64,000 nucleotides of DNA from Pseudomonadota bacterium. GTDB lineage: Bacteria > Pseudomonadota > Gammaproteobacteria > Burkholderiales > Burkholderiaceae_C. A program made the position numbers and the translations under genes. Within the stretch, counting starts at the first letter, position 1. Each line of letters opens with the position of its first letter. Location of the stretch: positions 1 through 64,000 of the forward strand of contig JAJZAQ010000011.1 of NCBI GenBank assembly GCA_021799355.1, in the 5' to 3' direction. Below the pieces are notes generated by a model that made no database searches, was not told the origin of the DNA, and saw nothing but the letters and a program-made list of their open reading frames with translations. Shown here in pieces: positions 1 to 64,000 of this stretch.

Positions 1-1
1 C

Positions 2-235
2 GCGGCGGCGCTGCGCGACGCCTGGCTGGCGGTTGCGCCGCGGCGCGGGCTCCCGCTTGCCGCAACGCTGACACAGTGGATCGACGCGGCGCGGCTCCCG
101 CCGCAGCACGCGCTGCGCCACGCCGCCGAGCGACTGGCCGCAGCGCTGTATGCGCCGCATCCCGTGCCGCTGAGTGGCGCAGCGTTTGCCGCGCTGCGCG
201 AGACGGTTGCCGCTGCGCTGCGGCGCTGGCGGTAA
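2..235 (+). CDS. C-terminal fragment of a truncated protein, product unclear
   Basis: Open frame from base 2 to TAA at 233-235 (...ALYAPHPVPLSGAAFAALRETVAAALRRWR*). The start lies outside the window. Loose resemblance to C-termini of TgpA-like proteins only. Confidence 0.4.
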   Translation, partial: AAALRDAWLAVAPRRGLPLAATLTQWIDAARLPPQHALRHAAERLAAALYAPHPVPLSGAAFAALRETVAAALRRWR

Positions 236-288
236 GCGCAAGGCTGGTGCGGCGCCCGCGGCGAAGCCGGACACCAGCGACGCGGCGC

Positions 289-1335
289 TCAATGCCGGTG
301 CCGGTGGTGCAGATCGGGCACGTGCGGGTGGGCGTGGGTCAGCGGCGCGTGCACATGCCAGTGGGTGTGCGGCTCGCGGCCGTCCCACGGGAAATCGTGT
401 TCGTGCTGGTGGTGCGCGTCGTGGCGGTGTGGGTGGCTGTGCGCCATCGCCTCGTGGTGGTGTTCGTGGTCGTGGCGCTCCCGCAGGTGCAGCCACACGC
501 CCAGCGCCATCAGCGCCGCGGCCACCCAAAACGTCCAGCCCGGAGATTGCGGCCACAGCAGCAGCGCGATGACCACGCCGAACAGCGGCGCGGTGGAAAA
601 GTAGGCGCCGGCGCGCGCGGCGCCGAGTTCGCGCAGCGCGACGACGAACAGCGCCAGGCTCAGCCCGTAGCCGGCAAAGCCCACGGCCAGCGCGGCCAGC
701 AGCGGCACCATTGGCGGCAGCGCGGCGCCGCCGGCCAGCGCCAGCGCGGTGTTGCACGCGCCAGCCGCCGCCCCTTTGAGCGCGGCCAGCAGCATCGCAT
801 CGCTGGCCGACACTTTGCGCGTGAGGTTGTTGTCCACCGCCCAGGCCAGGCAAGCCGCGGCGATCAGTCCGGCGCTTGGCGCCAGCACCAGCGCCGCGCC
901 CGGCTGCCAGGCCAGCAGCAAGCCGCCGGCGACGATCGCCACCATGCCCAGCACCAGCCAGCGGTCGGCGTTTTCGCGAAAAACGACCCAGGCGATCAGC
1001 GCGGTGAACACCGCTTCCAGGTTGAGCAGCAGCGCGGCGCTGGCCGCCGGGGTGTGCTGCAGCCCGAACAGCAGCAGCACCGGGCCGGCAACGCCGCCGG
1101 CGGCGATCGCTGCGGCCAGCCACGGCCAGTCGGCGCGCGGCGGCAGCGCCACCGCCGCGCCACCGCGCCAGCGGCGCATCGCCAGCAGGGCGCTGAGCCC
1201 GGCGCCGCTGCCCAGATACAGCAGCCCGGCCAGCAGCAGCGGCGGCATCTGCCCCAGCAGCGCCTTGGCCAGCGGGGTGCTGGCGCCGAACAGCAGCGCA
1301 GCCAGCAGCGCGAGCAGGATGGGACGGCGGGGCAT
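289..1335 (-). CDS. EamA/DMT family transporter with His-rich C-terminal tail
   Basis: About 10 hydrophobic segments with EamA-like repeats (LFGASTPLAKALL; FRENADRWLVLGMVAIVAGGLLLAW), then a tail with 24 His in about 65 residues. Confidence 0.85.
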   Translation of the reverse strand: MPRRPILLALLAALLFGASTPLAKALLGQMPPLLLAGLLYLGSGAGLSALLAMRRWRGGAAVALPPRADWPWLAAAIAAGGVAGPVLLLFGLQHTPAASAALLLNLEAVFTALIAWVVFRENADRWLVLGMVAIVAGGLLLAWQPGAALVLAPSAGLIAAACLAWAVDNNLTRKVSASDAMLLAALKGAAAGACNTALALAGGAALPPMVPLLAALAVGFAGYGLSLALFVVALRELGAARAGAYFSTAPLFGVVIALLLWPQSPGWTFWVAAALMALGVWLHLRERHDHEHHHEAMAHSHPHRHDAHHQHEHDFPWDGREPHTHWHVHAPLTHAHPHVPDLHHRHRH

Positions 1336-1441
1336 TTTCAGTTTCGGCTAAGCAACTTGGCGCGGTCAGGCGGGTCTATGCCAGCGAATGCTGGCAGGCA
1401 TTCGTTGCGATCTTTCCTCAACCGTCATGGAGGTGATTGTC

Positions 1442-1960
1442 ATGCTTCGACGCCAATGGATGTGGGCGGCGGCGCTGGCGGCGGCGTTGCCGGTGGCAGC
1501 TTTTGCCGCGCCGACCTGCGCGCCCACGCAGCCGGTGATGGTGCGTTTCGATGGGCACATGCTACCGATGCAGCAAACCGCCCGGGTGGTGCAGACCGCT
1601 GCCGGTCAGGCGCAGGTGAAAACCTGGACCTGGCGCTCGCCCGGCGGCCACGAGCGGGTGATGATGCAGACCGTCTCCGGCCCCGGCGCGGTGGCGACGG
1701 TGGCGCCGCAGATGGCGCAGGTTCAGGCGCAGTTCGCCGCGCTCGACCGCACGATGGCGCAGCAGTTCGCGCAGTTGCAGCGGGTGATGGCGCAACTGCC
1801 GATGCCCGGTTTTGCGCCGGTGCTGCCGACAGTGGATTTCGCCCCGGCTTGGGTGACGCCGCCCCTGCAGGTGGTGGTGCTGCAGCCTGAGGTCGCGTCG
1901 CCGGCCCGTCCTGCTCCGGCACATCAGCCGGCGCTCGATCCGGCGCTGCCGCACGCTTGA
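1442..1960 (+). CDS. Secreted hypothetical protein
   Basis: RBS GGAGGTG just upstream; signal peptide MLRRQWMWAAALAAALPVAAFAA; followed by a strong terminator. Confidence 0.65.
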   Translation: MLRRQWMWAAALAAALPVAAFAAPTCAPTQPVMVRFDGHMLPMQQTARVVQTAAGQAQVKTWTWRSPGGHERVMMQTVSGPGAVATVAPQMAQVQAQFAALDRTMAQQFAQLQRVMAQLPMPGFAPVLPTVDFAPAWVTPPLQVVVLQPEVASPARPAPAHQPALDPALPHA

Positions 1961-1993
1961 TGCGTCAACGCCATCTGTCGCGTGCAGCCAAGC

Positions 1994-2020
1994 AACCGCG
2001 CCTTACGGCGCGGTTTTTTT
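1994..2020 (+). terminator. Rho-independent terminator
   Basis: AACCGCGCC-TTAC-GGCGCGGTT followed by a T run (2014-2020). Confidence 0.85.
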
Positions 2021-2404
2021 GTCGATGCGCGTCACCCAGTCGGCGCCGTCGCGCTGCTCGACGGTGAAATGCACCTTGTCGCCGACTCGCAGCCCGTCGG
2101 CGAGTTTGGCGTCGGCCAGGCGGTAGTTCATGGTCATCGGCCCCATGCCCAGCGCGGGAATCGGGCCGTGGCGCAGGGTGATTTTGCCGGCCTTGAGGTC
2201 GACGCGGCGCACTTCGCCGTCGGCTTCGGCCGTGTTCGCGGTGGTGCCGGCGGTGCCGGGCGTGCCCTGCATCATCGGCATGTGCTGCGCCATGCCTTCG
2301 GGGGTCGAGTGGTCGTGGTCGGCATGGCTGCCGGCGGCCCAGGCCGGGGCGGTGAGGGCGGCGGCGAGCAGCAGGGTGGTGACGGTCTGGCGGGTCGTAT
2401 TCAT
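2003..2404 (-). CDS. CusF-like periplasmic copper-binding protein
   Basis: Signal peptide, then VRRVDLKAGKITLRHGPIPALGMGPMTMNYRLAD, matching the CusF fold metal-binding pattern. ORF extends upstream to 2488; Met at 2404 chosen. Confidence 0.85.
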   Translation of the reverse strand: MNTTRQTVTTLLLAAALTAPAWAAGSHADHDHSTPEGMAQHMPMMQGTPGTAGTTANTAEADGEVRRVDLKAGKITLRHGPIPALGMGPMTMNYRLADAKLADGLRVGDKVHFTVEQRDGADWVTRIDKKTAP

Positions 2405-2484
2405 TGGTTTCTCCTTGCGGCTGAGTCGGACAGAAAAAAGTCGGTTGCAGCGGGGGCGGCTCTGAGGACGGGTGTCGGCACGGC

Positions 2485-3927
2485 TCAATGGCCGTGGTGC
2501 GCGCCGGGCTTTTGCACCTGTAGGGTCTGCGGTGCGGCGGCGGGCGCGGACGCGCCGCCGGACGGGGCTGACGTTGGTGCCGGGGCATGCGGGTCACGTG
2601 CCGCGGCAGGCGCCAGCGCTGCATCGACCGCGCGCGCCTGCGTGCCGGCGGGCATCGCATACCAGCCGAACGCGTCCAACGTCGCCCAGGCGAGTTGATC
2701 CGGGGTCTGCGCGGCCAGCTCGGGCAGGCGGTCGCGCACCTTGAGCACGCTGAACATGCCGCCCATTTCGATCGCGCCGTAGGGGCCGCGGCCGGTCATC
2801 ATCGGCAGGGTGTTGTCGGGCAGCGGCATGTCCATTTCGGCCATCTCCGCCATGCCGCTCGACCCCATCGCCATGTAATCAGGCAGCAGCTTTTGCAGCG
2901 CCGGGGTGAGGTCGTCCTGCTGCACGCCGATCATCGTCGGCACGCTGTGGCCCATCGCATTCATGGTGTGGTGCGCCTTGTGGCAGTGGAAGGCCCAGTC
3001 GCCCGGGTTGTCGGCGACGAACTCGATCGCGCGCATCTGGCCGACGGCCACGTCCACCGTCACCTCGGGCCAGCGCGCGGTCTTGGGCACCCAGCCGCCG
3101 TCGGTGCCGGCGACTTCGAACACATGGCCGTGCAGGTGGATCGGGTGGTTGGTCATCGTCAGGTTGCCGATGCGGATGCGCACCCGCTCGCCGGTCTGCG
3201 CCACCAGCGGGGCGATGCCGGGAAACGCTCGGCTGTTCCACGTCCACAGGTTGAAGTCCAGCATGGTGTTGACCCTGGGGACACTGGCACCGGGGTCGAT
3301 GTCGTAGGCGTTGATGAGGAAGGCGTAGTCGCGCTGCACGGCCATCTGCCGCGGGTTCTTGGGGTGAACGATGAACAGCCCCATCGCGCCCATCGCCATC
3401 TGCACCATCTCATCGGCGTGCGGGTGGTACATGAAGGTGCCGCTTTTGTTCAGCACGAACTCATAGACGTAGGTCTGACCGGGCTTGATCTGCGGCTGCG
3501 TCAGCCCGCCGACCCCGTCCATGCCGTTGGGCAGCAGGATGCCGTGCCAGTGCACCGTGGTGTGCTCGGGCAGCTTGTTGGTGACGAACAGCCGCACGCG
3601 ATCGCCCTCGACGGCTTCGATGGTCGGCCCGGGGCTGGAGCCGTTGTAGCCCCACAGCCGGGCGACCATGCCGGGGGCGATTTCGCGCTCCACGGGCTCG
3701 GCGACCAAGTGGAATTCCTTGACGCCGTTGTTCATACGAAACGGCAGGCTCCAGCCGTTGAGCGTGACGACGGGGTTGTACGGGCGGCCGCTGCCAGGGT
3801 GCAGCGGCGGTGCGGTGTCGGCGGCGGCGCGATGGTGCGGCTCGGGCGCGACGGCCAGCGCGGCGCGGCTGGCCGCTCCGGCGGCGAGCAGCCCGGCGGC
3901 GGCGAGAAAGTTGCGGCGGGTATTCAT
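2485..3927 (-). CDS. Multicopper oxidase family protein
   Basis: All four copper motifs visible: HWHG, YHPHADE, HPIHLHGH, HCHKAHHTMNAM. Tat/Sec-like N-terminus (NTRRNFLAAAGLL). Confidence 0.92.
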   Translation of the reverse strand: MNTRRNFLAAAGLLAAGAASRAALAVAPEPHHRAAADTAPPLHPGSGRPYNPVVTLNGWSLPFRMNNGVKEFHLVAEPVEREIAPGMVARLWGYNGSSPGPTIEAVEGDRVRLFVTNKLPEHTTVHWHGILLPNGMDGVGGLTQPQIKPGQTYVYEFVLNKSGTFMYHPHADEMVQMAMGAMGLFIVHPKNPRQMAVQRDYAFLINAYDIDPGASVPRVNTMLDFNLWTWNSRAFPGIAPLVAQTGERVRIRIGNLTMTNHPIHLHGHVFEVAGTDGGWVPKTARWPEVTVDVAVGQMRAIEFVADNPGDWAFHCHKAHHTMNAMGHSVPTMIGVQQDDLTPALQKLLPDYMAMGSSGMAEMAEMDMPLPDNTLPMMTGRGPYGAIEMGGMFSVLKVRDRLPELAAQTPDQLAWATLDAFGWYAMPAGTQARAVDAALAPAAARDPHAPAPTSAPSGGASAPAAAPQTLQVQKPGAHHGH

Positions 3928-3942
3928 GGCGAGGTCCAGCAA

Positions 3943-5364
3943 TCAATGCCCGGCTGCGGCGGTGGGCAGCGCGCCAGCGGGCAGGTCGGGGGAAGAAGTC
4001 GTGGCAGAGGGCAGTCCGAGGCGGGCGTCGTCCCACGCCAGTTGCGCGAGCCACGCGTCACGTTGCGCGGCCAGCGCCGCGCGCACGGCTTGCACCTGCG
4101 TCTGCGCGGCGGCGACCAGCTCGAAGGTGCCGATCAGCATGCCGTTGTAGCGAAGCTGGCTCTGGTCGAGCACCGTCTGCGCCAGCGGCAGCAGTTGCGC
4201 ACGCGCGGTCTGCCAGGTCTGCAGCGCCTGCACGCGCCGCGCCTGCGCCTCGCGCAATTGCGACGCAGCGGCGCGCGCGGTGGCGATGGCGCGCGAGCGT
4301 GCGGCCAGCAGCGCGTCGGCAGCGGCGCTGCGGCGCGCGTCGCCGAGGTCGAACAGCGGCAGGGTGATCGCCAGACTCGGCCCCTGCTGCGGCGCGGCGT
4401 CGCTGTAGGTGTTGCGGGTGTAGCCAAGCTCGATGTGCTCGACCGCACTGCTTGCGCGCGTCAGCCCGGCGGACTGCGCAGCCGCTTCCACCTCCGCCTG
4501 CGCCAGCTGCACGTCCAGCCGCTGCTCGAGCGCGGACTGCAGCGGCACCGCGGCGGCGGGCGGGTCGGGCAGACGGTCGGGCAGCTTGAGCTGCGCCGAC
4601 TGCTCGCTGTTCAAGCCGAGTGCGCGCACCAGCGCCTCGCGCGCGGCCAGCGCGGCGAGCTGGTCGCGCTGCTGCGCGACTTGCGCGTCGGTGGCGAACA
4701 GCGCCTGCCGCGCCGCGTCGAGCGCGGTGAAGTTGCCCGCGCTTTGCATGCGCCGTGCCAGTTCGGCGGTGGCCTGCGCCGCGGCGACGGTGTCGGCGTC
4801 GTAAGCGGCGAGCTGCTGCGCCGCCACCGCGCGCACCCAGGCGGTGCGCGCCGCGCTGGCCGCAGCCAGCACGTCGCGGATCAGCGCCAGGCGCACGCGC
4901 TGCTGCTGCGCGGCGTTGAGGTTCTGGCGCGTCGGCAGGGTGAGCCAGTCGAGCAGGCCGAAGGCAATGCCGCGGCTGATTTCCAGCGCGTCGCCCTGGG
5001 TCAGCCGCTCCAGCGTCAGCACCGGGTTGGACGGACGCGCGGCGGCGGTGGCGCGCGCCGAATCGGCCGCGGCCTGCGCCAGCAGCGCCTGCACCGCCGG
5101 GCTGCCGAGCAGCGCGATGCGCACCGCGTCGTCGGCGGAAAGGGGATGGGCGAGCAGCGCGTCGATCTGCTGCTGCGCGGACTGGGCGGCGGCGGGGTCG
5201 CGCCAGAGCTCGACCGGGGCGCCGGCGTGCTGGCGCGCGGCGTCGTCGGCGGCTTGCAGCGTTTGCTGGGTCTGCAGCGGCGCGCAACCGGCAAGCAGGG
5301 CCAGCAACGCCAGCGCGGCAGTCGCCCGGCGGCGCGGCCGCGGGGAAAGTGAAACCGAGGGCAT
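3943..5364 (-). CDS. TolC family outer membrane efflux protein (lipoprotein)
   Basis: Lipobox LLALLAGCAPL; coiled-coil TolC-like repeats; linked to the copper genes. Confidence 0.85.
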   Translation of the reverse strand: MPSVSLSPRPRRRATAALALLALLAGCAPLQTQQTLQAADDAARQHAGAPVELWRDPAAAQSAQQQIDALLAHPLSADDAVRIALLGSPAVQALLAQAAADSARATAAARPSNPVLTLERLTQGDALEISRGIAFGLLDWLTLPTRQNLNAAQQQRVRLALIRDVLAAASAARTAWVRAVAAQQLAAYDADTVAAAQATAELARRMQSAGNFTALDAARQALFATDAQVAQQRDQLAALAAREALVRALGLNSEQSAQLKLPDRLPDPPAAAVPLQSALEQRLDVQLAQAEVEAAAQSAGLTRASSAVEHIELGYTRNTYSDAAPQQGPSLAITLPLFDLGDARRSAAADALLAARSRAIATARAAASQLREAQARRVQALQTWQTARAQLLPLAQTVLDQSQLRYNGMLIGTFELVAAAQTQVQAVRAALAAQRDAWLAQLAWDDARLGLPSATTSSPDLPAGALPTAAAGH

Positions 5365-5518
5365 GCGAATTCCTCACGATCGAATGGCGGTGCCCGATCC
5401 TGCGGATGAGGGGGCGGGCAACGGAGGCCGCGGCGGCGCGCAGCGCGCGCAAAGCCGCGAACGGAGGCGCGCCAAGCAGCGCGCCAGCCGCGCACGAGCG
5501 GCGCGGCCGATCGGGGAA

Positions 5519-5905
5519 TCAGCCTCGGGGTGGGCGACGCTCGGCGCGCGGGTCAGCGTCGAGCCAGTGCGCGCCGGCAGCCAGCGGGCAGGGATGCAGC
5601 ACCGCCGTGCCGGCAGCGAGAAGCAGCGCCGGCGGCTCGGCCAGCGCTAAGTGACAGACCACACAATGCGGGTGCGGGTCGTCGGCGGGGGTGGTGTCGG
5701 CAGCGTGATGCGCCGGGTTGCCGGCGGCGATGCCAGCGTCAGCCCGGTGCATCGGGCAGCCCTCGTCGGCGGTTTTGGCGGCGGCCGGTGCGGCCGCTGT
5801 CACCGCCGCGCAATCGCCGCCGAGCACCATGCTCGCCTGCGCCCAACCGCGCAGCGGCAGCAGCACCAGCAGGGCGATGAGCACGGAACGAAGCAGGCGA
5901 GACAT
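5519..5905 (-). CDS. DUF2946-like small secreted/membrane protein
   Basis: Signal-like N-terminus plus HPHCVVCHLAL near a second hydrophobic segment; context of copper genes. Confidence 0.55.
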   Translation of the reverse strand: MSRLLRSVLIALLVLLPLRGWAQASMVLGGDCAAVTAAAPAAAKTADEGCPMHRADAGIAAGNPAHHAADTTPADDPHPHCVVCHLALAEPPALLLAAGTAVLHPCPLAAGAHWLDADPRAERRPPRG

Positions 5906-6032
5906 GCGACAAAGTGTAGCAGCGATGCGGCCATCGCCCGTCCCCCGGCTGGCGGCGATGTCAGGAGTCTGGCGCTGCAGGCCTGGCGCCTTGCCGCGCC
6001 GAAGCCGCGATTTTTGCTGGAACTTTTGTCCG

Positions 6033-6059
6033 TTAGCACTCTCTACTTGCGAGTGCTAA
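6033..6059 (+). promoter_or_regulatory. CIRCE element (HrcA operator)
   Basis: TTAGCACTC-TCTACTTGC-GAGTGCTAA, an exact match to consensus TTAGCACTC-N9-GAGTGCTAA. Confidence 0.95.
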
Positions 6060-6087
6060 GATGAACACTATATTGGAGGACTTGACG

Positions 6088-6996
6088 ATGACCCAAACCG
6101 CGACAGCCGCGCTTGCCCTGCGCCCGGCGCAGATGGACGGGGCGTTTCCTCTGACCCTGCCCAGCCTGGGCAATCTGGACGCCTACATTTCGGCGGTCAA
6201 CCGCCTGCCGCTGCTCAGCGCCGAGGAGGAAACCCGGTTGGCGCGGCGCTGGCGCGAGCACGGCGACAAGGACGCGGCCGGTAAGCTGGTGCTGTCGCAC
6301 CTGCGGCTGGTGGTGTCCACCGCGCGGCAGTACCTGGGCTACGGCCTACCGCACGCCGACCTGATCCAGGAAGGCAATATCGGGCTGATGAAGGCGGTCA
6401 AGCGCTTCGATCCGGCGCACGGCGTGCGGCTGGTGAGCTACGCGCTGCACTGGATCAAGGCCGAAATCCACGAATACATCCTGCGCAACTGGCGGTTGGT
6501 CAAGGTGGCGACGACCAAGGCGCAGCGCAAGCTGTTTTTCAATCTGCGGTCGATGAAAACCGCCGAAGCCGGGATGAACGACGCGCAGATCGACGCCATG
6601 GCCGACGCGCTGGGGGTCAAGCGCGAGGACGTGATCGAGATGGAAAGCCGCATGGGCGGCGCCGACATCGCGCTGGACCCGACGACCGAGGACGGCGAAG
6701 AGAATTTCGCCCCCATCGCCTACCTGGCCGACACCACGCAGGAGCCGGTGGCCGTGCTCGAAGCGCGCAGCCACGACCGGCTGCAGGTCGAGGGTCTGGA
6801 AAGCGCACTGGAGCAGCTCGATCCGCGCAGCCGAGCCATCGTCGAGCAGCGTTGGCTGCAGGTGAAGGACGACGGCAGCGGCGGCAAGACGCTGCACGAA
6901 CTGGCTGCCGAATACGGTGTGTCCGCCGAGCGCATCCGCCAGATCGAGGTCGCGGCGATGAAAAAAATGCGCAAGACGCTGGCTGCCTTTGCCTGA
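6088..6996 (+). CDS. rpoH: RNA polymerase heat-shock sigma factor RpoH
   Basis: LVLSHLRLVVSTARQYLGYGLPHADLIQEGNIGLMKAVKRFDP and C-terminal region 4 (YGVSAERIRQIEVAAMKKMRK). ATG 6088 chosen because GGAGGA lies at 6075-6080. Confidence 0.95.
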   Translation: MTQTATAALALRPAQMDGAFPLTLPSLGNLDAYISAVNRLPLLSAEEETRLARRWREHGDKDAAGKLVLSHLRLVVSTARQYLGYGLPHADLIQEGNIGLMKAVKRFDPAHGVRLVSYALHWIKAEIHEYILRNWRLVKVATTKAQRKLFFNLRSMKTAEAGMNDAQIDAMADALGVKREDVIEMESRMGGADIALDPTTEDGEENFAPIAYLADTTQEPVAVLEARSHDRLQVEGLESALEQLDPRSRAIVEQRWLQVKDDGSGGKTLHELAAEYGVSAERIRQIEVAAMKKMRKTLAAFA

Positions 6997-7123
6997 TTTC
7001 TAAGTAAGCCTGACCCGGGGCCTGACTCCTCCGTCTCGTTCGCCAGGTTTTTTCCTGATTCGCCGCAGGGCGCGGCTGACGGCGCCCACCCCCGCAGCGG
7101 GCGCCTGCGTCGTGCCGGCGGTT

Positions 7124-9196
7124 TCATGGCCGCCAGCTGCGCACTGCCCGGCGCAGCGCCGTCCATTCGACGCGGCGCTGCCCGTCAGGGCCAGCAGGGG
7201 CGTAGCGCCAGCGTTCCAGCCGCAAGAGCAGATCGGCCGCTGCCTGCGCCGCACGCGGTGGCAGCGTGGCCGGTCGGTGGGCGTCGCGCAGCCGTGCGGC
7301 GAGCTGGCGTGGCGCGGTGCCGGCGGTGCTGTCGATGCCGGCGCGGTGCAGTTTGTGCCGCAGTTGGCCGTACACCCGCTGCCACGCATCGGTGCGGCGG
7401 CGCTCGATGGCCAGCAGGCCGCCGAGGACGGCAGTGGCCGCCAGCAGCGCGCCAATCGCCAGCGCCGCCAGGGTTGCGGCGTCGGGCTGGTGCACGCCGA
7501 GCCGGCGCAGCAGATCGTGCTGCCGCTGGCTGCCGTAATTGAGCACCCACTGGTTCCAGGCGTTGTTCAGCGCGTCCCAGCGGTTGCGCAGCTGCAGCAG
7601 CAAGGCGGTATCGCGCGGCCCCAGCGCAGCCAGGCCGAGCAGCGGTTCGCGCGCGGCCAGCGTGGCGCCGCTGCGGTCCACCCGCGACGGATCGACCGCC
7701 GCGGTGGGATCGGCGCGCACCCAACCCTGCTCGGGCAGCCAGTATTCGGCCCAGGCGTGGGCGTCGCTCTGCCGCACCACCCAGGTGCCATCGACCGGGT
7801 TGTACCGTCCGCCCTGGTAGCCGGTGACGATGCGCGCGGGAATGCCCGCGGCGCGCATGACGACGACGAAAGCCTGTGCATAGTGCTCGCAGAACCCGGC
7901 GCGGCGGTCGAACAAAAACGTATCGACGCCATCGCGCTGCCCGTAAGTGCCGGGATCGAGGGTGTAGCGGAACGGCTGGGTGCGAAACATGTGCAGCAGC
8001 GCCTGCGCGACGAACGCGCCACCCTGACCCGCGGCGCGTGCCTGCGCCGCCAGCTCGCGACCGAGGGCGACGCTGCGCGGGTCATACCCGGCGGGCAGCG
8101 CCTCGTCGGCGCGCAGCGCGGCGTTCATGCGCTGCGGCCCGTAGCGGAACTGCGGCGAGGACTCCACGGTGTAGCGCGCCAGATGATCCAGCGGCCGGCC
8201 GACGACCAGCTGCAGGTCGGGCAGCCATTGCACCAGGTAGCCGTCGATTTTCGGTGCCGCCGCCGGGGCGTCCAGCGCGAAGACGAAGGTCTGCTGCGTT
8301 GGCTGCAGCGTCACGGTGTAGCGCACCGGCGGCGCGGTGAGCTGCAAGTCCGGCGGCGGGGTGGGGCTGGCGCGTTCGCGCTGCCGCGGGTCGGCGCGCC
8401 ACACGCCGTCGTCGAAGCGGCTGAGCACCGGGCCGCGCCAGTACAGCAGACGGTCGGGAGGTCGCGGGCCGTCGAATACCACGCGAAACACCACCGAATC
8501 GTCACGCGCCAGTTGCGCGATCTGCCCCGGCGACATGCTGGACGACAAGCCGCTGACGGCCTGTGTGCTGCTCTGCGGCAGCGCCCACAGCGGCGCGGAA
8601 AAGCGCGGAAACACGACGAACAGCACGACCATCGCCGGGGTGCCCAGCGCCATCATGCGCAGCGCGGTGACGAGCAGCTGCCTGAGCGGCGGGCGACCGG
8701 CGGGCAGATTGGCGTTGATCAGCGCGGCGAGCATCCCCCACGTGGCCAGCAGCATGAGCAGCGCCGTGCCCAGCGACTGGGAAAACAGAAAATTCGCCGC
8801 GATGGTGAAAAAACCGAGGAAAAACAGCACATAGGTGTCGCGCCGGGAGCGTGTTTCCAGCGCCTTGAGGCCAAACAGCACGCACAGCAGCGTCACCCCG
8901 GCGTCGCGCCCGACGACGGTATGAAAGCTCCACAGCGTCAGCGCCAGCGCCCCCAGCAGCACCAGCACCAGCACGGCGCGCCGCGGCAACGGCGCGCCAC
9001 GCCAGGCCAGCAGCGCGCGCCAGCCCAGCAGCGCCAGCACCAGCACGGCGCTCCATGCCGGCAAAGCCGGCAGCAGCGGCAGCATGAGCAGCAGCGCCAC
9101 GCCCAGCAGAAACAGGGTGTCGCGCGCATCGCGCGGCAACTCGCTGGCGCGCCGTATCCAGCGGCCCAGACGGTGAGGCGGGACGACGGCGGTCAC
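7124..9196 (-). CDS. TgpA-like protein: DUF3488 and transglutaminase-like domain
   Basis: N-terminal transmembrane helices, then RAGFCEHYAQAFVVVMRAAGIPARIVTGYQGG and DAHAWAEYW. GTG start overlaps the upstream stop (GTGA). Confidence 0.9.
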   Translation of the reverse strand: MTAVVPPHRLGRWIRRASELPRDARDTLFLLGVALLLMLPLLPALPAWSAVLVLALLGWRALLAWRGAPLPRRAVLVLVLLGALALTLWSFHTVVGRDAGVTLLCVLFGLKALETRSRRDTYVLFFLGFFTIAANFLFSQSLGTALLMLLATWGMLAALINANLPAGRPPLRQLLVTALRMMALGTPAMVVLFVVFPRFSAPLWALPQSSTQAVSGLSSSMSPGQIAQLARDDSVVFRVVFDGPRPPDRLLYWRGPVLSRFDDGVWRADPRQRERASPTPPPDLQLTAPPVRYTVTLQPTQQTFVFALDAPAAAPKIDGYLVQWLPDLQLVVGRPLDHLARYTVESSPQFRYGPQRMNAALRADEALPAGYDPRSVALGRELAAQARAAGQGGAFVAQALLHMFRTQPFRYTLDPGTYGQRDGVDTFLFDRRAGFCEHYAQAFVVVMRAAGIPARIVTGYQGGRYNPVDGTWVVRQSDAHAWAEYWLPEQGWVRADPTAAVDPSRVDRSGATLAAREPLLGLAALGPRDTALLLQLRNRWDALNNAWNQWVLNYGSQRQHDLLRRLGVHQPDAATLAALAIGALLAATAVLGGLLAIERRRTDAWQRVYGQLRHKLHRAGIDSTAGTAPRQLAARLRDAHRPATLPPRAAQAAADLLLRLERWRYAPAGPDGQRRVEWTALRRAVRSWRP

Positions 9197-10284
9197 GCCG
9201 CCCCCTTGCTGCGCGCCTGCGCGCCGGTGGCAAGCAGCGGCCCGGGATACAGCGCCAGCAGCCGCAGGCAGCGCTGGCGGTGCGCCGCGCCGGTGGCCAC
9301 GGTCACGCGCTGCGCCCCGAGCTGCAGGCCATAGGGCACGCCGGCACGGTCGGCCGCCAGCACCCAGGCGCACAGCCGCGACAGCCGCGCCTCGGTGTCC
9401 AGCCGCGCCGGCAGCGCGGCGAAGTCCAGCCAGAGCTCGGCCTGTGCCAGCGGCTGCGCGCTGTCGCGGCTGGCGAGCTCGTCGCTGTGCGCGAGTTTTT
9501 TCCACAGTACCTGGCGCGGTGGGTCACCGCTGCGGTAAGGGCGCACGCCGTCGGCCTCGCCACCGCCGCGTGCCAGCGCCGGCCCCTTGCCCGGCGTGGG
9601 GCGCGCCGGCGGTAGCGGGGGCGCGGGGTGCTCGGCCGCCGGTAACACCAGCAGTTCGCCGTGCGGCTGCCAGCGGCTCCACGCGGTCCAGACGCCCAGC
9701 GGGTACTGGCTTTCCACGGTCAGCCGCGGCCAGGGCAGCAGGCCGCGCTGCGGTGGGGTCCAGTGCAGCGTGACCTGGGTGTCGCCGCCGCGGGGGCAGT
9801 CGGTCCAGACCCAGTCGCCGACCGGGTGCGGCCGGCCTGGCGCGGCGGGGCGGGCGGCGTCGGGCCGCAGCCCCAGCCCCCAGCGATCGCGCGTGCCAGC
9901 CTGCAGCAGCAGGCTCAGTGCGGCGGTCTGCCCCTGGTGCATCAGGCCGTCGCCTGCGCGTGCGCTGAGCGTCAGCCCGCGCAGATTGTGGTGCGTGACG
10001 TGCATGGCCATCAGCGCGCTGCCGGCGAGCAAAAAAGTCAGCAGATAGCCGAGGTTGAGCTGGTAGTTGATGCTCAGCACCAGTAGCACCAGCACCAGCG
10101 CGGCGAACATCCAGCCAGCTCGGGTGGGCAGGATGTAGACGTTGCGGTGCGTCAGCCGGGTGCTGCTGCCTGCGGGATGGCGCGCCGCCGCCCAGGCGTC
10201 GAAGCGGCGCGCCAGCGCCACGCGCAGCCGGCGGCGCGGCGTCGCTGCCGGGCGGGACGACATCGAATCGGCCGGGGAAGACAT
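9193..10284 (-). CDS. DUF58 domain-containing protein
   Basis: YILPTRAGWMFAALVLVLLVLSINYQLNLGYLLTFLLAG and GEADGVRPYRSGDPPRQVLWKKLAHSDELASR. Confidence 0.9.
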   Translation of the reverse strand: MSSPADSMSSRPAATPRRRLRVALARRFDAWAAARHPAGSSTRLTHRNVYILPTRAGWMFAALVLVLLVLSINYQLNLGYLLTFLLAGSALMAMHVTHHNLRGLTLSARAGDGLMHQGQTAALSLLLQAGTRDRWGLGLRPDAARPAAPGRPHPVGDWVWTDCPRGGDTQVTLHWTPPQRGLLPWPRLTVESQYPLGVWTAWSRWQPHGELLVLPAAEHPAPPLPPARPTPGKGPALARGGGEADGVRPYRSGDPPRQVLWKKLAHSDELASRDSAQPLAQAELWLDFAALPARLDTEARLSRLCAWVLAADRAGVPYGLQLGAQRVTVATGAAHRQRCLRLLALYPGPLLATGAQARSKGAA

Positions 10285-10314
10285 GGCGGCGGGACCTGCG
10301 CAGCGTCTGCCGCC

Positions 10315-11256
10315 CTACACCGCGACCTGCTCCAGCAGTGCCTGTGCGGCCTGCAGCGATGCGCTGCGGTTGACCACCGGGCTGTCCACGGTGCGCAGGC
10401 GATGGCCGACGACGGCAGGGAACACCCGTTGCACGTCGTCGGGGATGAGGTAATCGCGCTGCTGCAACAGCGCCCACGCGCGGGCGGCGCGCAGCAGCGC
10501 AAGACCGGCACGCGGGCTCAGACCTTCGGCAAACCAGCGGCCGTTGCGGGTGTGCAGCAGCAGGTCTTGCACGTAGTCGAGTAGGGCGGGCGCGGCATGC
10601 ACGGTCTGCACTTGGCGCTGCAGCTGCAGCAGCGAACCGGCATCGACCAGCGGCTGCAGTTCGGCGATGAGTTCGCGCCGGTCGCGGCCTTCGAGCAGCG
10701 CGCGCTCCGCGGCGCGGCTGGGATAGCCCAGCGAGATGCAGAGCAAGAAGCGGTCGAGCTGCGACTCGGGTAGCGCGTAGGTGCCGAGCTGGTCGAAGGG
10801 GTTTTGCGTGGCGATGACAAAAAACGGAGTGGGCAGCGCGCGCGTCTGGCCGTCGACGCTGACCTGGCGTTCCTCCATCGCTTCGAGCAGCGCGCTCTGC
10901 ACCTTCGGCCCGGCGCGGTTGATTTCATCGGCCAGCAGCACCTGGGCGAACACCGGGCCGGGGTGGAAGATGAATTCGCTGCGGTTGCGGTCGAACACCG
11001 ACACGCCCAGCAGATCGCCGGGCATCAGGTCGGCGGTGAACTGCGCGCGGGCGTAACGCAGCCCGAGCGCAGCGGCTAGGGCGTGCGCCAACGTGGTCTT
11101 GCCCACGCCGGGCAGGTCTTCGATGAGCAGATGGCCGCCTGCCAGCAGGCAGCACACCGCCAGTTCGAGTTGTTCGCGTTTGCCTTCGATGATGGTGTCG
11201 AGCTGATCGATCAGCCGGGGCAGCAGGGCAGGGTTCACGGCAGGCCAGGTGGGCAA
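10315..11256 (-). CDS. MoxR family AAA ATPase
   Basis: Walker A LPGVGKTT, Walker B VLLADEINRAGPKVQSALLEAMEERQVSVDG; downstream DUF58 and TgpA partners. Confidence 0.93.
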   Translation of the reverse strand: MPTWPAVNPALLPRLIDQLDTIIEGKREQLELAVCCLLAGGHLLIEDLPGVGKTTLAHALAAALGLRYARAQFTADLMPGDLLGVSVFDRNRSEFIFHPGPVFAQVLLADEINRAGPKVQSALLEAMEERQVSVDGQTRALPTPFFVIATQNPFDQLGTYALPESQLDRFLLCISLGYPSRAAERALLEGRDRRELIAELQPLVDAGSLLQLQRQVQTVHAAPALLDYVQDLLLHTRNGRWFAEGLSPRAGLALLRAARAWALLQQRDYLIPDDVQRVFPAVVGHRLRTVDSPVVNRSASLQAAQALLEQVAV

Positions 11257-11330
11257 AAGTGCAGCGCACTATGCTACGTGGGCGGCCCGCTTCGCGTGCG
11301 ACAAGACGACGGGCCGAGGAGACACCCCCC

Positions 11331-12263
11331 ATGACCACCGGCTTTTACACCCACGCCGACTGCACCCTGCACGAAATGGGTGCCGATCACCCGGAGTGCC
11401 CGCAGCGCCTGGCAGCGATCGAAGACCGGCTGATCGCCGCGCAAATCGCCCCCTGGCTGGAGCGCCACGACGACGCCCCGCCTGCCACGCTCGAAGCGCT
11501 GGAGCGGGCGCATTCGGCGCTGTATGTCAGCGGGCTGAGGCAGCGCGGCCACTTCGAGCAGGGCTACGAGTGGATCGACGCGGACACGCTGATGAACCCG
11601 TTTACCTGGCAGGCGGCCATCCGCGCCGCCGGGGTGGCCATCAGCGCCACCGATGCGGTGATCGACGGCCATCTGCAGAATGCGTTTTGCTCCATCCGCC
11701 CGCCCGGCCACCATGCCACGCGGGAGCGGGCGATGGGGTTCTGTTTTCTCGGCAATACCGCCATCGCCGCGCGCCACGCGCTGGACGTGCGCGGTCTGGA
11801 GCGCGTGGCCATCGTCGATTTCGACGTGCACCATGGCAACGGCACCGAAGACATCATCCGCGGCGACGCGCGCGTGCTGATGGTGAGCTTTTTCCAGCAC
11901 CCGTTCTACCCCTACACCCCGATCGAGACCGCCGACAATCTGCTCAATGTGCCGGTTCCGGCCTACACCCGCGGCGACGTCATCCGCCGCATCGTCAGCG
12001 AACAGTGGCTGCCGCGGCTGCGCGCGTTCGCCCCGCAGATGCTGTTCATCAGCGCCGGTTTCGACGCCCACCGCGAAGACGACATGGGGCAGATGGGGCT
12101 GGTCGAAGCCGATTACGCCTGGATCACCCGGCAGCTCGTCGACTTCGCCGCGGTGCAGTGCGAAGGCCGCATCGTCTCCTGTCTGGAAGGCGGATACAAC
12201 CTCAGCGCGCTGGGCCGCAGCGTGGCCGAGCATGTGCGCGTGCTCGCCGGGCTGGACGTCTGA
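11331..12263 (+). CDS. Histone deacetylase family protein
   Basis: CSIRPPGHHATRERAMGFCFLGNTAIAA; VDFDVHHGNGTEDI; SAGFDAHREDDMGQM. Confidence 0.93.
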   Translation: MTTGFYTHADCTLHEMGADHPECPQRLAAIEDRLIAAQIAPWLERHDDAPPATLEALERAHSALYVSGLRQRGHFEQGYEWIDADTLMNPFTWQAAIRAAGVAISATDAVIDGHLQNAFCSIRPPGHHATRERAMGFCFLGNTAIAARHALDVRGLERVAIVDFDVHHGNGTEDIIRGDARVLMVSFFQHPFYPYTPIETADNLLNVPVPAYTRGDVIRRIVSEQWLPRLRAFAPQMLFISAGFDAHREDDMGQMGLVEADYAWITRQLVDFAAVQCEGRIVSCLEGGYNLSALGRSVAEHVRVLAGLDV

Positions 12264-12281
12264 GGCCGCCCGCCCCGGTGG

Positions 12282-13775
12282 TCATTTGTGCAGATCGCCC
12301 AGGCAGAGGTATTTCATTTCGACGTATTCGTCGATGCCGTGGCGCGAGCCTTCGCGCCCCAGCCCCGACTGCTTGACCCCGCCGAACGGCGCGACCTCGT
12401 TGGACATCAGCCCGGTGTTGATGCCGACCATGCCGTATTCCAGCGCCTCGGCGACGCGGAAAATGCGGCCGACGTCGCGGCTGTAGAAATACGAGGCCAG
12501 GCCGAACTCGGTGGCGTTGGCCGCGGCGATGGCCTCCGCTTCGGTCTTGAAGCGGAACACCGGCGCCACCGGGCCGAAGGTTTCTTCTCGCGCGCACAGC
12601 ATGTCGGCGGTGACGTCGGCGAGCACCGTGGCCTGGTAGAAGCGCCCGGCGTAGGGCCCGGATTCGACCCGCTTGCCGCCGACCACCATGCGTGCGCCTT
12701 TGGACAGCGCATCGCTGATGTGGCGCTCGACCTTGGTCAGCGCCTGATCGTCGATCAGCGGGCCGAGGTTGACGCCTTCATCGAAGCCGTCGCCCACCTT
12801 CAGGCTGCCCACGGCCTGCGCCAGCTTGGTGACGAAGGCGTCGTAGATGCCGTCCTGCACGTAGAGGCGGTTGGCGCAGACGCAGGTCTGGCCGGCGTTG
12901 CGGTATTTGCTCGCCATCGCGCCTTCGACCGCGGCATCGACGTCGGCATCGTCGAACACGATGAACGGCGCGTTGCCGCCGAGTTCCAGCGACAGTTTTT
13001 TGATGGTCGGCGCCGACTGCGCCATCAGGATGCGGCCGACCTCGGTGCTGCCGGTGAACGACAGATGCCGCACCACCGGCGAGGCGCACAGCAACTTGCC
13101 GATGGCGATCGACCCGTCGGCATCTGCTGTGAGCACATTGAGCACGCCGCGCGGCATGCCGGCGCGGTGCGCGAGCTCGGCGGCGGCCAGCGCGGTCAGC
13201 GGTGTCTGCTCCGCCGGCTTGATCACCACCGGGCAGCCGGCGGCCAGCGCCGGCGCGACCTTGCGGGTGATCATCGCCAGCGGAAAGTTCCACGGCGTGA
13301 TCGCCGCGCACACGCCCACTGGCTGGCGCAGCACCAGCAGCCGCTTGGTCGCGTCCGGGCTGGGGATGGTCTCGCCGTAAACGCGCTTGGCTTCCTCGGC
13401 GAACCACTCGACAAAGCTCGCGCCGTACATCACTTCGCCCTTGGCCTCGGCCAGCGGCTTGCCCTGCTCGGCGGTCATCAGCCGCGCCAGATCGTCGGCG
13501 TTGGCCACCAGCAGGTCGAACCACTTGCGCAGGATGGCTGCGCGCTGCTTGGCGGTGAGCGCGCGCCACGCCGGCCAGGCGGCGTCGGCGGCGTCGATCG
13601 CCAGTTGCGCGTGCATCGGCTCGAGCGCCGGCACCTGCGCCAGTTCGGCATTGGTCGCCGGGTCGGTGACGGCAAAGCGCCGTGCCGAGTCGATCCACTG
13701 GCCGTCGATATAGGCTTGGGTTTTGAACAGGGAAGGGTCTTTGAGCAGCGATAGCGGGTTGGTGGGCCGGTTCAT
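12282..13775 (-). CDS. gabD: NAD(P)-dependent succinate-semialdehyde dehydrogenase
   Basis: ITPWNFPLAMITRKVAPALAAGCPVVIKPAEQTPLTA; ELGGNAPFIVFDDAD; NAGQTCVCANR. Confidence 0.9.
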   Translation of the reverse strand: MNRPTNPLSLLKDPSLFKTQAYIDGQWIDSARRFAVTDPATNAELAQVPALEPMHAQLAIDAADAAWPAWRALTAKQRAAILRKWFDLLVANADDLARLMTAEQGKPLAEAKGEVMYGASFVEWFAEEAKRVYGETIPSPDATKRLLVLRQPVGVCAAITPWNFPLAMITRKVAPALAAGCPVVIKPAEQTPLTALAAAELAHRAGMPRGVLNVLTADADGSIAIGKLLCASPVVRHLSFTGSTEVGRILMAQSAPTIKKLSLELGGNAPFIVFDDADVDAAVEGAMASKYRNAGQTCVCANRLYVQDGIYDAFVTKLAQAVGSLKVGDGFDEGVNLGPLIDDQALTKVERHISDALSKGARMVVGGKRVESGPYAGRFYQATVLADVTADMLCAREETFGPVAPVFRFKTEAEAIAAANATEFGLASYFYSRDVGRIFRVAEALEYGMVGINTGLMSNEVAPFGGVKQSGLGREGSRHGIDEYVEMKYLCLGDLHK

Positions 13776-13929
13776 GGCAACTCCGGTTGGCGGGGAGGGG
13801 CCGCCTTTCGCCGCTGACCCGCGGCAAACGGGCAGCGAAGACGAGGCGGCAAGCCCTAAAATCTAATCTTCCGCATCGCCACGCGCCAGAGCCATTTGGC
13901 CTGCCGCGCCGCAGCCACTGAACCGCTCC

Positions 13930-16683
13930 ATGAACGTCTCCGACATCCGCGAAAAGTTTCTCGCCTTTTTCGAATCCAAGGGCTCGACCCGCGTGCCCTC
14001 GTCGTCGCTGGTGCCGGGCAACGACCCGACGCTGCTGTTCACCAACTCGGGCATGGTGCAGTTCAAGGACGTGTTCCTCGGCCAGGACGTGCGCCCGTAC
14101 AAGCGCGCCACCACCGCGCAGCGCTGCGTGCGTGCCGGCGGCAAGCACAACGACCTGGAAAACGTCGGCTACACCGCGCGGCACCACACCTTTTTCGAAA
14201 TGCTGGGCAACTTCAGCTTCGGCGACTATTTCAAGCGCGACGCCATTGCCTATGCCTGGGAGCTGCTGACCACCGTCTACAAGCTGCCGGCGGACAAGCT
14301 CTGGGTCACGGTGTACGCCGAGGATGACGAGGCGTATGACATCTGGGCCAAGGAAGTCGGCGTGCCGGCCGAGCGCATCATCCGCATCGGCGACAACAAG
14401 GGCGCGCGCTACGCGTCCGACAACTTCTGGCAGATGGCCGACACCGGCCCGTGCGGGCCGTGCAGCGAAATTTTTTACGACCACGGCCCCGAAGTCTGGG
14501 GCGGCCCGCCCGGTTCGCCGGAGGAAGACGGCGACCGCTACATCGAGATCTGGAACCTGGTGTTCATGCAGTTCGAGCGCTACGCCGCGGGCGAGGAGCG
14601 CTTCGACCGCGAAGACCAGGCCAAGGCGCGCAAGCAGGCGGTCGAGGCCGAAGGCGGCATCGGCGTGGTGAGCAAGGACGGCACCGGGTACAAGCTCGCC
14701 ATCTTCCGCCAGAAGCCGCTGCCCAAGCCTTGCGTCGACACCGGCATGGGGCTGGAGCGCATCGCCGCGGTGCTGCAGCATGTGCACAGCAATTACGACA
14801 TCGACCTGTTCCAGGCCTTGATCCGCGCCGCGGCGCGCGAAACCGGGGCGCAGGACTTGGCGCATGCCTCGCTCAAGGTCATCGCCGACCACATCCGCGC
14901 CTGCAGCTTTTTGATCGTCGATGGGGTGATTCCGGGCAACGAAGGCCGCGGCTACGTGCTGCGCCGCATCGTGCGCCGCGCCATCCGCCACGGCTACAAG
15001 CTCGGCGTGCGCCAGCCGTTTTTCTACAAGCTCGTGCCCGATCTGGTGCTGCAGATGGGCGCGGCGTATCCCGAGCTGCGCGAAGCCGCGCACCGTGTGG
15101 CCGACGTGCTGCAGGCCGAGGAGGCGCGGTTTTTCGAGACCCTCGACAACGGCATGGCCGTGCTCGACGCCGAACTGTCCGCATTGCGTGCCGCCGGCAG
15201 CAATCTGTTGCCCGGAGAGTTGGCGTTCAAGCTGCACGACACCTTCGGCTTTCCGCTCGACCTCACGCAGGACGTGTGCCGCGAACATGGGGTGAAGGTC
15301 GACGAAGCCGCGTTCGATGCGGCGATGGCGCGGCAGCGCGAACAGGCGCGGGCCGCAGGCAAGTTCAAAATGCAGGCCGCGCTCGATTACGCCGGAGACA
15401 AAACCCGCTTCGAGGGCTACGAGCACCTGCTGGTCAAAGAGGCGAAGGTGCTCGCGCTGTACAAGGACGGCACCGCGGTGCCCGAGCTGCGCGAAGGCGA
15501 TGCCGGCGTGGTGGTGCTCGACCGCACGCCGTTCTACGCCGAGTCGGGCGGCCAGGTCGGCGACGCCGGGGTGCTGTTCGAAGGCGACTCCTGCGGCCTA
15601 CGCTTTGTCGTGCACGACACGCAAAAAATCCAGGCCGAGGTGTTCGGCCACCACGGGGTGCTGCAGTCCGGGCGGCTGAAGGTTGGCGAAATCGTCGCGG
15701 CGCAGGTCGACGGCGAGCGCCGCGCGGCGATCCGCCGCAACCACAGCGTCACCCACCTGATGCACAAGGCGCTGCGCGTGGTGCTCGGCGACCACGTGCA
15801 GCAGAAGGGCTCGCTGGTCGACGCGGACAAGACGCGCTTCGACTTCGCCCATGACGCGCCGCTGAGCGACGACGAAATCGCCCGCGTCGAGCGCCTGGTC
15901 AACGAGGAAATCCTTGCCAATACCGCAACGCAGGCGCGGGTCATGCCGATCGACGAAGCCAAACAGCTCGGCGCGATGATGCTGTTCGGCGAGAAATATG
16001 GCGACACCGTGCGGGTGCTGGACATCGGCAGTTCGCGCGAGCTGTGCGGCGGTACGCATGTGGCGCGCACCGGGGACATCGGGCTGTTCAAAATCGTGTT
16101 CGAAGGCGGGGTGGCCGCGGGTATCCGCCGCGTCGAGGCCGTGACCGGGCTGAATGCGCTGGCGTATGTGCAGAAGCAGGCGGCGCTGGTCGAGCGTGTG
16201 GCCCACACCCTCAAGGCGCCGGCCGAGGAGGCCGCGGACAAAATCGAACAGTTGCTCGAACAGCAGCGGCTGCTCGAAAAAGACCTCGCCCAATTGAAGG
16301 CGCAGCAGGCCGCCGCGCAGGGCGACGCGCTGGTCGCCAAGGCCACGCCGATCGGCAACACCCCGGTGCTGCTGGCGCGGCTCGACGGGCTGGACGCCAA
16401 GGGCTTGCGCGAAGCGGTCGACCGCATCAAGTTCAAGCTCGGCAGCGGGGTGGTGCTGCTGGCCGCGCGCGACGGCGACAAGGTGCAACTGGCCGCCGGC
16501 GTGACCGCCGACCGCGTGGGCCAGATCAAGGCCGGTGACTTGGTCAGCGCCGCGGCGCAGGCCGTGGGCGGCAAGGGTGGCGGACGGCCGGACTTTGCGA
16601 TGGCCGGCGGCAGCCAGCCCGAGCGCATCGACGCCGCGCTGGCGCAGGCGCGCAGCCTGCTGCAGCAGCGGCTGGGCGCGTAA
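13930..16683 (+). CDS. alaS: Alanyl-tRNA synthetase
   Basis: [51 protein letters not shown]; editing-domain [12 protein letters not shown]. Confidence 0.98.
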
Positions 16684-16709
16684 GCCGCTGCTGCAGCAGG
16701 ATCGCGACT

Positions 16710-17930
16710 GTGGACTTGAACGGGCGCTCCATTCTGCTGGCCGTCAGCGGCGGGGTGGCGGCGTACAAGGCCGCCGAACTGTGCCGGCTGCTGGTCAAGG
16801 AGGGCGCCAGCGTGCAGGTGGTGCTCACCGCGGCGGCGGCACGTTTCGTCGGCGCGGCCACCTTCCAAGCGCTGTCCGGCCGCCCGGTGGTGACCGACCT
16901 GTGGGAGTCGCCGGTGGCCGACGGCATGCCGCACATCGGCCTCACCCGCGCGGCCGATCTCATCGTCGTCGCCCCGGCGACGGCCGACGTGCTGGGCAAG
17001 GCGGCGAACGGCATCGCCGACGATCTGCTGTCCACGCTGTTGCTGGCATCGAACAAGCCGGTGCTGTTCGCCCCGGCGATGAACCGCGAAATGTGGGCGC
17101 ATCCGGCCACGCAACGCAACGTCGCGCGGCTGCGCGAGGACGGCGCGCTGATCAGCGGCCCGGCTGCCGGCGAGCAGGCGTGCGGCGAGGTCGGCGAAGG
17201 CCGGCTGGTCGAGCCGGAGGATTTGCTGCAAGACATCGTCGCTGCGCTGCAGCCCAAGGTGCTGGCCGGCCGGCGGGTGCTGGTCACCGCCGGGCCGACG
17301 TTCGAGCCGATCGACCCGGTGCGCGGGCTGACCAACCGCTCCAGCGGCAAAATGGGCTACGCGGTTGCGCGCGCGGCGCGCGAAGCCGGCGCGCAGGTGG
17401 TGCTGGTCAGCGGCCCGACCGCGTTGGCTACGCCGCACGGTGTGCAGCGCGTGGACGTCGAAACCGCGCAGCAAATGTTTGATGCGGTGATGGCGCATAT
17501 CGCGCAGAGCGACGTGTTCGTTGCCGTCGCTGCGGTGGCCGACTGGAGGCCAGCGCAGACGTTGCCGCACAAGCTCAAAAAGCAAGAGGGGCAGCACGCA
17601 CCGGCGCTGGAACTCGCGCCCAACCCGGACATTCTCGCCAGCGTCGCGGCGCTGCCGGACGCGCCGTTCTGCGTCGGTTTCGCTGCAGAGAGCGACAAGC
17701 TGATCGAACACGCCGCGGCCAAGCGTGCGCGCAAGGGTGTGCCGCTGCTGCTGGCCAACCTCGGCCCGCAGACGTTTGGCCGCGACGACAACGCGCTGGA
17801 ACTGTTCGACTCCAGCGGTCACCGCCCGCTCGGCCGCGGCAGCAAAATCGACCTCGCGCGCCGCTTGATCGCCGAAATCGCCGCGCGGCTTCCGGCTAGC
17901 CCCGCGGGCGACGGCGGGTCGACAGGCTGA
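16710..17930 (+). CDS. coaBC: Bifunctional phosphopantothenoylcysteine decarboxylase/phosphopantothenate-cysteine ligase
   Basis: [58 protein letters not shown] start. Confidence 0.95.
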
Positions 17931-17968
17931 ACGGGCGGCGCTCCATTCCTTTTTCATTTCTTCTGCTC

Positions 17969-18424
17969 ATGACCACCGCCCGCATCGCCGTGCGCATCCT
18001 CGATCCCCGGCTGCGCGACCAGCTTCCCGCCTACGCCAGCGCCGGCAGCGCCGGCATGGACGTGCGCGCCTGCATCGACCAGCCGCTGACCCTGCAGCCG
18101 GGGCAGGCCGAGCTGATTCCCGCCGGCATCGCGATGCACATCGCCGACCCCAACCTCTGCGCGATGCTGCTGCCGCGCTCGGGGCTGGGGCACAAGCACG
18201 GGCTGGTGCTGGGCAATCTGGTCGGGCTGATCGACAGCGACTACCAGGGCCCGCTGATGGTGAGCTGCTGGAACCGCGGCAGCGCGGCCTACACCGTGCA
18301 GCCGCTGGAGCGCATGGCGCAGCTGGTCATCGTGCCGGTGGTGCGGGCGCAGTGGGAGGTGGTCGAACACTTCGAGGCCAGCGCGCGCGGCACCGGGGGC
18401 TTTGGCTCGACCGGCTCGCATTGA
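17969..18424 (+). CDS. dut: dUTP diphosphatase
   Basis: [58 protein letters not shown]. Confidence 0.97.
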
Positions 18425-18434
18425 GGGCGCGGGC

Positions 18435-19016
18435 ATGGCGCGTCGCTGGGCCAAGGCGCTGGTGCGCCGCTTCGAGGCGATGCAGGACAGCCGCTGGCTG
18501 CGGCCGTTCGCCAAGTATCTCGCTCACCCGGCGCTGTGGAGCCTGAGCCGGCGCAGCGTGGCGATTGCCGTCGGCGCTGGGCTATTCGGCGGCCTGATTC
18601 CCGGGCCGTTCCAGATGCTGGTCGCCGGCATTCTCGCCGTGCTACTGCGCGGCAATTTCCCGATCGCGCTGGTCGTCACCCTCTACAGCAACCCGCTGAC
18701 CATCGTGCCGCTGTACCTGCTGGCGTACAAACTGGGCAGTGTGGTGACCCCGGCGCATGCCGCGCAGGCGCTGACCGCGCCGCCGGATTTCGACTGGCTG
18801 CATCTGGGCCAGTCGGTGGCGGCGCTGGTGCGCTGGGCGTGGCAATTGGGCACGCCGCTGTTCGTCGGTGTGCCGCTGCTGGCGGTGGTGCTGGGGATCG
18901 GCGGTTTTGCCCTGACCCGGCTGCTGTGGAGCCTGCATTTGCGCTGGGCGCTGCGTGCGCGCAGGGCGGCGCGGCGACGGCGCGAGCGGTTGCGGCTGGC
19001 GCGGCGTGCCGATTGA
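18435..19016 (+). CDS. DUF2062 domain-containing protein
   Basis: GLFGGLIPGPFQMLVAGILAVLLRGNFPIALVVTLYSNPLTIVPLYLLAYKLG. Confidence 0.85.
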   Translation: MARRWAKALVRRFEAMQDSRWLRPFAKYLAHPALWSLSRRSVAIAVGAGLFGGLIPGPFQMLVAGILAVLLRGNFPIALVVTLYSNPLTIVPLYLLAYKLGSVVTPAHAAQALTAPPDFDWLHLGQSVAALVRWAWQLGTPLFVGVPLLAVVLGIGGFALTRLLWSLHLRWALRARRAARRRRERLRLARRAD

Positions 19017-19035
19017 TCGCCGCATCCAGGCGGGT

Positions 19036-19548
19036 TCAGACGGGTTTGTCGCCTGGCAGGAACAGGCCGGCGTCGGCCGAGTCGAGCAGGGCGCTGCGTG
19101 CCTCGCGCTCGTCGGGGTCGGGATCGCGCACGTCGAGCACGGTGTATTCGATGCGCAGCGCCAGTCCGGCCAGCGGATGGTTGCCGTCGAGCAACACCTT
19201 GTCGTCGTGGATTTGCGTCACGGTGTAGAACACGCCGGGCTGGCCGGGCGTGCTGCCTTCGGGCAGTTGCTCGAATAGCATGCCCTCTTCGAGTTCGGCG
19301 GGAAACAGCGAGCGGTCTTCCACCAGCAGCAGCTCGGCGTCGTAATCGCCGAACGCATCCTGGGGCTGCAGATAGATGTCGCCTTTGTCGCCGACGCCTT
19401 TGCCGATGAGCTGTTCGGCCATGCGTGGCAGCAGATCGTCACCGCCGACGTAAAAATCGTCGCCTTCGGGATTTTCGTCGATCAGCTCGCCTTGCGAGTC
19501 CGTCATGCGCCAGGACAGGGTGGCGACAAGGCCTTCGGAAATTTTCAT
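19036..19548 (-). CDS. SlyD-like FKBP-type peptidyl-prolyl isomerase
   Basis: DDFYVGGDDLLPRMAEQLIGKGVGDKGDIYLQPQDAFGDYDAELL; NHPLAGLALRIEYTVLDVR. Met at 19548 chosen. Confidence 0.88.
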   Translation of the reverse strand: MKISEGLVATLSWRMTDSQGELIDENPEGDDFYVGGDDLLPRMAEQLIGKGVGDKGDIYLQPQDAFGDYDAELLLVEDRSLFPAELEEGMLFEQLPEGSTPGQPGVFYTVTQIHDDKVLLDGNHPLAGLALRIEYTVLDVRDPDPDEREARSALLDSADAGLFLPGDKPV

Positions 19549-19607
19549 GGGTATGCTCGCGGAATGAATGGAATGGCAGACGCCTGGGCGTTTGCCCGCA
19601 TTGGAAC

Positions 19608-20804
19608 ATGAGCCGTATGTCAACTTCGACGATTCAATGGGGAGAGTTCACCGTCGCGCGGTTTTTGCGCGACATCTGGCAGCGCAAGCCCCTGCTGCTG
19701 CGGCAGGCGCTGCCGGGTTTCAAACCGCTGCTCAGCCGCGCGCAACTCTTTGCCCTGGCAGCCGACGACGACGTCGAGTCGCGCCTGGTGCAGCGCGACG
19801 GCCGGCGCTGGCAGCTCGCTCACGGACCGTTCACCCGCAGGCAGCTGCCGTCGCTGCAGCAGCGCAACTGGACGTTGCTGGTACAGGGCGTCAATCTGCA
19901 CGTCGACGCCGCCAGCGACCTGCTCGAACAGTTCCGCTTCGTTCCCGACGCGCGGCTGGACGACCTGATGATCTCGTGGGCGAGCGACGGCGGCGGCGTG
20001 GGCCCGCATCAGGACGCTTACGACGTGTTCCTGCTGCAGGCCGCCGGTCGCCGGCGCTGGCGCATCGGCCCGGTGACCGACCCGACGCTGCAGCCGGGCA
20101 AACCGGTCAAGCTGCTCGCCCGCTTCGAGCCGGAGGAGGACTTCGTGCTCGAACCAGGCGACATGCTCTACCTGCCGCCCGGCTGGGGGCACGACGGCAT
20201 TGCCGTGGGCAACGATTGCATGACGTATTCCATCGGCTTTCGTGCGCCGCCACAGGGCGAACTGCTGCGCGAGGTGCTGTGGCAACTGGCCGAAAACCAG
20301 CCCGACGGCGCGATCTATACCGATCCGCCGCTGCGCCCGGCCGCGACGCCGGCATTGCTGCCGGCGTCGATGGTGCGGTTTGCCGCGCAGGCTTTCGCCC
20401 GCCTCAAGCCCGATGTAGCCGTGTTCGAATCGGCGCTGGGAGTGTATCTGACCACGCCCAAGCCGCAGGTGTGGTTCGAGGCGGCGCAGGCCGCAGCCGG
20501 AGCGTTGCGCCGCGCCTGCCTGCAACACGGTTGCCGCCTGGACCGGCGCAGCAAAATGCTCTACACCGCAGGCGCCGTGTTTTTCAACGGCGAGGTCGTG
20601 CCGGCCGAACTCGCCGGCTCGTCGCTGCTGCGCCGATTGGCGGACCAGCGTCGGCTCGACGCCGCGCAGGTCCAGACCGCGACGGCTGCCGAACTCGCCG
20701 CGATCGTCGCCTGGTGCGCGCAGGGCTGGCTGCACCCGGCGGCGACGGCCTCAGGCCAGGGGAGCGGTCGGCGTGCCGGCCAGGCGAATGACATCGGCGG
20801 CTGA
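19608..20804 (+). CDS. JmjC/cupin ribosomal oxygenase-like protein (YcfD/RoxA type)
   Basis: WQRKPLLLRQALPGF; GGVGPHQDAYDVFLLQAAGRRRWRIG; LEPGDMLYLPPGWGHDGIA. Confidence 0.88.
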   Translation: MSRMSTSTIQWGEFTVARFLRDIWQRKPLLLRQALPGFKPLLSRAQLFALAADDDVESRLVQRDGRRWQLAHGPFTRRQLPSLQQRNWTLLVQGVNLHVDAASDLLEQFRFVPDARLDDLMISWASDGGGVGPHQDAYDVFLLQAAGRRRWRIGPVTDPTLQPGKPVKLLARFEPEEDFVLEPGDMLYLPPGWGHDGIAVGNDCMTYSIGFRAPPQGELLREVLWQLAENQPDGAIYTDPPLRPAATPALLPASMVRFAAQAFARLKPDVAVFESALGVYLTTPKPQVWFEAAQAAAGALRRACLQHGCRLDRRSKMLYTAGAVFFNGEVVPAELAGSSLLRRLADQRRLDAAQVQTATAAELAAIVAWCAQGWLHPAATASGQGSGRRAGQANDIGG

Positions 20805-21324
20805 TGCGCCGTACCCGCCCCTGCCCGGGCCGTCCGACGGCGCGGCGGGGCCGGACGTGGCGTTCGACACCCGCACGCAGGCACATGCGGCGCTGCTGCG
20901 GCTTGTCGAGGGTCAAAGTTCGGTGTTGTGCTGTTTCAGCGCCGAGTTCAGCGCGTGGCCGCTGCAGCGCCCCGAGTTCATCCGCGCGCTGGAGCAGTGG
21001 GCGCTGCGCGATCCGCGGCGGCACGAGGTGCTGCGTCTGCTGGCCGTGGACTGGAGCACGGTGCAGTTGCGCTTCCCCCGCTTTGTCGCGTTTCGCCAGA
21101 CTTTCGCCCATCTCATCGCCTGCCGCCGCATTGCCGAGGCGCGGCTCGACGGGCTGCACGAAATGGCCTGGACACCGCAAGCGGCGGTTTACGCCAAAAC
21201 CGCCACCTGGATGACCGGGCAATGCGTGCGCGACCCGGCGCGGCTGCAGGCGCTGCGGCTGCGCTTCGACGACGCCTGGGAGCAGGCCGTTCCCGCATTC
21301 CCTGCCCATACCCTGGGTTTGTGA
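20773..21324 (+). CDS. Conserved hypothetical protein
   Basis: 183-aa ORF overlapping the end of the upstream gene, same strand; no firm domain recognised. Confidence 0.6.
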   Translation: MPARRMTSAADAPYPPLPGPSDGAAGPDVAFDTRTQAHAALLRLVEGQSSVLCCFSAEFSAWPLQRPEFIRALEQWALRDPRRHEVLRLLAVDWSTVQLRFPRFVAFRQTFAHLIACRRIAEARLDGLHEMAWTPQAAVYAKTATWMTGQCVRDPARLQALRLRFDDAWEQAVPAFPAHTLGL

Positions 21325-21505
21325 CAAATAAACAACATCGTGTTTTTTCGCGCGCATTTTGCGCCACGGGGATAACCCGAAGTATCGCTATACTTATGCG
21401 CTGAGCTTGATGTGCATACCGGTTCTGGTTGCAATTGGGTTCGATCAGGACGGTGACGAATTTTTTGGGTTCCGCCCATTTTTGACTGACGCTTAGAGGA
21501 AAGTA

Positions 21506-21745
21506 ATGAAAAAGTCCATTCTGCTGGCATCGATGATTGCCGCTCTCGCTCTGGCCGCTTGCGGTAAAAAAGAAGAAGCTGCTCCCGCTGCTTCGGCCCC
21601 TGCCGCCGCTTCGGCTCCTGCTGCCGCTTCGGCTCCGGCTCCGGCTGCGTCCAAGCCCGCTGCTTCGGCTCCGGCTGCCGCTTCGGCTCCGGCTGCCGCT
21701 TCGGCTCCTGCCCACGCTGCCTCTGGCGCCAGCGCTGCCAAGTAA
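21506..21745 (+). CDS. Small Ala/Pro/Ser-rich lipoprotein
   Basis: Lipobox LAAC in MKKSILLASMIAALALAACGKKEE, then repeated ASAPAAASAPA; RBS GAGGAAAG upstream; terminator downstream. Confidence 0.8.
   Translation: MKKSILLASMIAALALAACGKKEEAAPAASAPAAASAPAAASAPAPAASKPAASAPAAASAPAAASAPAHAASGASAAK
21587..21720 (+). repeat. Low-complexity tandem repeat (GCTTCGGCTCCGGCTGCC-like units) within the lipoprotein gene
   Basis: Repeated gcttcggctcc(t/g)gctgcc units encoding ASAPAA. Confidence 0.75.
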
Positions 21746-21770
21746 TCCGCGAGTTCTTTCTTGCGGATGC

Positions 21771-21799
21771 AAAAAGGCCGACGATGAGTCGGCCTTTTT
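21771..21799 (+). terminator. Rho-independent terminator
   Basis: AAAAAGGCCGAC-GATGA-GTCGGCCTTTTT, perfect 12-bp arms. Confidence 0.93.
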
Positions 21800-21877
21800 G
21801 TTTGTCTGCTTTCGTTTGCCTGCTTTTGCCCGGCTGGGCGACGGCCTGCAAGCCGTCGCGGCAGACGGCTTGTAGGC

Positions 21878-23032
21878 TTATTGAATCTGCTGCTGCAGGA
21901 TCTGCAGGATTTTGCGCGCGTCCTCGGTGTGCAGCGGTTTGCCATCGGGCGTCTGCACCGTGACCAGGGTTTGCGTGCCCGACGACTGCAGCGCAATGCG
22001 GTAGTCGGCCGGCTTGGGCTCAAAGGCCTTCTTGCCGAACAGCCTGCCGAAAAATCCCGTGCTGTCCTGCGACGCCTTGAGCGCGGCCTCGGCGCTGATG
22101 TAGCGCACGTCGAACTGCCCGGCAGAGCGGTTGCGGTCGATCACGGTGAATCCGGCGGTGTTGATCGCCAGGCTGACTTTGCGCCACGCCGTGTCGAAAC
22201 CCTCCTGCAGTTGCAGCGCCTGTCCGTCGTCGACGAGCTGGGCGGCCACCGGCGGCGCGATGTCCGTCGGGTTGTCCACCCGCTGCTTGGCGGCTTCTTC
22301 GCTCATCCCGAGCGTCACCATGAGCTTGCGTAAAAAGATGGTGTTCAGCCCGGGATCGGGGGTGGCAGGCTCCCACGCCGTGGTCGATTTGTCGTTGGAG
22401 TTGTAGACCTCCTTCATCGACTGGTGGGTGATGTAGATCTGCGTGCCCTTGCCGTCCGGGGTGCGCTCGAACACGGTGCGGAAGCGGTCGCGCGTTCCGG
22501 TGTCGTACAGGCTGTCGAACACCTTGCCCAGATACTTGCGGATGAAGTCCTGCGGCAGCTTGGCGCGGTTTTCCGCCCAGTCGGTTTCCATCACCCCGGT
22601 AGCGGCATCGGCCTGGGTGAGGTAAAAGCCGTTTTCCTGCCAGAAGGCTTTGACTTTTTCCCAGAGTTGTTCCGGCGGGGCGTCGACGACCAGCCAGCGC
22701 TGGCCGCCGGCCTGGTCGATGTGCATGCCCGGAAACTGCGGCAGCACCGCGTTGGTTTTGGCCATCTGCTCGGCGGTCTTGACGCCGCGGTCGTAAGCCA
22801 GAGCGCTCACCGGAGCGTTGGGCGCACCGGGGATGACGTAGCGTTCCTGCCGCGCCAGTTGCGTCAGGTCGGGCGGAACCTCCAGGGGGTTGCCCTGTTT
22901 GGCGCTTTCGTAATCGACGCTCTTGCCCTCGACGATGGTATTGAGCGAGGAGCAGCCGCCCAGAAGGGCGCTGGCCCCCACGGCGAGGGTCAGGGCACGC
23001 AGTCGCCAGGAGGTGGATGGGTTCATAGGCAA
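21878..23032 (-). CDS. bamC: Outer membrane assembly factor BamC
   Basis: Lipobox ALLGGCSSL; GNPLEVPPDLTQL; WLVVDAPPEQLWEKVKAFWQENGFYL; adjacent to dapA. Confidence 0.9.
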   Translation of the reverse strand: MPMNPSTSWRLRALTLAVGASALLGGCSSLNTIVEGKSVDYESAKQGNPLEVPPDLTQLARQERYVIPGAPNAPVSALAYDRGVKTAEQMAKTNAVLPQFPGMHIDQAGGQRWLVVDAPPEQLWEKVKAFWQENGFYLTQADAATGVMETDWAENRAKLPQDFIRKYLGKVFDSLYDTGTRDRFRTVFERTPDGKGTQIYITHQSMKEVYNSNDKSTTAWEPATPDPGLNTIFLRKLMVTLGMSEEAAKQRVDNPTDIAPPVAAQLVDDGQALQLQEGFDTAWRKVSLAINTAGFTVIDRNRSAGQFDVRYISAEAALKASQDSTGFFGRLFGKKAFEPKPADYRIALQSSGTQTLVTVQTPDGKPLHTEDARKILQILQQQIQ

Positions 23033-23056
23033 AAGGCTCTCGAAGGATCGGATGGA

Positions 23057-23955
<899 letters not shown>

Positions 23956-23959
<4 letters not shown>

Positions 23960-24543
23960 TGTTCTGCGAGTGATGCGGTGTGGGTCGAAAGATTGTATCG
24001 GTCTGCCGCCTGCGCGTCGGCGGCTTCGCGCACCGCGACGATGCGCTGCACATACGCCGGGTGCGGCGTGGTGACGAAGCCATCCTCATAACGCAGCACG
24101 CGCAGCGCCGGGCGCACGGCATCGAGCAGTTCGCCCGGGCGCAGCAGAAACGCGGGGTTGGACGGCTTGCCCAGACTCGCCTGCCCCAGCGCGAAGGTTT
24201 CGTACAGCAGCACCCCGCCGGGAGCGACGGCCTGGACGATGTGCGGCAGCAGCGGTCGCCACAGGTAGTTGGTCACGACCACGGCGTCGAACTGACGCTG
24301 CGCATACGGCCATGCGCCCGCTTCGAGGTCGGCGACGCAGACGTCGGCGATGTCGCGCAGCGGCTGCACCGCCTGCGCGTCGCGATCGACGGCGAACACG
24401 CGGTGGCCGCGTTGCTGCAGCCAGCGCACGTGCCGGCCGGCGCCGCACGCCACGTCGAGCACGGTGCCGGCAGGGCGCAGCAGGTGGGCGTGACGCACGA
24501 TCCAGGGCGAAGGTGGGGTGGGGGCGCAAGCAGAGGAGTCCAT
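23956..24543 (-). CDS. Class I SAM-dependent methyltransferase
   Basis: [32 protein letters not shown]. Stop overlaps the dapA start. Confidence 0.88.
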
Positions 24544-24630
24544 CCGCGCATCGTACCGGCGTGCGGCAGACCACACCGTCTGCGCCTGAAGGCACAATGC
24601 AGGCAGACCCTCAACCCGAACGATTTCACC

Positions 24631-25656
24631 ATGACCCGATCCCCGATCATCCTGGTCACCGGCGGCGCCGGCTACATCGGCTCGCATACCTGCGTGGCGC
24701 TGATCGAAGCCGGCTACACCCCGGTGGTGTACGACAACCTGTGCAACAGCAGCGCCGAGTCGCTGGCGCGGGTGCAGACCATCACCGGCCAGCGCCCGGC
24801 GCTGATCGAGGCCGACATCCGCGACGCAAAGGCGCTGGACGCCGCGCTGGCCGCGCACCGGCCCGTGGCGGTGATCCACTTCGCCGGGCTCAAGGCGGTG
24901 GGCAAGTCGGTGGAAAAGCCGCTGCTGTACTACGACAACAACGTCGGCGGCACGGTGACCCTGCTCGAGGCCATGCAGCGCGCAGGACTCTGCAACCTCA
25001 TCTTCTCGTCCTCGGCGACGGTGTACGGCGACCCGGCCAGCGTACCGATCCGCGAAGACTTCCCGACCAGCGCGACCAACCCCTACGGCCGCAGCAAGCT
25101 GATGATCGAGGAAATCCTCGCCGACCTGTTCCGCGCCGAGCCACAGTGGCGCATCGCCCGGCTGCGCTACTTCAACCCGGTCGGCGCGCACGAGAGCGGG
25201 CTGATCGGCGAAGACCCGCGCGGCATTCCCAACAACTTGATGCCCTACATCACTCAGGTCGCGGTCGGTCGGCTGCCCAAGCTACGGGTGTTCGGCGGCG
25301 ACTGGCCGACGGTCGACGGCAGCGGGGTGCGCGACTACATCCATGTGATGGATCTGGCCGAAGGGCATGTCGCGGCGCTGAAGCACCTGCTGGCGCACGA
25401 AGGGATGTTCACCGTCAACCTCGGCACCGGCCAGGGCTACTCGGTGCTGCAGATGGTGCAAGCGTTCGGCCAGAGCATCGGCCGCGAGCTGCCGTATGAA
25501 ATCGTCGACCGCCGCCCGGGCGACATCGCCGCATGCTGGGCCGACCCGAGCGCGGCGGAAAAGCTGCTCGGCTGGAAGGCCAAACGGGGGCTGGAGCAAA
25601 TCTGCGCCGACGCCTGGCGCTGGCAGCAGGGCAACCCGCAGGGGTATGGCCACTGA
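24631..25656 (+). CDS. galE: UDP-glucose 4-epimerase
   Basis: ILVTGGAGYIGSHTCVALIEAGYTPVVYDNL; SSSATVYGDP; NPYGRSKLMIEEIL. Confidence 0.97.
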   Translation: MTRSPIILVTGGAGYIGSHTCVALIEAGYTPVVYDNLCNSSAESLARVQTITGQRPALIEADIRDAKALDAALAAHRPVAVIHFAGLKAVGKSVEKPLLYYDNNVGGTVTLLEAMQRAGLCNLIFSSSATVYGDPASVPIREDFPTSATNPYGRSKLMIEEILADLFRAEPQWRIARLRYFNPVGAHESGLIGEDPRGIPNNLMPYITQVAVGRLPKLRVFGGDWPTVDGSGVRDYIHVMDLAEGHVAALKHLLAHEGMFTVNLGTGQGYSVLQMVQAFGQSIGRELPYEIVDRRPGDIAACWADPSAAEKLLGWKAKRGLEQICADAWRWQQGNPQGYGH

Positions 25657-25762
25657 GCGCAGGCGGGGGCGAGCAAGGCGACTCGAGCGCGGCGCATTGC
25701 CGTAGCGACTCGGCGTGGTAAGGTCGGAACTTCCGTGTCAACCCGATCGAAAGGAATCTCCG

Positions 25763-26272
25763 ATGAGCAAATCCTCTCCTGCGTTGCAGGCCTCCGCTGC
25801 CGCGCTGCACATCGGCATCAGCGCCAAGGACCGCGAGAACATCGCCGGACATCTGTCCCGGTTGCTGGCCGACACCTACACCCTGTACCTGACCACCCAC
25901 AACTTCCACTGGAACGTCACCGGGCCGATGTTCAACGCCCTGCACCTGATGTTCATGGAACAGTACACCGAGCTGTGGAACGCGGTCGACCCGATCGCCG
26001 AGCGCATCCGTGCGCTGGGCTTTTTCGTCCCTGGGTCGTATCAGGCGTTCAGCAGCCGCTCCAGCCTGGACGACGTGCCGGCGCAGCCGCCCAAGGCGCA
26101 AGAGATGATCGCGATTCTGGTCAAAGGGCACGAGGCGGTGGCCAAGACTGCGCGCGAGGTGTTTTCGGTCGCCGACGCCGCCAACGACCAGCCTACCGCC
26201 GACCTGATGACGCAGCGGCTGGACATCCACGAAAAAACCGCCTGGATGCTGCGCAGCCTGCTCGACAGTTGA
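25763..26272 (+). CDS. dps: Dps family ferritin-like DNA-protection protein
   Basis: [42 protein letters not shown]. Confidence 0.93.
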
Positions 26273-26306
26273 ACCGCTGTGCCGGCCATGGCCGGCGCTG
26301 GCGATA

Positions 26307-27170
26307 ATGGCGCAGATGGAACGTTTGCGTTTGTGGCTGGCCCTGATCCGTTGGGACAAGCCGGTCGGTTCTCTGCTGTTGTTGTGGCCGAGTCTGTCGG
26401 CGTTGTGGATTGCAAGTAGCGGCCGCCCGAACTGGTGGCTGGTGGTGGTGTTCATCGCCGGCACGTTTCTCATGCGTTCGGCCGGCTGCGCGGTCAACGA
26501 CGTGGCCGATCAGGACTTCGACCGCGCCGTGCGCCGCACGGCGCAGCGTCCGGTGACATCGGGCCAGGTGTCCACCCGGGAGGCGCTGCTGGTGGGCGCC
26601 GTGCTGGCGCTCGTCGCCTTCGGTCTGGTGCTCACCACCAATGCGCTGACCATTCAGATGTCGGTGGCGGCCCTGCTCATCGCCATTGCCTACCCCTGGA
26701 CCAAACGCTGGCTGGCGTTGCCGCAGGCGTATCTCGGCGTGGCGTTCAGCTTCGGTATTCCCATGGCGTTCGCCGCCGCGCGCGGCGAGGTGCCGCTGCT
26801 GGCCTGGGTGCTGCTGCTGGGCAATCTGTTCTGGGTGCTGGCCTACGACACCGAATACGCCATGGTCGACCGCGAGGACGACCTGAAGGTGGGCATCAAG
26901 ACCTCGGCGATCACCTTCGGCCGCGCCGACGTCGCCGCGGTCATGGCCAGCTACGCCGCGTTCATCGCCATCTGGGCCGCGGTGGGCTGGGCGCTGCACC
27001 TGGGCTGGCCGTATGCTCTGGGCGTGGCCGCAGCCGCGGCGCAGGCGGTGCATCACTACACCCTGATCCGCAGCCGCGATCCGGCGCGGTGTTTTCGCGC
27101 TTTCCGCCTCAACCACTACCTCGGGTTGGCGCTGTTTGCCGGGGTGGTGGCGGCTTACGCCGTGCGCTGA
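26307..27170 (+). CDS. ubiA: 4-hydroxybenzoate octaprenyltransferase
   Basis: [65 protein letters not shown]. Confidence 0.97.
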
Positions 27171-27183
27171 GGCGACCGCCGCC

Positions 27184-28068
27184 TCAAGCCGTCAGCCGCT
27201 GCAGCGCCTCGCGGTAACGCTCCGCGGTCCTGGCGATGATGTCCGCCGGCAGATGTGGTGGCGGCGGCTGCTTGTTCCAGCCGGGCACGCTCTCCAGCCA
27301 GTCGCGCAAAAACTGCTTGTCGAAGCTCGGCGGCGACACGCCTTCCTTCCATGTGTCGGCCGGCCAGAAGCGCGACGAATCGGGGGTCAGCACTTCGTCC
27401 ATCAGCGTGACGGTGCCGTGCTCGTCCAGCCCGAATTCGAACTTGGTGTCGGCGATCAGGATGCCGCGCGCCGCGGCGTAATCGGCGGCACGCTGGTAGA
27501 TCGCCAGGCTGGCGTCGTGCACCTGGATCGCCGTTTCCGCGCCGATGGTCGCGGCCATCTGGCTGAACGAAATGTTTTCGTCGTGCGCACCGAGCTCGGC
27601 CTTGGTCGCCGGGGTGAAAATCGGCTCGGGCAGGCGGCTGGCGAGCTTCAGCCCCGCAGGCAGCCTGACCCCGCACACCGAGCCCGTGGCCTGATAGTCC
27701 TTCCAGCCCGACCCGGCGAGATACCCGCGTACCACCGCCTCGACCGGCAGCGGCTTGAGCCGCTTGACCACCATCGCCCGGCCGCGCACCTGCTCGCGCT
27801 CATCGGGCGCGACCACCGATTCCGGGTCGTCGGGCAGCAGATGGTTGGGCACGACGTCGTGCAGCAGCCCGAACCAGAAGCGGGCCATGCGGGTGAGGAT
27901 TTCGCCCTTGCCGGGAATCGGCTCGGCCATGATGACGTCGAACGCCGAAATGCGGTCGGTGGCGACCATCAGCATGCGATGTTCGTCGATCGCGTAGTTC
28001 TCGCGCACTTTGCCGCGCGACAGCAGCGGCAGCGAGCGTAGGGTGGTTTGCAGCAGGGCAGAAGTCAT
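27184..28068 (-). CDS. purC: Phosphoribosylaminoimidazole-succinocarboxamide synthase
   Basis: [58 protein letters not shown]. Confidence 0.96.
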
Positions 28069-28196
28069 GGGCGGGCTTTCGGAACGCAGTCAGCCGATTG
28101 TAGAAACCCCGCGGCGGCGCCTTGCAGGCTTGAGTTTTTGCCTCGTCGCAGCCCACAATGCCGCTGCCGCATGTGCGGTGACAACGGAGACAGGAC

Positions 28197-28778
28197 ATGG
28201 CTGCAAAACGCATTTTGCTGCTCGCAGGGGATTACGCCGAAGACTACGAAACCATGGTGCCGTTCCAGACGCTGCAGGCCGTGGGACACACGGTGCACGC
28301 GGTCTGCCCGGACAAAAAGGCCGGCGAGCAGGTGAAAACCGCGATCCACGATTTCGAGGGGGCGCAGACCTATTCGGAAAAACCGGGGCACAACTTCACC
28401 CTCAACGCCACCTTCGCCGAGGTCAAACCCGAGGACTACGACGCGCTGCTCATCCCCGGAGGCCGGGCGCCCGAGTACCTGCGGCTGAACCCGCGCGTGC
28501 TGGCCATCGTGCGCCATTTCTTCGACACCAACAAGCCGGTGGCGGCGGTGTGCCACGGCGCGCAGATTCTGGCCGCAGCCGGCGTGCTGCAGGGACGCCG
28601 GTGCTCGGCGTACCCGGCATGCGGCCCGGAAGTGCGCGAGGCCGGTGGCGACTATGCCGACATTCCCGTGGACCAGGCGGTGACGCAGGGCAATCTGGTG
28701 ACCGCGCCGGCGTGGCCGGCGCATCCCGCGTGGCTCGGGCAGTTTCTCAAGCTGCTGGGCACGCAGATCACGCTCTGA
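28197..28778 (+). CDS. DJ-1/PfpI family protein
   Basis: [61 protein letters not shown]. Confidence 0.92.
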
Positions 28779-28869
28779 CCGCGCCACGCCGCCGGCTCCA
28801 GGCCGGCGTCTGCCCCCCGCAAACGGTGAACGCCCCACGCGCGGGCGAGGGCGGGTGGGTTGCCCGGCG

Positions 28870-29769
28870 TCAGCTCAGCACCGTCATGCTCAGCCGGCGG
28901 CGGTAACTTTCCACCGTGGGGTCGGCCGCTGCGGGCTGGCCGGCGGCGGTGGGTTTGGGCGCCTCTGCCGGGGTGAGCAGTTCGAGGATGTTGACATAGG
29001 TCTTGCGTGCCTTGTCCTCGTTCCAGGTTTTGTTGCGCATGAGGATTTCGAGCAGCTCGTCGAGCGCTGCCGTCCATTGCTGCTCGGCCATGTAGCGTTG
29101 CGCCAGCGCGTAGCGCGCATCGAAATCGCGTTTGTTCGCGGCGATGTCGGCCTGGAGCACAGCCACGGCGGGCAGGCCCGGCGCTTCCTGCGCCGCGGTC
29201 AGCCAGTCGGCCAGCGCCTGGATGCGCCGGTCGGTCGGCGCCTTGGCTGCCAGCGGCTCGAACGCCTGCGCCGCGTCGGCGGTGCGGCCGGCCTTGAGCA
29301 GCAGCTCGACATACGCCTTGCGCGCGCTATCGTTGGCCGGATTGGTCGCCAGATCCTGCTGCAGCTTTTCCAGCGGCGGCAGGGCGGCGCCGGCCGGTGC
29401 GGCCGGCTCGGCGGCATCGGCCGCGCCGTCCTGTTCCGGGGCGGCCTGCGGGACGTGCTTGTCGAGAAACGCCCGGATCTGGCCTTCGGGCAGCGCGCCG
29501 ACGAAACCATCGACCGGCTGGCCGTTTTTCAGCAGCATCACCATCGGGATGCTGCGCACGCCGAACGCAGCGGCCAGCTCCTGTTCTTCCTCGGTGTTGA
29601 TTTTCACCAGCTTGAACCGGCCGGCGTAAGCGATTTCGAGTTTTTCCAGCACGGGGCCGAGCGCGCGGCACGGGCCGCACCACGGCGCCCACAGATCCAC
29701 CAGCACCGGCACGGTGTTGGACGCTTCGATGACTTCGGCTTCAAAATTGGCGACGGTGACATCAATCAT
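28870..29769 (-). CDS. Thioredoxin with C-terminal TPR region (CnoX/YbbN-like)
   Basis: VLVDLWAPWCGPCRALGPVLEKL followed by TPR-like region. Confidence 0.92.
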   Translation of the reverse strand: MIDVTVANFEAEVIEASNTVPVLVDLWAPWCGPCRALGPVLEKLEIAYAGRFKLVKINTEEEQELAAAFGVRSIPMVMLLKNGQPVDGFVGALPEGQIRAFLDKHVPQAAPEQDGAADAAEPAAPAGAALPPLEKLQQDLATNPANDSARKAYVELLLKAGRTADAAQAFEPLAAKAPTDRRIQALADWLTAAQEAPGLPAVAVLQADIAANKRDFDARYALAQRYMAEQQWTAALDELLEILMRNKTWNEDKARKTYVNILELLTPAEAPKPTAAGQPAAADPTVESYRRRLSMTVLS

Positions 29770-29931
29770 GTTCGACTCCTGAAAGCGGGCAGATGGGGGC
29801 GGATGCGCAAAATACCAGCGGGGGTATGCGGCGCGCAATCTGCGTCTGCCGTGAGCATAGCGGCGCCTGCGCGCGTGGTGGCCGCGGCTTCTTAAAATCG
29901 CCGCTTCGACAGACGCAGCAAGGAGAGGCAG

Positions 29932-30420
29932 ATGGCCGCAATCGGCGTGGTGATGGGCTCGCAGAGCGACTGGGAGGTGATGCGCCATGCGGCCGACGTC
30001 CTGGCCCGCTTCGGTGTGCCGCACGACTGTCGGGTGGTGTCGGCGCACCGCATGCCCGACGACCTGTTCGCCTACGCCGAGGCGGCGCAGCCGCGTGGAC
30101 TGCGCGCCATCATTGCCGGAGCCGGCGGCGCGGCACACCTGCCGGGCATGCTCGCGGCCAAAACCACGGTGCCGGTGCTCGGTGTGCCGGTGCCGAGCAA
30201 GTATCTGCGTGGCAAGGATTCGCTGCTGTCCATCGTGCAAATGCCCAAGGGCATTCCGGTGGCGACGTTCGCCATCGGCGAGGCCGGGGCGGCCAACGCG
30301 GCGCTGTTCGCCATCGCGCTGCTGGCCGCGCACGACGCCGACCTGCGCAGCCGGCTCGACGCCTTCCGCGCCGAACAGACCGCGGCGGCGCGGGCAATGC
30401 GCGTGGGAGACGCGGCATGA
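29932..30420 (+). CDS. purE: 5-(carboxyamino)imidazole ribonucleotide mutase
   Basis: [53 protein letters not shown]. Confidence 0.97.
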
Positions 30421-31586
30421 GCCAGTCCGCGGCGTTCATTCCCCCCGGCGCCACGCTGGGGGTACTCGGCGGCGGGCAACTCGGCCGCATGTTCGCGCAG
30501 GCGGCGCAAAGCGCCGGCTATGGCGTGGCCGTGCTCGAAGCCGACGAGGCCGCGCCAGCGGCGCAGGTCACCGGCATCCACCTGGCGGCGCGTTACGACG
30601 ATCCGCTGGCGCTGGAACAGCTCGCCCGCGAGTGCGCCGCGGTGACGGTGGAATTCGAGAACATCCCGGCGCAGGCGCTGCGCTGGCTCGATGCGCGGGT
30701 GCCGCTGGCGCCAGCGCCGCAGGCCGTTGCCGTCTGCCAGGATCGGGCGCAGGAAAAGGCCTTGTTCGCCCGGCTGGGCGTGCCGTGCGCACCGCATGCC
30801 GTGCTGCCCGCCGGGGCGGACTTCGGGGCGGTCAGCCCCGGGTTGTTTCCCGGCATCCTGAAAACCGCGCGGCTGGGCTACGACGGCAAAGGCCAGATCG
30901 CCGTGCCCACCGCCGCGGACCTGCCTGCGGCGTGGGCCGCGCTCGGCGGCGTGGACTGCGTGCTGGAACAGCGGCTGGACCTGGCGTTCGAGCTCTCCGT
31001 GGTGATGGCGCGCGGCCGTGACGGTGCCGTGGTGCAGTTCGCCCCGCAGCAGAATCTGCACCGCAATGGCATTTTGTTTGCCAGCCTGTCCCCCGGCGCG
31101 GCGATCCCACCGGAGGTCGCGCAGGCGGCGCAGGCTGCTGCAGCCACGGTGGCGCAGGGGCTGGATTATGTCGGTGTGCTGTGTGTGGAATTTTTTGTGC
31201 TGCGCGACGGCCGGCTGCTGGCCAACGAAATCGCGCCGCGGCCGCACAACTCCGGCCACCACACCATCGACTCGTGTACCGTGTCGCAATTCGAACTGCA
31301 GTGGCGGGCATTGGTGGGCGCGCCGCTGCTGCCGCCGCGGCAGCACAGCGCCGCGGTGATGCTCAATCTGCTGGGCGACCTGTGGTTCGACGCCGCGGGC
31401 CGGCAGCGTGAGCCCGATTGGGCCGCCGTGCTGGCGCTGGCCGGCGCCCATCTGCACCTCTACGGCAAGCGCGAGCCGCGCAAAGGCCGCAAGATGGGGC
31501 ACTTGACCTGCACCGCGGCCAGCGCCGAGGCTGCGCGGCAAACCGCCTTGCGCGCGTGCGACCTGCTCGGCCTGGAGCCGTTCTGA
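30417..31586 (+). CDS. purK: 5-(carboxyamino)imidazole ribonucleotide synthase
   Basis: [48 protein letters not shown] overlap with purE. Confidence 0.97.
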
Positions 31587-31588
31587 AC

Positions 31589-32590
31589 GTGGCCGCCGCT
31601 CCCACCGCCTCGGTGACTGCCGCCGACATCGCAGCGGCGGTGCAGCGGCTGGAGGCCGGCGAACTCGTCGGTTTGCCCACCGAAACCGTCTACGGCCTGG
31701 CGGCCGACGCCGAAAACCCGCAGGCGGTGGCCAAAATCTATGCGGCCAAAGGTCGGCCGGCGGACCATCCGGTGATCGTGCACGTGGCGCGCGACGCCGA
31801 TCTGGCGCATTGGGCCTCGACGGTGCCCGAGGCCGCGCGGGCGCTGGCGGCTGCTTTCTGGCCCGGGCCGCTGACGCTGATCCTGCCGCGCCGGCCCGGG
31901 GTCGCCACGGCCTGCGCCGCCGGGCAGGATAGCATCGGCCTGCGCTGCCCGGCGCACCCCGTGGCGCAGGCGGTGCTGGGGCAGTTCAGGCATGGCCGGG
32001 GCGGGCTGGCGGCGCCGTCGGCCAACCGCTTCGGCCGCATCAGCCCGACGACCGCGGCACACGTGCGCGCCGAACTCGGCGACGATCTGCTGGTGCTCGA
32101 CGGCGGCGCCTGTGCCGTGGGGATCGAAAGCACCATCGTCGATTGCACGGTGCAGCCGCCGCGCATCTTGCGTCCGGGCCAGTTGCAGGCGGACGCGCTG
32201 GCGCAGGTGCTGGGCGTGCCGGCCAGCACCCTGCTGCGCCCGACCGAAGGCGCGCCGCGCGTGGCCGGTGCACTGCCGGCGCACTATGCGCCGCGCACGC
32301 CGCTGCTGCTGCGCAGCCGTGAACAGATCGACGCCGACTGGCCGCGGCAGACTGCGGCGGGGCAGCGTATCGGCGTGCTGGCGCTTGCCGCCCCTGCCAC
32401 CGGTGCGGCGCACTGGCTGGCATTGCCTGCCACGCCAGCGGAGTACGCGCGACGGCTATACGCCGCGCTGCGTGAGCTCGATAGCGCGCAGCTCGACCAG
32501 ATCTGGGTCGAGGAATTGCCCGACACGCCGCCCTGGCTGGCGCTGCGCGACCGTCTGCGCCGGGCGGAGCATGGCTCCGGCCCGCGCTGA
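31589..32590 (+). CDS. L-threonylcarbamoyladenylate synthase (Sua5/YrdC family)
   Basis: GELVGLPTETVYGLAADAENPQAVAKIYAAKGRPADHPVIVHV; C-terminal Sua5 domain. GTG start. Confidence 0.93.
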   Translation: MAAAPTASVTAADIAAAVQRLEAGELVGLPTETVYGLAADAENPQAVAKIYAAKGRPADHPVIVHVARDADLAHWASTVPEAARALAAAFWPGPLTLILPRRPGVATACAAGQDSIGLRCPAHPVAQAVLGQFRHGRGGLAAPSANRFGRISPTTAAHVRAELGDDLLVLDGGACAVGIESTIVDCTVQPPRILRPGQLQADALAQVLGVPASTLLRPTEGAPRVAGALPAHYAPRTPLLLRSREQIDADWPRQTAAGQRIGVLALAAPATGAAHWLALPATPAEYARRLYAALRELDSAQLDQIWVEELPDTPPWLALRDRLRRAEHGSGPR

Positions 32591-32658
32591 CGCGACCCCG
32601 GCGCGTGCCGGGCGTTGTTGCGAATTCGCCAACTGCCGCAGCATGGGCAAAAACGCTC

Positions 32659-32687
32659 TTGCGACGCCTACTTGCCTCCGTTATGCT
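32659..32687 (+). promoter_or_regulatory. Sigma-70-type promoter candidate
   Basis: TTGCGA (32659-32664), 17-nt spacer, TATGCT (32682-32687). Confidence 0.55.
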
Positions 32688-32693
32688 GGAAGC

Positions 32694-32705
32694 GAACGGT
32701 CGTTC
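32694..32705. promoter_or_regulatory. Dyad GAACG-GT-CGTTC, candidate TetR-type operator
   Basis: Palindrome at the expected +1 of the 32659-32687 promoter. Confidence 0.45.
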
Positions 32706-32799
32706 TATTTCACCGACCGCCGGCCTGCGGTGATGGCGCAAGACAGGCTGCCCGTCGGGGCGCGCAGCAGGCACACCATAAACGTTCGAGGAGATGTGT

Positions 32800-34158
32800 A
32801 TGCAAAGACGTGTCTGGATCGCGCTGGCTCTGGCCAGTGCGCTGGGGCTGGCGGGATGCGGTGGCGGCGGCAATCCGTCTCCGCCGTCGCTGGCGACGGT
32901 CAGCAGCGTGAACGCGGCGAGCACCGCGCCGAGCGCGCCGCCAGCGGGCGGATTCAAGCAGATCGTGGCGTTTGGCGACAGCCTGTCCGATGACGGCGCC
33001 TACACCCTGGCGGCGCTGAGCGTGTACGGTCCGGGTACGGCGAGCAATATCGCCTTCACCGGGCTGCCCTATCCGGCCGGTGGACAGTTCACCGTCAACG
33101 GCGCGCCCACCGGCAACTGGACCAATGTGCTGGCGAAAAGCCTCAACATCGGCCTGACTCCCAACCTCATCGGCTACGGTACCCCGTCGGGCGTGATGTA
33201 CCTTGGCACCACCGGCCCGACGCCGAACCCTGCATTTTGCGCGTTCAGCGCGCCGCCGTCCTCCGGCCAGGCCAACTGCACCAATTTTGCCCAGGGCGGC
33301 TCGATGGTGTCCAACGCCAACGGGATCGGTCACAGCGGCGGGGCGCTCACCCTGCCGGTGACGGCGCAGGTGCAGAACTATCTCAACCAGTTCGGCGGCA
33401 GCTTCAACGCCAATCAGCTCGTCACCGTGCTGGCGGGCAACAACGACATTTTCGCTGCGCTGGGCACGGTCAGCGCGACGGTGACGCAGGCGGTGACGCA
33501 GGCGGTGACCACCGCGTTGCAGCAAAACCCCAACCTGACGCAGGCGCAGATCGCCGCCATCCAGGCCAGCGCGCAGCATGACGCGACGACGGCGGCTGTG
33601 GCCGCGGCCCAGACCTCCGTGGCGCAGGCCGCCGATGCACTGGCAGCGCAGGTCAGTCTGATGACCAGCAAGGGTGCGAAGTACGTACTCGTCTACACCC
33701 TGCCCGATTCGTCGCTGACGCCGTTCGGCCGCGGTCTGCCGTATACCGCGGCAACGCCGCCGCAGACGCCGCCGGCGGGGTATGTGTGCGACAACACCGT
33801 GACCTCGACGCCGTGCTACCTGCTGTCCAACCTGGTGCAGGTGTTCAACCAGCGTCTGCTCAACGACCTGCAGGGTCAGCCGGTCAAGGTGCTCGACGGC
33901 TACGGCCTGCTCAACCAGGAAATCGCCAATCCGGCGCAGTTCGGGCTGAGCAATGTGACCACGCCGTGGTGCAACCCGGCGACGACGAGCTCGCTGCTGT
34001 GCAATGTGAACACGCCGTATGCGGCGGCCGGTGCCAGCCAGGCCAACCTCGGCAGCTGGCTGTTTGCCGATGCGGTGCACCCCACGCCTGCCGGCTACCA
34101 GATCATCGCCAATGCCACCTTGCAGGCGATGAAGGGCTTTGGCTGGATTTCGCAATGA
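32800..34158 (+). CDS. SGNH/GDSL hydrolase lipoprotein
   Basis: Lipobox LGLAGCGGGG; block I IVAFGDSLSDDGAY; block V ADAVHPTPAGYQ. Confidence 0.88.
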   Translation: MQRRVWIALALASALGLAGCGGGGNPSPPSLATVSSVNAASTAPSAPPAGGFKQIVAFGDSLSDDGAYTLAALSVYGPGTASNIAFTGLPYPAGGQFTVNGAPTGNWTNVLAKSLNIGLTPNLIGYGTPSGVMYLGTTGPTPNPAFCAFSAPPSSGQANCTNFAQGGSMVSNANGIGHSGGALTLPVTAQVQNYLNQFGGSFNANQLVTVLAGNNDIFAALGTVSATVTQAVTQAVTTALQQNPNLTQAQIAAIQASAQHDATTAAVAAAQTSVAQAADALAAQVSLMTSKGAKYVLVYTLPDSSLTPFGRGLPYTAATPPQTPPAGYVCDNTVTSTPCYLLSNLVQVFNQRLLNDLQGQPVKVLDGYGLLNQEIANPAQFGLSNVTTPWCNPATTSSLLCNVNTPYAAAGASQANLGSWLFADAVHPTPAGYQIIANATLQAMKGFGWISQ

Positions 34159-34177
34159 GTCTGGAGGAGACACTGTG

Positions 34178-34888
34178 ATGAACAGCTTGCAACGCACCGT
34201 GCTCGGCAGCGCGCTCGCCCTGGGCAGTCTGGGGCTGCTGCCCGCCGCGCACGCCGACGATTTTCCGAAAAACATCATTTATGTCGGCGCAGCGTATCTG
34301 AACAACCACTCCAGCCTGCCCGATCTCACCGGCTACAACACGCCGCCGAACCTCAACCTCGCCGTGGGCAACGCCACCACCCTTGGCCTGGGCTATGTGC
34401 GCAACCTGCCCGGGCCGTGGAGCTTCGAGCTGGCGCTGGGGTACCCGCCGCGGGTGCGCACGTACGCCGAGGGCAGCGGCTGGGCGTCGCTGCGCGGTGT
34501 CGGCGTGACCGATGTCGATGTCTACTCGCCCACGGCGTTCCTCAACTACCACATCCGTGGCAAGCAGGCGACGTGGGACCCGTTCGTCGGCCTGGGGGTC
34601 AACTACACCTGGTTCCGCAACACCAGGGCGCTGTCGCCGCTGACCAGCCTGCAGGGGCCGACCGACATCCATCTGTCGAGCGATCTGACGTGGGCGGCAC
34701 ACGTGGGCATGATCTACCGCCTCAATTCGCGCTGGTCGGTGGTGGGCACCATCGCCTACGCCGACGTGCGCAGCGACCTGACGTCCACCTCGTATACCCC
34801 GGACCGCTCGGTGATCACCTCGCAGGCCAAGACCACGATCAAATTCAACCCGGTGGTCTACACCCTGGCGATCGGCTATAGTTTTTGA
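34178..34888 (+). CDS. OmpW family outer membrane protein
   Basis: Signal peptide; [25 protein letters not shown]-terminal YTLAIGYSF. Confidence 0.85.
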
Positions 34889-34910
34889 CCCGTATCGTCG
34901 CTGCGATCGA

Positions 34911-34932
34911 GGGAGCTTCGGCTCCCTTTTTT
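34911..34932 (+). terminator. Rho-independent terminator with TTCG tetraloop
   Basis: GGGAGC-TTCG-GCTCCC-TTTTTT. Confidence 0.93.
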
Positions 34933-34955
34933 CGTGCGCCGCGGGCTTGAGCCAT

Positions 34956-34971
34956 CTGTCTTTATATCCAG
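34956..34971 (+). promoter_or_regulatory. LexA (SOS) box candidate
   Basis: CTGTCTTTATATCCAG: CTGT-N8-CCAG versus consensus CTGT-N8-ACAG, 48 nt before recA. Confidence 0.75.
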
Positions 34972-35018
34972 TTGTGCTACATTGCGCCGCAGTGCCATTC
35001 AGACCCAGGAAACGTGCC

Positions 35019-36078
<1,060 letters not shown>

Positions 36079-36080
<2 letters not shown>

Positions 36081-36225
36081 CAGGCCGTTGGAAAACGTCG
36101 TGAGGATGGCCAGATGCAAGGCGCACGGAGCGCAGCGACCGAGACAGATCAGGTCGATCGGCGAGGCAGCGAGCACCGCGCAGCGCCGCAGATGGCCCGC
36201 CGCAGCAGTTTTTCAACGGCCTGTT
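36079..36225. repeat. MITE-like element with 18-bp terminal inverted repeats
   Basis: Left AACAGGCCGTTGGAAAAC (36079-36096); right GTTTTTCAACGGCCTGTT (36208-36225), one mismatch when paired. Confidence 0.75.
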
Positions 36226-36255
36226 CAACGCCGCCGACCGTAGCGTCGACCGTCC

Positions 36256-36732
36256 ATGCCGCGTGCCGAGCTGTCACTGCGTGCCCGCGCGCTGCGCTAT
36301 CTGGCGCAGCGCGAGCACAGCCGCGTCGAGCTGCAGCGCAAACTGTCGCGCCATGACGCCGACCCCGCGGCCATCGACAGCCTGCTCGACGAATTGCAGC
36401 GGCTGAACCTGCTGAGCGCCGAGCGTTTTGCGCAGTCGTTGGTCCACCGTCGCCGCTCGCGTTACGGCGTCGCGCGGATCGCTCAGGAGCTTGCCGTGCA
36501 TGGCCTGGACGCAGAGATCACGGCCGCCGCCCTGCGCGCCGTCGGTGACGACGAGCGCGCCCGGGCGCAGGCGGTGTGGGCGCGCAAATTTGCCCATCTG
36601 CCGCAGGACGCAGCCGAACGTGCGCGGCAGACGCGGTTTTTGCAGCAGCGCGGGTTCAGCAGCGATGTCGTGCGCGCGGTGTTGCGCGGTGATACCGCCG
36701 ATGGGGGACAGGCGGATGAGGCCGCCGGTTGA
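36256..36732 (+). CDS. recX: Regulatory protein RecX
   Basis: LRARALRYLAQREHSRVELQRKLSRHDADPAAIDSLLDELQRLNLLSAERFAQSLVHRR; directly follows recA. Confidence 0.93.
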   Translation: MPRAELSLRARALRYLAQREHSRVELQRKLSRHDADPAAIDSLLDELQRLNLLSAERFAQSLVHRRRSRYGVARIAQELAVHGLDAEITAAALRAVGDDERARAQAVWARKFAHLPQDAAERARQTRFLQQRGFSSDVVRAVLRGDTADGGQADEAAG

Positions 36733-36850
36733 CGGCCGGTGCAGGTCGGAGCACGTCAGGCGGTCGAGCGCTTTGACACGGCATCGGCTTGCTGCGGCGC
36801 AGCAGGCTGCGATACACTGAATCTTGCGCTTCATCAAAAACACACAGTCC

Positions 36851-37474
36851 ATGCGCGACGTTCCTCCCGCTTCTCCTGCCGTCTCCCGTCGTCTGGTTCA
36901 CCGCCGCAGCATCCACGTCGAGTGCTACGCGCGGGACGACGGGCTGTGGGATTTGCAGGCCGAGCTGCGCGACGTCAAAACCCGCGACATCACCCTGTCG
37001 GCCCGCTGCCGTCCGGCCGGTGTTCCAGTGCACGACATGCTGCTCGTCGTCACCATCGACACGGCGTTGAACGTCGTCGATGCCCAGACCTACACCCTGT
37101 TCAGCCCCTACGCCAATTGTGGTGAGCACGACGATGCGTACAAAAAACTCATCGGACTGAATCTGCTGCGCGGATTTCGCGCCGCGGTGCGCGAACGCCT
37201 GGGCGGAGTGCTCGGCTGTACCCACCTGACCGAATTGACCCAGGTGCTGCCCACGGCGGCAGTGCAGGGCCTGGCCGGGCTGGCCGACGTCGCGCTGCCC
37301 GCCGCCAGGGCGGAGGGCGAAGCGCAAATGCCGTTTCAGCTCAACCGTTGCCACGCCCTGCGGCTCGACGGGCCTGCGGTGGCCGAGTTTTATCCGCGTT
37401 GGGCGCGCCCGGCTGCGGCGGGCGGCGCCGCTGGCACAATCTCCACACCCCAAGTCGAGGACGAGACATCATGA
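36851..37474 (+). CDS. DUF2889 domain-containing protein
   Basis: [62 protein letters not shown]. Confidence 0.85.
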
Positions 37475-38631
37475 AAATTCACGAATACCAGGCCAAGCAG
37501 ATCCTGCGCGAGCACGACGTGCCGGTGCCGCGTGGCAAACCGGCGTTCAGCGTCGATGAAGCCGTTGCCGTGGCGCGCGAACTCGGCGGGCCGGTGTGGG
37601 TGGTCAAGGCGCAGATCCATGCCGGCGGCCGTGGCAAAGGCGGCGGGGTCAAGCTCGCGCGTTCGCTCGACGAGGTGCGGCAGCTCGCCGGGCAGATTCT
37701 GGGCATGCAGCTCGTCACCCACCAGACCGGGCCGCAGGGGCAGAAGGTGCGGCGGCTGCTGATCGAGGACGGCGCCGACATCAAAAAGGAGTACTACGCC
37801 GCGGTGCTGACCGACCGCGCGACGCAGAAGGTCGCGGTGATGGCCTCCAGCGAAGGCGGCATGGACATCGAGGAGGTGGCGGCGAAGACCCCGGACAAGA
37901 TCCGCAAGGTGTTCGTCGATCCGCTGGTCGGGCTGCAGCCGCAGCAGGCGCGCGAGCTCGCCGCCGGCATCGGCATTCCCGAGGCCTCGCTGCCGCAGGC
38001 AGTCGAGGTGTTCCAGAAGCTCTACCAGACCTACATGGACACCGACGCCTCGCTGGTGGAAATCAACCCGCTGATTCTCGAAGGCAACGGGCAGATCAAG
38101 GCGCTGGACGCCAAGTTCAACTTCGACGACAACGCGCTGTTCCGCCACCCGGAAATCGAGGCGCTGCGCGACCTGGACGAGGAAGACCCGGCCGAGACCG
38201 AGGCGCACAAGCATGACCTCGCCTACATCCAGCTCGACGGCAACATCGGCTGCCTGGTCAACGGCGCCGGGCTGGCGATGGCGACGATGGACACCATCAA
38301 GCTCTACGGCGGCTCGCCGGCGAACTTTCTCGACGTCGGCGGCGGCGCCACCGCGGAAAAGGTGACCGCGGCGTTCCAGATCATGCTGCACAACCCCAAG
38401 GTCAGGGCGATTCTGGTCAACATTTTCGGCGGCATCATGCGCTGCGACACCATTGCCGAAGGCGTGATTGCCGCCAGCCGCGCGGTCGGCCTGAACGTGC
38501 CGCTGGTGGTGCGCATGAAAGGCACCAACGAGGACATCGGGCGCAGGATGCTGGCGGAATCCGGGCTGCCGATCATCAGCGCCGAGACCATGGCCGAGGC
38601 GGCCGAGAAGGTGGTCGCCGCGGCGGCCTGA
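37471..38631 (+). CDS. sucC: Succinate-CoA ligase subunit beta
   Basis: [50 protein letters not shown]. Confidence 0.98.
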
Positions 38632-38724
38632 GACACGGGCCCGCCCAGCAGCACGCTCGACCCATTCCATTGACCCGAAATTTGAGCAGGCGGCGCCAGC
38701 GCGCCGTCTGCCTGCGAGGCAGAC

Positions 38725-39621
38725 ATGTCGATCCTGATCAACAAAGACACCAAGGTCATCACCCAGGGCATCACCGGCAAGACCGGCCAGTTCCACACCC
38801 GCATGTGCCGCGACTACGCCAATGGCCGCAACTGTTTCGTCGCCGGCGTGAATCCGAAAAAGGCCGGTGAGGACTTCGAGGGCATCCCGATCTACGGCAG
38901 CGTGGCCGACGCCAAGGCGGCCACCGGCGCGACCGTGTCGGTGATCTACGTGCCGCCGGCCGGCGCGGCCGATGCGATCTGGGAGGCGGTGCAGGCCGAC
39001 CTCGATCTGGTCATCTGCATCACCGAGGGCATTCCGGTCAAGGACATGCTGCTGGTGCGCAACCGCATGAAAGCCAAGGAAGCCGCGGGCGGCAAAAAGA
39101 CCCTGCTGCTCGGCCCGAACTGCCCCGGACTGATCACCCCGGACGAAATCAAGATCGGCATCATGCCCGGGCACATCCACCGCAAGGGGCGGGTGGGCAT
39201 CGTCTCGCGTTCGGGCACCCTCACTTACGAAGCGGTGGCGCAAGTCACCGAACTGGGGCTGGGGCAGAGCAGCGCGGTGGGCATCGGCGGCGACCCGATC
39301 AACGGCCTGAAGCACATCGACATCATGCGCATGTTCAACGACGATCCGGAAACCGACGCCGTGATCATGATCGGCGAAATCGGCGGCTCTGACGAAGCCG
39401 AGGCCGCGCGCTGGTGCAAGGAGCACATGAAAAAACCGGTCGTGGGCTTCATCGCCGGAGTCACTGCGCCTCCGGGCAAGCGCATGGGCCACGCGGGCGC
39501 GCTGATTTCCGGCGGCGAAGACACCGCCGAGGCCAAGCTGGCGATCATGGAGGCCTGCGGCTTCACCGTCACTCGCAACCCGTCTGAGATGGGCAAGCTG
39601 CTGGCGCAGGCGCTGCGCTGA
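38725..39621 (+). CDS. sucD: Succinate-CoA ligase subunit alpha
   Basis: [52 protein letters not shown]. Confidence 0.98.
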
Positions 39622-39725
39622 GCGTGCCTCCATGCGGGCAAGGCTGCGCCCGGTTACAAAAGGTATGATGTGCGCAGCGTGCCGTGCAGCGGGCGGTGCG
39701 CCATTCCTTTTGGACAAGCTGCGGC

Positions 39726-40436
39726 ATGGAGCACTATCTCACCGTCGAATTTCTCGCGGCGATCGGTCAGATCGTCCTGATCGACATCCTCCTGGGGGGT
39801 GACAACGCCGTGGTCATCGCCCTGGCCACGCGCAAACTGCCCGCACATCAGCGCAAACTCGGCATTCTGTGGGGCACCGCCGGGGCCATCGGCCTGCGTG
39901 TGGTGCTGATTTTTTTCGCGCTGACGCTGCTCAAGCTGCCGTTTCTCAAAATCGTCGGCGGATTGCTGCTGTTCTGGATCGGCATCAAGCTTCTCGCACC
40001 GCACGAGGAGGAAGGCCACGGCGACATCCAGGCTGCGGACAAATTGTGGGCCGCAGTGAAAACGGTGATCATCGCCGACTTCGTCATGAGCCTGGACAAC
40101 GTCATCGCCATTGCCGGTGCGGCGCAAAACGCCGGTGAACAACATTCCATGCTGCTGGTCGTTTTCGGCCTGGTGCTGAGCGTGCCCATCATCGTCTGGG
40201 GCAGCCAGCTGGTCATCCGGCTGATGCAGCGCTTTCCGGTCATCATCACCCTGGGGGCGATGCTGCTGGGCTGGATCGCCGGCGGCCTGCTGGTCACCGA
40301 CCCGGCGGTGGAGCGCTGGGTGCAGGACTTGCCGCTGGCGGACTATGTCGAAAAAATCGCCGGGCTCGCCGGGGCGCTGGTCGTCTGGGCGGGTTCGCGG
40401 CTGGTGTACTCCCGTCCTCCCGTGTCTGCCGCATGA
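39726..40436 (+). CDS. TerC family membrane protein
   Basis: IVLIDILLGGDNAVVIALATRKLP and IADFVMSLDNVIAIAGAA. Confidence 0.93.
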   Translation: MEHYLTVEFLAAIGQIVLIDILLGGDNAVVIALATRKLPAHQRKLGILWGTAGAIGLRVVLIFFALTLLKLPFLKIVGGLLLFWIGIKLLAPHEEEGHGDIQAADKLWAAVKTVIIADFVMSLDNVIAIAGAAQNAGEQHSMLLVVFGLVLSVPIIVWGSQLVIRLMQRFPVIITLGAMLLGWIAGGLLVTDPAVERWVQDLPLADYVEKIAGLAGALVVWAGSRLVYSRPPVSAA

Positions 40437-41224
40437 ACGCTGCTTTGGGCAAAACCGCAGCAACACCGCCCGCGCTGCAGTACGACATGATCAGCCTCAC
40501 CCACACCGGGCGGGTGCGTGAACACAACGAAGATGCCGTGGCTTACGACGCCGTGGCACAGATCGCCGTGCTCGCCGACGGCATGGGGGGGTACGCCGCC
40601 GGTGAGGTGGCCAGCGGCATGGCCACGGCGCAAATCTGCGCGCGCATCGCCCGGCTGAAGGCGGAGTACCCCACGGTGACGGCGCTGGATCTGTCGACCG
40701 AACTGCGCCAGGCCATCCGCTACGTCAACGCCGACATCCTGCGCGCGGCGCGCAGCAATCCGCAGTTTTCCGGCATGGGGGCGACGCTGGTGACCGTGGC
40801 GTTCACTGGTAACGTTGCCGTCATCGCCCACGCTGGCGACTCGCGGGCGTATCTGTTGCGCCAGAACCAGTTGCGCCTGCTGACCCGTGACCACTCGGCG
40901 CTGCAGGAGCAGATCGACATGGGGCTGATCCTGCCCGAGGACGCCGAGCGCATGGGCGGAAAAAATCTGGTCACCCGCGCCCTGGGCGTGGACGCCAGAC
41001 TGGAACCTGACGTGGCCATGCATCCCATGATGGCGGGGGACACGTTGCTGCTGTGCTCCGATGGCTTGAACGATATGCTGGCTGATGCCAAAATCGAAGC
41101 CGTGTTGCGGCAATATGCTGGACATCCTGAGGCGGCAGTCCGGCAACTCATCGACGATGCGAATGCAGCAGGGGGGCGCGACAATATTTCCGTCATCCTC
41201 GTGAACGCCCGCGCGTCGGCCTGA
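40433..41224 (+). CDS. PP2C-type Ser/Thr protein phosphatase
   Basis: TGRVREHNEDAVAYD; ADGMGGYAAGEVAS; HAGDSRAYLLRQ; LCSDGLNDML. ATGA overlap with TerC gene. Confidence 0.95.
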   Translation: MNAALGKTAATPPALQYDMISLTHTGRVREHNEDAVAYDAVAQIAVLADGMGGYAAGEVASGMATAQICARIARLKAEYPTVTALDLSTELRQAIRYVNADILRAARSNPQFSGMGATLVTVAFTGNVAVIAHAGDSRAYLLRQNQLRLLTRDHSALQEQIDMGLILPEDAERMGGKNLVTRALGVDARLEPDVAMHPMMAGDTLLLCSDGLNDMLADAKIEAVLRQYAGHPEAAVRQLIDDANAAGGRDNISVILVNARASA

Positions 41225-41272
41225 AATCGCAGCCTGCTGCCCGATTGATTGTTTACCAACGGACTTCGAATC

Positions 41273-41944
41273 GTGGCCAAACTCGTGATCACTCTGGATG
41301 GCAAGGTGCTCAAGGAGGTCGTCCTCAGCAAAGATCGCACCACGCTGGGCAGACGTCCCTACAACGACGTCGTCATCGACAATCTGGCCGTCAGTGGCGA
41401 ACACGCTGTGCTGCTGCGTGATACCGCTGCCGGCACGGAAAGCTACACCATCCAGGACCTGGGCAGCACCAACGGCACGTATCTGAACGGCGCGCCGATC
41501 AAGTCGGCCCCGTTCCGCGAGGGCGACACGGTGGACATCGGCAAATACAGCCTGCGCCTGCTGTCGGACACGCGGCAAACCTCGTTTGGCCCGTCGCGTT
41601 TTGGCGCCACCACGGGTTTTGGCCCGTCGCGCTTTGGCAATTCCGGGTTTGCCGACTCGCGCAACCGGGCAGGAGATGCCGATCGCAGCTACAAGATCAA
41701 GGTGCTCAGCGGCGACGCTGCCGGCCGCGAAATCCTGCTAAGCAAAGAGCAGACCACCTTCGGTCAGCGCGGCATCCTGGTGGTGAGCGTGACGCGCAAA
41801 CCGCGCGGCTACGAACTCGTCCAGGTCGAAGGCGAAAAACGCGCGCAGGTCAACGGCGTGTCGCTCGGCCTGATGCCCGTGGTGTTGCGCTCGGGCGACG
41901 TCATCAACCTCTCCGGTGTGCAGCTGCAGTTTCTGCAGGTTTGA
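41273..41944 (+). CDS. FHA domain-containing protein
   Basis: TTLGRRPYNDVVIDNLAVSGEHAVL; LGSTNGTYLNGAPI. GTG start. Linker carries FGPSRFG twice. Confidence 0.93.
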   Translation: MAKLVITLDGKVLKEVVLSKDRTTLGRRPYNDVVIDNLAVSGEHAVLLRDTAAGTESYTIQDLGSTNGTYLNGAPIKSAPFREGDTVDIGKYSLRLLSDTRQTSFGPSRFGATTGFGPSRFGNSGFADSRNRAGDADRSYKIKVLSGDAAGREILLSKEQTTFGQRGILVVSVTRKPRGYELVQVEGEKRAQVNGVSLGLMPVVLRSGDVINLSGVQLQFLQV

Positions 41945-42000
41945 GCCGGGAGCGGGCCTGCGCTGCGGCCGCGGCCCGCACCGCCGGTGCCGCGCCGATG

Positions 42001-43434
42001 TCAGCGCGGCACGCGCATGACCTTGAGCATATTGGTGCCGCCGGCCATACCGATCGGTTCACCGCAGGTGATGGCGTAGCTGTCTCCCGAGGCGACGGCG
42101 TTTTTTTCGATCAGCCGGGCTTCGGCCTGGTTGAGCAGCGCGTCGCGGTCGGTGGTGTCGAATTGCAGCAGCATCGGCCGCACGTTGCGGTACAGCGCCA
42201 TGCGTCGCACCGAGGTTTCGCTACGCGACAAGGCATAGATCGGCACCTTGACGCGGTGCCGGCTCATCCACAACGCCGTCGACCCCGACTCGGTCAACGC
42301 GGCGATGGCCTTGCACCCCAGGTGGTGCGCGGTGAACAGCGCGGCCATGGCGATCGACTGGTCGATGCGCGTGAACTGTTTGTCGATGAAGTCGTGTTCG
42401 AGCTTGACTTCCTCGAACTTTTCCGCCGCTTCGCAAATGCTCGCCATGGTTTCGACGGTTTCCACCGGATATTTTCCGGCGGCGGTTTCGGCCGAGAGCA
42501 TCACCGCGTCGGTGCCGTCGAGCACGGCGTTGGCCACGTCCGACACTTCGGCGCGCGTGGGCACGGCGTTGACGATCATCGACTCCATCATTTGCGTGGC
42601 GGTGATGACCACGCGATCCATTTCGCGCGCCATGCGGATCATGCGCTTTTGCAGCGCGGGCACTGCAGGGTTGCCCACTTCCACGGCGAGATCACCGCGC
42701 GCGACCATGATGCCGTCCGAAGCCCGCAGGATTTCGGTCAGCGCGTCGATCGCCTCGACCCGCTCGATCTTGGCGATCAGCGCGGGTTTGTGTCCGTAAG
42801 GTTCGCCGGCGACGTTGGCGAGCTGCCGGGCCAGCTCCATGTCGGTGGCGTTTTTCGGGAACGACACCGCCAGATAGTCGGCCTGGAACGACATCGCGGT
42901 GCGGATGTCCTCCATGTCCTTGGCCGTGAGCGCCGGTGCCGACAGCCCGCCGCCCTGCTTGTTGATGCCTTTGTTGTTCGACAGCTCGCCGCCGATGGTG
43001 ACCACGGTGTGGATTTCCGGGCCGCTGACCGACTCGACGGTGAGCACGATCAGGCCGTCGTTGAGCAGCAGGCGGTCCCCCGGCTGCACGTCGCGCGGCA
43101 GGTCTTTGTAATCCAGGCCGCAGCGGGTGTCGTCGCCGAGTTCGCAGGTGGCGTCGAGAATGAATTTCTGCCCGGCCTGGAGCAGGACCTTGCCGTCCTT
43201 GAAACGGCCGACGCGGATTTTCGGCCCTTGCAGGTCGGCCATGATGGCCACGGCCTTGCCCAGGCGGCTGGCGGTGTCGCGGATCAATCGGGCGCGGTCG
43301 ATGTGATCTTGCGCCTGGCCGTGAGAGAAATTCAGCCGCACGACGTCCACGCCGGCGACGATCATGCGTTCGAGGATGTCAGGTGCGGAGCTTGCGGGGC
43401 CGATGGTGGCAACGATTTTGGTGGCGCGGGACAT
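42001..43434 (-). CDS. pyk: Pyruvate kinase
   Basis: TKIVATIGPASSAPDILERMIVAGVDVVRLNFSHG; VMVARGDLAVEVG; ATQMMESMI; AETAAGKYPVETV. Confidence 0.98.
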   Translation of the reverse strand: MSRATKIVATIGPASSAPDILERMIVAGVDVVRLNFSHGQAQDHIDRARLIRDTASRLGKAVAIMADLQGPKIRVGRFKDGKVLLQAGQKFILDATCELGDDTRCGLDYKDLPRDVQPGDRLLLNDGLIVLTVESVSGPEIHTVVTIGGELSNNKGINKQGGGLSAPALTAKDMEDIRTAMSFQADYLAVSFPKNATDMELARQLANVAGEPYGHKPALIAKIERVEAIDALTEILRASDGIMVARGDLAVEVGNPAVPALQKRMIRMAREMDRVVITATQMMESMIVNAVPTRAEVSDVANAVLDGTDAVMLSAETAAGKYPVETVETMASICEAAEKFEEVKLEHDFIDKQFTRIDQSIAMAALFTAHHLGCKAIAALTESGSTALWMSRHRVKVPIYALSRSETSVRRMALYRNVRPMLLQFDTTDRDALLNQAEARLIEKNAVASGDSYAITCGEPIGMAGGTNMLKVMRVPR

Positions 43435-43626
43435 GGAGATCAGGGGGTGGAAAAGGTGGGCAAGCCAAAGAATTCGGGCGAAAATGCAAAATCGGTCACA
43501 ACAAACGGCAGATAGTGTAGAGCGTGCACTTGACCACGCCGTGTCGGCAGCCAAAATCGCCGCATCACATTTGATCTCCCGCAGCCCCTGCACACTCCGA
43601 CCCACGCACGCCGCCTGCACGATGCC

Positions 43627-44952
43627 ATGAACGCCCTGCCCCAAGTCGATGCATCAGCGGCAGCGATGCCAGACCCCGCCCAGTCACCCGGTCTGGCCGC
43701 CGTGCCCGAGGTACGCACGCTGCTCGAAGCCGTCGATTTGCCGATCGGCCGCTGGGACCGGCAGGCGCGGCTGACGTTTTTCAACCCGCCCTACGTCGCC
43801 TGGGCCCGCAGCACGCCGCAGCGATTGCTCGGCCGCACCCTGTCCGAACTCTACGGCGAGGAGGCGTGGGCGGCGGCGCAACCGGCGTTCGAGCGTGCCT
43901 TTGCCGGCCAGCAGGCCGACTATCTGCGGCTGTTGCGCCACCTCGACCCGCCGCGTTGGGCGCGCATCCAGGTATTTCCCGAGCGCGGCAACGACGGGCG
44001 CATCGACGCCGTCTACACCATCGCGCACGATGTGCACGACGACATCACCACGGCGCAGGCGCTCAGGCGCTCGAACTGGCTGCTCGAACAGGCGCTGGAC
44101 AATTTGCCGTGGGGTGTGATCGAGAGCAACGCCGAGCTCATCATCACCCGCTGGTCGCGCTCGGCGCAGGCGATTCTGGGCTACACCGAGGCCGAGCGTC
44201 TGGGCACCCACCGCCTGTCCGCCGGCGTGCCGGAGGAGGAACGCGAGCGCACGCTGGCGATCTACGAGCGGCTGCTACGCGGCGAAGTCGATCACTGGGT
44301 ACAACAGGCGCAGTACGTGCGCAAGGACCGCCGGCGTATCTGGGTCGAATGGACGCTGTCGGCGCTGCGCGATGAAGACGGCCGTGTGGTGTCGCTGCTG
44401 ACCTTCGTGCGCGACGTGACGCATCAGGTCGACACCCATGCCCGTCTGCTGCACCACGCCGAACGCGATGCGCTCACCGGCGTGCTCAGCCGCCGCGCCA
44501 TCATGGAACGGCTGGACACCGCGCTGTCGCGCCGCGCGCACGACGACATGCTGGCGCTGTGCTTCATCGATCTCGACGGTTTCAAGCAGATCAACGACCG
44601 GCTCGGTCACGTGCGCGGCGACCGGCTGCTGGTGCAGGTGGCGCACGCCATCCAGGACGTGCTGCGGCGTGACGATGCCGTCGGTCGGCTGGGGGGCGAC
44701 GAATTCGTCGTCCTCAGCGCCGTGGCCGACCTGGCGTCGGCGCAGGCGCTGGCGGCCAAGCTGGTCGAGGTCAGCGCCAGCGCGGGTTACGACCTGCTGT
44801 CGGGCCTGCGCGTGACGGCCAGCATCGGTGTGGCCGTCGTGCCCACCCATGCGCGCAGCAGTTTTGACCTGCTGCAGCGTGCCGACGACGCCATGTACGC
44901 GGCCAAACACAGCGGCAAGAACCGCTGGGCGATGTGCCACCAGCGGCCGTGA
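43627..44952 (+). CDS. PAS-domain diguanylate cyclase (GGDEF)
   Basis: Two PAS-like regions; RRDD-AVGRL-GGDEF, i.e. intact I-site RxxD and GGDEF. Confidence 0.93.
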   Translation: MNALPQVDASAAAMPDPAQSPGLAAVPEVRTLLEAVDLPIGRWDRQARLTFFNPPYVAWARSTPQRLLGRTLSELYGEEAWAAAQPAFERAFAGQQADYLRLLRHLDPPRWARIQVFPERGNDGRIDAVYTIAHDVHDDITTAQALRRSNWLLEQALDNLPWGVIESNAELIITRWSRSAQAILGYTEAERLGTHRLSAGVPEEERERTLAIYERLLRGEVDHWVQQAQYVRKDRRRIWVEWTLSALRDEDGRVVSLLTFVRDVTHQVDTHARLLHHAERDALTGVLSRRAIMERLDTALSRRAHDDMLALCFIDLDGFKQINDRLGHVRGDRLLVQVAHAIQDVLRRDDAVGRLGGDEFVVLSAVADLASAQALAAKLVEVSASAGYDLLSGLRVTASIGVAVVPTHARSSFDLLQRADDAMYAAKHSGKNRWAMCHQRP

Positions 44953-44996
44953 ACGCTGCGGCGACCGTCGTCCCGCAAGAGTGATGGCCAGGCTCT

Positions 44997-45323
44997 TCAT
45001 GGCCAGACGCGGGCGATCCACCCCAACGCCCAGAACGCCAGCATGCCGCTGAGAATGGTGCCGAGGATGCCCCGCCGGGCGAAAAAATAGCCGGCGGCGA
45101 CGACGGCCGCGCCGAGCTTCACCCACGGCGGCCCCAGCGGCGTGAGCAGGAACAGCTCGGGGGCGACGACCGCAGCGAGCGCTGCGGCCGGGGCGAAGCG
45201 CAGCGCGATTTTCACCCGTGCCGGCAGGGGCATCGGCCGCCGTGAGAGCAAAAACAGGTTGCGGCTGAGGACGGTGACCGCGGTCAGTCCGGCGACCAGG
45301 GCGATTTGTTGCAGCAGCGTCAT
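44997..45323 (-). CDS. AzlD family branched-chain amino acid transport protein
   Basis: TVLSRNLFLLSRRPMPLPARVKIALRFAPAAALAAVVAPELFL; downstream of AzlC. Confidence 0.85.
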   Translation of the reverse strand: MTLLQQIALVAGLTAVTVLSRNLFLLSRRPMPLPARVKIALRFAPAAALAAVVAPELFLLTPLGPPWVKLGAAVVAAGYFFARRGILGTILSGMLAFWALGWIARVWP

Positions 45324-45337
45324 CGCGGCTCCCATCC

Positions 45338-46093
45338 TCAGGGCTTGGTGCCGTCGAGCACGGTGTTGCCGGCGGCGAGCTGGCGGTTGCTCCACGCCTC
45401 CCACACCATACCGACGGTCAGCGCGCCGACGATGGCCGCCACCAGGTTCAAGCGCAGCGGCAGCCAGAACAGCGTGGCGCTGAGAGCGGAGGCGACCACG
45501 ATGACCACGGCGATGGTGCGGTCCGCCAGCAACGACAGCACAATGCCCAGCAACGCCAGCGTGCCGGCGAACGCCACGCCCCAGGAGCCCGGAATGTGCT
45601 GCGCCAGCAAGATGCCTGCGATGGACGGCACCTGCCAGGCGATCCAGTTGGCCAGCGACACGCCGACGAAGTAGTGCACCTGTTCGGGTGCCCCGGTCGG
45701 ATGCGGGTGGCGCCGGATCATCAGCACCTGGTTGAGATCACCGATGAGGTAGCCGTAGAGCAGGCGGCGCAACCGCGGCACGGCTTCGAAGTACGGCCGC
45801 ATTTGCGCGCTGAAGACGACAAAACGCAGGTTGACGCAAAACGCCGTCGCCAGGATCAGCCACAGCGGTGCCCCGGCGGCGATCAACGGCAGTGCCGCCA
45901 GCTGGGCGCTGCCGGCGAAGACGAACAGGCTGATGGCCAGCGCCAGTTGCACGCTCAGCCCCGACTTGACCATGGCCACGCCGGTGACCAGGCCCCAGGC
46001 GGAAATGCCCAGCGAGACGGCGCGCATATCGCGCAAACCCTCACGCACTGCGGGTTGGGCCAACAGAGTTCGAACGCGGACGGCGGCTGACAT
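45338..46093 (-). CDS. AzlC family permease
   Basis: SGLSVQLALAISLFVFAGSAQLAALPLIAAGAPLWLILATAFCVNLRFVVFSAQMRPYF. Confidence 0.9.
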   Translation of the reverse strand: MSAAVRVRTLLAQPAVREGLRDMRAVSLGISAWGLVTGVAMVKSGLSVQLALAISLFVFAGSAQLAALPLIAAGAPLWLILATAFCVNLRFVVFSAQMRPYFEAVPRLRRLLYGYLIGDLNQVLMIRRHPHPTGAPEQVHYFVGVSLANWIAWQVPSIAGILLAQHIPGSWGVAFAGTLALLGIVLSLLADRTIAVVIVVASALSATLFWLPLRLNLVAAIVGALTVGMVWEAWSNRQLAAGNTVLDGTKP

Positions 46094-46209
46094 GGCAAAC
46101 AACGCGAAAAGCGTATTTTGCGCCGCATCAAAAGCCGGCGGCAAGCCAGGTTTTGCCTGGATACGGCCCACCCCCCACCGCGCGCGGCCGCCCGGGCCGC
46201 GGCAGGCGC

Positions 46210-48120
46210 TCAACGGTTCTGCGGCACGGTGATGCGGCGTAGCACCGGGGCATGCCGCAGGGCGTCGAGCAGCGGCGCGGTCTGCTGCGGTGTCAGCCCG
46301 GCCTGCTGCGCCAGCGAGGCGAACTGCGCCACCAGACTGGGGGCATACAGCCAGAACGCACTGGCGGTGTACCGCGCCAGCGCCAGCGCCGCCGGGGCGT
46401 TGCCCAGACGCGACAACAGCACGATGCGTCGCAGCAGCAGATTGGGGTCGCCATAGGCATGGCTGACGCGGTCGATGGCGGCCAGGTCCAGCTGCAGCGT
46501 GGCCGTCGAATCGTCGGCACGGATGGCCAGGCCGCTGGTGCGGGCAAACCCGATCAACGGGCGGAAGAACAGGTCACCGCGCTCGGCGCGGGCGATGGCC
46601 TGCTGCGCCTGCTCGGCGGGTTCGGCGTACGCGGCGTTGGTCAGGGCGTAGTCTGCAAGGGCCTTGATCACCAGCGCGATCGCCAGCGCGGCCGCCGGCA
46701 GCGCCGCCGCGCGTGGCAGCTCGGGCGCACGCGCTGCGGCTAGCGGTGTGGCCTGCCCGCCGTCGCCGGCTTCCATCCACCCGGCGAGAAAGGCAAAAAT
46801 CCACAAAAAATACAGATACCACAGCGGATATTCGACCAGGCTGTGCAGACCGATGAACGCCACGCCCATCCATGCCGTCAGCGGCAGCGGTGACGGCGCC
46901 TGCGGCGCGGCGCGGCCGGCTCGCATCCAGCCGCGCAGCGCGCGCCACAGCCAGGCCAGGGCGACCAGCACCACCGGCACCGTGCCGACCAGCCCGGTTT
47001 CGGCCAGCAGTTGCAGCAGCAGGTCGTGGGCATTGTCGATGTTGTCCAGCGGCAGCGGGTGCAGCGCGCCGTGGATGGCGGCGTGCTGCAGCCCCCAGCC
47101 CAGTTGCCCCCAGCCGGCGCCGAACCACGGCAGATGCGTGAACACCTGCCAGGCATTGCGCCAGATCAACGCACGGGCGTTGACCGGCTGGTCGATTTGC
47201 CGCGTGACGGCGTCGAGAAAGCTGATCCAACCCAGCGTGTCGGCGGCGCGTAGCGCCAGCCACCACGCCGCGTACAGCAGCGGCACGGCCACCAGCGCGG
47301 CCCAGCGCCGGTCGCGCCAGGCACCGCGCACGGCGATCAGCACCAGCATCGAGGCGACTGCCGCCTGCACCATGCCGGTACGCGAGCCGCACACCACCAG
47401 CGCCCAGCTCATCCCCACGGCAGCGAGCCACACGGCACCAGCGCGCAGCCGCGGCGCCCACCAGGCCAACCCGGCCAGACCGAGGGCGACGGCGGTGGCG
47501 TAATGGTTGGGCTGACGCAGGTTGCCAAACACCCGGCCGGTCGAGGGATAGCTGACGATGTCGGAGTAAGCCGGCCAGTGTGCCGCCAGCCACGCCGTCC
47601 ACGCCGGGAGCTGCCACAGCGCGAACTGCAGCAGGCCGAAAGCCACCTGCAACAGTCCCTGCAGCAGCAGCCCGGCGGCCGCCGCGTCCAGCCACGGGCG
47701 CAGGGACTGCATCTGGCTGCGTTGCGCATCGCATTGCGCCGCGGCCAGGCCGAGGCCGGCCAGCAGCGCCGCACCGAGCAGCACGGCCACGGTGACGATA
47801 CCCTGGCTGGCATAGACGATCTGTCCGCTCAGGGTCTGCAGCCCGACCACGGCGGCAACCACGCCAAAAGCGCCTGCCGCCCAGCCCAGCCGCGGCAGCA
47901 GCCCGCCCCACACCGCGGCGGTGAACACGCCGGCCCACAGCGCGGCGGCGAGCAGGGTGGTGCCCATTTTGGCCACCACGCCCGGGTCGTAAGGCCACAG
48001 CAGCGGTAAAGCCACGGCCAGACCGAGCAGCGACGTGGCCAGCGATTGCGCCCGTCGCGCTCCGGGCAGCGCGGGCGCGGCGGAACAGGAAGATGAGCTT
48101 GGCGTCAGCATGGGGTGCAT
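46210..48120 (-). CDS. O-antigen ligase / PglL-type O-oligosaccharyltransferase family protein
   Basis: RQPNHYATAVALGLAGLAWW; CGSRTGMVQ; NAHDLLLQLLAETGLVG; HSLVEYPLWYLYF. Confidence 0.88.
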   Translation of the reverse strand: MHPMLTPSSSSCSAAPALPGARRAQSLATSLLGLAVALPLLWPYDPGVVAKMGTTLLAAALWAGVFTAAVWGGLLPRLGWAAGAFGVVAAVVGLQTLSGQIVYASQGIVTVAVLLGAALLAGLGLAAAQCDAQRSQMQSLRPWLDAAAAGLLLQGLLQVAFGLLQFALWQLPAWTAWLAAHWPAYSDIVSYPSTGRVFGNLRQPNHYATAVALGLAGLAWWAPRLRAGAVWLAAVGMSWALVVCGSRTGMVQAAVASMLVLIAVRGAWRDRRWAALVAVPLLYAAWWLALRAADTLGWISFLDAVTRQIDQPVNARALIWRNAWQVFTHLPWFGAGWGQLGWGLQHAAIHGALHPLPLDNIDNAHDLLLQLLAETGLVGTVPVVLVALAWLWRALRGWMRAGRAAPQAPSPLPLTAWMGVAFIGLHSLVEYPLWYLYFLWIFAFLAGWMEAGDGGQATPLAAARAPELPRAAALPAAALAIALVIKALADYALTNAAYAEPAEQAQQAIARAERGDLFFRPLIGFARTSGLAIRADDSTATLQLDLAAIDRVSHAYGDPNLLLRRIVLLSRLGNAPAALALARYTASAFWLYAPSLVAQFASLAQQAGLTPQQTAPLLDALRHAPVLRRITVPQNR

Positions 48121-48178
48121 TATCGGCGCCGCAGGAACGGCGGCCCGCAGCGCCGCGCCGTCGCTACGCCAGGCCGCG

Positions 48179-49741
48179 TCACTGCGGCAGGGTTTTGTCG
48201 ATCAGTCGATGTTGCGCGTGCTCCTGTTCGAGCGCGCGCAGCCGGGCGTCGATGATCGATGCCTCGAAATAATCCGCCCCCGGAGTCCGCTGCGCGATGC
48301 GGAGCTGCTCGATGGCCGCCTCGGTCTTGCCTTGCAGTGCATACGCCTCGGCGGTGGCGCGGTGTTGCGCGGCAAAGGCGCCGGCGGCGGCGTCGGCTTC
48401 GGCCAGGTTTTGCCATAGGGTGATGTCGTCTGGGTGGGCGACGGTTTGATCGCGCAGGAAGTTGCGTGCCGCAGTCGGATCGGGTTGGGCCAGCAGGCAG
48501 CGCGCGAGCAGGTGCAGCGCCGCAGTCGACTGCGGGAACTGCGCAAACAGCCGCCGCGCCGCGTCCAGCGCCTGCGCCGGTTGGGTCGCCAACAGCAGCT
48601 CGGCGTGCAACAGATCCAGCGGCAGGCGCTGGGCAGCGGGTTCGCCGGCGGCAGCGGCCTGCGCGCGCGCCAGCGCTGCCAACGCCGCGTCGTCGCGTTT
48701 GAGCCGCTGCAGCACCACGGCCTGCCCGTAGTCCCAGGCTGCCTGTTGCGCCACAAAGCCGGCTTTGTCGCTGGCAAAGCGCTGTTGTTCGCGCAGCAGG
48801 GCGTCGTGTGTCTGCGCCGTCAGCGCCCGCGCGCGGGCGTTCATCAGCCAGAACAGCAGGCTGTGATCGGGCGGCAGCGGCTTGTTGCCGCCGCGCGCCT
48901 GGGCGTCGGCGATGCGCTCGCTGGTCAGCGGGTGATCCTGCAAAAACGCGAACACATCGGCGTCGTCCAGACGCGACAGGGTCTGCAGCCGCAGCAGCAT
49001 GCTGGCCATGGCCTGCGGCGGGTATCCTGAATCGGCCAGCACTTCGGTGCCGGTGCGGTCGGCGTCGCGCTCGTTGGCGCGGGAGAATTTCAGATAGTTG
49101 CTCGCCGCGGCCGCCTGCCCGCCCATGGCCAGCCCCTGCGCCGCCTCGCCCTGGCCGGCCATTGCCGCGCCCAGTGCCAGGATGAGCGAGCCGATGCTCA
49201 GCAGCTTGTCTTTTCCCGCCTGCGCCAGACGCTGCGCGATGTGCCGCTGGGTGATGTGCGACATTTCATGCGCGAACACCGCGGCCACCTGGTCGTGCGA
49301 CTCGGCGTCGATCACCATGCCGGTGTGCACGCCGATCCAGCCGCCGGGCAAGGCGAAGGCGTTGAAGCTGCGGTCGCGCAGCAAAAAGACGTGAAACCGT
49401 TTGGGCGCCTCCATTTCCGCAGTGCGGCGTGCCGCCGGGGTCAGGCGGTCGACGATGGCCTGCAGATAGTCGCGCAGCAGGCTGTCGTGCAGGTACGCCG
49501 GTTCCTGGCGCATTTCGCGCATGATGATGTCGCCCAGGCGCTTTTCCTGCACCGAGGACAGGCCGCCCTGCGCCGGATCGCCCAGAGCCGGCAGGTTGCT
49601 GGCATACCCCGGATCGGGGTTGACGGCGGTTTGTGCCCAGACGGGAGGCGCCAGCAGGGCGGCGCAAGGCAGCAGGCACGCAGCCAGGCGCAGGCGCCGA
49701 AGTAGGCGGGGAGGGCAGCGGGACGGGCGGGGCGACACCAT
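48179..49741 (-). CDS. M48 family metalloprotease with TPR region (BepA-like)
   Basis: VAAVFAHEMSHITQRHIAQRL; signal peptide; C-terminal helical repeats. Confidence 0.92.
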   Translation of the reverse strand: MVSPRPSRCPPRLLRRLRLAACLLPCAALLAPPVWAQTAVNPDPGYASNLPALGDPAQGGLSSVQEKRLGDIIMREMRQEPAYLHDSLLRDYLQAIVDRLTPAARRTAEMEAPKRFHVFLLRDRSFNAFALPGGWIGVHTGMVIDAESHDQVAAVFAHEMSHITQRHIAQRLAQAGKDKLLSIGSLILALGAAMAGQGEAAQGLAMGGQAAAASNYLKFSRANERDADRTGTEVLADSGYPPQAMASMLLRLQTLSRLDDADVFAFLQDHPLTSERIADAQARGGNKPLPPDHSLLFWLMNARARALTAQTHDALLREQQRFASDKAGFVAQQAAWDYGQAVVLQRLKRDDAALAALARAQAAAAGEPAAQRLPLDLLHAELLLATQPAQALDAARRLFAQFPQSTAALHLLARCLLAQPDPTAARNFLRDQTVAHPDDITLWQNLAEADAAAGAFAAQHRATAEAYALQGKTEAAIEQLRIAQRTPGADYFEASIIDARLRALEQEHAQHRLIDKTLPQ

Positions 49742-49800
49742 ATCAGCGCACAGACTTGCTGCTAGCCGCCGAGTTCCCTTGCGTGGTGCGCACGGCCGGG

Positions 49801-51552
49801 TCAGTTCAATGCCGCGAGCGCGGCCTGCAGCTCCTCCGGCTCGTAGGCGCGCAAGACCTGTTGCACCAGGGGGGCGAGTTTGTCGGTGTCGGCACGCAGG
49901 ACTTCCTGTTTGACCGCCAGGATCTGCGCCGGGTGCATGGAAAAGCTGCGCAGGCCCATGCCGAGCAGTAGGCGGGTGAGCGAGGGATCGCCGGCCATTT
50001 CGCCGCAGACGCTGACGTCCACCGTGCGCCCTTTCCACGCCGCGGCGCCGCGGGCCTGGGCGATGATCTGTGCCACGAGTTGCAGCACCGCCGGATGCAG
50101 CGGATCGTAGAGGTTGGAAACGCTTTCATCGGCGCGGTCGATCGCCAGGGTGTACTGCACCAGGTCGTTGGTGCCGACCGACAGAAAATCGAAATGGCGC
50201 AGAAACAGCGGCAGCGCCAGCGCGGCGCCGGGCACTTCGATCATCGCACCGACCTCCACCGGGCCGAACGCCGCGCCGCTGGCAGTCAGTTCGGCGCGCG
50301 CCTTGTCGAGCTCGGCGTAAATCTGCCGGATTTCGCTGGCGTGCGCCACCATCGGGATGAGGATTTTCAGCGGCCCCAGCGTGGCTGCACGCAGCAGTGC
50401 GCGCAACTGGATGCGGAACATCGCCGGGTCCGACAGGCTGTAGCGGATGGCGCGCAGCCCGAGCGCGGGGTTGAGGTGGGTGAATTCGCCGTCACGGTAG
50501 TCCTCGGCGTCGAACGGTTTGTCCGCCCCGATGTCGATGGTGCGGATGGTCACCGGCTTGCCCTGCATGGCGCGCAGCACCTGGCTGTAGGCGGCGTATT
50601 GTTCGTCTTCGCCCGGCAGGTCGCCGCCGCGGTTCATGAATAGGAACTCGGTGCGAAACAGCCCGATTCCGGCGGCGCCCGCATCCAGCGCCGCGGCGCA
50701 GTCCTGCGGCTGTTCGATGTTCGCCAGCAGTTCCACCGGCTCGGCGTTGAGCGTGCGTGCCGGGGTGAATTTCAGCCGCTTGAGTCGCTCACGCGCCAGC
50801 TGCGATTCCTGCTGCCGCAGACGGTAGTCGTCGAGAATGACGGGAGAGGGATCGACGATGAGCAGGCCGCTGTCGCCGTCGATGATCACCAGATCGTCCT
50901 GCCGGATCAGGCTGCCGGCCGAACGCGCGCCGACCACGGCGGGGATGTCCAGGCTGCGGGCGACGATGGCGGTGTGCGAGGTCTTGCCGCCCACGTCGGT
51001 GACGAAGCCCTTGAACACCCCGGTCTTGAACTGCAGCATGTCGGCCGGGGCGATGTCGTGGGCGATGAGTACCAGGTCGCCGTCGCCGCTGGCCGAACGC
51101 GCCAGCGCGGCGCTGCCCTGCAACGCGCGCAGCACCCGCTCGACCACCTGTTCGACGTCGGCGATGCGCTCGCGCAGGTAGGGGTCGTCCATTTCCTCGA
51201 AATTGCGCGAGATGACGTCGAGCTGCGCCGTCAGCGCCCACTCGGCGTTGTAGCGCCGCTGGCGGATCCAGGCGATGGTGTCATGCGCCATTTGCCGGTC
51301 GTCGAGCAGCATTTTGTGCACGTCGATGAACGCAGCCATTTCCGCCGGCGCGTCTGCGGGCAGGTCGGCCTTGAGGTTGTCCAGTTCGGCGCGCACCGCG
51401 CGGCGAGCGGCGCGCAGGCGCTCGATTTCCGCCTCTTCGCTGCCGGGGTCGATGAAGTAATGCGCCACGTCCAGCCGGGCCGAGGACAGGATGACGGCGC
51501 GGCCGATGGCCATGCCGCGCGAGACCGGAATGCCAAAGAGTTGGAGTGCCAT
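49801..51552 (-). CDS. ptsI: PTS enzyme I
   Basis: DVGGKTSHTAIVARSLDIPAVVG; GIGLFRTEFLFMNR; VSVCGEMAGDPSLTRLLLGMGLRSFSM. Confidence 0.97.
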   Translation of the reverse strand: MALQLFGIPVSRGMAIGRAVILSSARLDVAHYFIDPGSEEAEIERLRAARRAVRAELDNLKADLPADAPAEMAAFIDVHKMLLDDRQMAHDTIAWIRQRRYNAEWALTAQLDVISRNFEEMDDPYLRERIADVEQVVERVLRALQGSAALARSASGDGDLVLIAHDIAPADMLQFKTGVFKGFVTDVGGKTSHTAIVARSLDIPAVVGARSAGSLIRQDDLVIIDGDSGLLIVDPSPVILDDYRLRQQESQLARERLKRLKFTPARTLNAEPVELLANIEQPQDCAAALDAGAAGIGLFRTEFLFMNRGGDLPGEDEQYAAYSQVLRAMQGKPVTIRTIDIGADKPFDAEDYRDGEFTHLNPALGLRAIRYSLSDPAMFRIQLRALLRAATLGPLKILIPMVAHASEIRQIYAELDKARAELTASGAAFGPVEVGAMIEVPGAALALPLFLRHFDFLSVGTNDLVQYTLAIDRADESVSNLYDPLHPAVLQLVAQIIAQARGAAAWKGRTVDVSVCGEMAGDPSLTRLLLGMGLRSFSMHPAQILAVKQEVLRADTDKLAPLVQQVLRAYEPEELQAALAALN

Positions 51553-51702
51553 GCCCCGATGGTAACGGCGCCCCGGCCGGTGTGAACGGCCAAAACCATG
51601 CCGGACGGCAAGGGGATCGCCAGCCGGCTAAGCTCCCAGCGGCTGCAGCGCTTTGCATGCAGCCCGTCCTTCAACGTTGGATTCCGCCAAAGGAGTTTCA
51701 TC

Positions 51703-52104
51703 ATGCACAAAATCGCACTCTCCCTGGCCCTGCTGGGCTTTGCCGTATCGCCGGCGTTCGCCGCTGCGCCCCACGAGATCAAGGTGGAGCTGGCAGCGCA
51801 AAACAATTCCGGTGAAACCGGCGATGCGCTGATCAAACCGCTGGGCAAGGGGATCGAAGTCATCGTCCACCTCAAGGGCGGTCCCAAGGGCGTGGCCCAG
51901 CCCGCTCACATCCACCCCGGCACCTGCGCCAACCTCAACCCGGTGCCGAAGTACCCGCTGCAAAACGTGGTCGACGGCAAGTCGGTGACCAAACTGCCCG
52001 ATGTCAGCATGGACGACCTGTTCAAGGAGCCGATGGCGATCAATGTGCATGAAAGCGCACAGGATCTGAAAAAATACGTGGCCTGCGGCGACATCAAAAA
52101 ATAA
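51703..52104 (+). CDS. Secreted CHRD-like protein
   Basis: Signal peptide; QPAHIHPGTCANL and MAINVHESAQDLKKYVACGDI. Confidence 0.65.
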   Translation: MHKIALSLALLGFAVSPAFAAAPHEIKVELAAQNNSGETGDALIKPLGKGIEVIVHLKGGPKGVAQPAHIHPGTCANLNPVPKYPLQNVVDGKSVTKLPDVSMDDLFKEPMAINVHESAQDLKKYVACGDIKK

Positions 52105-52191
52105 GCGGATGTCGCAGCGCACGATATTCAGGCTGCACGGGGCGCAGACACGGCGCCTCGTTGCGAGCTTGGGCTTGGGAGAAGGCAAAAC

Positions 52192-52671
52192 GTGATCACC
52201 CTGACCGACGTCGATTTGTCTCTGCCGGAACATGCAGATGCAGTGACCGGGCTGATCTCGCGCTATGCGCGCGATCCGATGGGTGGCGGGCAGGATCTGG
52301 CGGCGGATGTCAAGGCGGTGCTGGTGCAGCGCCTGCGCGCCCGCAGCGACTACGTCGGGGTGCTCGCCTTCGATGGCGCTGCCGCCGTCGGCCTGGTCAA
52401 CTGCTTCGAAGGCTTTTCCACCTTCCTGGCCAAGCCGCTGATGAACGTGCACGACGTGTACGTCGAGCCCGAGTATCGTGGGCAGGGATTGTCGCGGCGG
52501 ATGCTGCAGCGCGTCGAACACATCGCCCGCGCCCGCGGTTGCGGCAAGCTGACGCTCGAAGTGCTCGACGGCAACCTGCCGGCCATCTCCAGCTACCGCC
52601 GCTTCGGTTTCGAAACCTACGCCCTCGACCCGGCATACGGCCGCGCGCAGTTCTGGCAGAAAAAGCTGTAG
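52192..52671 (+). CDS. GNAT family N-acetyltransferase
   Basis: VHDVYVEPEYRGQGLSRRMLQRVEHIARARGCGKLTLEVLDGN. Confidence 0.93.
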   Translation: MITLTDVDLSLPEHADAVTGLISRYARDPMGGGQDLAADVKAVLVQRLRARSDYVGVLAFDGAAAVGLVNCFEGFSTFLAKPLMNVHDVYVEPEYRGQGLSRRMLQRVEHIARARGCGKLTLEVLDGNLPAISSYRRFGFETYALDPAYGRAQFWQKKL

Positions 52672-52748
52672 TCAGGCGCCGGCGCAGCCGCCCACCGCGG
52701 CACGGGTCAAGCCGACGACAAACCGCGGCGGCGGGGGTGGAAGCGACC

Positions 52749-53423
52749 TCAGAAGCGGTACACCACGCCGAGTTGCACGACCGGATACCACTGGAAGTTA
52801 TTCAGGTCTGACTGGAGCTTGGACTGCGCCGCGCGCACGTCGCTGGCCAGCTGCGGATTGCTCGCTGCCCCCGTTGCAGTGATGCTGGCTTTGGGACGGC
52901 CCTGGTACATCACGCCAAAGTCTGACGTGAAGTGCAGGCCTGCGCTGTCGCTGTTGTCCCCCCAGCCAAAACCGATGTAGGGCGCGACCGAATCAAAGCT
53001 GACATGCGCCGTGACCGATCCGGCCTGCGCAGCGGTATACGTGACACCGTTGAAGGTGAAGGTGCCATTCGTCGCCTGGCCGGTGAGATCGAACTTGTTG
53101 TCGTTGTAGAACAGGCCGCCGGTCAGTCGGAATGACCCGGCCCAGGGATGCCAATCCCCCAGCAAGCCGAGGTTGTTCAGTTTGAGATGCCCGTTGTAGT
53201 ACACCCCGTTGCTGGTGGTGTTGTAGCTGTAGTTCAGATAGCCAAAATTCAGGCGGGCATCGAATTTGTTGGGGACCAGGGTGAAGCCGACCTGAGGGCC
53301 ATAACCGAGGGTACCGACGGTCAGACCGGCGTCCACCTTGGACAGGCTGCCGTCGGCTGCATGGGCGGAAGTGGCAAAAATGCCGGTTGCGGCAAGAACC
53401 GCTGCAACGAATGCATTGCGCAT
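52749..53423 (-). CDS. OmpW-like outer membrane beta-barrel protein
   Basis: Signal peptide ending AHAADG; alternating strand pattern; C-terminal QLGVVYRF. Confidence 0.78.
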   Translation of the reverse strand: MRNAFVAAVLAATGIFATSAHAADGSLSKVDAGLTVGTLGYGPQVGFTLVPNKFDARLNFGYLNYSYNTTSNGVYYNGHLKLNNLGLLGDWHPWAGSFRLTGGLFYNDNKFDLTGQATNGTFTFNGVTYTAAQAGSVTAHVSFDSVAPYIGFGWGDNSDSAGLHFTSDFGVMYQGRPKASITATGAASNPQLASDVRAAQSKLQSDLNNFQWYPVVQLGVVYRF

Positions 53424-53450
53424 GAGAACTCCGATAGATGGATGAAATGA

Positions 53451-53476
53451 AGTGCATCAGCCGTGGCTGATGCACT
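53451..53476. promoter_or_regulatory. Perfect inverted repeat AGTGCATCAGCC-GT-GGCTGATGCACT
   Basis: 12-bp perfect arms, 2-nt centre, 28 bp before the barrel-gene ATG. Confidence 0.7.
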
Positions 53477-53695
53477 GAAAATCTATCATGAGCTCAGAGA
53501 AATAACTAAGAAAAACTCATTTCACAGATGCTGATTCTACAAAATTGCAACAAAACTCGATTAAATAATCAACCGGATTGTGCAAAATTTCTTTTGTTTG
53601 GCGCGTGAATGTGAAATTTTTTGAGACGGCGGTTTGTGTTTCTTGATGCAGGAAAAACGGCTAACGATCCGCGTCGCAGCCATGCATGCGCCGAT

Positions 53696-54462
<767 letters not shown>

Positions 54463-54466
<4 letters not shown>

Positions 54467-55344
54467 GCCGATGGCTCCGGGCGTCTGCGCAGCAGCCGCG
54501 CCAGGCGCTGCAGCGGTGTGGGCCGCGGGTTGCGCGTGGCGCTGCGGCCAAAGTGCCGCTCGATGTAGAACTGGCCGATCGACAGCACGGTGGTGACGAT
54601 GAGATACCAGATGCTGGCCACCAGCAGCAGCGGGATGGTGCGGTAGTTGGCGGCGTAGATCAGCTGCACCGAATACAGCAGGTCGGTGACGGCGATCACG
54701 CTGACCAGCGAGGTGGTCTTGAGCATGGAAATCGCCTCGTTGCCGGTGGGCGGCACGATCACCCGCATGGCCTGCGGCAGCACGATGCGGCGCATGATCT
54801 GCAGCCGCGACATGCCCAGCGCCGCACCGGCCTCGCTCTGGCCTTCGTCGACCGAGACGATGCCTGCGCGCACGATTTCCGCCATGTACGCGCCTTCGTT
54901 CAGGCCGAGTGCGAGGATGGCGGCGACGAAGGGGCTGATGAGGTTGTTGGCGTCAAAGCTGAAATCGCCAAAGCCGATGCGCGGGTACAGCGCGGTGATG
55001 TTGAACCAGAACAGAATCTGCACCAGCACCGGCGTGCCGCGGAACAGCCAGATGTAAAACCAGGCGGCGCCGGCGATCATCGGGTTGAGCGACAGCCGCA
55101 TCACCGCCAGCAGCACCCCGAGGGCGATGCCGATGAGCATCGAAATCACCGTCAGCTCGATGGTCAGCCAGAGGCCATGCAGCACGCGGGTGGAAAAAAA
55201 GTACTCGCCGACCACGCCCCACTCGAAGCGCGGGTTGGTGACAAAGGAGTACAGCAGCGCCAGCCCGAGAATCAGGACGGCCGCGGCGGCAGCCCAGCGC
55301 CCGGGATGGCGTGCGGGAATGGCTTGGATGTCGTCTGGGCGCAT
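54463..55344 (-). CDS. Amino acid ABC transporter permease
   Basis: [83 protein letters not shown]. Confidence 0.96.
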
Positions 55345-55413
55345 GGCGCAAAGCCGCCGGGGCCGTCAGCCGCAGTCTGCGGCGGCAGCGCTGGCAAGGG
55401 CGGCCGTTTGTTC

Positions 55414-56271
55414 TTATTGCACGGCAGGGTTGATCTGCGGCGTGGTGATCGCGCCCTGCTCGATGCCCCACTTCTTCAGGATCTTGGCGTACTCGCCATC
55501 GGCCATGATGGCCTTGACCGCCTGCAGCACCGGCTCGGCCAGCCCGCTGTTCTTCGGAATGGCAATGCCGTAGGGCGCCGAGTTGTACGGTTTGCCGGTC
55601 AGCTTGAACTGGCCGCGCGATTCCTTGACGATCCACGCCGCCACCGGCGAATCGGCCATGCCGACCTGCGCGCGTCCGCTGGCAATCGCCAGGTTGGCAC
55701 CGTTCTGGTCGGGGTAGACCTGCACGTCCACGCCCTTCTTGCCCGCGGCGACGCAGGCTTTGTTCTGCTTGGCGGCGTCGTCGGCCTGCACGGTGCCTTT
55801 TTCCACTGCCACGCTCATGCCGCACAGATTGTCCAGCGCGCCCACGGCCGGGCCACCCTGGGCCTTGACGTAAAACGAGGTGCCGGCGGTCAGATAGCTG
55901 ACGAAGTCGACCACCTCCTCACGTTTTTTGGTGATGGTGAACGACGACATGCTCATGTCGTACTTGCCCGACTGCAGCGCCGGGATGATGGTGTCGAAGC
56001 CGGCGTTGACGAACTGCGCCGTCACGCCGAGCTTTCTGGCGATGGCTTCACCCAGATCGACGTCGGCGCCGATGACGGTTTTGCCGTCCTTGGCGATGAA
56101 TTCCATCGGCGCGTAGGTCGCGTCGGCGGCGATGGTCAGATGGCCCTGCTGCTTGTATTTGGCCGGCAGCACGATGGCGGCGCTGGCGCTGCCAGCCAGC
56201 GTGGCGGCCAGCGTCAGGCAGGCGGCGGCAACCCCCAGGCGGGGGGAAAACAGACGGTTTGTGAACGGCAT
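55414..56271 (-). CDS. ABC transporter substrate-binding protein (polar amino-acid type)
   Basis: LTIAADATYAPMEFIAKDGKTVIGADVDLGEAIARKLG; DMSMSSFTITKKREEVVDFVSYLTAG. Confidence 0.95.
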   Translation of the reverse strand: MPFTNRLFSPRLGVAAACLTLAATLAGSASAAIVLPAKYKQQGHLTIAADATYAPMEFIAKDGKTVIGADVDLGEAIARKLGVTAQFVNAGFDTIIPALQSGKYDMSMSSFTITKKREEVVDFVSYLTAGTSFYVKAQGGPAVGALDNLCGMSVAVEKGTVQADDAAKQNKACVAAGKKGVDVQVYPDQNGANLAIASGRAQVGMADSPVAAWIVKESRGQFKLTGKPYNSAPYGIAIPKNSGLAEPVLQAVKAIMADGEYAKILKKWGIEQGAITTPQINPAVQ

Positions 56272-56470
56272 GGTGTTCCCCTTGGAAACGGAGTGTGGAC
56301 GTGCGGTTCGCCGCGGCGCCGGGAGCAGCCTGGCCGCGGACGGTCCGCCCGGGTGTTCGCCCCTGTGAGTCGCGCGAAATCTGGCCCGCAATGGTAGTCA
56401 AAAAATCCGGGAGCCCCTGCGGCGACGCTGGGCACGCAGGACGGCACGGCCAGCGTGCGGCGGCTCTGGC

Positions 56471-57577
56471 TCAGGCTGGCGGGCGGCCAAGCCAGATTTC
56501 GAAGCAGGCGCCGCCGGTGGATTGCGGCAGGCAGCGGGCGTCGCCGCCATGTTGCCGGGCGATGCGCCGCACCAGCGGCAGGCCCAGACCGGTGCCGTCG
56601 CCGCGTCCGGGCAGGCGGACGAACGGCTCGAAAATACGCTGCGCATCGGCAGCCGGCACTCCCGGCCCCTGGTCGCATACGCGCACGATGCCGCCGCCGT
56701 CGATTGCCGTGAGGCTGACCGTCGGCCGGGTGCCGGGGGCGTGGCGCCGCGCGTTGTCCAGCAGATTGCGCACCGCACGGCGCAGCAGCCTTTCGTCGGC
56801 CCGCAACGTCACCCAGTCGCCGTGCACCTCGACGTCAAAGCGTGCGGCCTCCTCGGCGACCAGGGCGAGCAGATCGACGTCGTCGAGTTGCAGCGCCTGG
56901 CCGGCGGCGGCGTCCAGCCGGCTGGCCAGCAGAATGTCGTCGATCAGCGCGTCCAGCTCGGCCAGATCGTGTTTGGCGGCGCGCAGCGCCACGTCGCGCG
57001 CTGCCGGCGGCACCGGCGCCGCCAGGGTTTCCAGACTCAGCCGCAGCCGCGTCAGCGGCGTGCGCAGTTCGTGCGAGGTGTAGGCCAGCAGCGATTTGTG
57101 GCTGAGCATGAGCGATTCGATCCGCGCCGCGGCGGTGTTGAAACTTTGCGCCAGCTGCGCCACCTCGTCGTTGCCCTGCACCGCCACGCGCGCGCGTAGA
57201 TCGCCTTCGCCCAGCGCCTGCACCCCTTGCTGCAGGTGTTCCAGCCGGCGGGTGAGGCGACGCATCAGCGGCAGGGTCACGGCGCTGACGGCCAGCGCCG
57301 ATAGCACCGCGCCGGTGAATGGCGACAGCAACAAATGCCGCCAGGGAGACGGCGCAATGCCTTGCGCGGCCATCATGGCGCGAAACATCGCATGGCGGAT
57401 TTCCGCCTGCTGCGGGTCGGAAAAAAACAGCCAGTGAAACAGCAGCGCCGAAACCAGCGCCTGCGCCAACAGCGCCAGGATCAGCGCCAGCCAGATGCGC
57501 GTCCACAGCCGGGAGCCGCCACGCTGCGGCGCGGCGGCATCGCCCGCGGCGGGCGGCGCGTCGTGCGCCATGCTCAC
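56471..57577 (-). CDS. Sensor histidine kinase
   Basis: HAMP region; LAYTSHELRTPLTRLRLSLE; NLLDNARRHAPGT; GDGTGLGLPLVRRI. Confidence 0.95.
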   Translation of the reverse strand: MSMAHDAPPAAGDAAAPQRGGSRLWTRIWLALILALLAQALVSALLFHWLFFSDPQQAEIRHAMFRAMMAAQGIAPSPWRHLLLSPFTGAVLSALAVSAVTLPLMRRLTRRLEHLQQGVQALGEGDLRARVAVQGNDEVAQLAQSFNTAAARIESLMLSHKSLLAYTSHELRTPLTRLRLSLETLAAPVPPAARDVALRAAKHDLAELDALIDDILLASRLDAAAGQALQLDDVDLLALVAEEAARFDVEVHGDWVTLRADERLLRRAVRNLLDNARRHAPGTRPTVSLTAIDGGGIVRVCDQGPGVPAADAQRIFEPFVRLPGRGDGTGLGLPLVRRIARQHGGDARCLPQSTGGACFEIWLGRPPA

Positions 57578-58323
57578 GCTCCGTCCTGCGATTTGGTGAA
57601 TACATACCCGGCACCGCGCAGGGTGAGGATGCGGCGCGGATGACGCGGGTCGTCTTCGATGGCCGCGCGGATGCGGCTGATGTGCACGTCGATCGAGCGG
57701 TCGAAGGCATCGAGCGCTTCGCCCTTGACCATGCCGAGGAGGAATTCGCGCGTGAGCACCCGCCCCGGATGGCGGGCGAGCACGAGCAGCAGGTCGAACT
57801 GGTAGGCGGTCATCGGCCGGTCTTCGCCGTCGATGCGCGCCTGCCGCGCCGCCGGGTCGATTTCCAGACGGCCGAAGCGCAGCACCTGCCCGGCCTGCGG
57901 ATCGTGCGGCGACAGGCTGCCGGCACGGCGGCGGGTGATGGCGCGCAGCCGCGCCAGCAGTTCGCGCGGCTCGAACGGCTTGGTTAGATAGTCGTCGGCG
58001 CCGATTTCCAGGCCGATGACGCGGTCCAGCGGGTCGCCGCGCGCGGTGAGCATGAGCACGGGCAGATCGCTGTGCGTGCGCAGGCGGCGGCAGATGTCCA
58101 GACCGTCGCCGTCGGGCAGCATGAGGTCCAGCACCACGGCGTCGAACGCCGGGCCGTCGCCACGTCGCGGCTGCAGCTCGGCGTGCGCCTGTGCGGCGTT
58201 GGCGGCGTGCGTCACCTGCCAGCCGGCAGTGTGCAGAAAGTCGCTGATCTGCTGCGCCAGACGCAGATCATCTTCCACCAGCAGGAGCTGGCTCGACGGG
58301 GAGCGGGGGAATTGCGCGGCCAT
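57574..58323 (-). CDS. OmpR-family response regulator
   Basis: LLLVEDDLRLAQQ; DAVVLDLMLPDGDGLD; ADDYLTKPFEPRELLARL; RILTLRGAGYVF. ATGA overlap with kinase. Confidence 0.96.
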   Translation of the reverse strand: MAAQFPRSPSSQLLLVEDDLRLAQQISDFLHTAGWQVTHAANAAQAHAELQPRRGDGPAFDAVVLDLMLPDGDGLDICRRLRTHSDLPVLMLTARGDPLDRVIGLEIGADDYLTKPFEPRELLARLRAITRRRAGSLSPHDPQAGQVLRFGRLEIDPAARQARIDGEDRPMTAYQFDLLLVLARHPGRVLTREFLLGMVKGEALDAFDRSIDVHISRIRAAIEDDPRHPRRILTLRGAGYVFTKSQDGA

Positions 58324-58388
58324 GGGGGCAGGGGGCACGGGCCCGGCTGCCGGAAGGCGGCGGGCCCTGCGGCGTGGATCGAAACGGC

Positions 58389-58973
58389 TTACTGCATCAT
58401 CCCCGGCCCGCCCATCGGGCCCATGCCGTGACCGTGCATGCCCGGGCCGTGGTGTTGCCAGCGCTCCATGCGCTGCTGCATCATGGCATACAGCTTGGCG
58501 CGCTGTTCGGCGGTGAGGATTTGCGCCATGTCGTACTGCATCTGCGTGCGTTGGCGCGAAATCTGGTCGGCGAGCGCCATCTGTTTGTCGCGCAGGGCTT
58601 CGAGCGCGCCGCGGTCGATGGTCGGTGCCGCCAGAAGTTTCATGCGCTGCTGCATCAGGTTGTGCATCTGCTCCATGTCGGGGCGCATTTTTTCCCACGC
58701 CTGTCGTTGCAGCGCGCGCATCTGCTCGCGCTGCTGCGCGCTCACGCCCACGGCGTCGAGCATGCGCTGCATGCCGGGTCTGCCGTGGCGCCCGCCGTGG
58801 CAGTGACTCATGGCGCCGTGCATGCCCGGCCCGGCTCCGGGCATGGCCGTCCCGGGAGTCTGCGCGCTGACCAGCGCGGCATGGCTGGCGACGGTGACCA
58901 CCAGTGCCGTGGCCGCCAGGCGCAGGGCGCGGCGCACACGGGAGGTCGAAGGAGAGGTTTGCGGATTCATCAC
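58389..58973 (-). CDS. Spy/CpxP-like periplasmic protein
   Basis: Signal peptide; LAAPTIDRGALEALRDKQMALADQISRQRTQMQYDMAQILTAEQRAKLYAM; His/Met-rich ends. Confidence 0.82.
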   Translation of the reverse strand: MMNPQTSPSTSRVRRALRLAATALVVTVASHAALVSAQTPGTAMPGAGPGMHGAMSHCHGGRHGRPGMQRMLDAVGVSAQQREQMRALQRQAWEKMRPDMEQMHNLMQQRMKLLAAPTIDRGALEALRDKQMALADQISRQRTQMQYDMAQILTAEQRAKLYAMMQQRMERWQHHGPGMHGHGMGPMGGPGMMQ

Positions 58974-59091
58974 ACGTCCTTAAGAAAAGAGGGAACGCAT
59001 CGCATTGTGCGCGGCGGCGATGTCGCGCGCATCTCCCGCAGGTGAAGTTTTGTAAAGCCGGCCCCGTGCAGGCCGGCGGTGGGCGGATGCC

Positions 59092-59361
59092 TTACTCGCC
59101 TTCGCCGAATTTGTCGTCGAACAGCGCCTGGACGGCGGCGAGCGCCTCTTCCGCGCCTTCGCCCTGGGCTTCGACGGTCACGGTCGAACCCAGCCCGGCA
59201 GCCAGCATCATCACTCCCATGATGCTCTTGGCGTTGACCCGTCGCGACCCTTTGGAGATCCAGATTTCGCAGGGAAACTGGCCGGCGAGTTTGGTCAGTT
59301 TGGCCGACGCGCGGGCGTGCAGGCCGAGTTTATTGCTGACTTGAATGGTGCGTTGCGGCAT
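59092..59361 (-). CDS. ptsH: PTS phosphocarrier protein HPr
   Basis: ISNKLGLHARASAKLTKLAGQF; KSIMGVMMLAAGLGSTVTVEAQGEGAEEAL. Confidence 0.97.
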   Translation of the reverse strand: MPQRTIQVSNKLGLHARASAKLTKLAGQFPCEIWISKGSRRVNAKSIMGVMMLAAGLGSTVTVEAQGEGAEEALAAVQALFDDKFGEGE

Positions 59362-59797
59362 GGGTGGAATTGCGCGGCGACTGCTGTTGCAAAGGGTGCT
59401 CCGCCACCTGCATGACGCCCTGGATCGCCCCTGCCGTGGCGCGCGCGGCCAATGCGTCGAGATTTTCCTGCTGGTAACACACGGCGCGCAGCACCATGGG
59501 CAGATTGACGCCAGCGACGATTTTCACCCGGATGTGCAGCTCGCCGGCGAGTTCGGCCAGCCGCTGCGCCGCGTTGCTCGGCGTGGCGCCAAACACATCG
59601 ACCAGCAGTAGCGCGCTGCCGTCGGTGCCGGCCTGCTGCAGCGCGGGCAGCGCCGCCGCTGCGGCCGACTCGACCGTGGCGTCGGCCGGCACGTCCACGG
59701 CCTGCAGATTCTGCGGGCAGCCGGCGTAGACGTGGCTGGCGCAGTCTTTCAACGCGCTGGCCAGCGGGGCGTGGGCGATGAGGAGTAAACCGGGCAT
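59330..59797 (-). CDS. PTS mannose-type EIIA component
   Basis: PGLLLIAHAPLASALKDCASHVYAG; LLLVDVFGATPSNAAQRLA; GVNLPMVLRAVCY. Overlaps ptsH start. Confidence 0.93.
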   Translation of the reverse strand: MPGLLLIAHAPLASALKDCASHVYAGCPQNLQAVDVPADATVESAAAAALPALQQAGTDGSALLLVDVFGATPSNAAQRLAELAGELHIRVKIVAGVNLPMVLRAVCYQQENLDALAARATAGAIQGVMQVAEHPLQQQSPRNSTHAATHHSSQQ

Positions 59798-59850
59798 GGA
59801 CGGGGAATCACCGGCAGCGGATGTTGCGGCGCATGATAAAACCGCACTGC

Positions 59851-60420
59851 TCAATTCAGCGGTGACAAATTCACGGAATCGGCGAAAGTTTGCGCCGCCT
59901 CCGGTTTGAATGTCGCGGTAGGGGCAAAGGCGGTGAGCTGGAACACGCTGTTGCCCTGGCTGAACAGCAAAACCCGCTCGCGCACCGGCTTGCCGTCGGG
60001 GGTGCGACCGTCGATTTGCAGGTCCAGGCTGTCGGCCAGTCCGGGGGTGGCATTTTTCGGCGTGACGTGCGCGCTGGCCGTGACTTTGCCCTGGACATTG
60101 CTCACCGCCGAGGCATGCAGCTGCGCCAGCGCCACCGCGGCGAGCTGGGCATTGGGCAGCCGTGCGTGCGCCAGCGCAAACGTCATGTTGTCGGCGACGC
60201 AACCGGTCATGCTCATGTTCACGGTGTGTCCCGCCAGCAGCACGTCTTGCGCGATCTGTTCGGGCTTGCACGGATAGGTGAGCAGGATGTTGACGTCCTT
60301 GGGCCGCACGTCACGCCAGTCCAGCGCCGGGGAACAGGCGCCGAGCAGCAGGGCAGCAGCAAGCGGGGCGGCAAGGCGCAAAACCGCGGCCTTGGTCGGA
60401 AATCGGGCTGTGGATAACAT
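59851..60420 (-). CDS. Hypothetical lipoprotein
   Basis: Lipobox LLLGACSPAL; no domain recognised. Confidence 0.65.
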   Translation of the reverse strand: MLSTARFPTKAAVLRLAAPLAAALLLGACSPALDWRDVRPKDVNILLTYPCKPEQIAQDVLLAGHTVNMSMTGCVADNMTFALAHARLPNAQLAAVALAQLHASAVSNVQGKVTASAHVTPKNATPGLADSLDLQIDGRTPDGKPVRERVLLFSQGNSVFQLTAFAPTATFKPEAAQTFADSVNLSPLN

Positions 60421-60456
60421 GGCGGCATTATCCGTTGACTTCCGTTTCCAGGGTGA

Positions 60457-61017
60457 ATGATGGCTGTGCTCCAACCGGCGTTTTCGATGGCTGCTGTCGT
60501 GCGTGCCGCGGCAGTGTGGCGTGACTGGCAGCGTCTTGGCCGCGTGCTGGCGGTGAGTCTGGCGGCTTGCCTGGCGGTGTTTACGGCGGGCATCGCCATG
60601 GCGGATACGCCGCTGCCGCCGGTGCGCAATCTGCAGCAAAGCGTGAATCTGGCGGCGGCGAAGGATCAGCCGCTGATCGTCATGTTCAGCCTGCCGAGCT
60701 GCCCGTTCTGCGAAAAACTGCGCCGCACCCAGTACCAGTTTCTCGCCAAAGACGGGTATGCGGTGCAGCAGATCGAGATGACCGACAAAACGCCCGTCAT
60801 CGGCTTCGACGGCCAGCCCACGAGTGGTGTGCAACTGGCGCGGCAGTACGGCATCAAGCTGGCGCCGACCGTGCTGTTTTTCGGCCCGGGCGGCAAAGAG
60901 ATCGGTGAGCGCATCATCGGCGCGCCGACGGCGGATTTTTACGGTGCGTTCATCGACCGCGCGCTCAAGGAAAGCGCGCAGGCGCTGCGCACCAACCGGC
61001 TGGCGCACGCCGGATGA
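60457..61017 (+). CDS. Secreted thioredoxin-fold protein
   Basis: LIVMFSLPSCPFCEKLRRTQYQFL; IKLAPTVLFFGPGGKEI. Confidence 0.85.
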   Translation: MMAVLQPAFSMAAVVRAAAVWRDWQRLGRVLAVSLAACLAVFTAGIAMADTPLPPVRNLQQSVNLAAAKDQPLIVMFSLPSCPFCEKLRRTQYQFLAKDGYAVQQIEMTDKTPVIGFDGQPTSGVQLARQYGIKLAPTVLFFGPGGKEIGERIIGAPTADFYGAFIDRALKESAQALRTNRLAHAG

Positions 61018-61280
61018 GCCGGCGTGCGCGCTTCCTCCCGAGCGCGCTGTCGCTGAGCGGCGACAAATGCCTGAACGCTATGGGGAAAAGCAGATACCCC
61101 CATGAGTATTGATATACTCCGCCCTGTATATATCGCGTGACCGCTGCGCAACACAAAGTTATCCTTTGCGGCGCATAGCGCTCGAGGCTGCGCCGTGGGC
61201 TGTGGGTCTGTCGGGACGATCCCGGTCGCGCCCAGGTCGCGCGCCTCCTTGGTTTGACTTCCTCTTTCTGGCGGAGCTGG

Positions 61281-62762
61281 ATGATGACGGATTCCTTGCC
61301 CCGGCGCGTGCGCGCCGGGCTGTTGACGGGCGCTTGTCTGTTTTTCGGCGGCATCGCGGTGGTGCACGCCGAAACCCTGGATTTTCGTCAGGCCGTGGAC
61401 GTGGCGCTGAAGCAAAACCCCGATCTGCTCGGCGTGCAGGCGCAAATGGCGCAAGCGCGCGCCGGGATCAACCAGGCCGAAGGGGCACGGCTGCCGAAAA
61501 TCACCCTGTCCGCCGGGGTCACGCGCACCAACGACGCGCTCAACGCCTTCGGTCTGAAACTGTCGCAGCGGCAGGCCACGTTCAACGACTTTGGCGCCGG
61601 CGACTTTCTCGGCGCGCTGCAAACCGGCGGCAACCCGCTGCCCATCGCACCGGGCAATCTGAACCATCCCGGTGCGGTCAACAACTTCAATACCCGCATC
61701 CAGGCGGAGCTGCCGCTGTACACCGGCGGCAAGCTCGAAGGCTATTTGCAGCAGGCCCGGGCGATGCTCGCCGCGGCGCAGGCGGGCGATCAGGCGGCCC
61801 GGCAGCAAATCATCTACCACACGCTGCAGGCCTACGACGGGGTGTACACCGCGCGTGCATTCAAAGGCGTTGCCGCCAAGGCGATCGAGGCGTCGCAAAG
61901 CCAGGTGAAAACCGTCGACAGTCTGTTCAAACAGGGCGTGGTGGTCAAAAGTGACCTGCTGTCGGCGCAGGTGCACCTCGAAGACATGAAGCTGCAGCAG
62001 GATCAGGCGGCGAACATGGAGGCGCAGGCCATGGACGCGCTGCACGTGGTGCTGGGCGTGCCGCTGAACCAGCCGATCACGCTCGGTCCAGAGGTCACGG
62101 TCAAGCTGCCCGACGGGGATCCCGACTCCTGGGTCGGGCAGGCGATGGCGCGCAACCCGCAGATCCAGGCGCTGCAACATCAAATCGCTGCGGCCAACGG
62201 CAAGATCGAAGCGGCCCGTGCCGACCGCTACCCGCAGATCGGGGCGATGGCACGGTTCGACACCAACGACCCGAACCTCGGCTTTGAGTCGCACAGCTAC
62301 ACCGTGGGCGCGCAACTGAACTGGACGGTGTTCGACGGCGGTGTCACGCGCAACGCCATCGACCAGGCGGTGGCGCAGCGCATGGAATTGCAGGCCAAGC
62401 TGCAAAGCGCGCTCAACCAGCTCGGCATGCAGGTGCAGGACAGCTACCGCAAAGCCCTGGAGGCGGCCAACCAGGTGAAAACCCGCGAACTGGCGGTGCA
62501 GCAGGCCGAAGAGGCCGCGCGCATCGTCACCCGGCGTTACGCCGACGGCGTGGGGACCCTGGTCGAAGTGCAGGGAGCGCAGGCGCAGCTCGACAAGGCG
62601 CGCGCCGACCTCATTCTGGCCAAGCAGCAGGTCAACCTGCAGCGCGCCGCGCTGCGGCTGGCGCTGGGCGACCTGACGCTCGACGCCATCGAACCGGTCA
62701 AACCGCAGGCGCAGCTCGCCGCCGCCGGGTCTGCCGCGCAGGCTACCGCGTCCAACCATTGA
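61281..62762 (+). CDS. TolC family outer membrane efflux protein
   Basis: LDFRQAVDVALKQNPDLLGVQAQMAQARAGINQAEGARLPKI; downstream adaptor and RND genes. RBS-like GGAG before 61281. Confidence 0.93.
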   Translation: MMTDSLPRRVRAGLLTGACLFFGGIAVVHAETLDFRQAVDVALKQNPDLLGVQAQMAQARAGINQAEGARLPKITLSAGVTRTNDALNAFGLKLSQRQATFNDFGAGDFLGALQTGGNPLPIAPGNLNHPGAVNNFNTRIQAELPLYTGGKLEGYLQQARAMLAAAQAGDQAARQQIIYHTLQAYDGVYTARAFKGVAAKAIEASQSQVKTVDSLFKQGVVVKSDLLSAQVHLEDMKLQQDQAANMEAQAMDALHVVLGVPLNQPITLGPEVTVKLPDGDPDSWVGQAMARNPQIQALQHQIAAANGKIEAARADRYPQIGAMARFDTNDPNLGFESHSYTVGAQLNWTVFDGGVTRNAIDQAVAQRMELQAKLQSALNQLGMQVQDSYRKALEAANQVKTRELAVQQAEEAARIVTRRYADGVGTLVEVQGAQAQLDKARADLILAKQQVNLQRAALRLALGDLTLDAIEPVKPQAQLAAAGSAAQATASNH

Positions 62763-62842
62763 ACGGCTGCGGCGCAGCAGCGGTTGCGCCGCGCAACTCC
62801 TCATTCGTCCACGTGCATCCGACTCGATTGTTTTCGACTGCC

Positions 62843-63934
62843 ATGAACCATTCCATCCTGCCCATGCTGCGTCGCGCACCGCTGGCCCTTGCCTTGTCCA
62901 CGGCCCTGCTGTCGGCCTGCGGCCATCAAACCGAGACGGCGCAGGCGCCTGCCGCACCGCGCGTGGTCGCGGCGCAAACGCTCAGACTGGCCGCCAGCGA
63001 CCAGCAGAACCTCACCCTGCTGCCGGGCACGGTGATGTCGGCCAACCAGGTGCAGGTCGCGTCGCGGCTGATGGGCTATATCCGCACGTTGCCGGTGAAG
63101 GAAGGGCAGACGGTCAAGGCCGGGCAACTGCTGTTCGAGGTCGACCCCACCGACATCCAGGGCCAGGTGGCGCAGGCGCGGGCCGGTCTGGCGCAGGCGC
63201 AGGCCAACCTGGCCAACGCCAAGGCCGACTACGAGCGCTTTGGCAATCTGTACAAGGATCAGGCGATTCCGAAACAGCAATGGGACCAGATTCAACTGCG
63301 TTACCAGGTGGCGCAGGAACAGGTCGCTGCGGCACAGGCCGGGTACAACACCGCGGCGGCGCAAATGCGCTATTCGGCGGTGACCTCGCCGATCAGCGGC
63401 GTGGTGGTGCAGAAAATGGCCAACCCCGGCGATCTGGCCGCTCCCGGCCGGCCGGTGCTGGTGATCGAGGGGCAGGGCAAGCTGCAGGTCGTGACCCAGG
63501 TTCCCGGCGGGGTGTTCGACAACATCAAGGTCGGAGACACGGCGCAGGTGTTCGCCAACGGCAAGACGCTCAGCGGCACCATTGCGCAGGCCGTGCCCGT
63601 GGCCGATCCGATGAGCCACACGCACACGGTCAAAATCGACCTGCCGGCGGACTCCGGGCTGGATAGCGGCAGCTTCGTGCGCGTGGGCTTTGCCGTGGGC
63701 AGCGCACCGCAGCTGCGCGTGCCGCAGAGCGCGGTGGTCGACCGCGCCGGCATGACCGGGGTGTTCGTCGTCGACAAGGACGGCATCGCCCATTTCCGCC
63801 TGGTGCGGCTGGGCGCGCGCGTCGGCAACGACGTCGAGGTGCAGGCCGGGCTCAACCCGGACGACACCATTGTCACGAGCAATCTGCCCGAAGTGGAAAA
63901 CGGCGTGAAGATCGGTGGAGGCAACCGTGGCTGA
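62843..63934 (+). CDS. RND efflux periplasmic adaptor subunit
   Basis: Lipobox ALLSACGHQ; VASRLMGYIRTLPVKEGQTVKAGQLLFEVD; TSPISGVVVQKMANPGDLAAPG. Confidence 0.95.
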   Translation: MNHSILPMLRRAPLALALSTALLSACGHQTETAQAPAAPRVVAAQTLRLAASDQQNLTLLPGTVMSANQVQVASRLMGYIRTLPVKEGQTVKAGQLLFEVDPTDIQGQVAQARAGLAQAQANLANAKADYERFGNLYKDQAIPKQQWDQIQLRYQVAQEQVAAAQAGYNTAAAQMRYSAVTSPISGVVVQKMANPGDLAAPGRPVLVIEGQGKLQVVTQVPGGVFDNIKVGDTAQVFANGKTLSGTIAQAVPVADPMSHTHTVKIDLPADSGLDSGSFVRVGFAVGSAPQLRVPQSAVVDRAGMTGVFVVDKDGIAHFRLVRLGARVGNDVEVQAGLNPDDTIVTSNLPEVENGVKIGGGNRG

Positions 63935-64000
63935 ACATGCGGCTCCCATCAACAGCGCAGGCAAGCTGGCCCGCGCCTTCATCGAATCGAAAATCACCGC
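63927..64000 (+). CDS. RND efflux permease, N-terminal fragment (truncated by window end)
   Basis: GTG overlapping adaptor stop; VAEHAAPINSAGKLARAFIESKIT. Confidence 0.75.
   Translation, partial: MAEHAAPINSAGKLARAFIESKIT

Follow-up and report, generated by a model that had tools for sequence, protein, structure and literature searches.

An exact CIRCE element interleaved with the predicted promoters of rpoH and its co-occurrence with hrcA

Is the gene for the heat-shock sigma factor under the control of the HrcA repressor and, if so, how is the operator placed relative to the promoter that it would control? The question is raised by a 27-mer, TTAGCACTC-TCTACTTGC-GAGTGCTAA, located 5′ of rpoH at 6033–6059 of a 64,000-nt window (the whole stretch of DNA analyzed) from a Burkholderiales genome. 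The 27-mer is a perfect CIRCE (18/18), for which no strand is assigned. Its left arm (6033–6041) and right arm (6051–6059) are separated by a 9-nt loop (6042–6050), giving the inverted repeat on which HrcA/CIRCE control is recognized, and the element is a predicted HrcA operator. Between its last base and the start codon of rpoH (ATG, 6088) lie 28 nt, exactly as the original prediction described. The gene itself (6088–6996, plus strand) encodes a 302-aa protein identified as sigma32 by the NCBIfam equivalog TIGR02392 (404 bits versus a cut-off of 323) and by NF005143 (411 bits), and its Shine-Dalgarno sequence, GGAGG (6075–6079, plus strand, recognized by sequence), stands 8 nt before the ATG.

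In itself, the CIRCE at rpoH is an ordinary one. It is the sole match in the window, and none of 100 shuffles yielded another; since, in addition, the same gene carries CIRCE across Burkholderiales, the probability that the match is due to chance is negligible.

The predicted HrcA regulon

The original prediction named a genome-wide CIRCE scan and a search for hrcA as ways to check HrcA control. In the whole genome (2.89 Mb, completeness of 98.5%), the scan, which allowed up to three mismatches, returned two sites: the one at rpoH (0 mismatches) and one 5′ of groES, at groESL (C90:15802–15828, 1 mismatch). The latter lies directly behind a sigma32-like promoter, CTTGAAA-N12-CCCTAT. A single hrcA copy was found at C20:14703–15359 (TIGR00331, 310 bits versus a cut-off of 197; PF01628, 220 bits). 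The same scan detected no CIRCE at hrcA itself at up to three mismatches; autorepression by HrcA is therefore not predicted for this genome, and the predicted HrcA regulon consists of groESL and rpoH only. In locus L004 (5390–7411), hrcA is divergent from an NAD-kinase–like open reading frame (ORF) and, judged by sequence, lies beside recN-like and rapZ-like ORFs. The genome also encodes one RpoE above the family cut-off; the region upstream of this rpoE contains no clear sigmaE-type promoter motif.

Being a palindrome between two divergent genes, the CIRCE could in principle serve the minus-strand gene at 5519–5905 rather than rpoH. We consider this highly improbable, since the upstream neighbor varies between species while the element stays at rpoH, and since the promoter motifs described below face rpoH. 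In other species, the genes upstream of rpoH, classified by sequence, are pirin-like, PAS/GGDEF, LysR-type, ftsX, histidine kinase, and rsmH genes. Such variability of neighbors assigns the CIRCE to rpoH, and control of the divergent gene was rejected on this ground.

As for the genes around rpoH in the window, it is adjoined by a copper-related run on the minus strand (2003–5905), which comprises a small CusF-like secreted protein (2003–2488, by sequence only), a multicopper oxidase (2485–3942), an outer membrane efflux protein (3943–5364), and the small Cys/His-rich protein encoded at 5519–5905, which gave no family hit. Genes for a transglutaminase/TgpA-like protein (7124–9505), a DUF58-like protein (9193–10284), and a MoxR-like ATPase (10315–11256), all named by sequence, and for a histone-deacetylase–family protein (11331–12263, plus strand, PF00850) are located on the other side of rpoH.

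Co-occurrence of hrcA and the rpoH CIRCE

To estimate how widespread the arrangement is, we compared 81 loci, namely, the window and 80 named RpoH loci, mostly from Burkholderiales. CIRCE matching at 16 to 18 of 18 positions was present upstream of rpoH in 79 of them, and one of the two exceptions is truncated by a contig end. In a family survey, 295 of 301 genomes contained at least one CIRCE at one mismatch or fewer; most contained exactly two. The Burkholderiales sample was drawn evenly over 49 families and included 80 genomes with an hrcA call (27 order-level genomes stood outside this count). CIRCE was found at rpoH in all 70 hrcA-positive genomes (68 at 15/18 or better and two degenerate, at 14/18) versus none of the 10 hrcA-negative ones; among shuffled upstream regions, 0.02% reach a score of 15 or higher. 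When 74 other gammaproteobacterial families were each represented by a single genome, the site was present in 49/53 hrcA-positive versus 3/21 hrcA-negative genomes. In both samples, the site is thus lost with hrcA, although, the sampled genomes being related, Fisher P values for these comparisons overstate independence even with families drawn evenly.

Individual genomes were also inspected. In G333 (L197), hrcA is not detectable and the CIRCE at rpoH has decayed to 13/18, while the sigmaE-type GGAACTT and TC are intact; in G376 (L185), which belongs to the same genus, hrcA is present and the CIRCE is perfect. The two constitute a natural loss pair. Nine further hrcA-negative gammaproteobacteria contained no CIRCE at rpoH, and a sigmaE-like match was kept in six of them. 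Three genomes of the other families (G488, G421, and G472; loci L243, L295, and L245) gave no HrcA hit yet carry a 15–17/18 CIRCE at rpoH, which could reflect recent loss of hrcA or incomplete assemblies with missing contigs. In G437, one rpoH copy has a CIRCE (17/18) and the other does not. Outside the class, 15 genomes from the same phylum, presumably those of Alphaproteobacteria, were inspected; hrcA is present in 14, and none has a CIRCE at rpoH.

The arrangement had been described beforehand as conserved but uncommon wiring. It is indeed conserved; uncommon it is not, since it occurs in nearly all Burkholderiales with hrcA and in the majority of the gammaproteobacterial families that are hrcA-positive. 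Overall, these results suggest that, where beta- and gammaproteobacteria have kept hrcA, rpoH is usually under a double lock of sigmaE and, above it, HrcA, and that the operator vanishes together with the repressor; this is a concrete prediction, which common laboratory strains such as Cupriavidus or Comamonas would allow to be tested. The proposal that HrcA controls rpoH is well supported by the presence of hrcA, the genome-wide CIRCE scan, and the co-occurrence; binding and repression themselves we infer.

Predicted promoters overlapping the operator

A predicted sigmaE (RpoE/ECF02) −35 element, GGAACTT (6019–6025, plus strand), matching at 7/7 positions, precedes the CIRCE. The predicted −10 element, TCTAC (6042–6046, plus strand), follows it at a distance of 16 nt and occupies positions 1–5 of the CIRCE loop. 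The resulting GGAACTT-N16-TCTAC (6019–6046) has the RpoE/ECF02 layout with its 15- to 17-nt spacing and runs through the CIRCE; the fifth base of the −10 is C, where A is usual. Such a −35/−10 pair appeared in 2 of 20,000 trials with shuffled upstream sequence. Against the sigmaE reading speak the imperfect −10, the small number of GGAACTT-N15–17-TCNNA sites genome-wide (only three), and the lack of an evident promoter of this type upstream of rpoE. A −35 matching at 5/7 positions or better was present within 34 nt upstream of the CIRCE at 81 of 95 order-wide rpoH sites, and 43 of 79 sites in the named set reached a sigmaE motif score expected in ~2.6% of shuffles.

Across 173 rpoH sites, the −35 element stands 5, 7, 8, 9, or 10 nt before the CIRCE, while the −35/−10 spacing remains constant at 15 to 17 nt. 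Where the −35 ends 5 nt before the CIRCE, TC..A is found at loop positions 3–7 (26/29 sites); in the register of the window, with the −35 ending 7 nt before the CIRCE, TC occupies loop positions 1–2 at all eight sites. When the distance is 8 to 10 nt, the TC of the arm itself serves, and loop positions 1–3 read TNA at 45 of 63 sites, compared to 3/42 rpoH sites without the −35 and 0/25 groE loops. Loci from Ralstonia, Cupriavidus, and Paraburkholderia have their −10 directly before the CIRCE. Since the −10 shifts with the −35 in register, the CIRCE loop, whose sequence is free where only a CIRCE is needed, holds promoter information in the case of rpoH. From the motifs, the CIRCE thus appears to lie within the rpoH core promoter, with the −10 located in the loop or using the TC of the arm. 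No −35 at 5/7 or better is recognizable at 42 of the 173 sites, approximately one quarter, and the sigmaE part is therefore not universal.

A second promoter may be embedded in the CIRCE. The third base past the element is T at 172/173 rpoH sites versus 2/25 groE sites, and NAT follows the CIRCE directly at 152/173 versus 1/25 sites. HrcA probably does not require this T, which is rare at groE operators. Together with the right arm, the rpoH-specific T forms an extended −10, TGCTAANAT (TGC-TAANAT across sites). In the window, the possible sigma70 extended −10, TGC-TAAGAT (6054–6062, plus strand; hexamer, 4/6), consists of CIRCE right-arm bases and the three bases that follow, and a possible −35, TTAGCA (6033–6038, plus strand; 4/6), is located 18 nt before TAAGAT, inside the left arm. 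In other families, the left-arm variant TTGGCA, which matches the sigma70 −35 at 5/6 positions, is frequent. A sigma70-type promoter embedded in the CIRCE is probably the simplest reading of the conserved T, less certain than the sigmaE promoter. Another candidate from a generic sigma70 scan, TTGCGA-N16-TATATT (6047–6074), was rejected, as transcription from it would begin at the Shine-Dalgarno sequence or downstream of it.

Could the CIRCE then be an operator at a sigma70 promoter, with the sigmaE match in this genome incidental? The near-invariant T (172/173), which is seen also where no sigmaE −35 is visible, speaks for this possibility, as do the imperfect TCTAC of the window and the lack of GGAACTT in many Roseateles/Rubrivivax/Methylibium-type loci. 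On the other hand, the −35 of the window is a 7/7 match exactly 16 nt from the TC, a configuration matched in 2 of 20,000 shuffles; the −35/−10 spacing is kept across registers in many families; and SigE drives rpoH in Bordetella (PMC3490749). On balance, we regard an incidental sigmaE match as unlikely.

The location of the promoters also bears on the suggestion, made in the original prediction, that the element may sit in the 5′ UTR. This is probably wrong: the CIRCE overlaps the −35, spacer, and −10 of both predicted promoters, which would leave no more than the right half of the element in the transcript. An RNA hairpin acting on mRNA stability or translation could form from the inverted repeat if some promoter is located upstream of the CIRCE, and an effect of CIRCE in the 5′ leader on stability is known from Bacillus. 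With the predicted promoters, however, the left arm falls outside the transcript; the downstream sequence folds no better than its shuffles (z = 0.11), the Rfam search revealed no RNA element, and loss of the CIRCE along with hrcA fits a protein operator. We therefore consider a role as RNA very unlikely. A separate observation concerns the leader at 6073–6157, whose total folding energy is ordinary (z = 0.11): UUUCCUC in the rpoH coding region is predicted to base-pair with the Shine-Dalgarno stretch, UUGGAGGA, in a thermometer-like manner.

Proposed control of rpoH and comparison with known systems

Taken together, the sequence evidence makes it quite probable that 6033–6059 is a functional HrcA operator in the rpoH core promoter, interleaved with sigmaE and probably sigma70 promoters. 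The operator, the promoter motifs, hrcA, rpoE, the coupling of −35 and −10, and the co-occurrence are seen in the sequences; HrcA binding and repression, the GroE link, sigma usage, and start sites are our inference. With HrcA bound to the CIRCE, the spacer, the two −10 elements, and the region of the sigmaE start would be occluded, and HrcA is therefore expected to repress by keeping RNA polymerase out; sigmaE-driven and probably sigma70-driven transcription of rpoH would both be blocked. In other bacteria, HrcA activity depends on GroE and is lost on heat. Heat or misfolded protein would thus draw GroE off HrcA and inactivate it, and rpoH and groESL, the only CIRCE genes here, would be derepressed together. 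RpoH would then transcribe chaperone genes, including groESL from its sigma32-like promoter, restoring GroE and reactivating HrcA. In such a circuit, rpoH would be transcribed when sigmaE activity (envelope stress) or basal sigma70 activity meets low HrcA activity.

Within the same genome, groESL (L002/L135) shares operator and repressor with rpoH. Unlike the rpoH CIRCE, the groESL CIRCE lies behind a sigma32-like −10 (CCCTATAA) and spans the start site, and the motifs that mark the loop and 3′ flank at rpoH are missing at groE. Permina and Gelfand, in their 2003 work on beta-, gamma-, and epsilonproteobacterial heat-shock regulons, probably list CIRCE at some betaproteobacterial rpoH genes; theirs is probably the comparative-genomics report alluded to in the original prediction.

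For rpoH of Geobacter sulfurreducens, a CIRCE has already been predicted (Genome Biol 2004, PMC545781). As in our genome, a perfect CIRCE precedes rpoH there (position −51) and hrcA is present; unlike here, hrcA-grpE-dnaKJ also carries CIRCE, and the phylum is different. An overlap of CIRCE with a sigmaE promoter is not described in that paper, which cites the work of Permina and Gelfand (doi 10.1159/000077248) as its reference 45. The SigE-dependent rpoH (fam) promoter of Bordetella bronchiseptica is, like the one predicted here, an ECF02-type promoter upstream of rpoH and is transcribed by SigE in vitro (PMC3490749); HrcA is mentioned zero times in that paper. In the open-access literature, we found no report joining the rpoH CIRCE with a SigE promoter and none on the co-occurrence of hrcA with the rpoH CIRCE. 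The fusion of CIRCE with the promoter, and its breadth, may be new.

The sigmaE-dependent rpoHP3 of Escherichia coli is likewise an ECF02-type promoter upstream of rpoH, in an organism that, unlike ours, lacks HrcA and served as a control in the hrcA search. In the textbook heat-shock circuit, that of E. coli, HrcA does not act on rpoH. The ancestor of beta- and gammaproteobacteria may have had rpoH promoter and HrcA operator fused in one composite element, with the sigmaE −10 in the loop or arm of the CIRCE and the sigma70 −10 completed by its right arm, the HrcA-free E. coli-type rpoH being derived after loss of hrcA; we give this scenario an even chance. If it is true, such an element would make the transcription of rpoH an AND-NOT gate, with envelope stress and the state of the cytosolic chaperones as its inputs.
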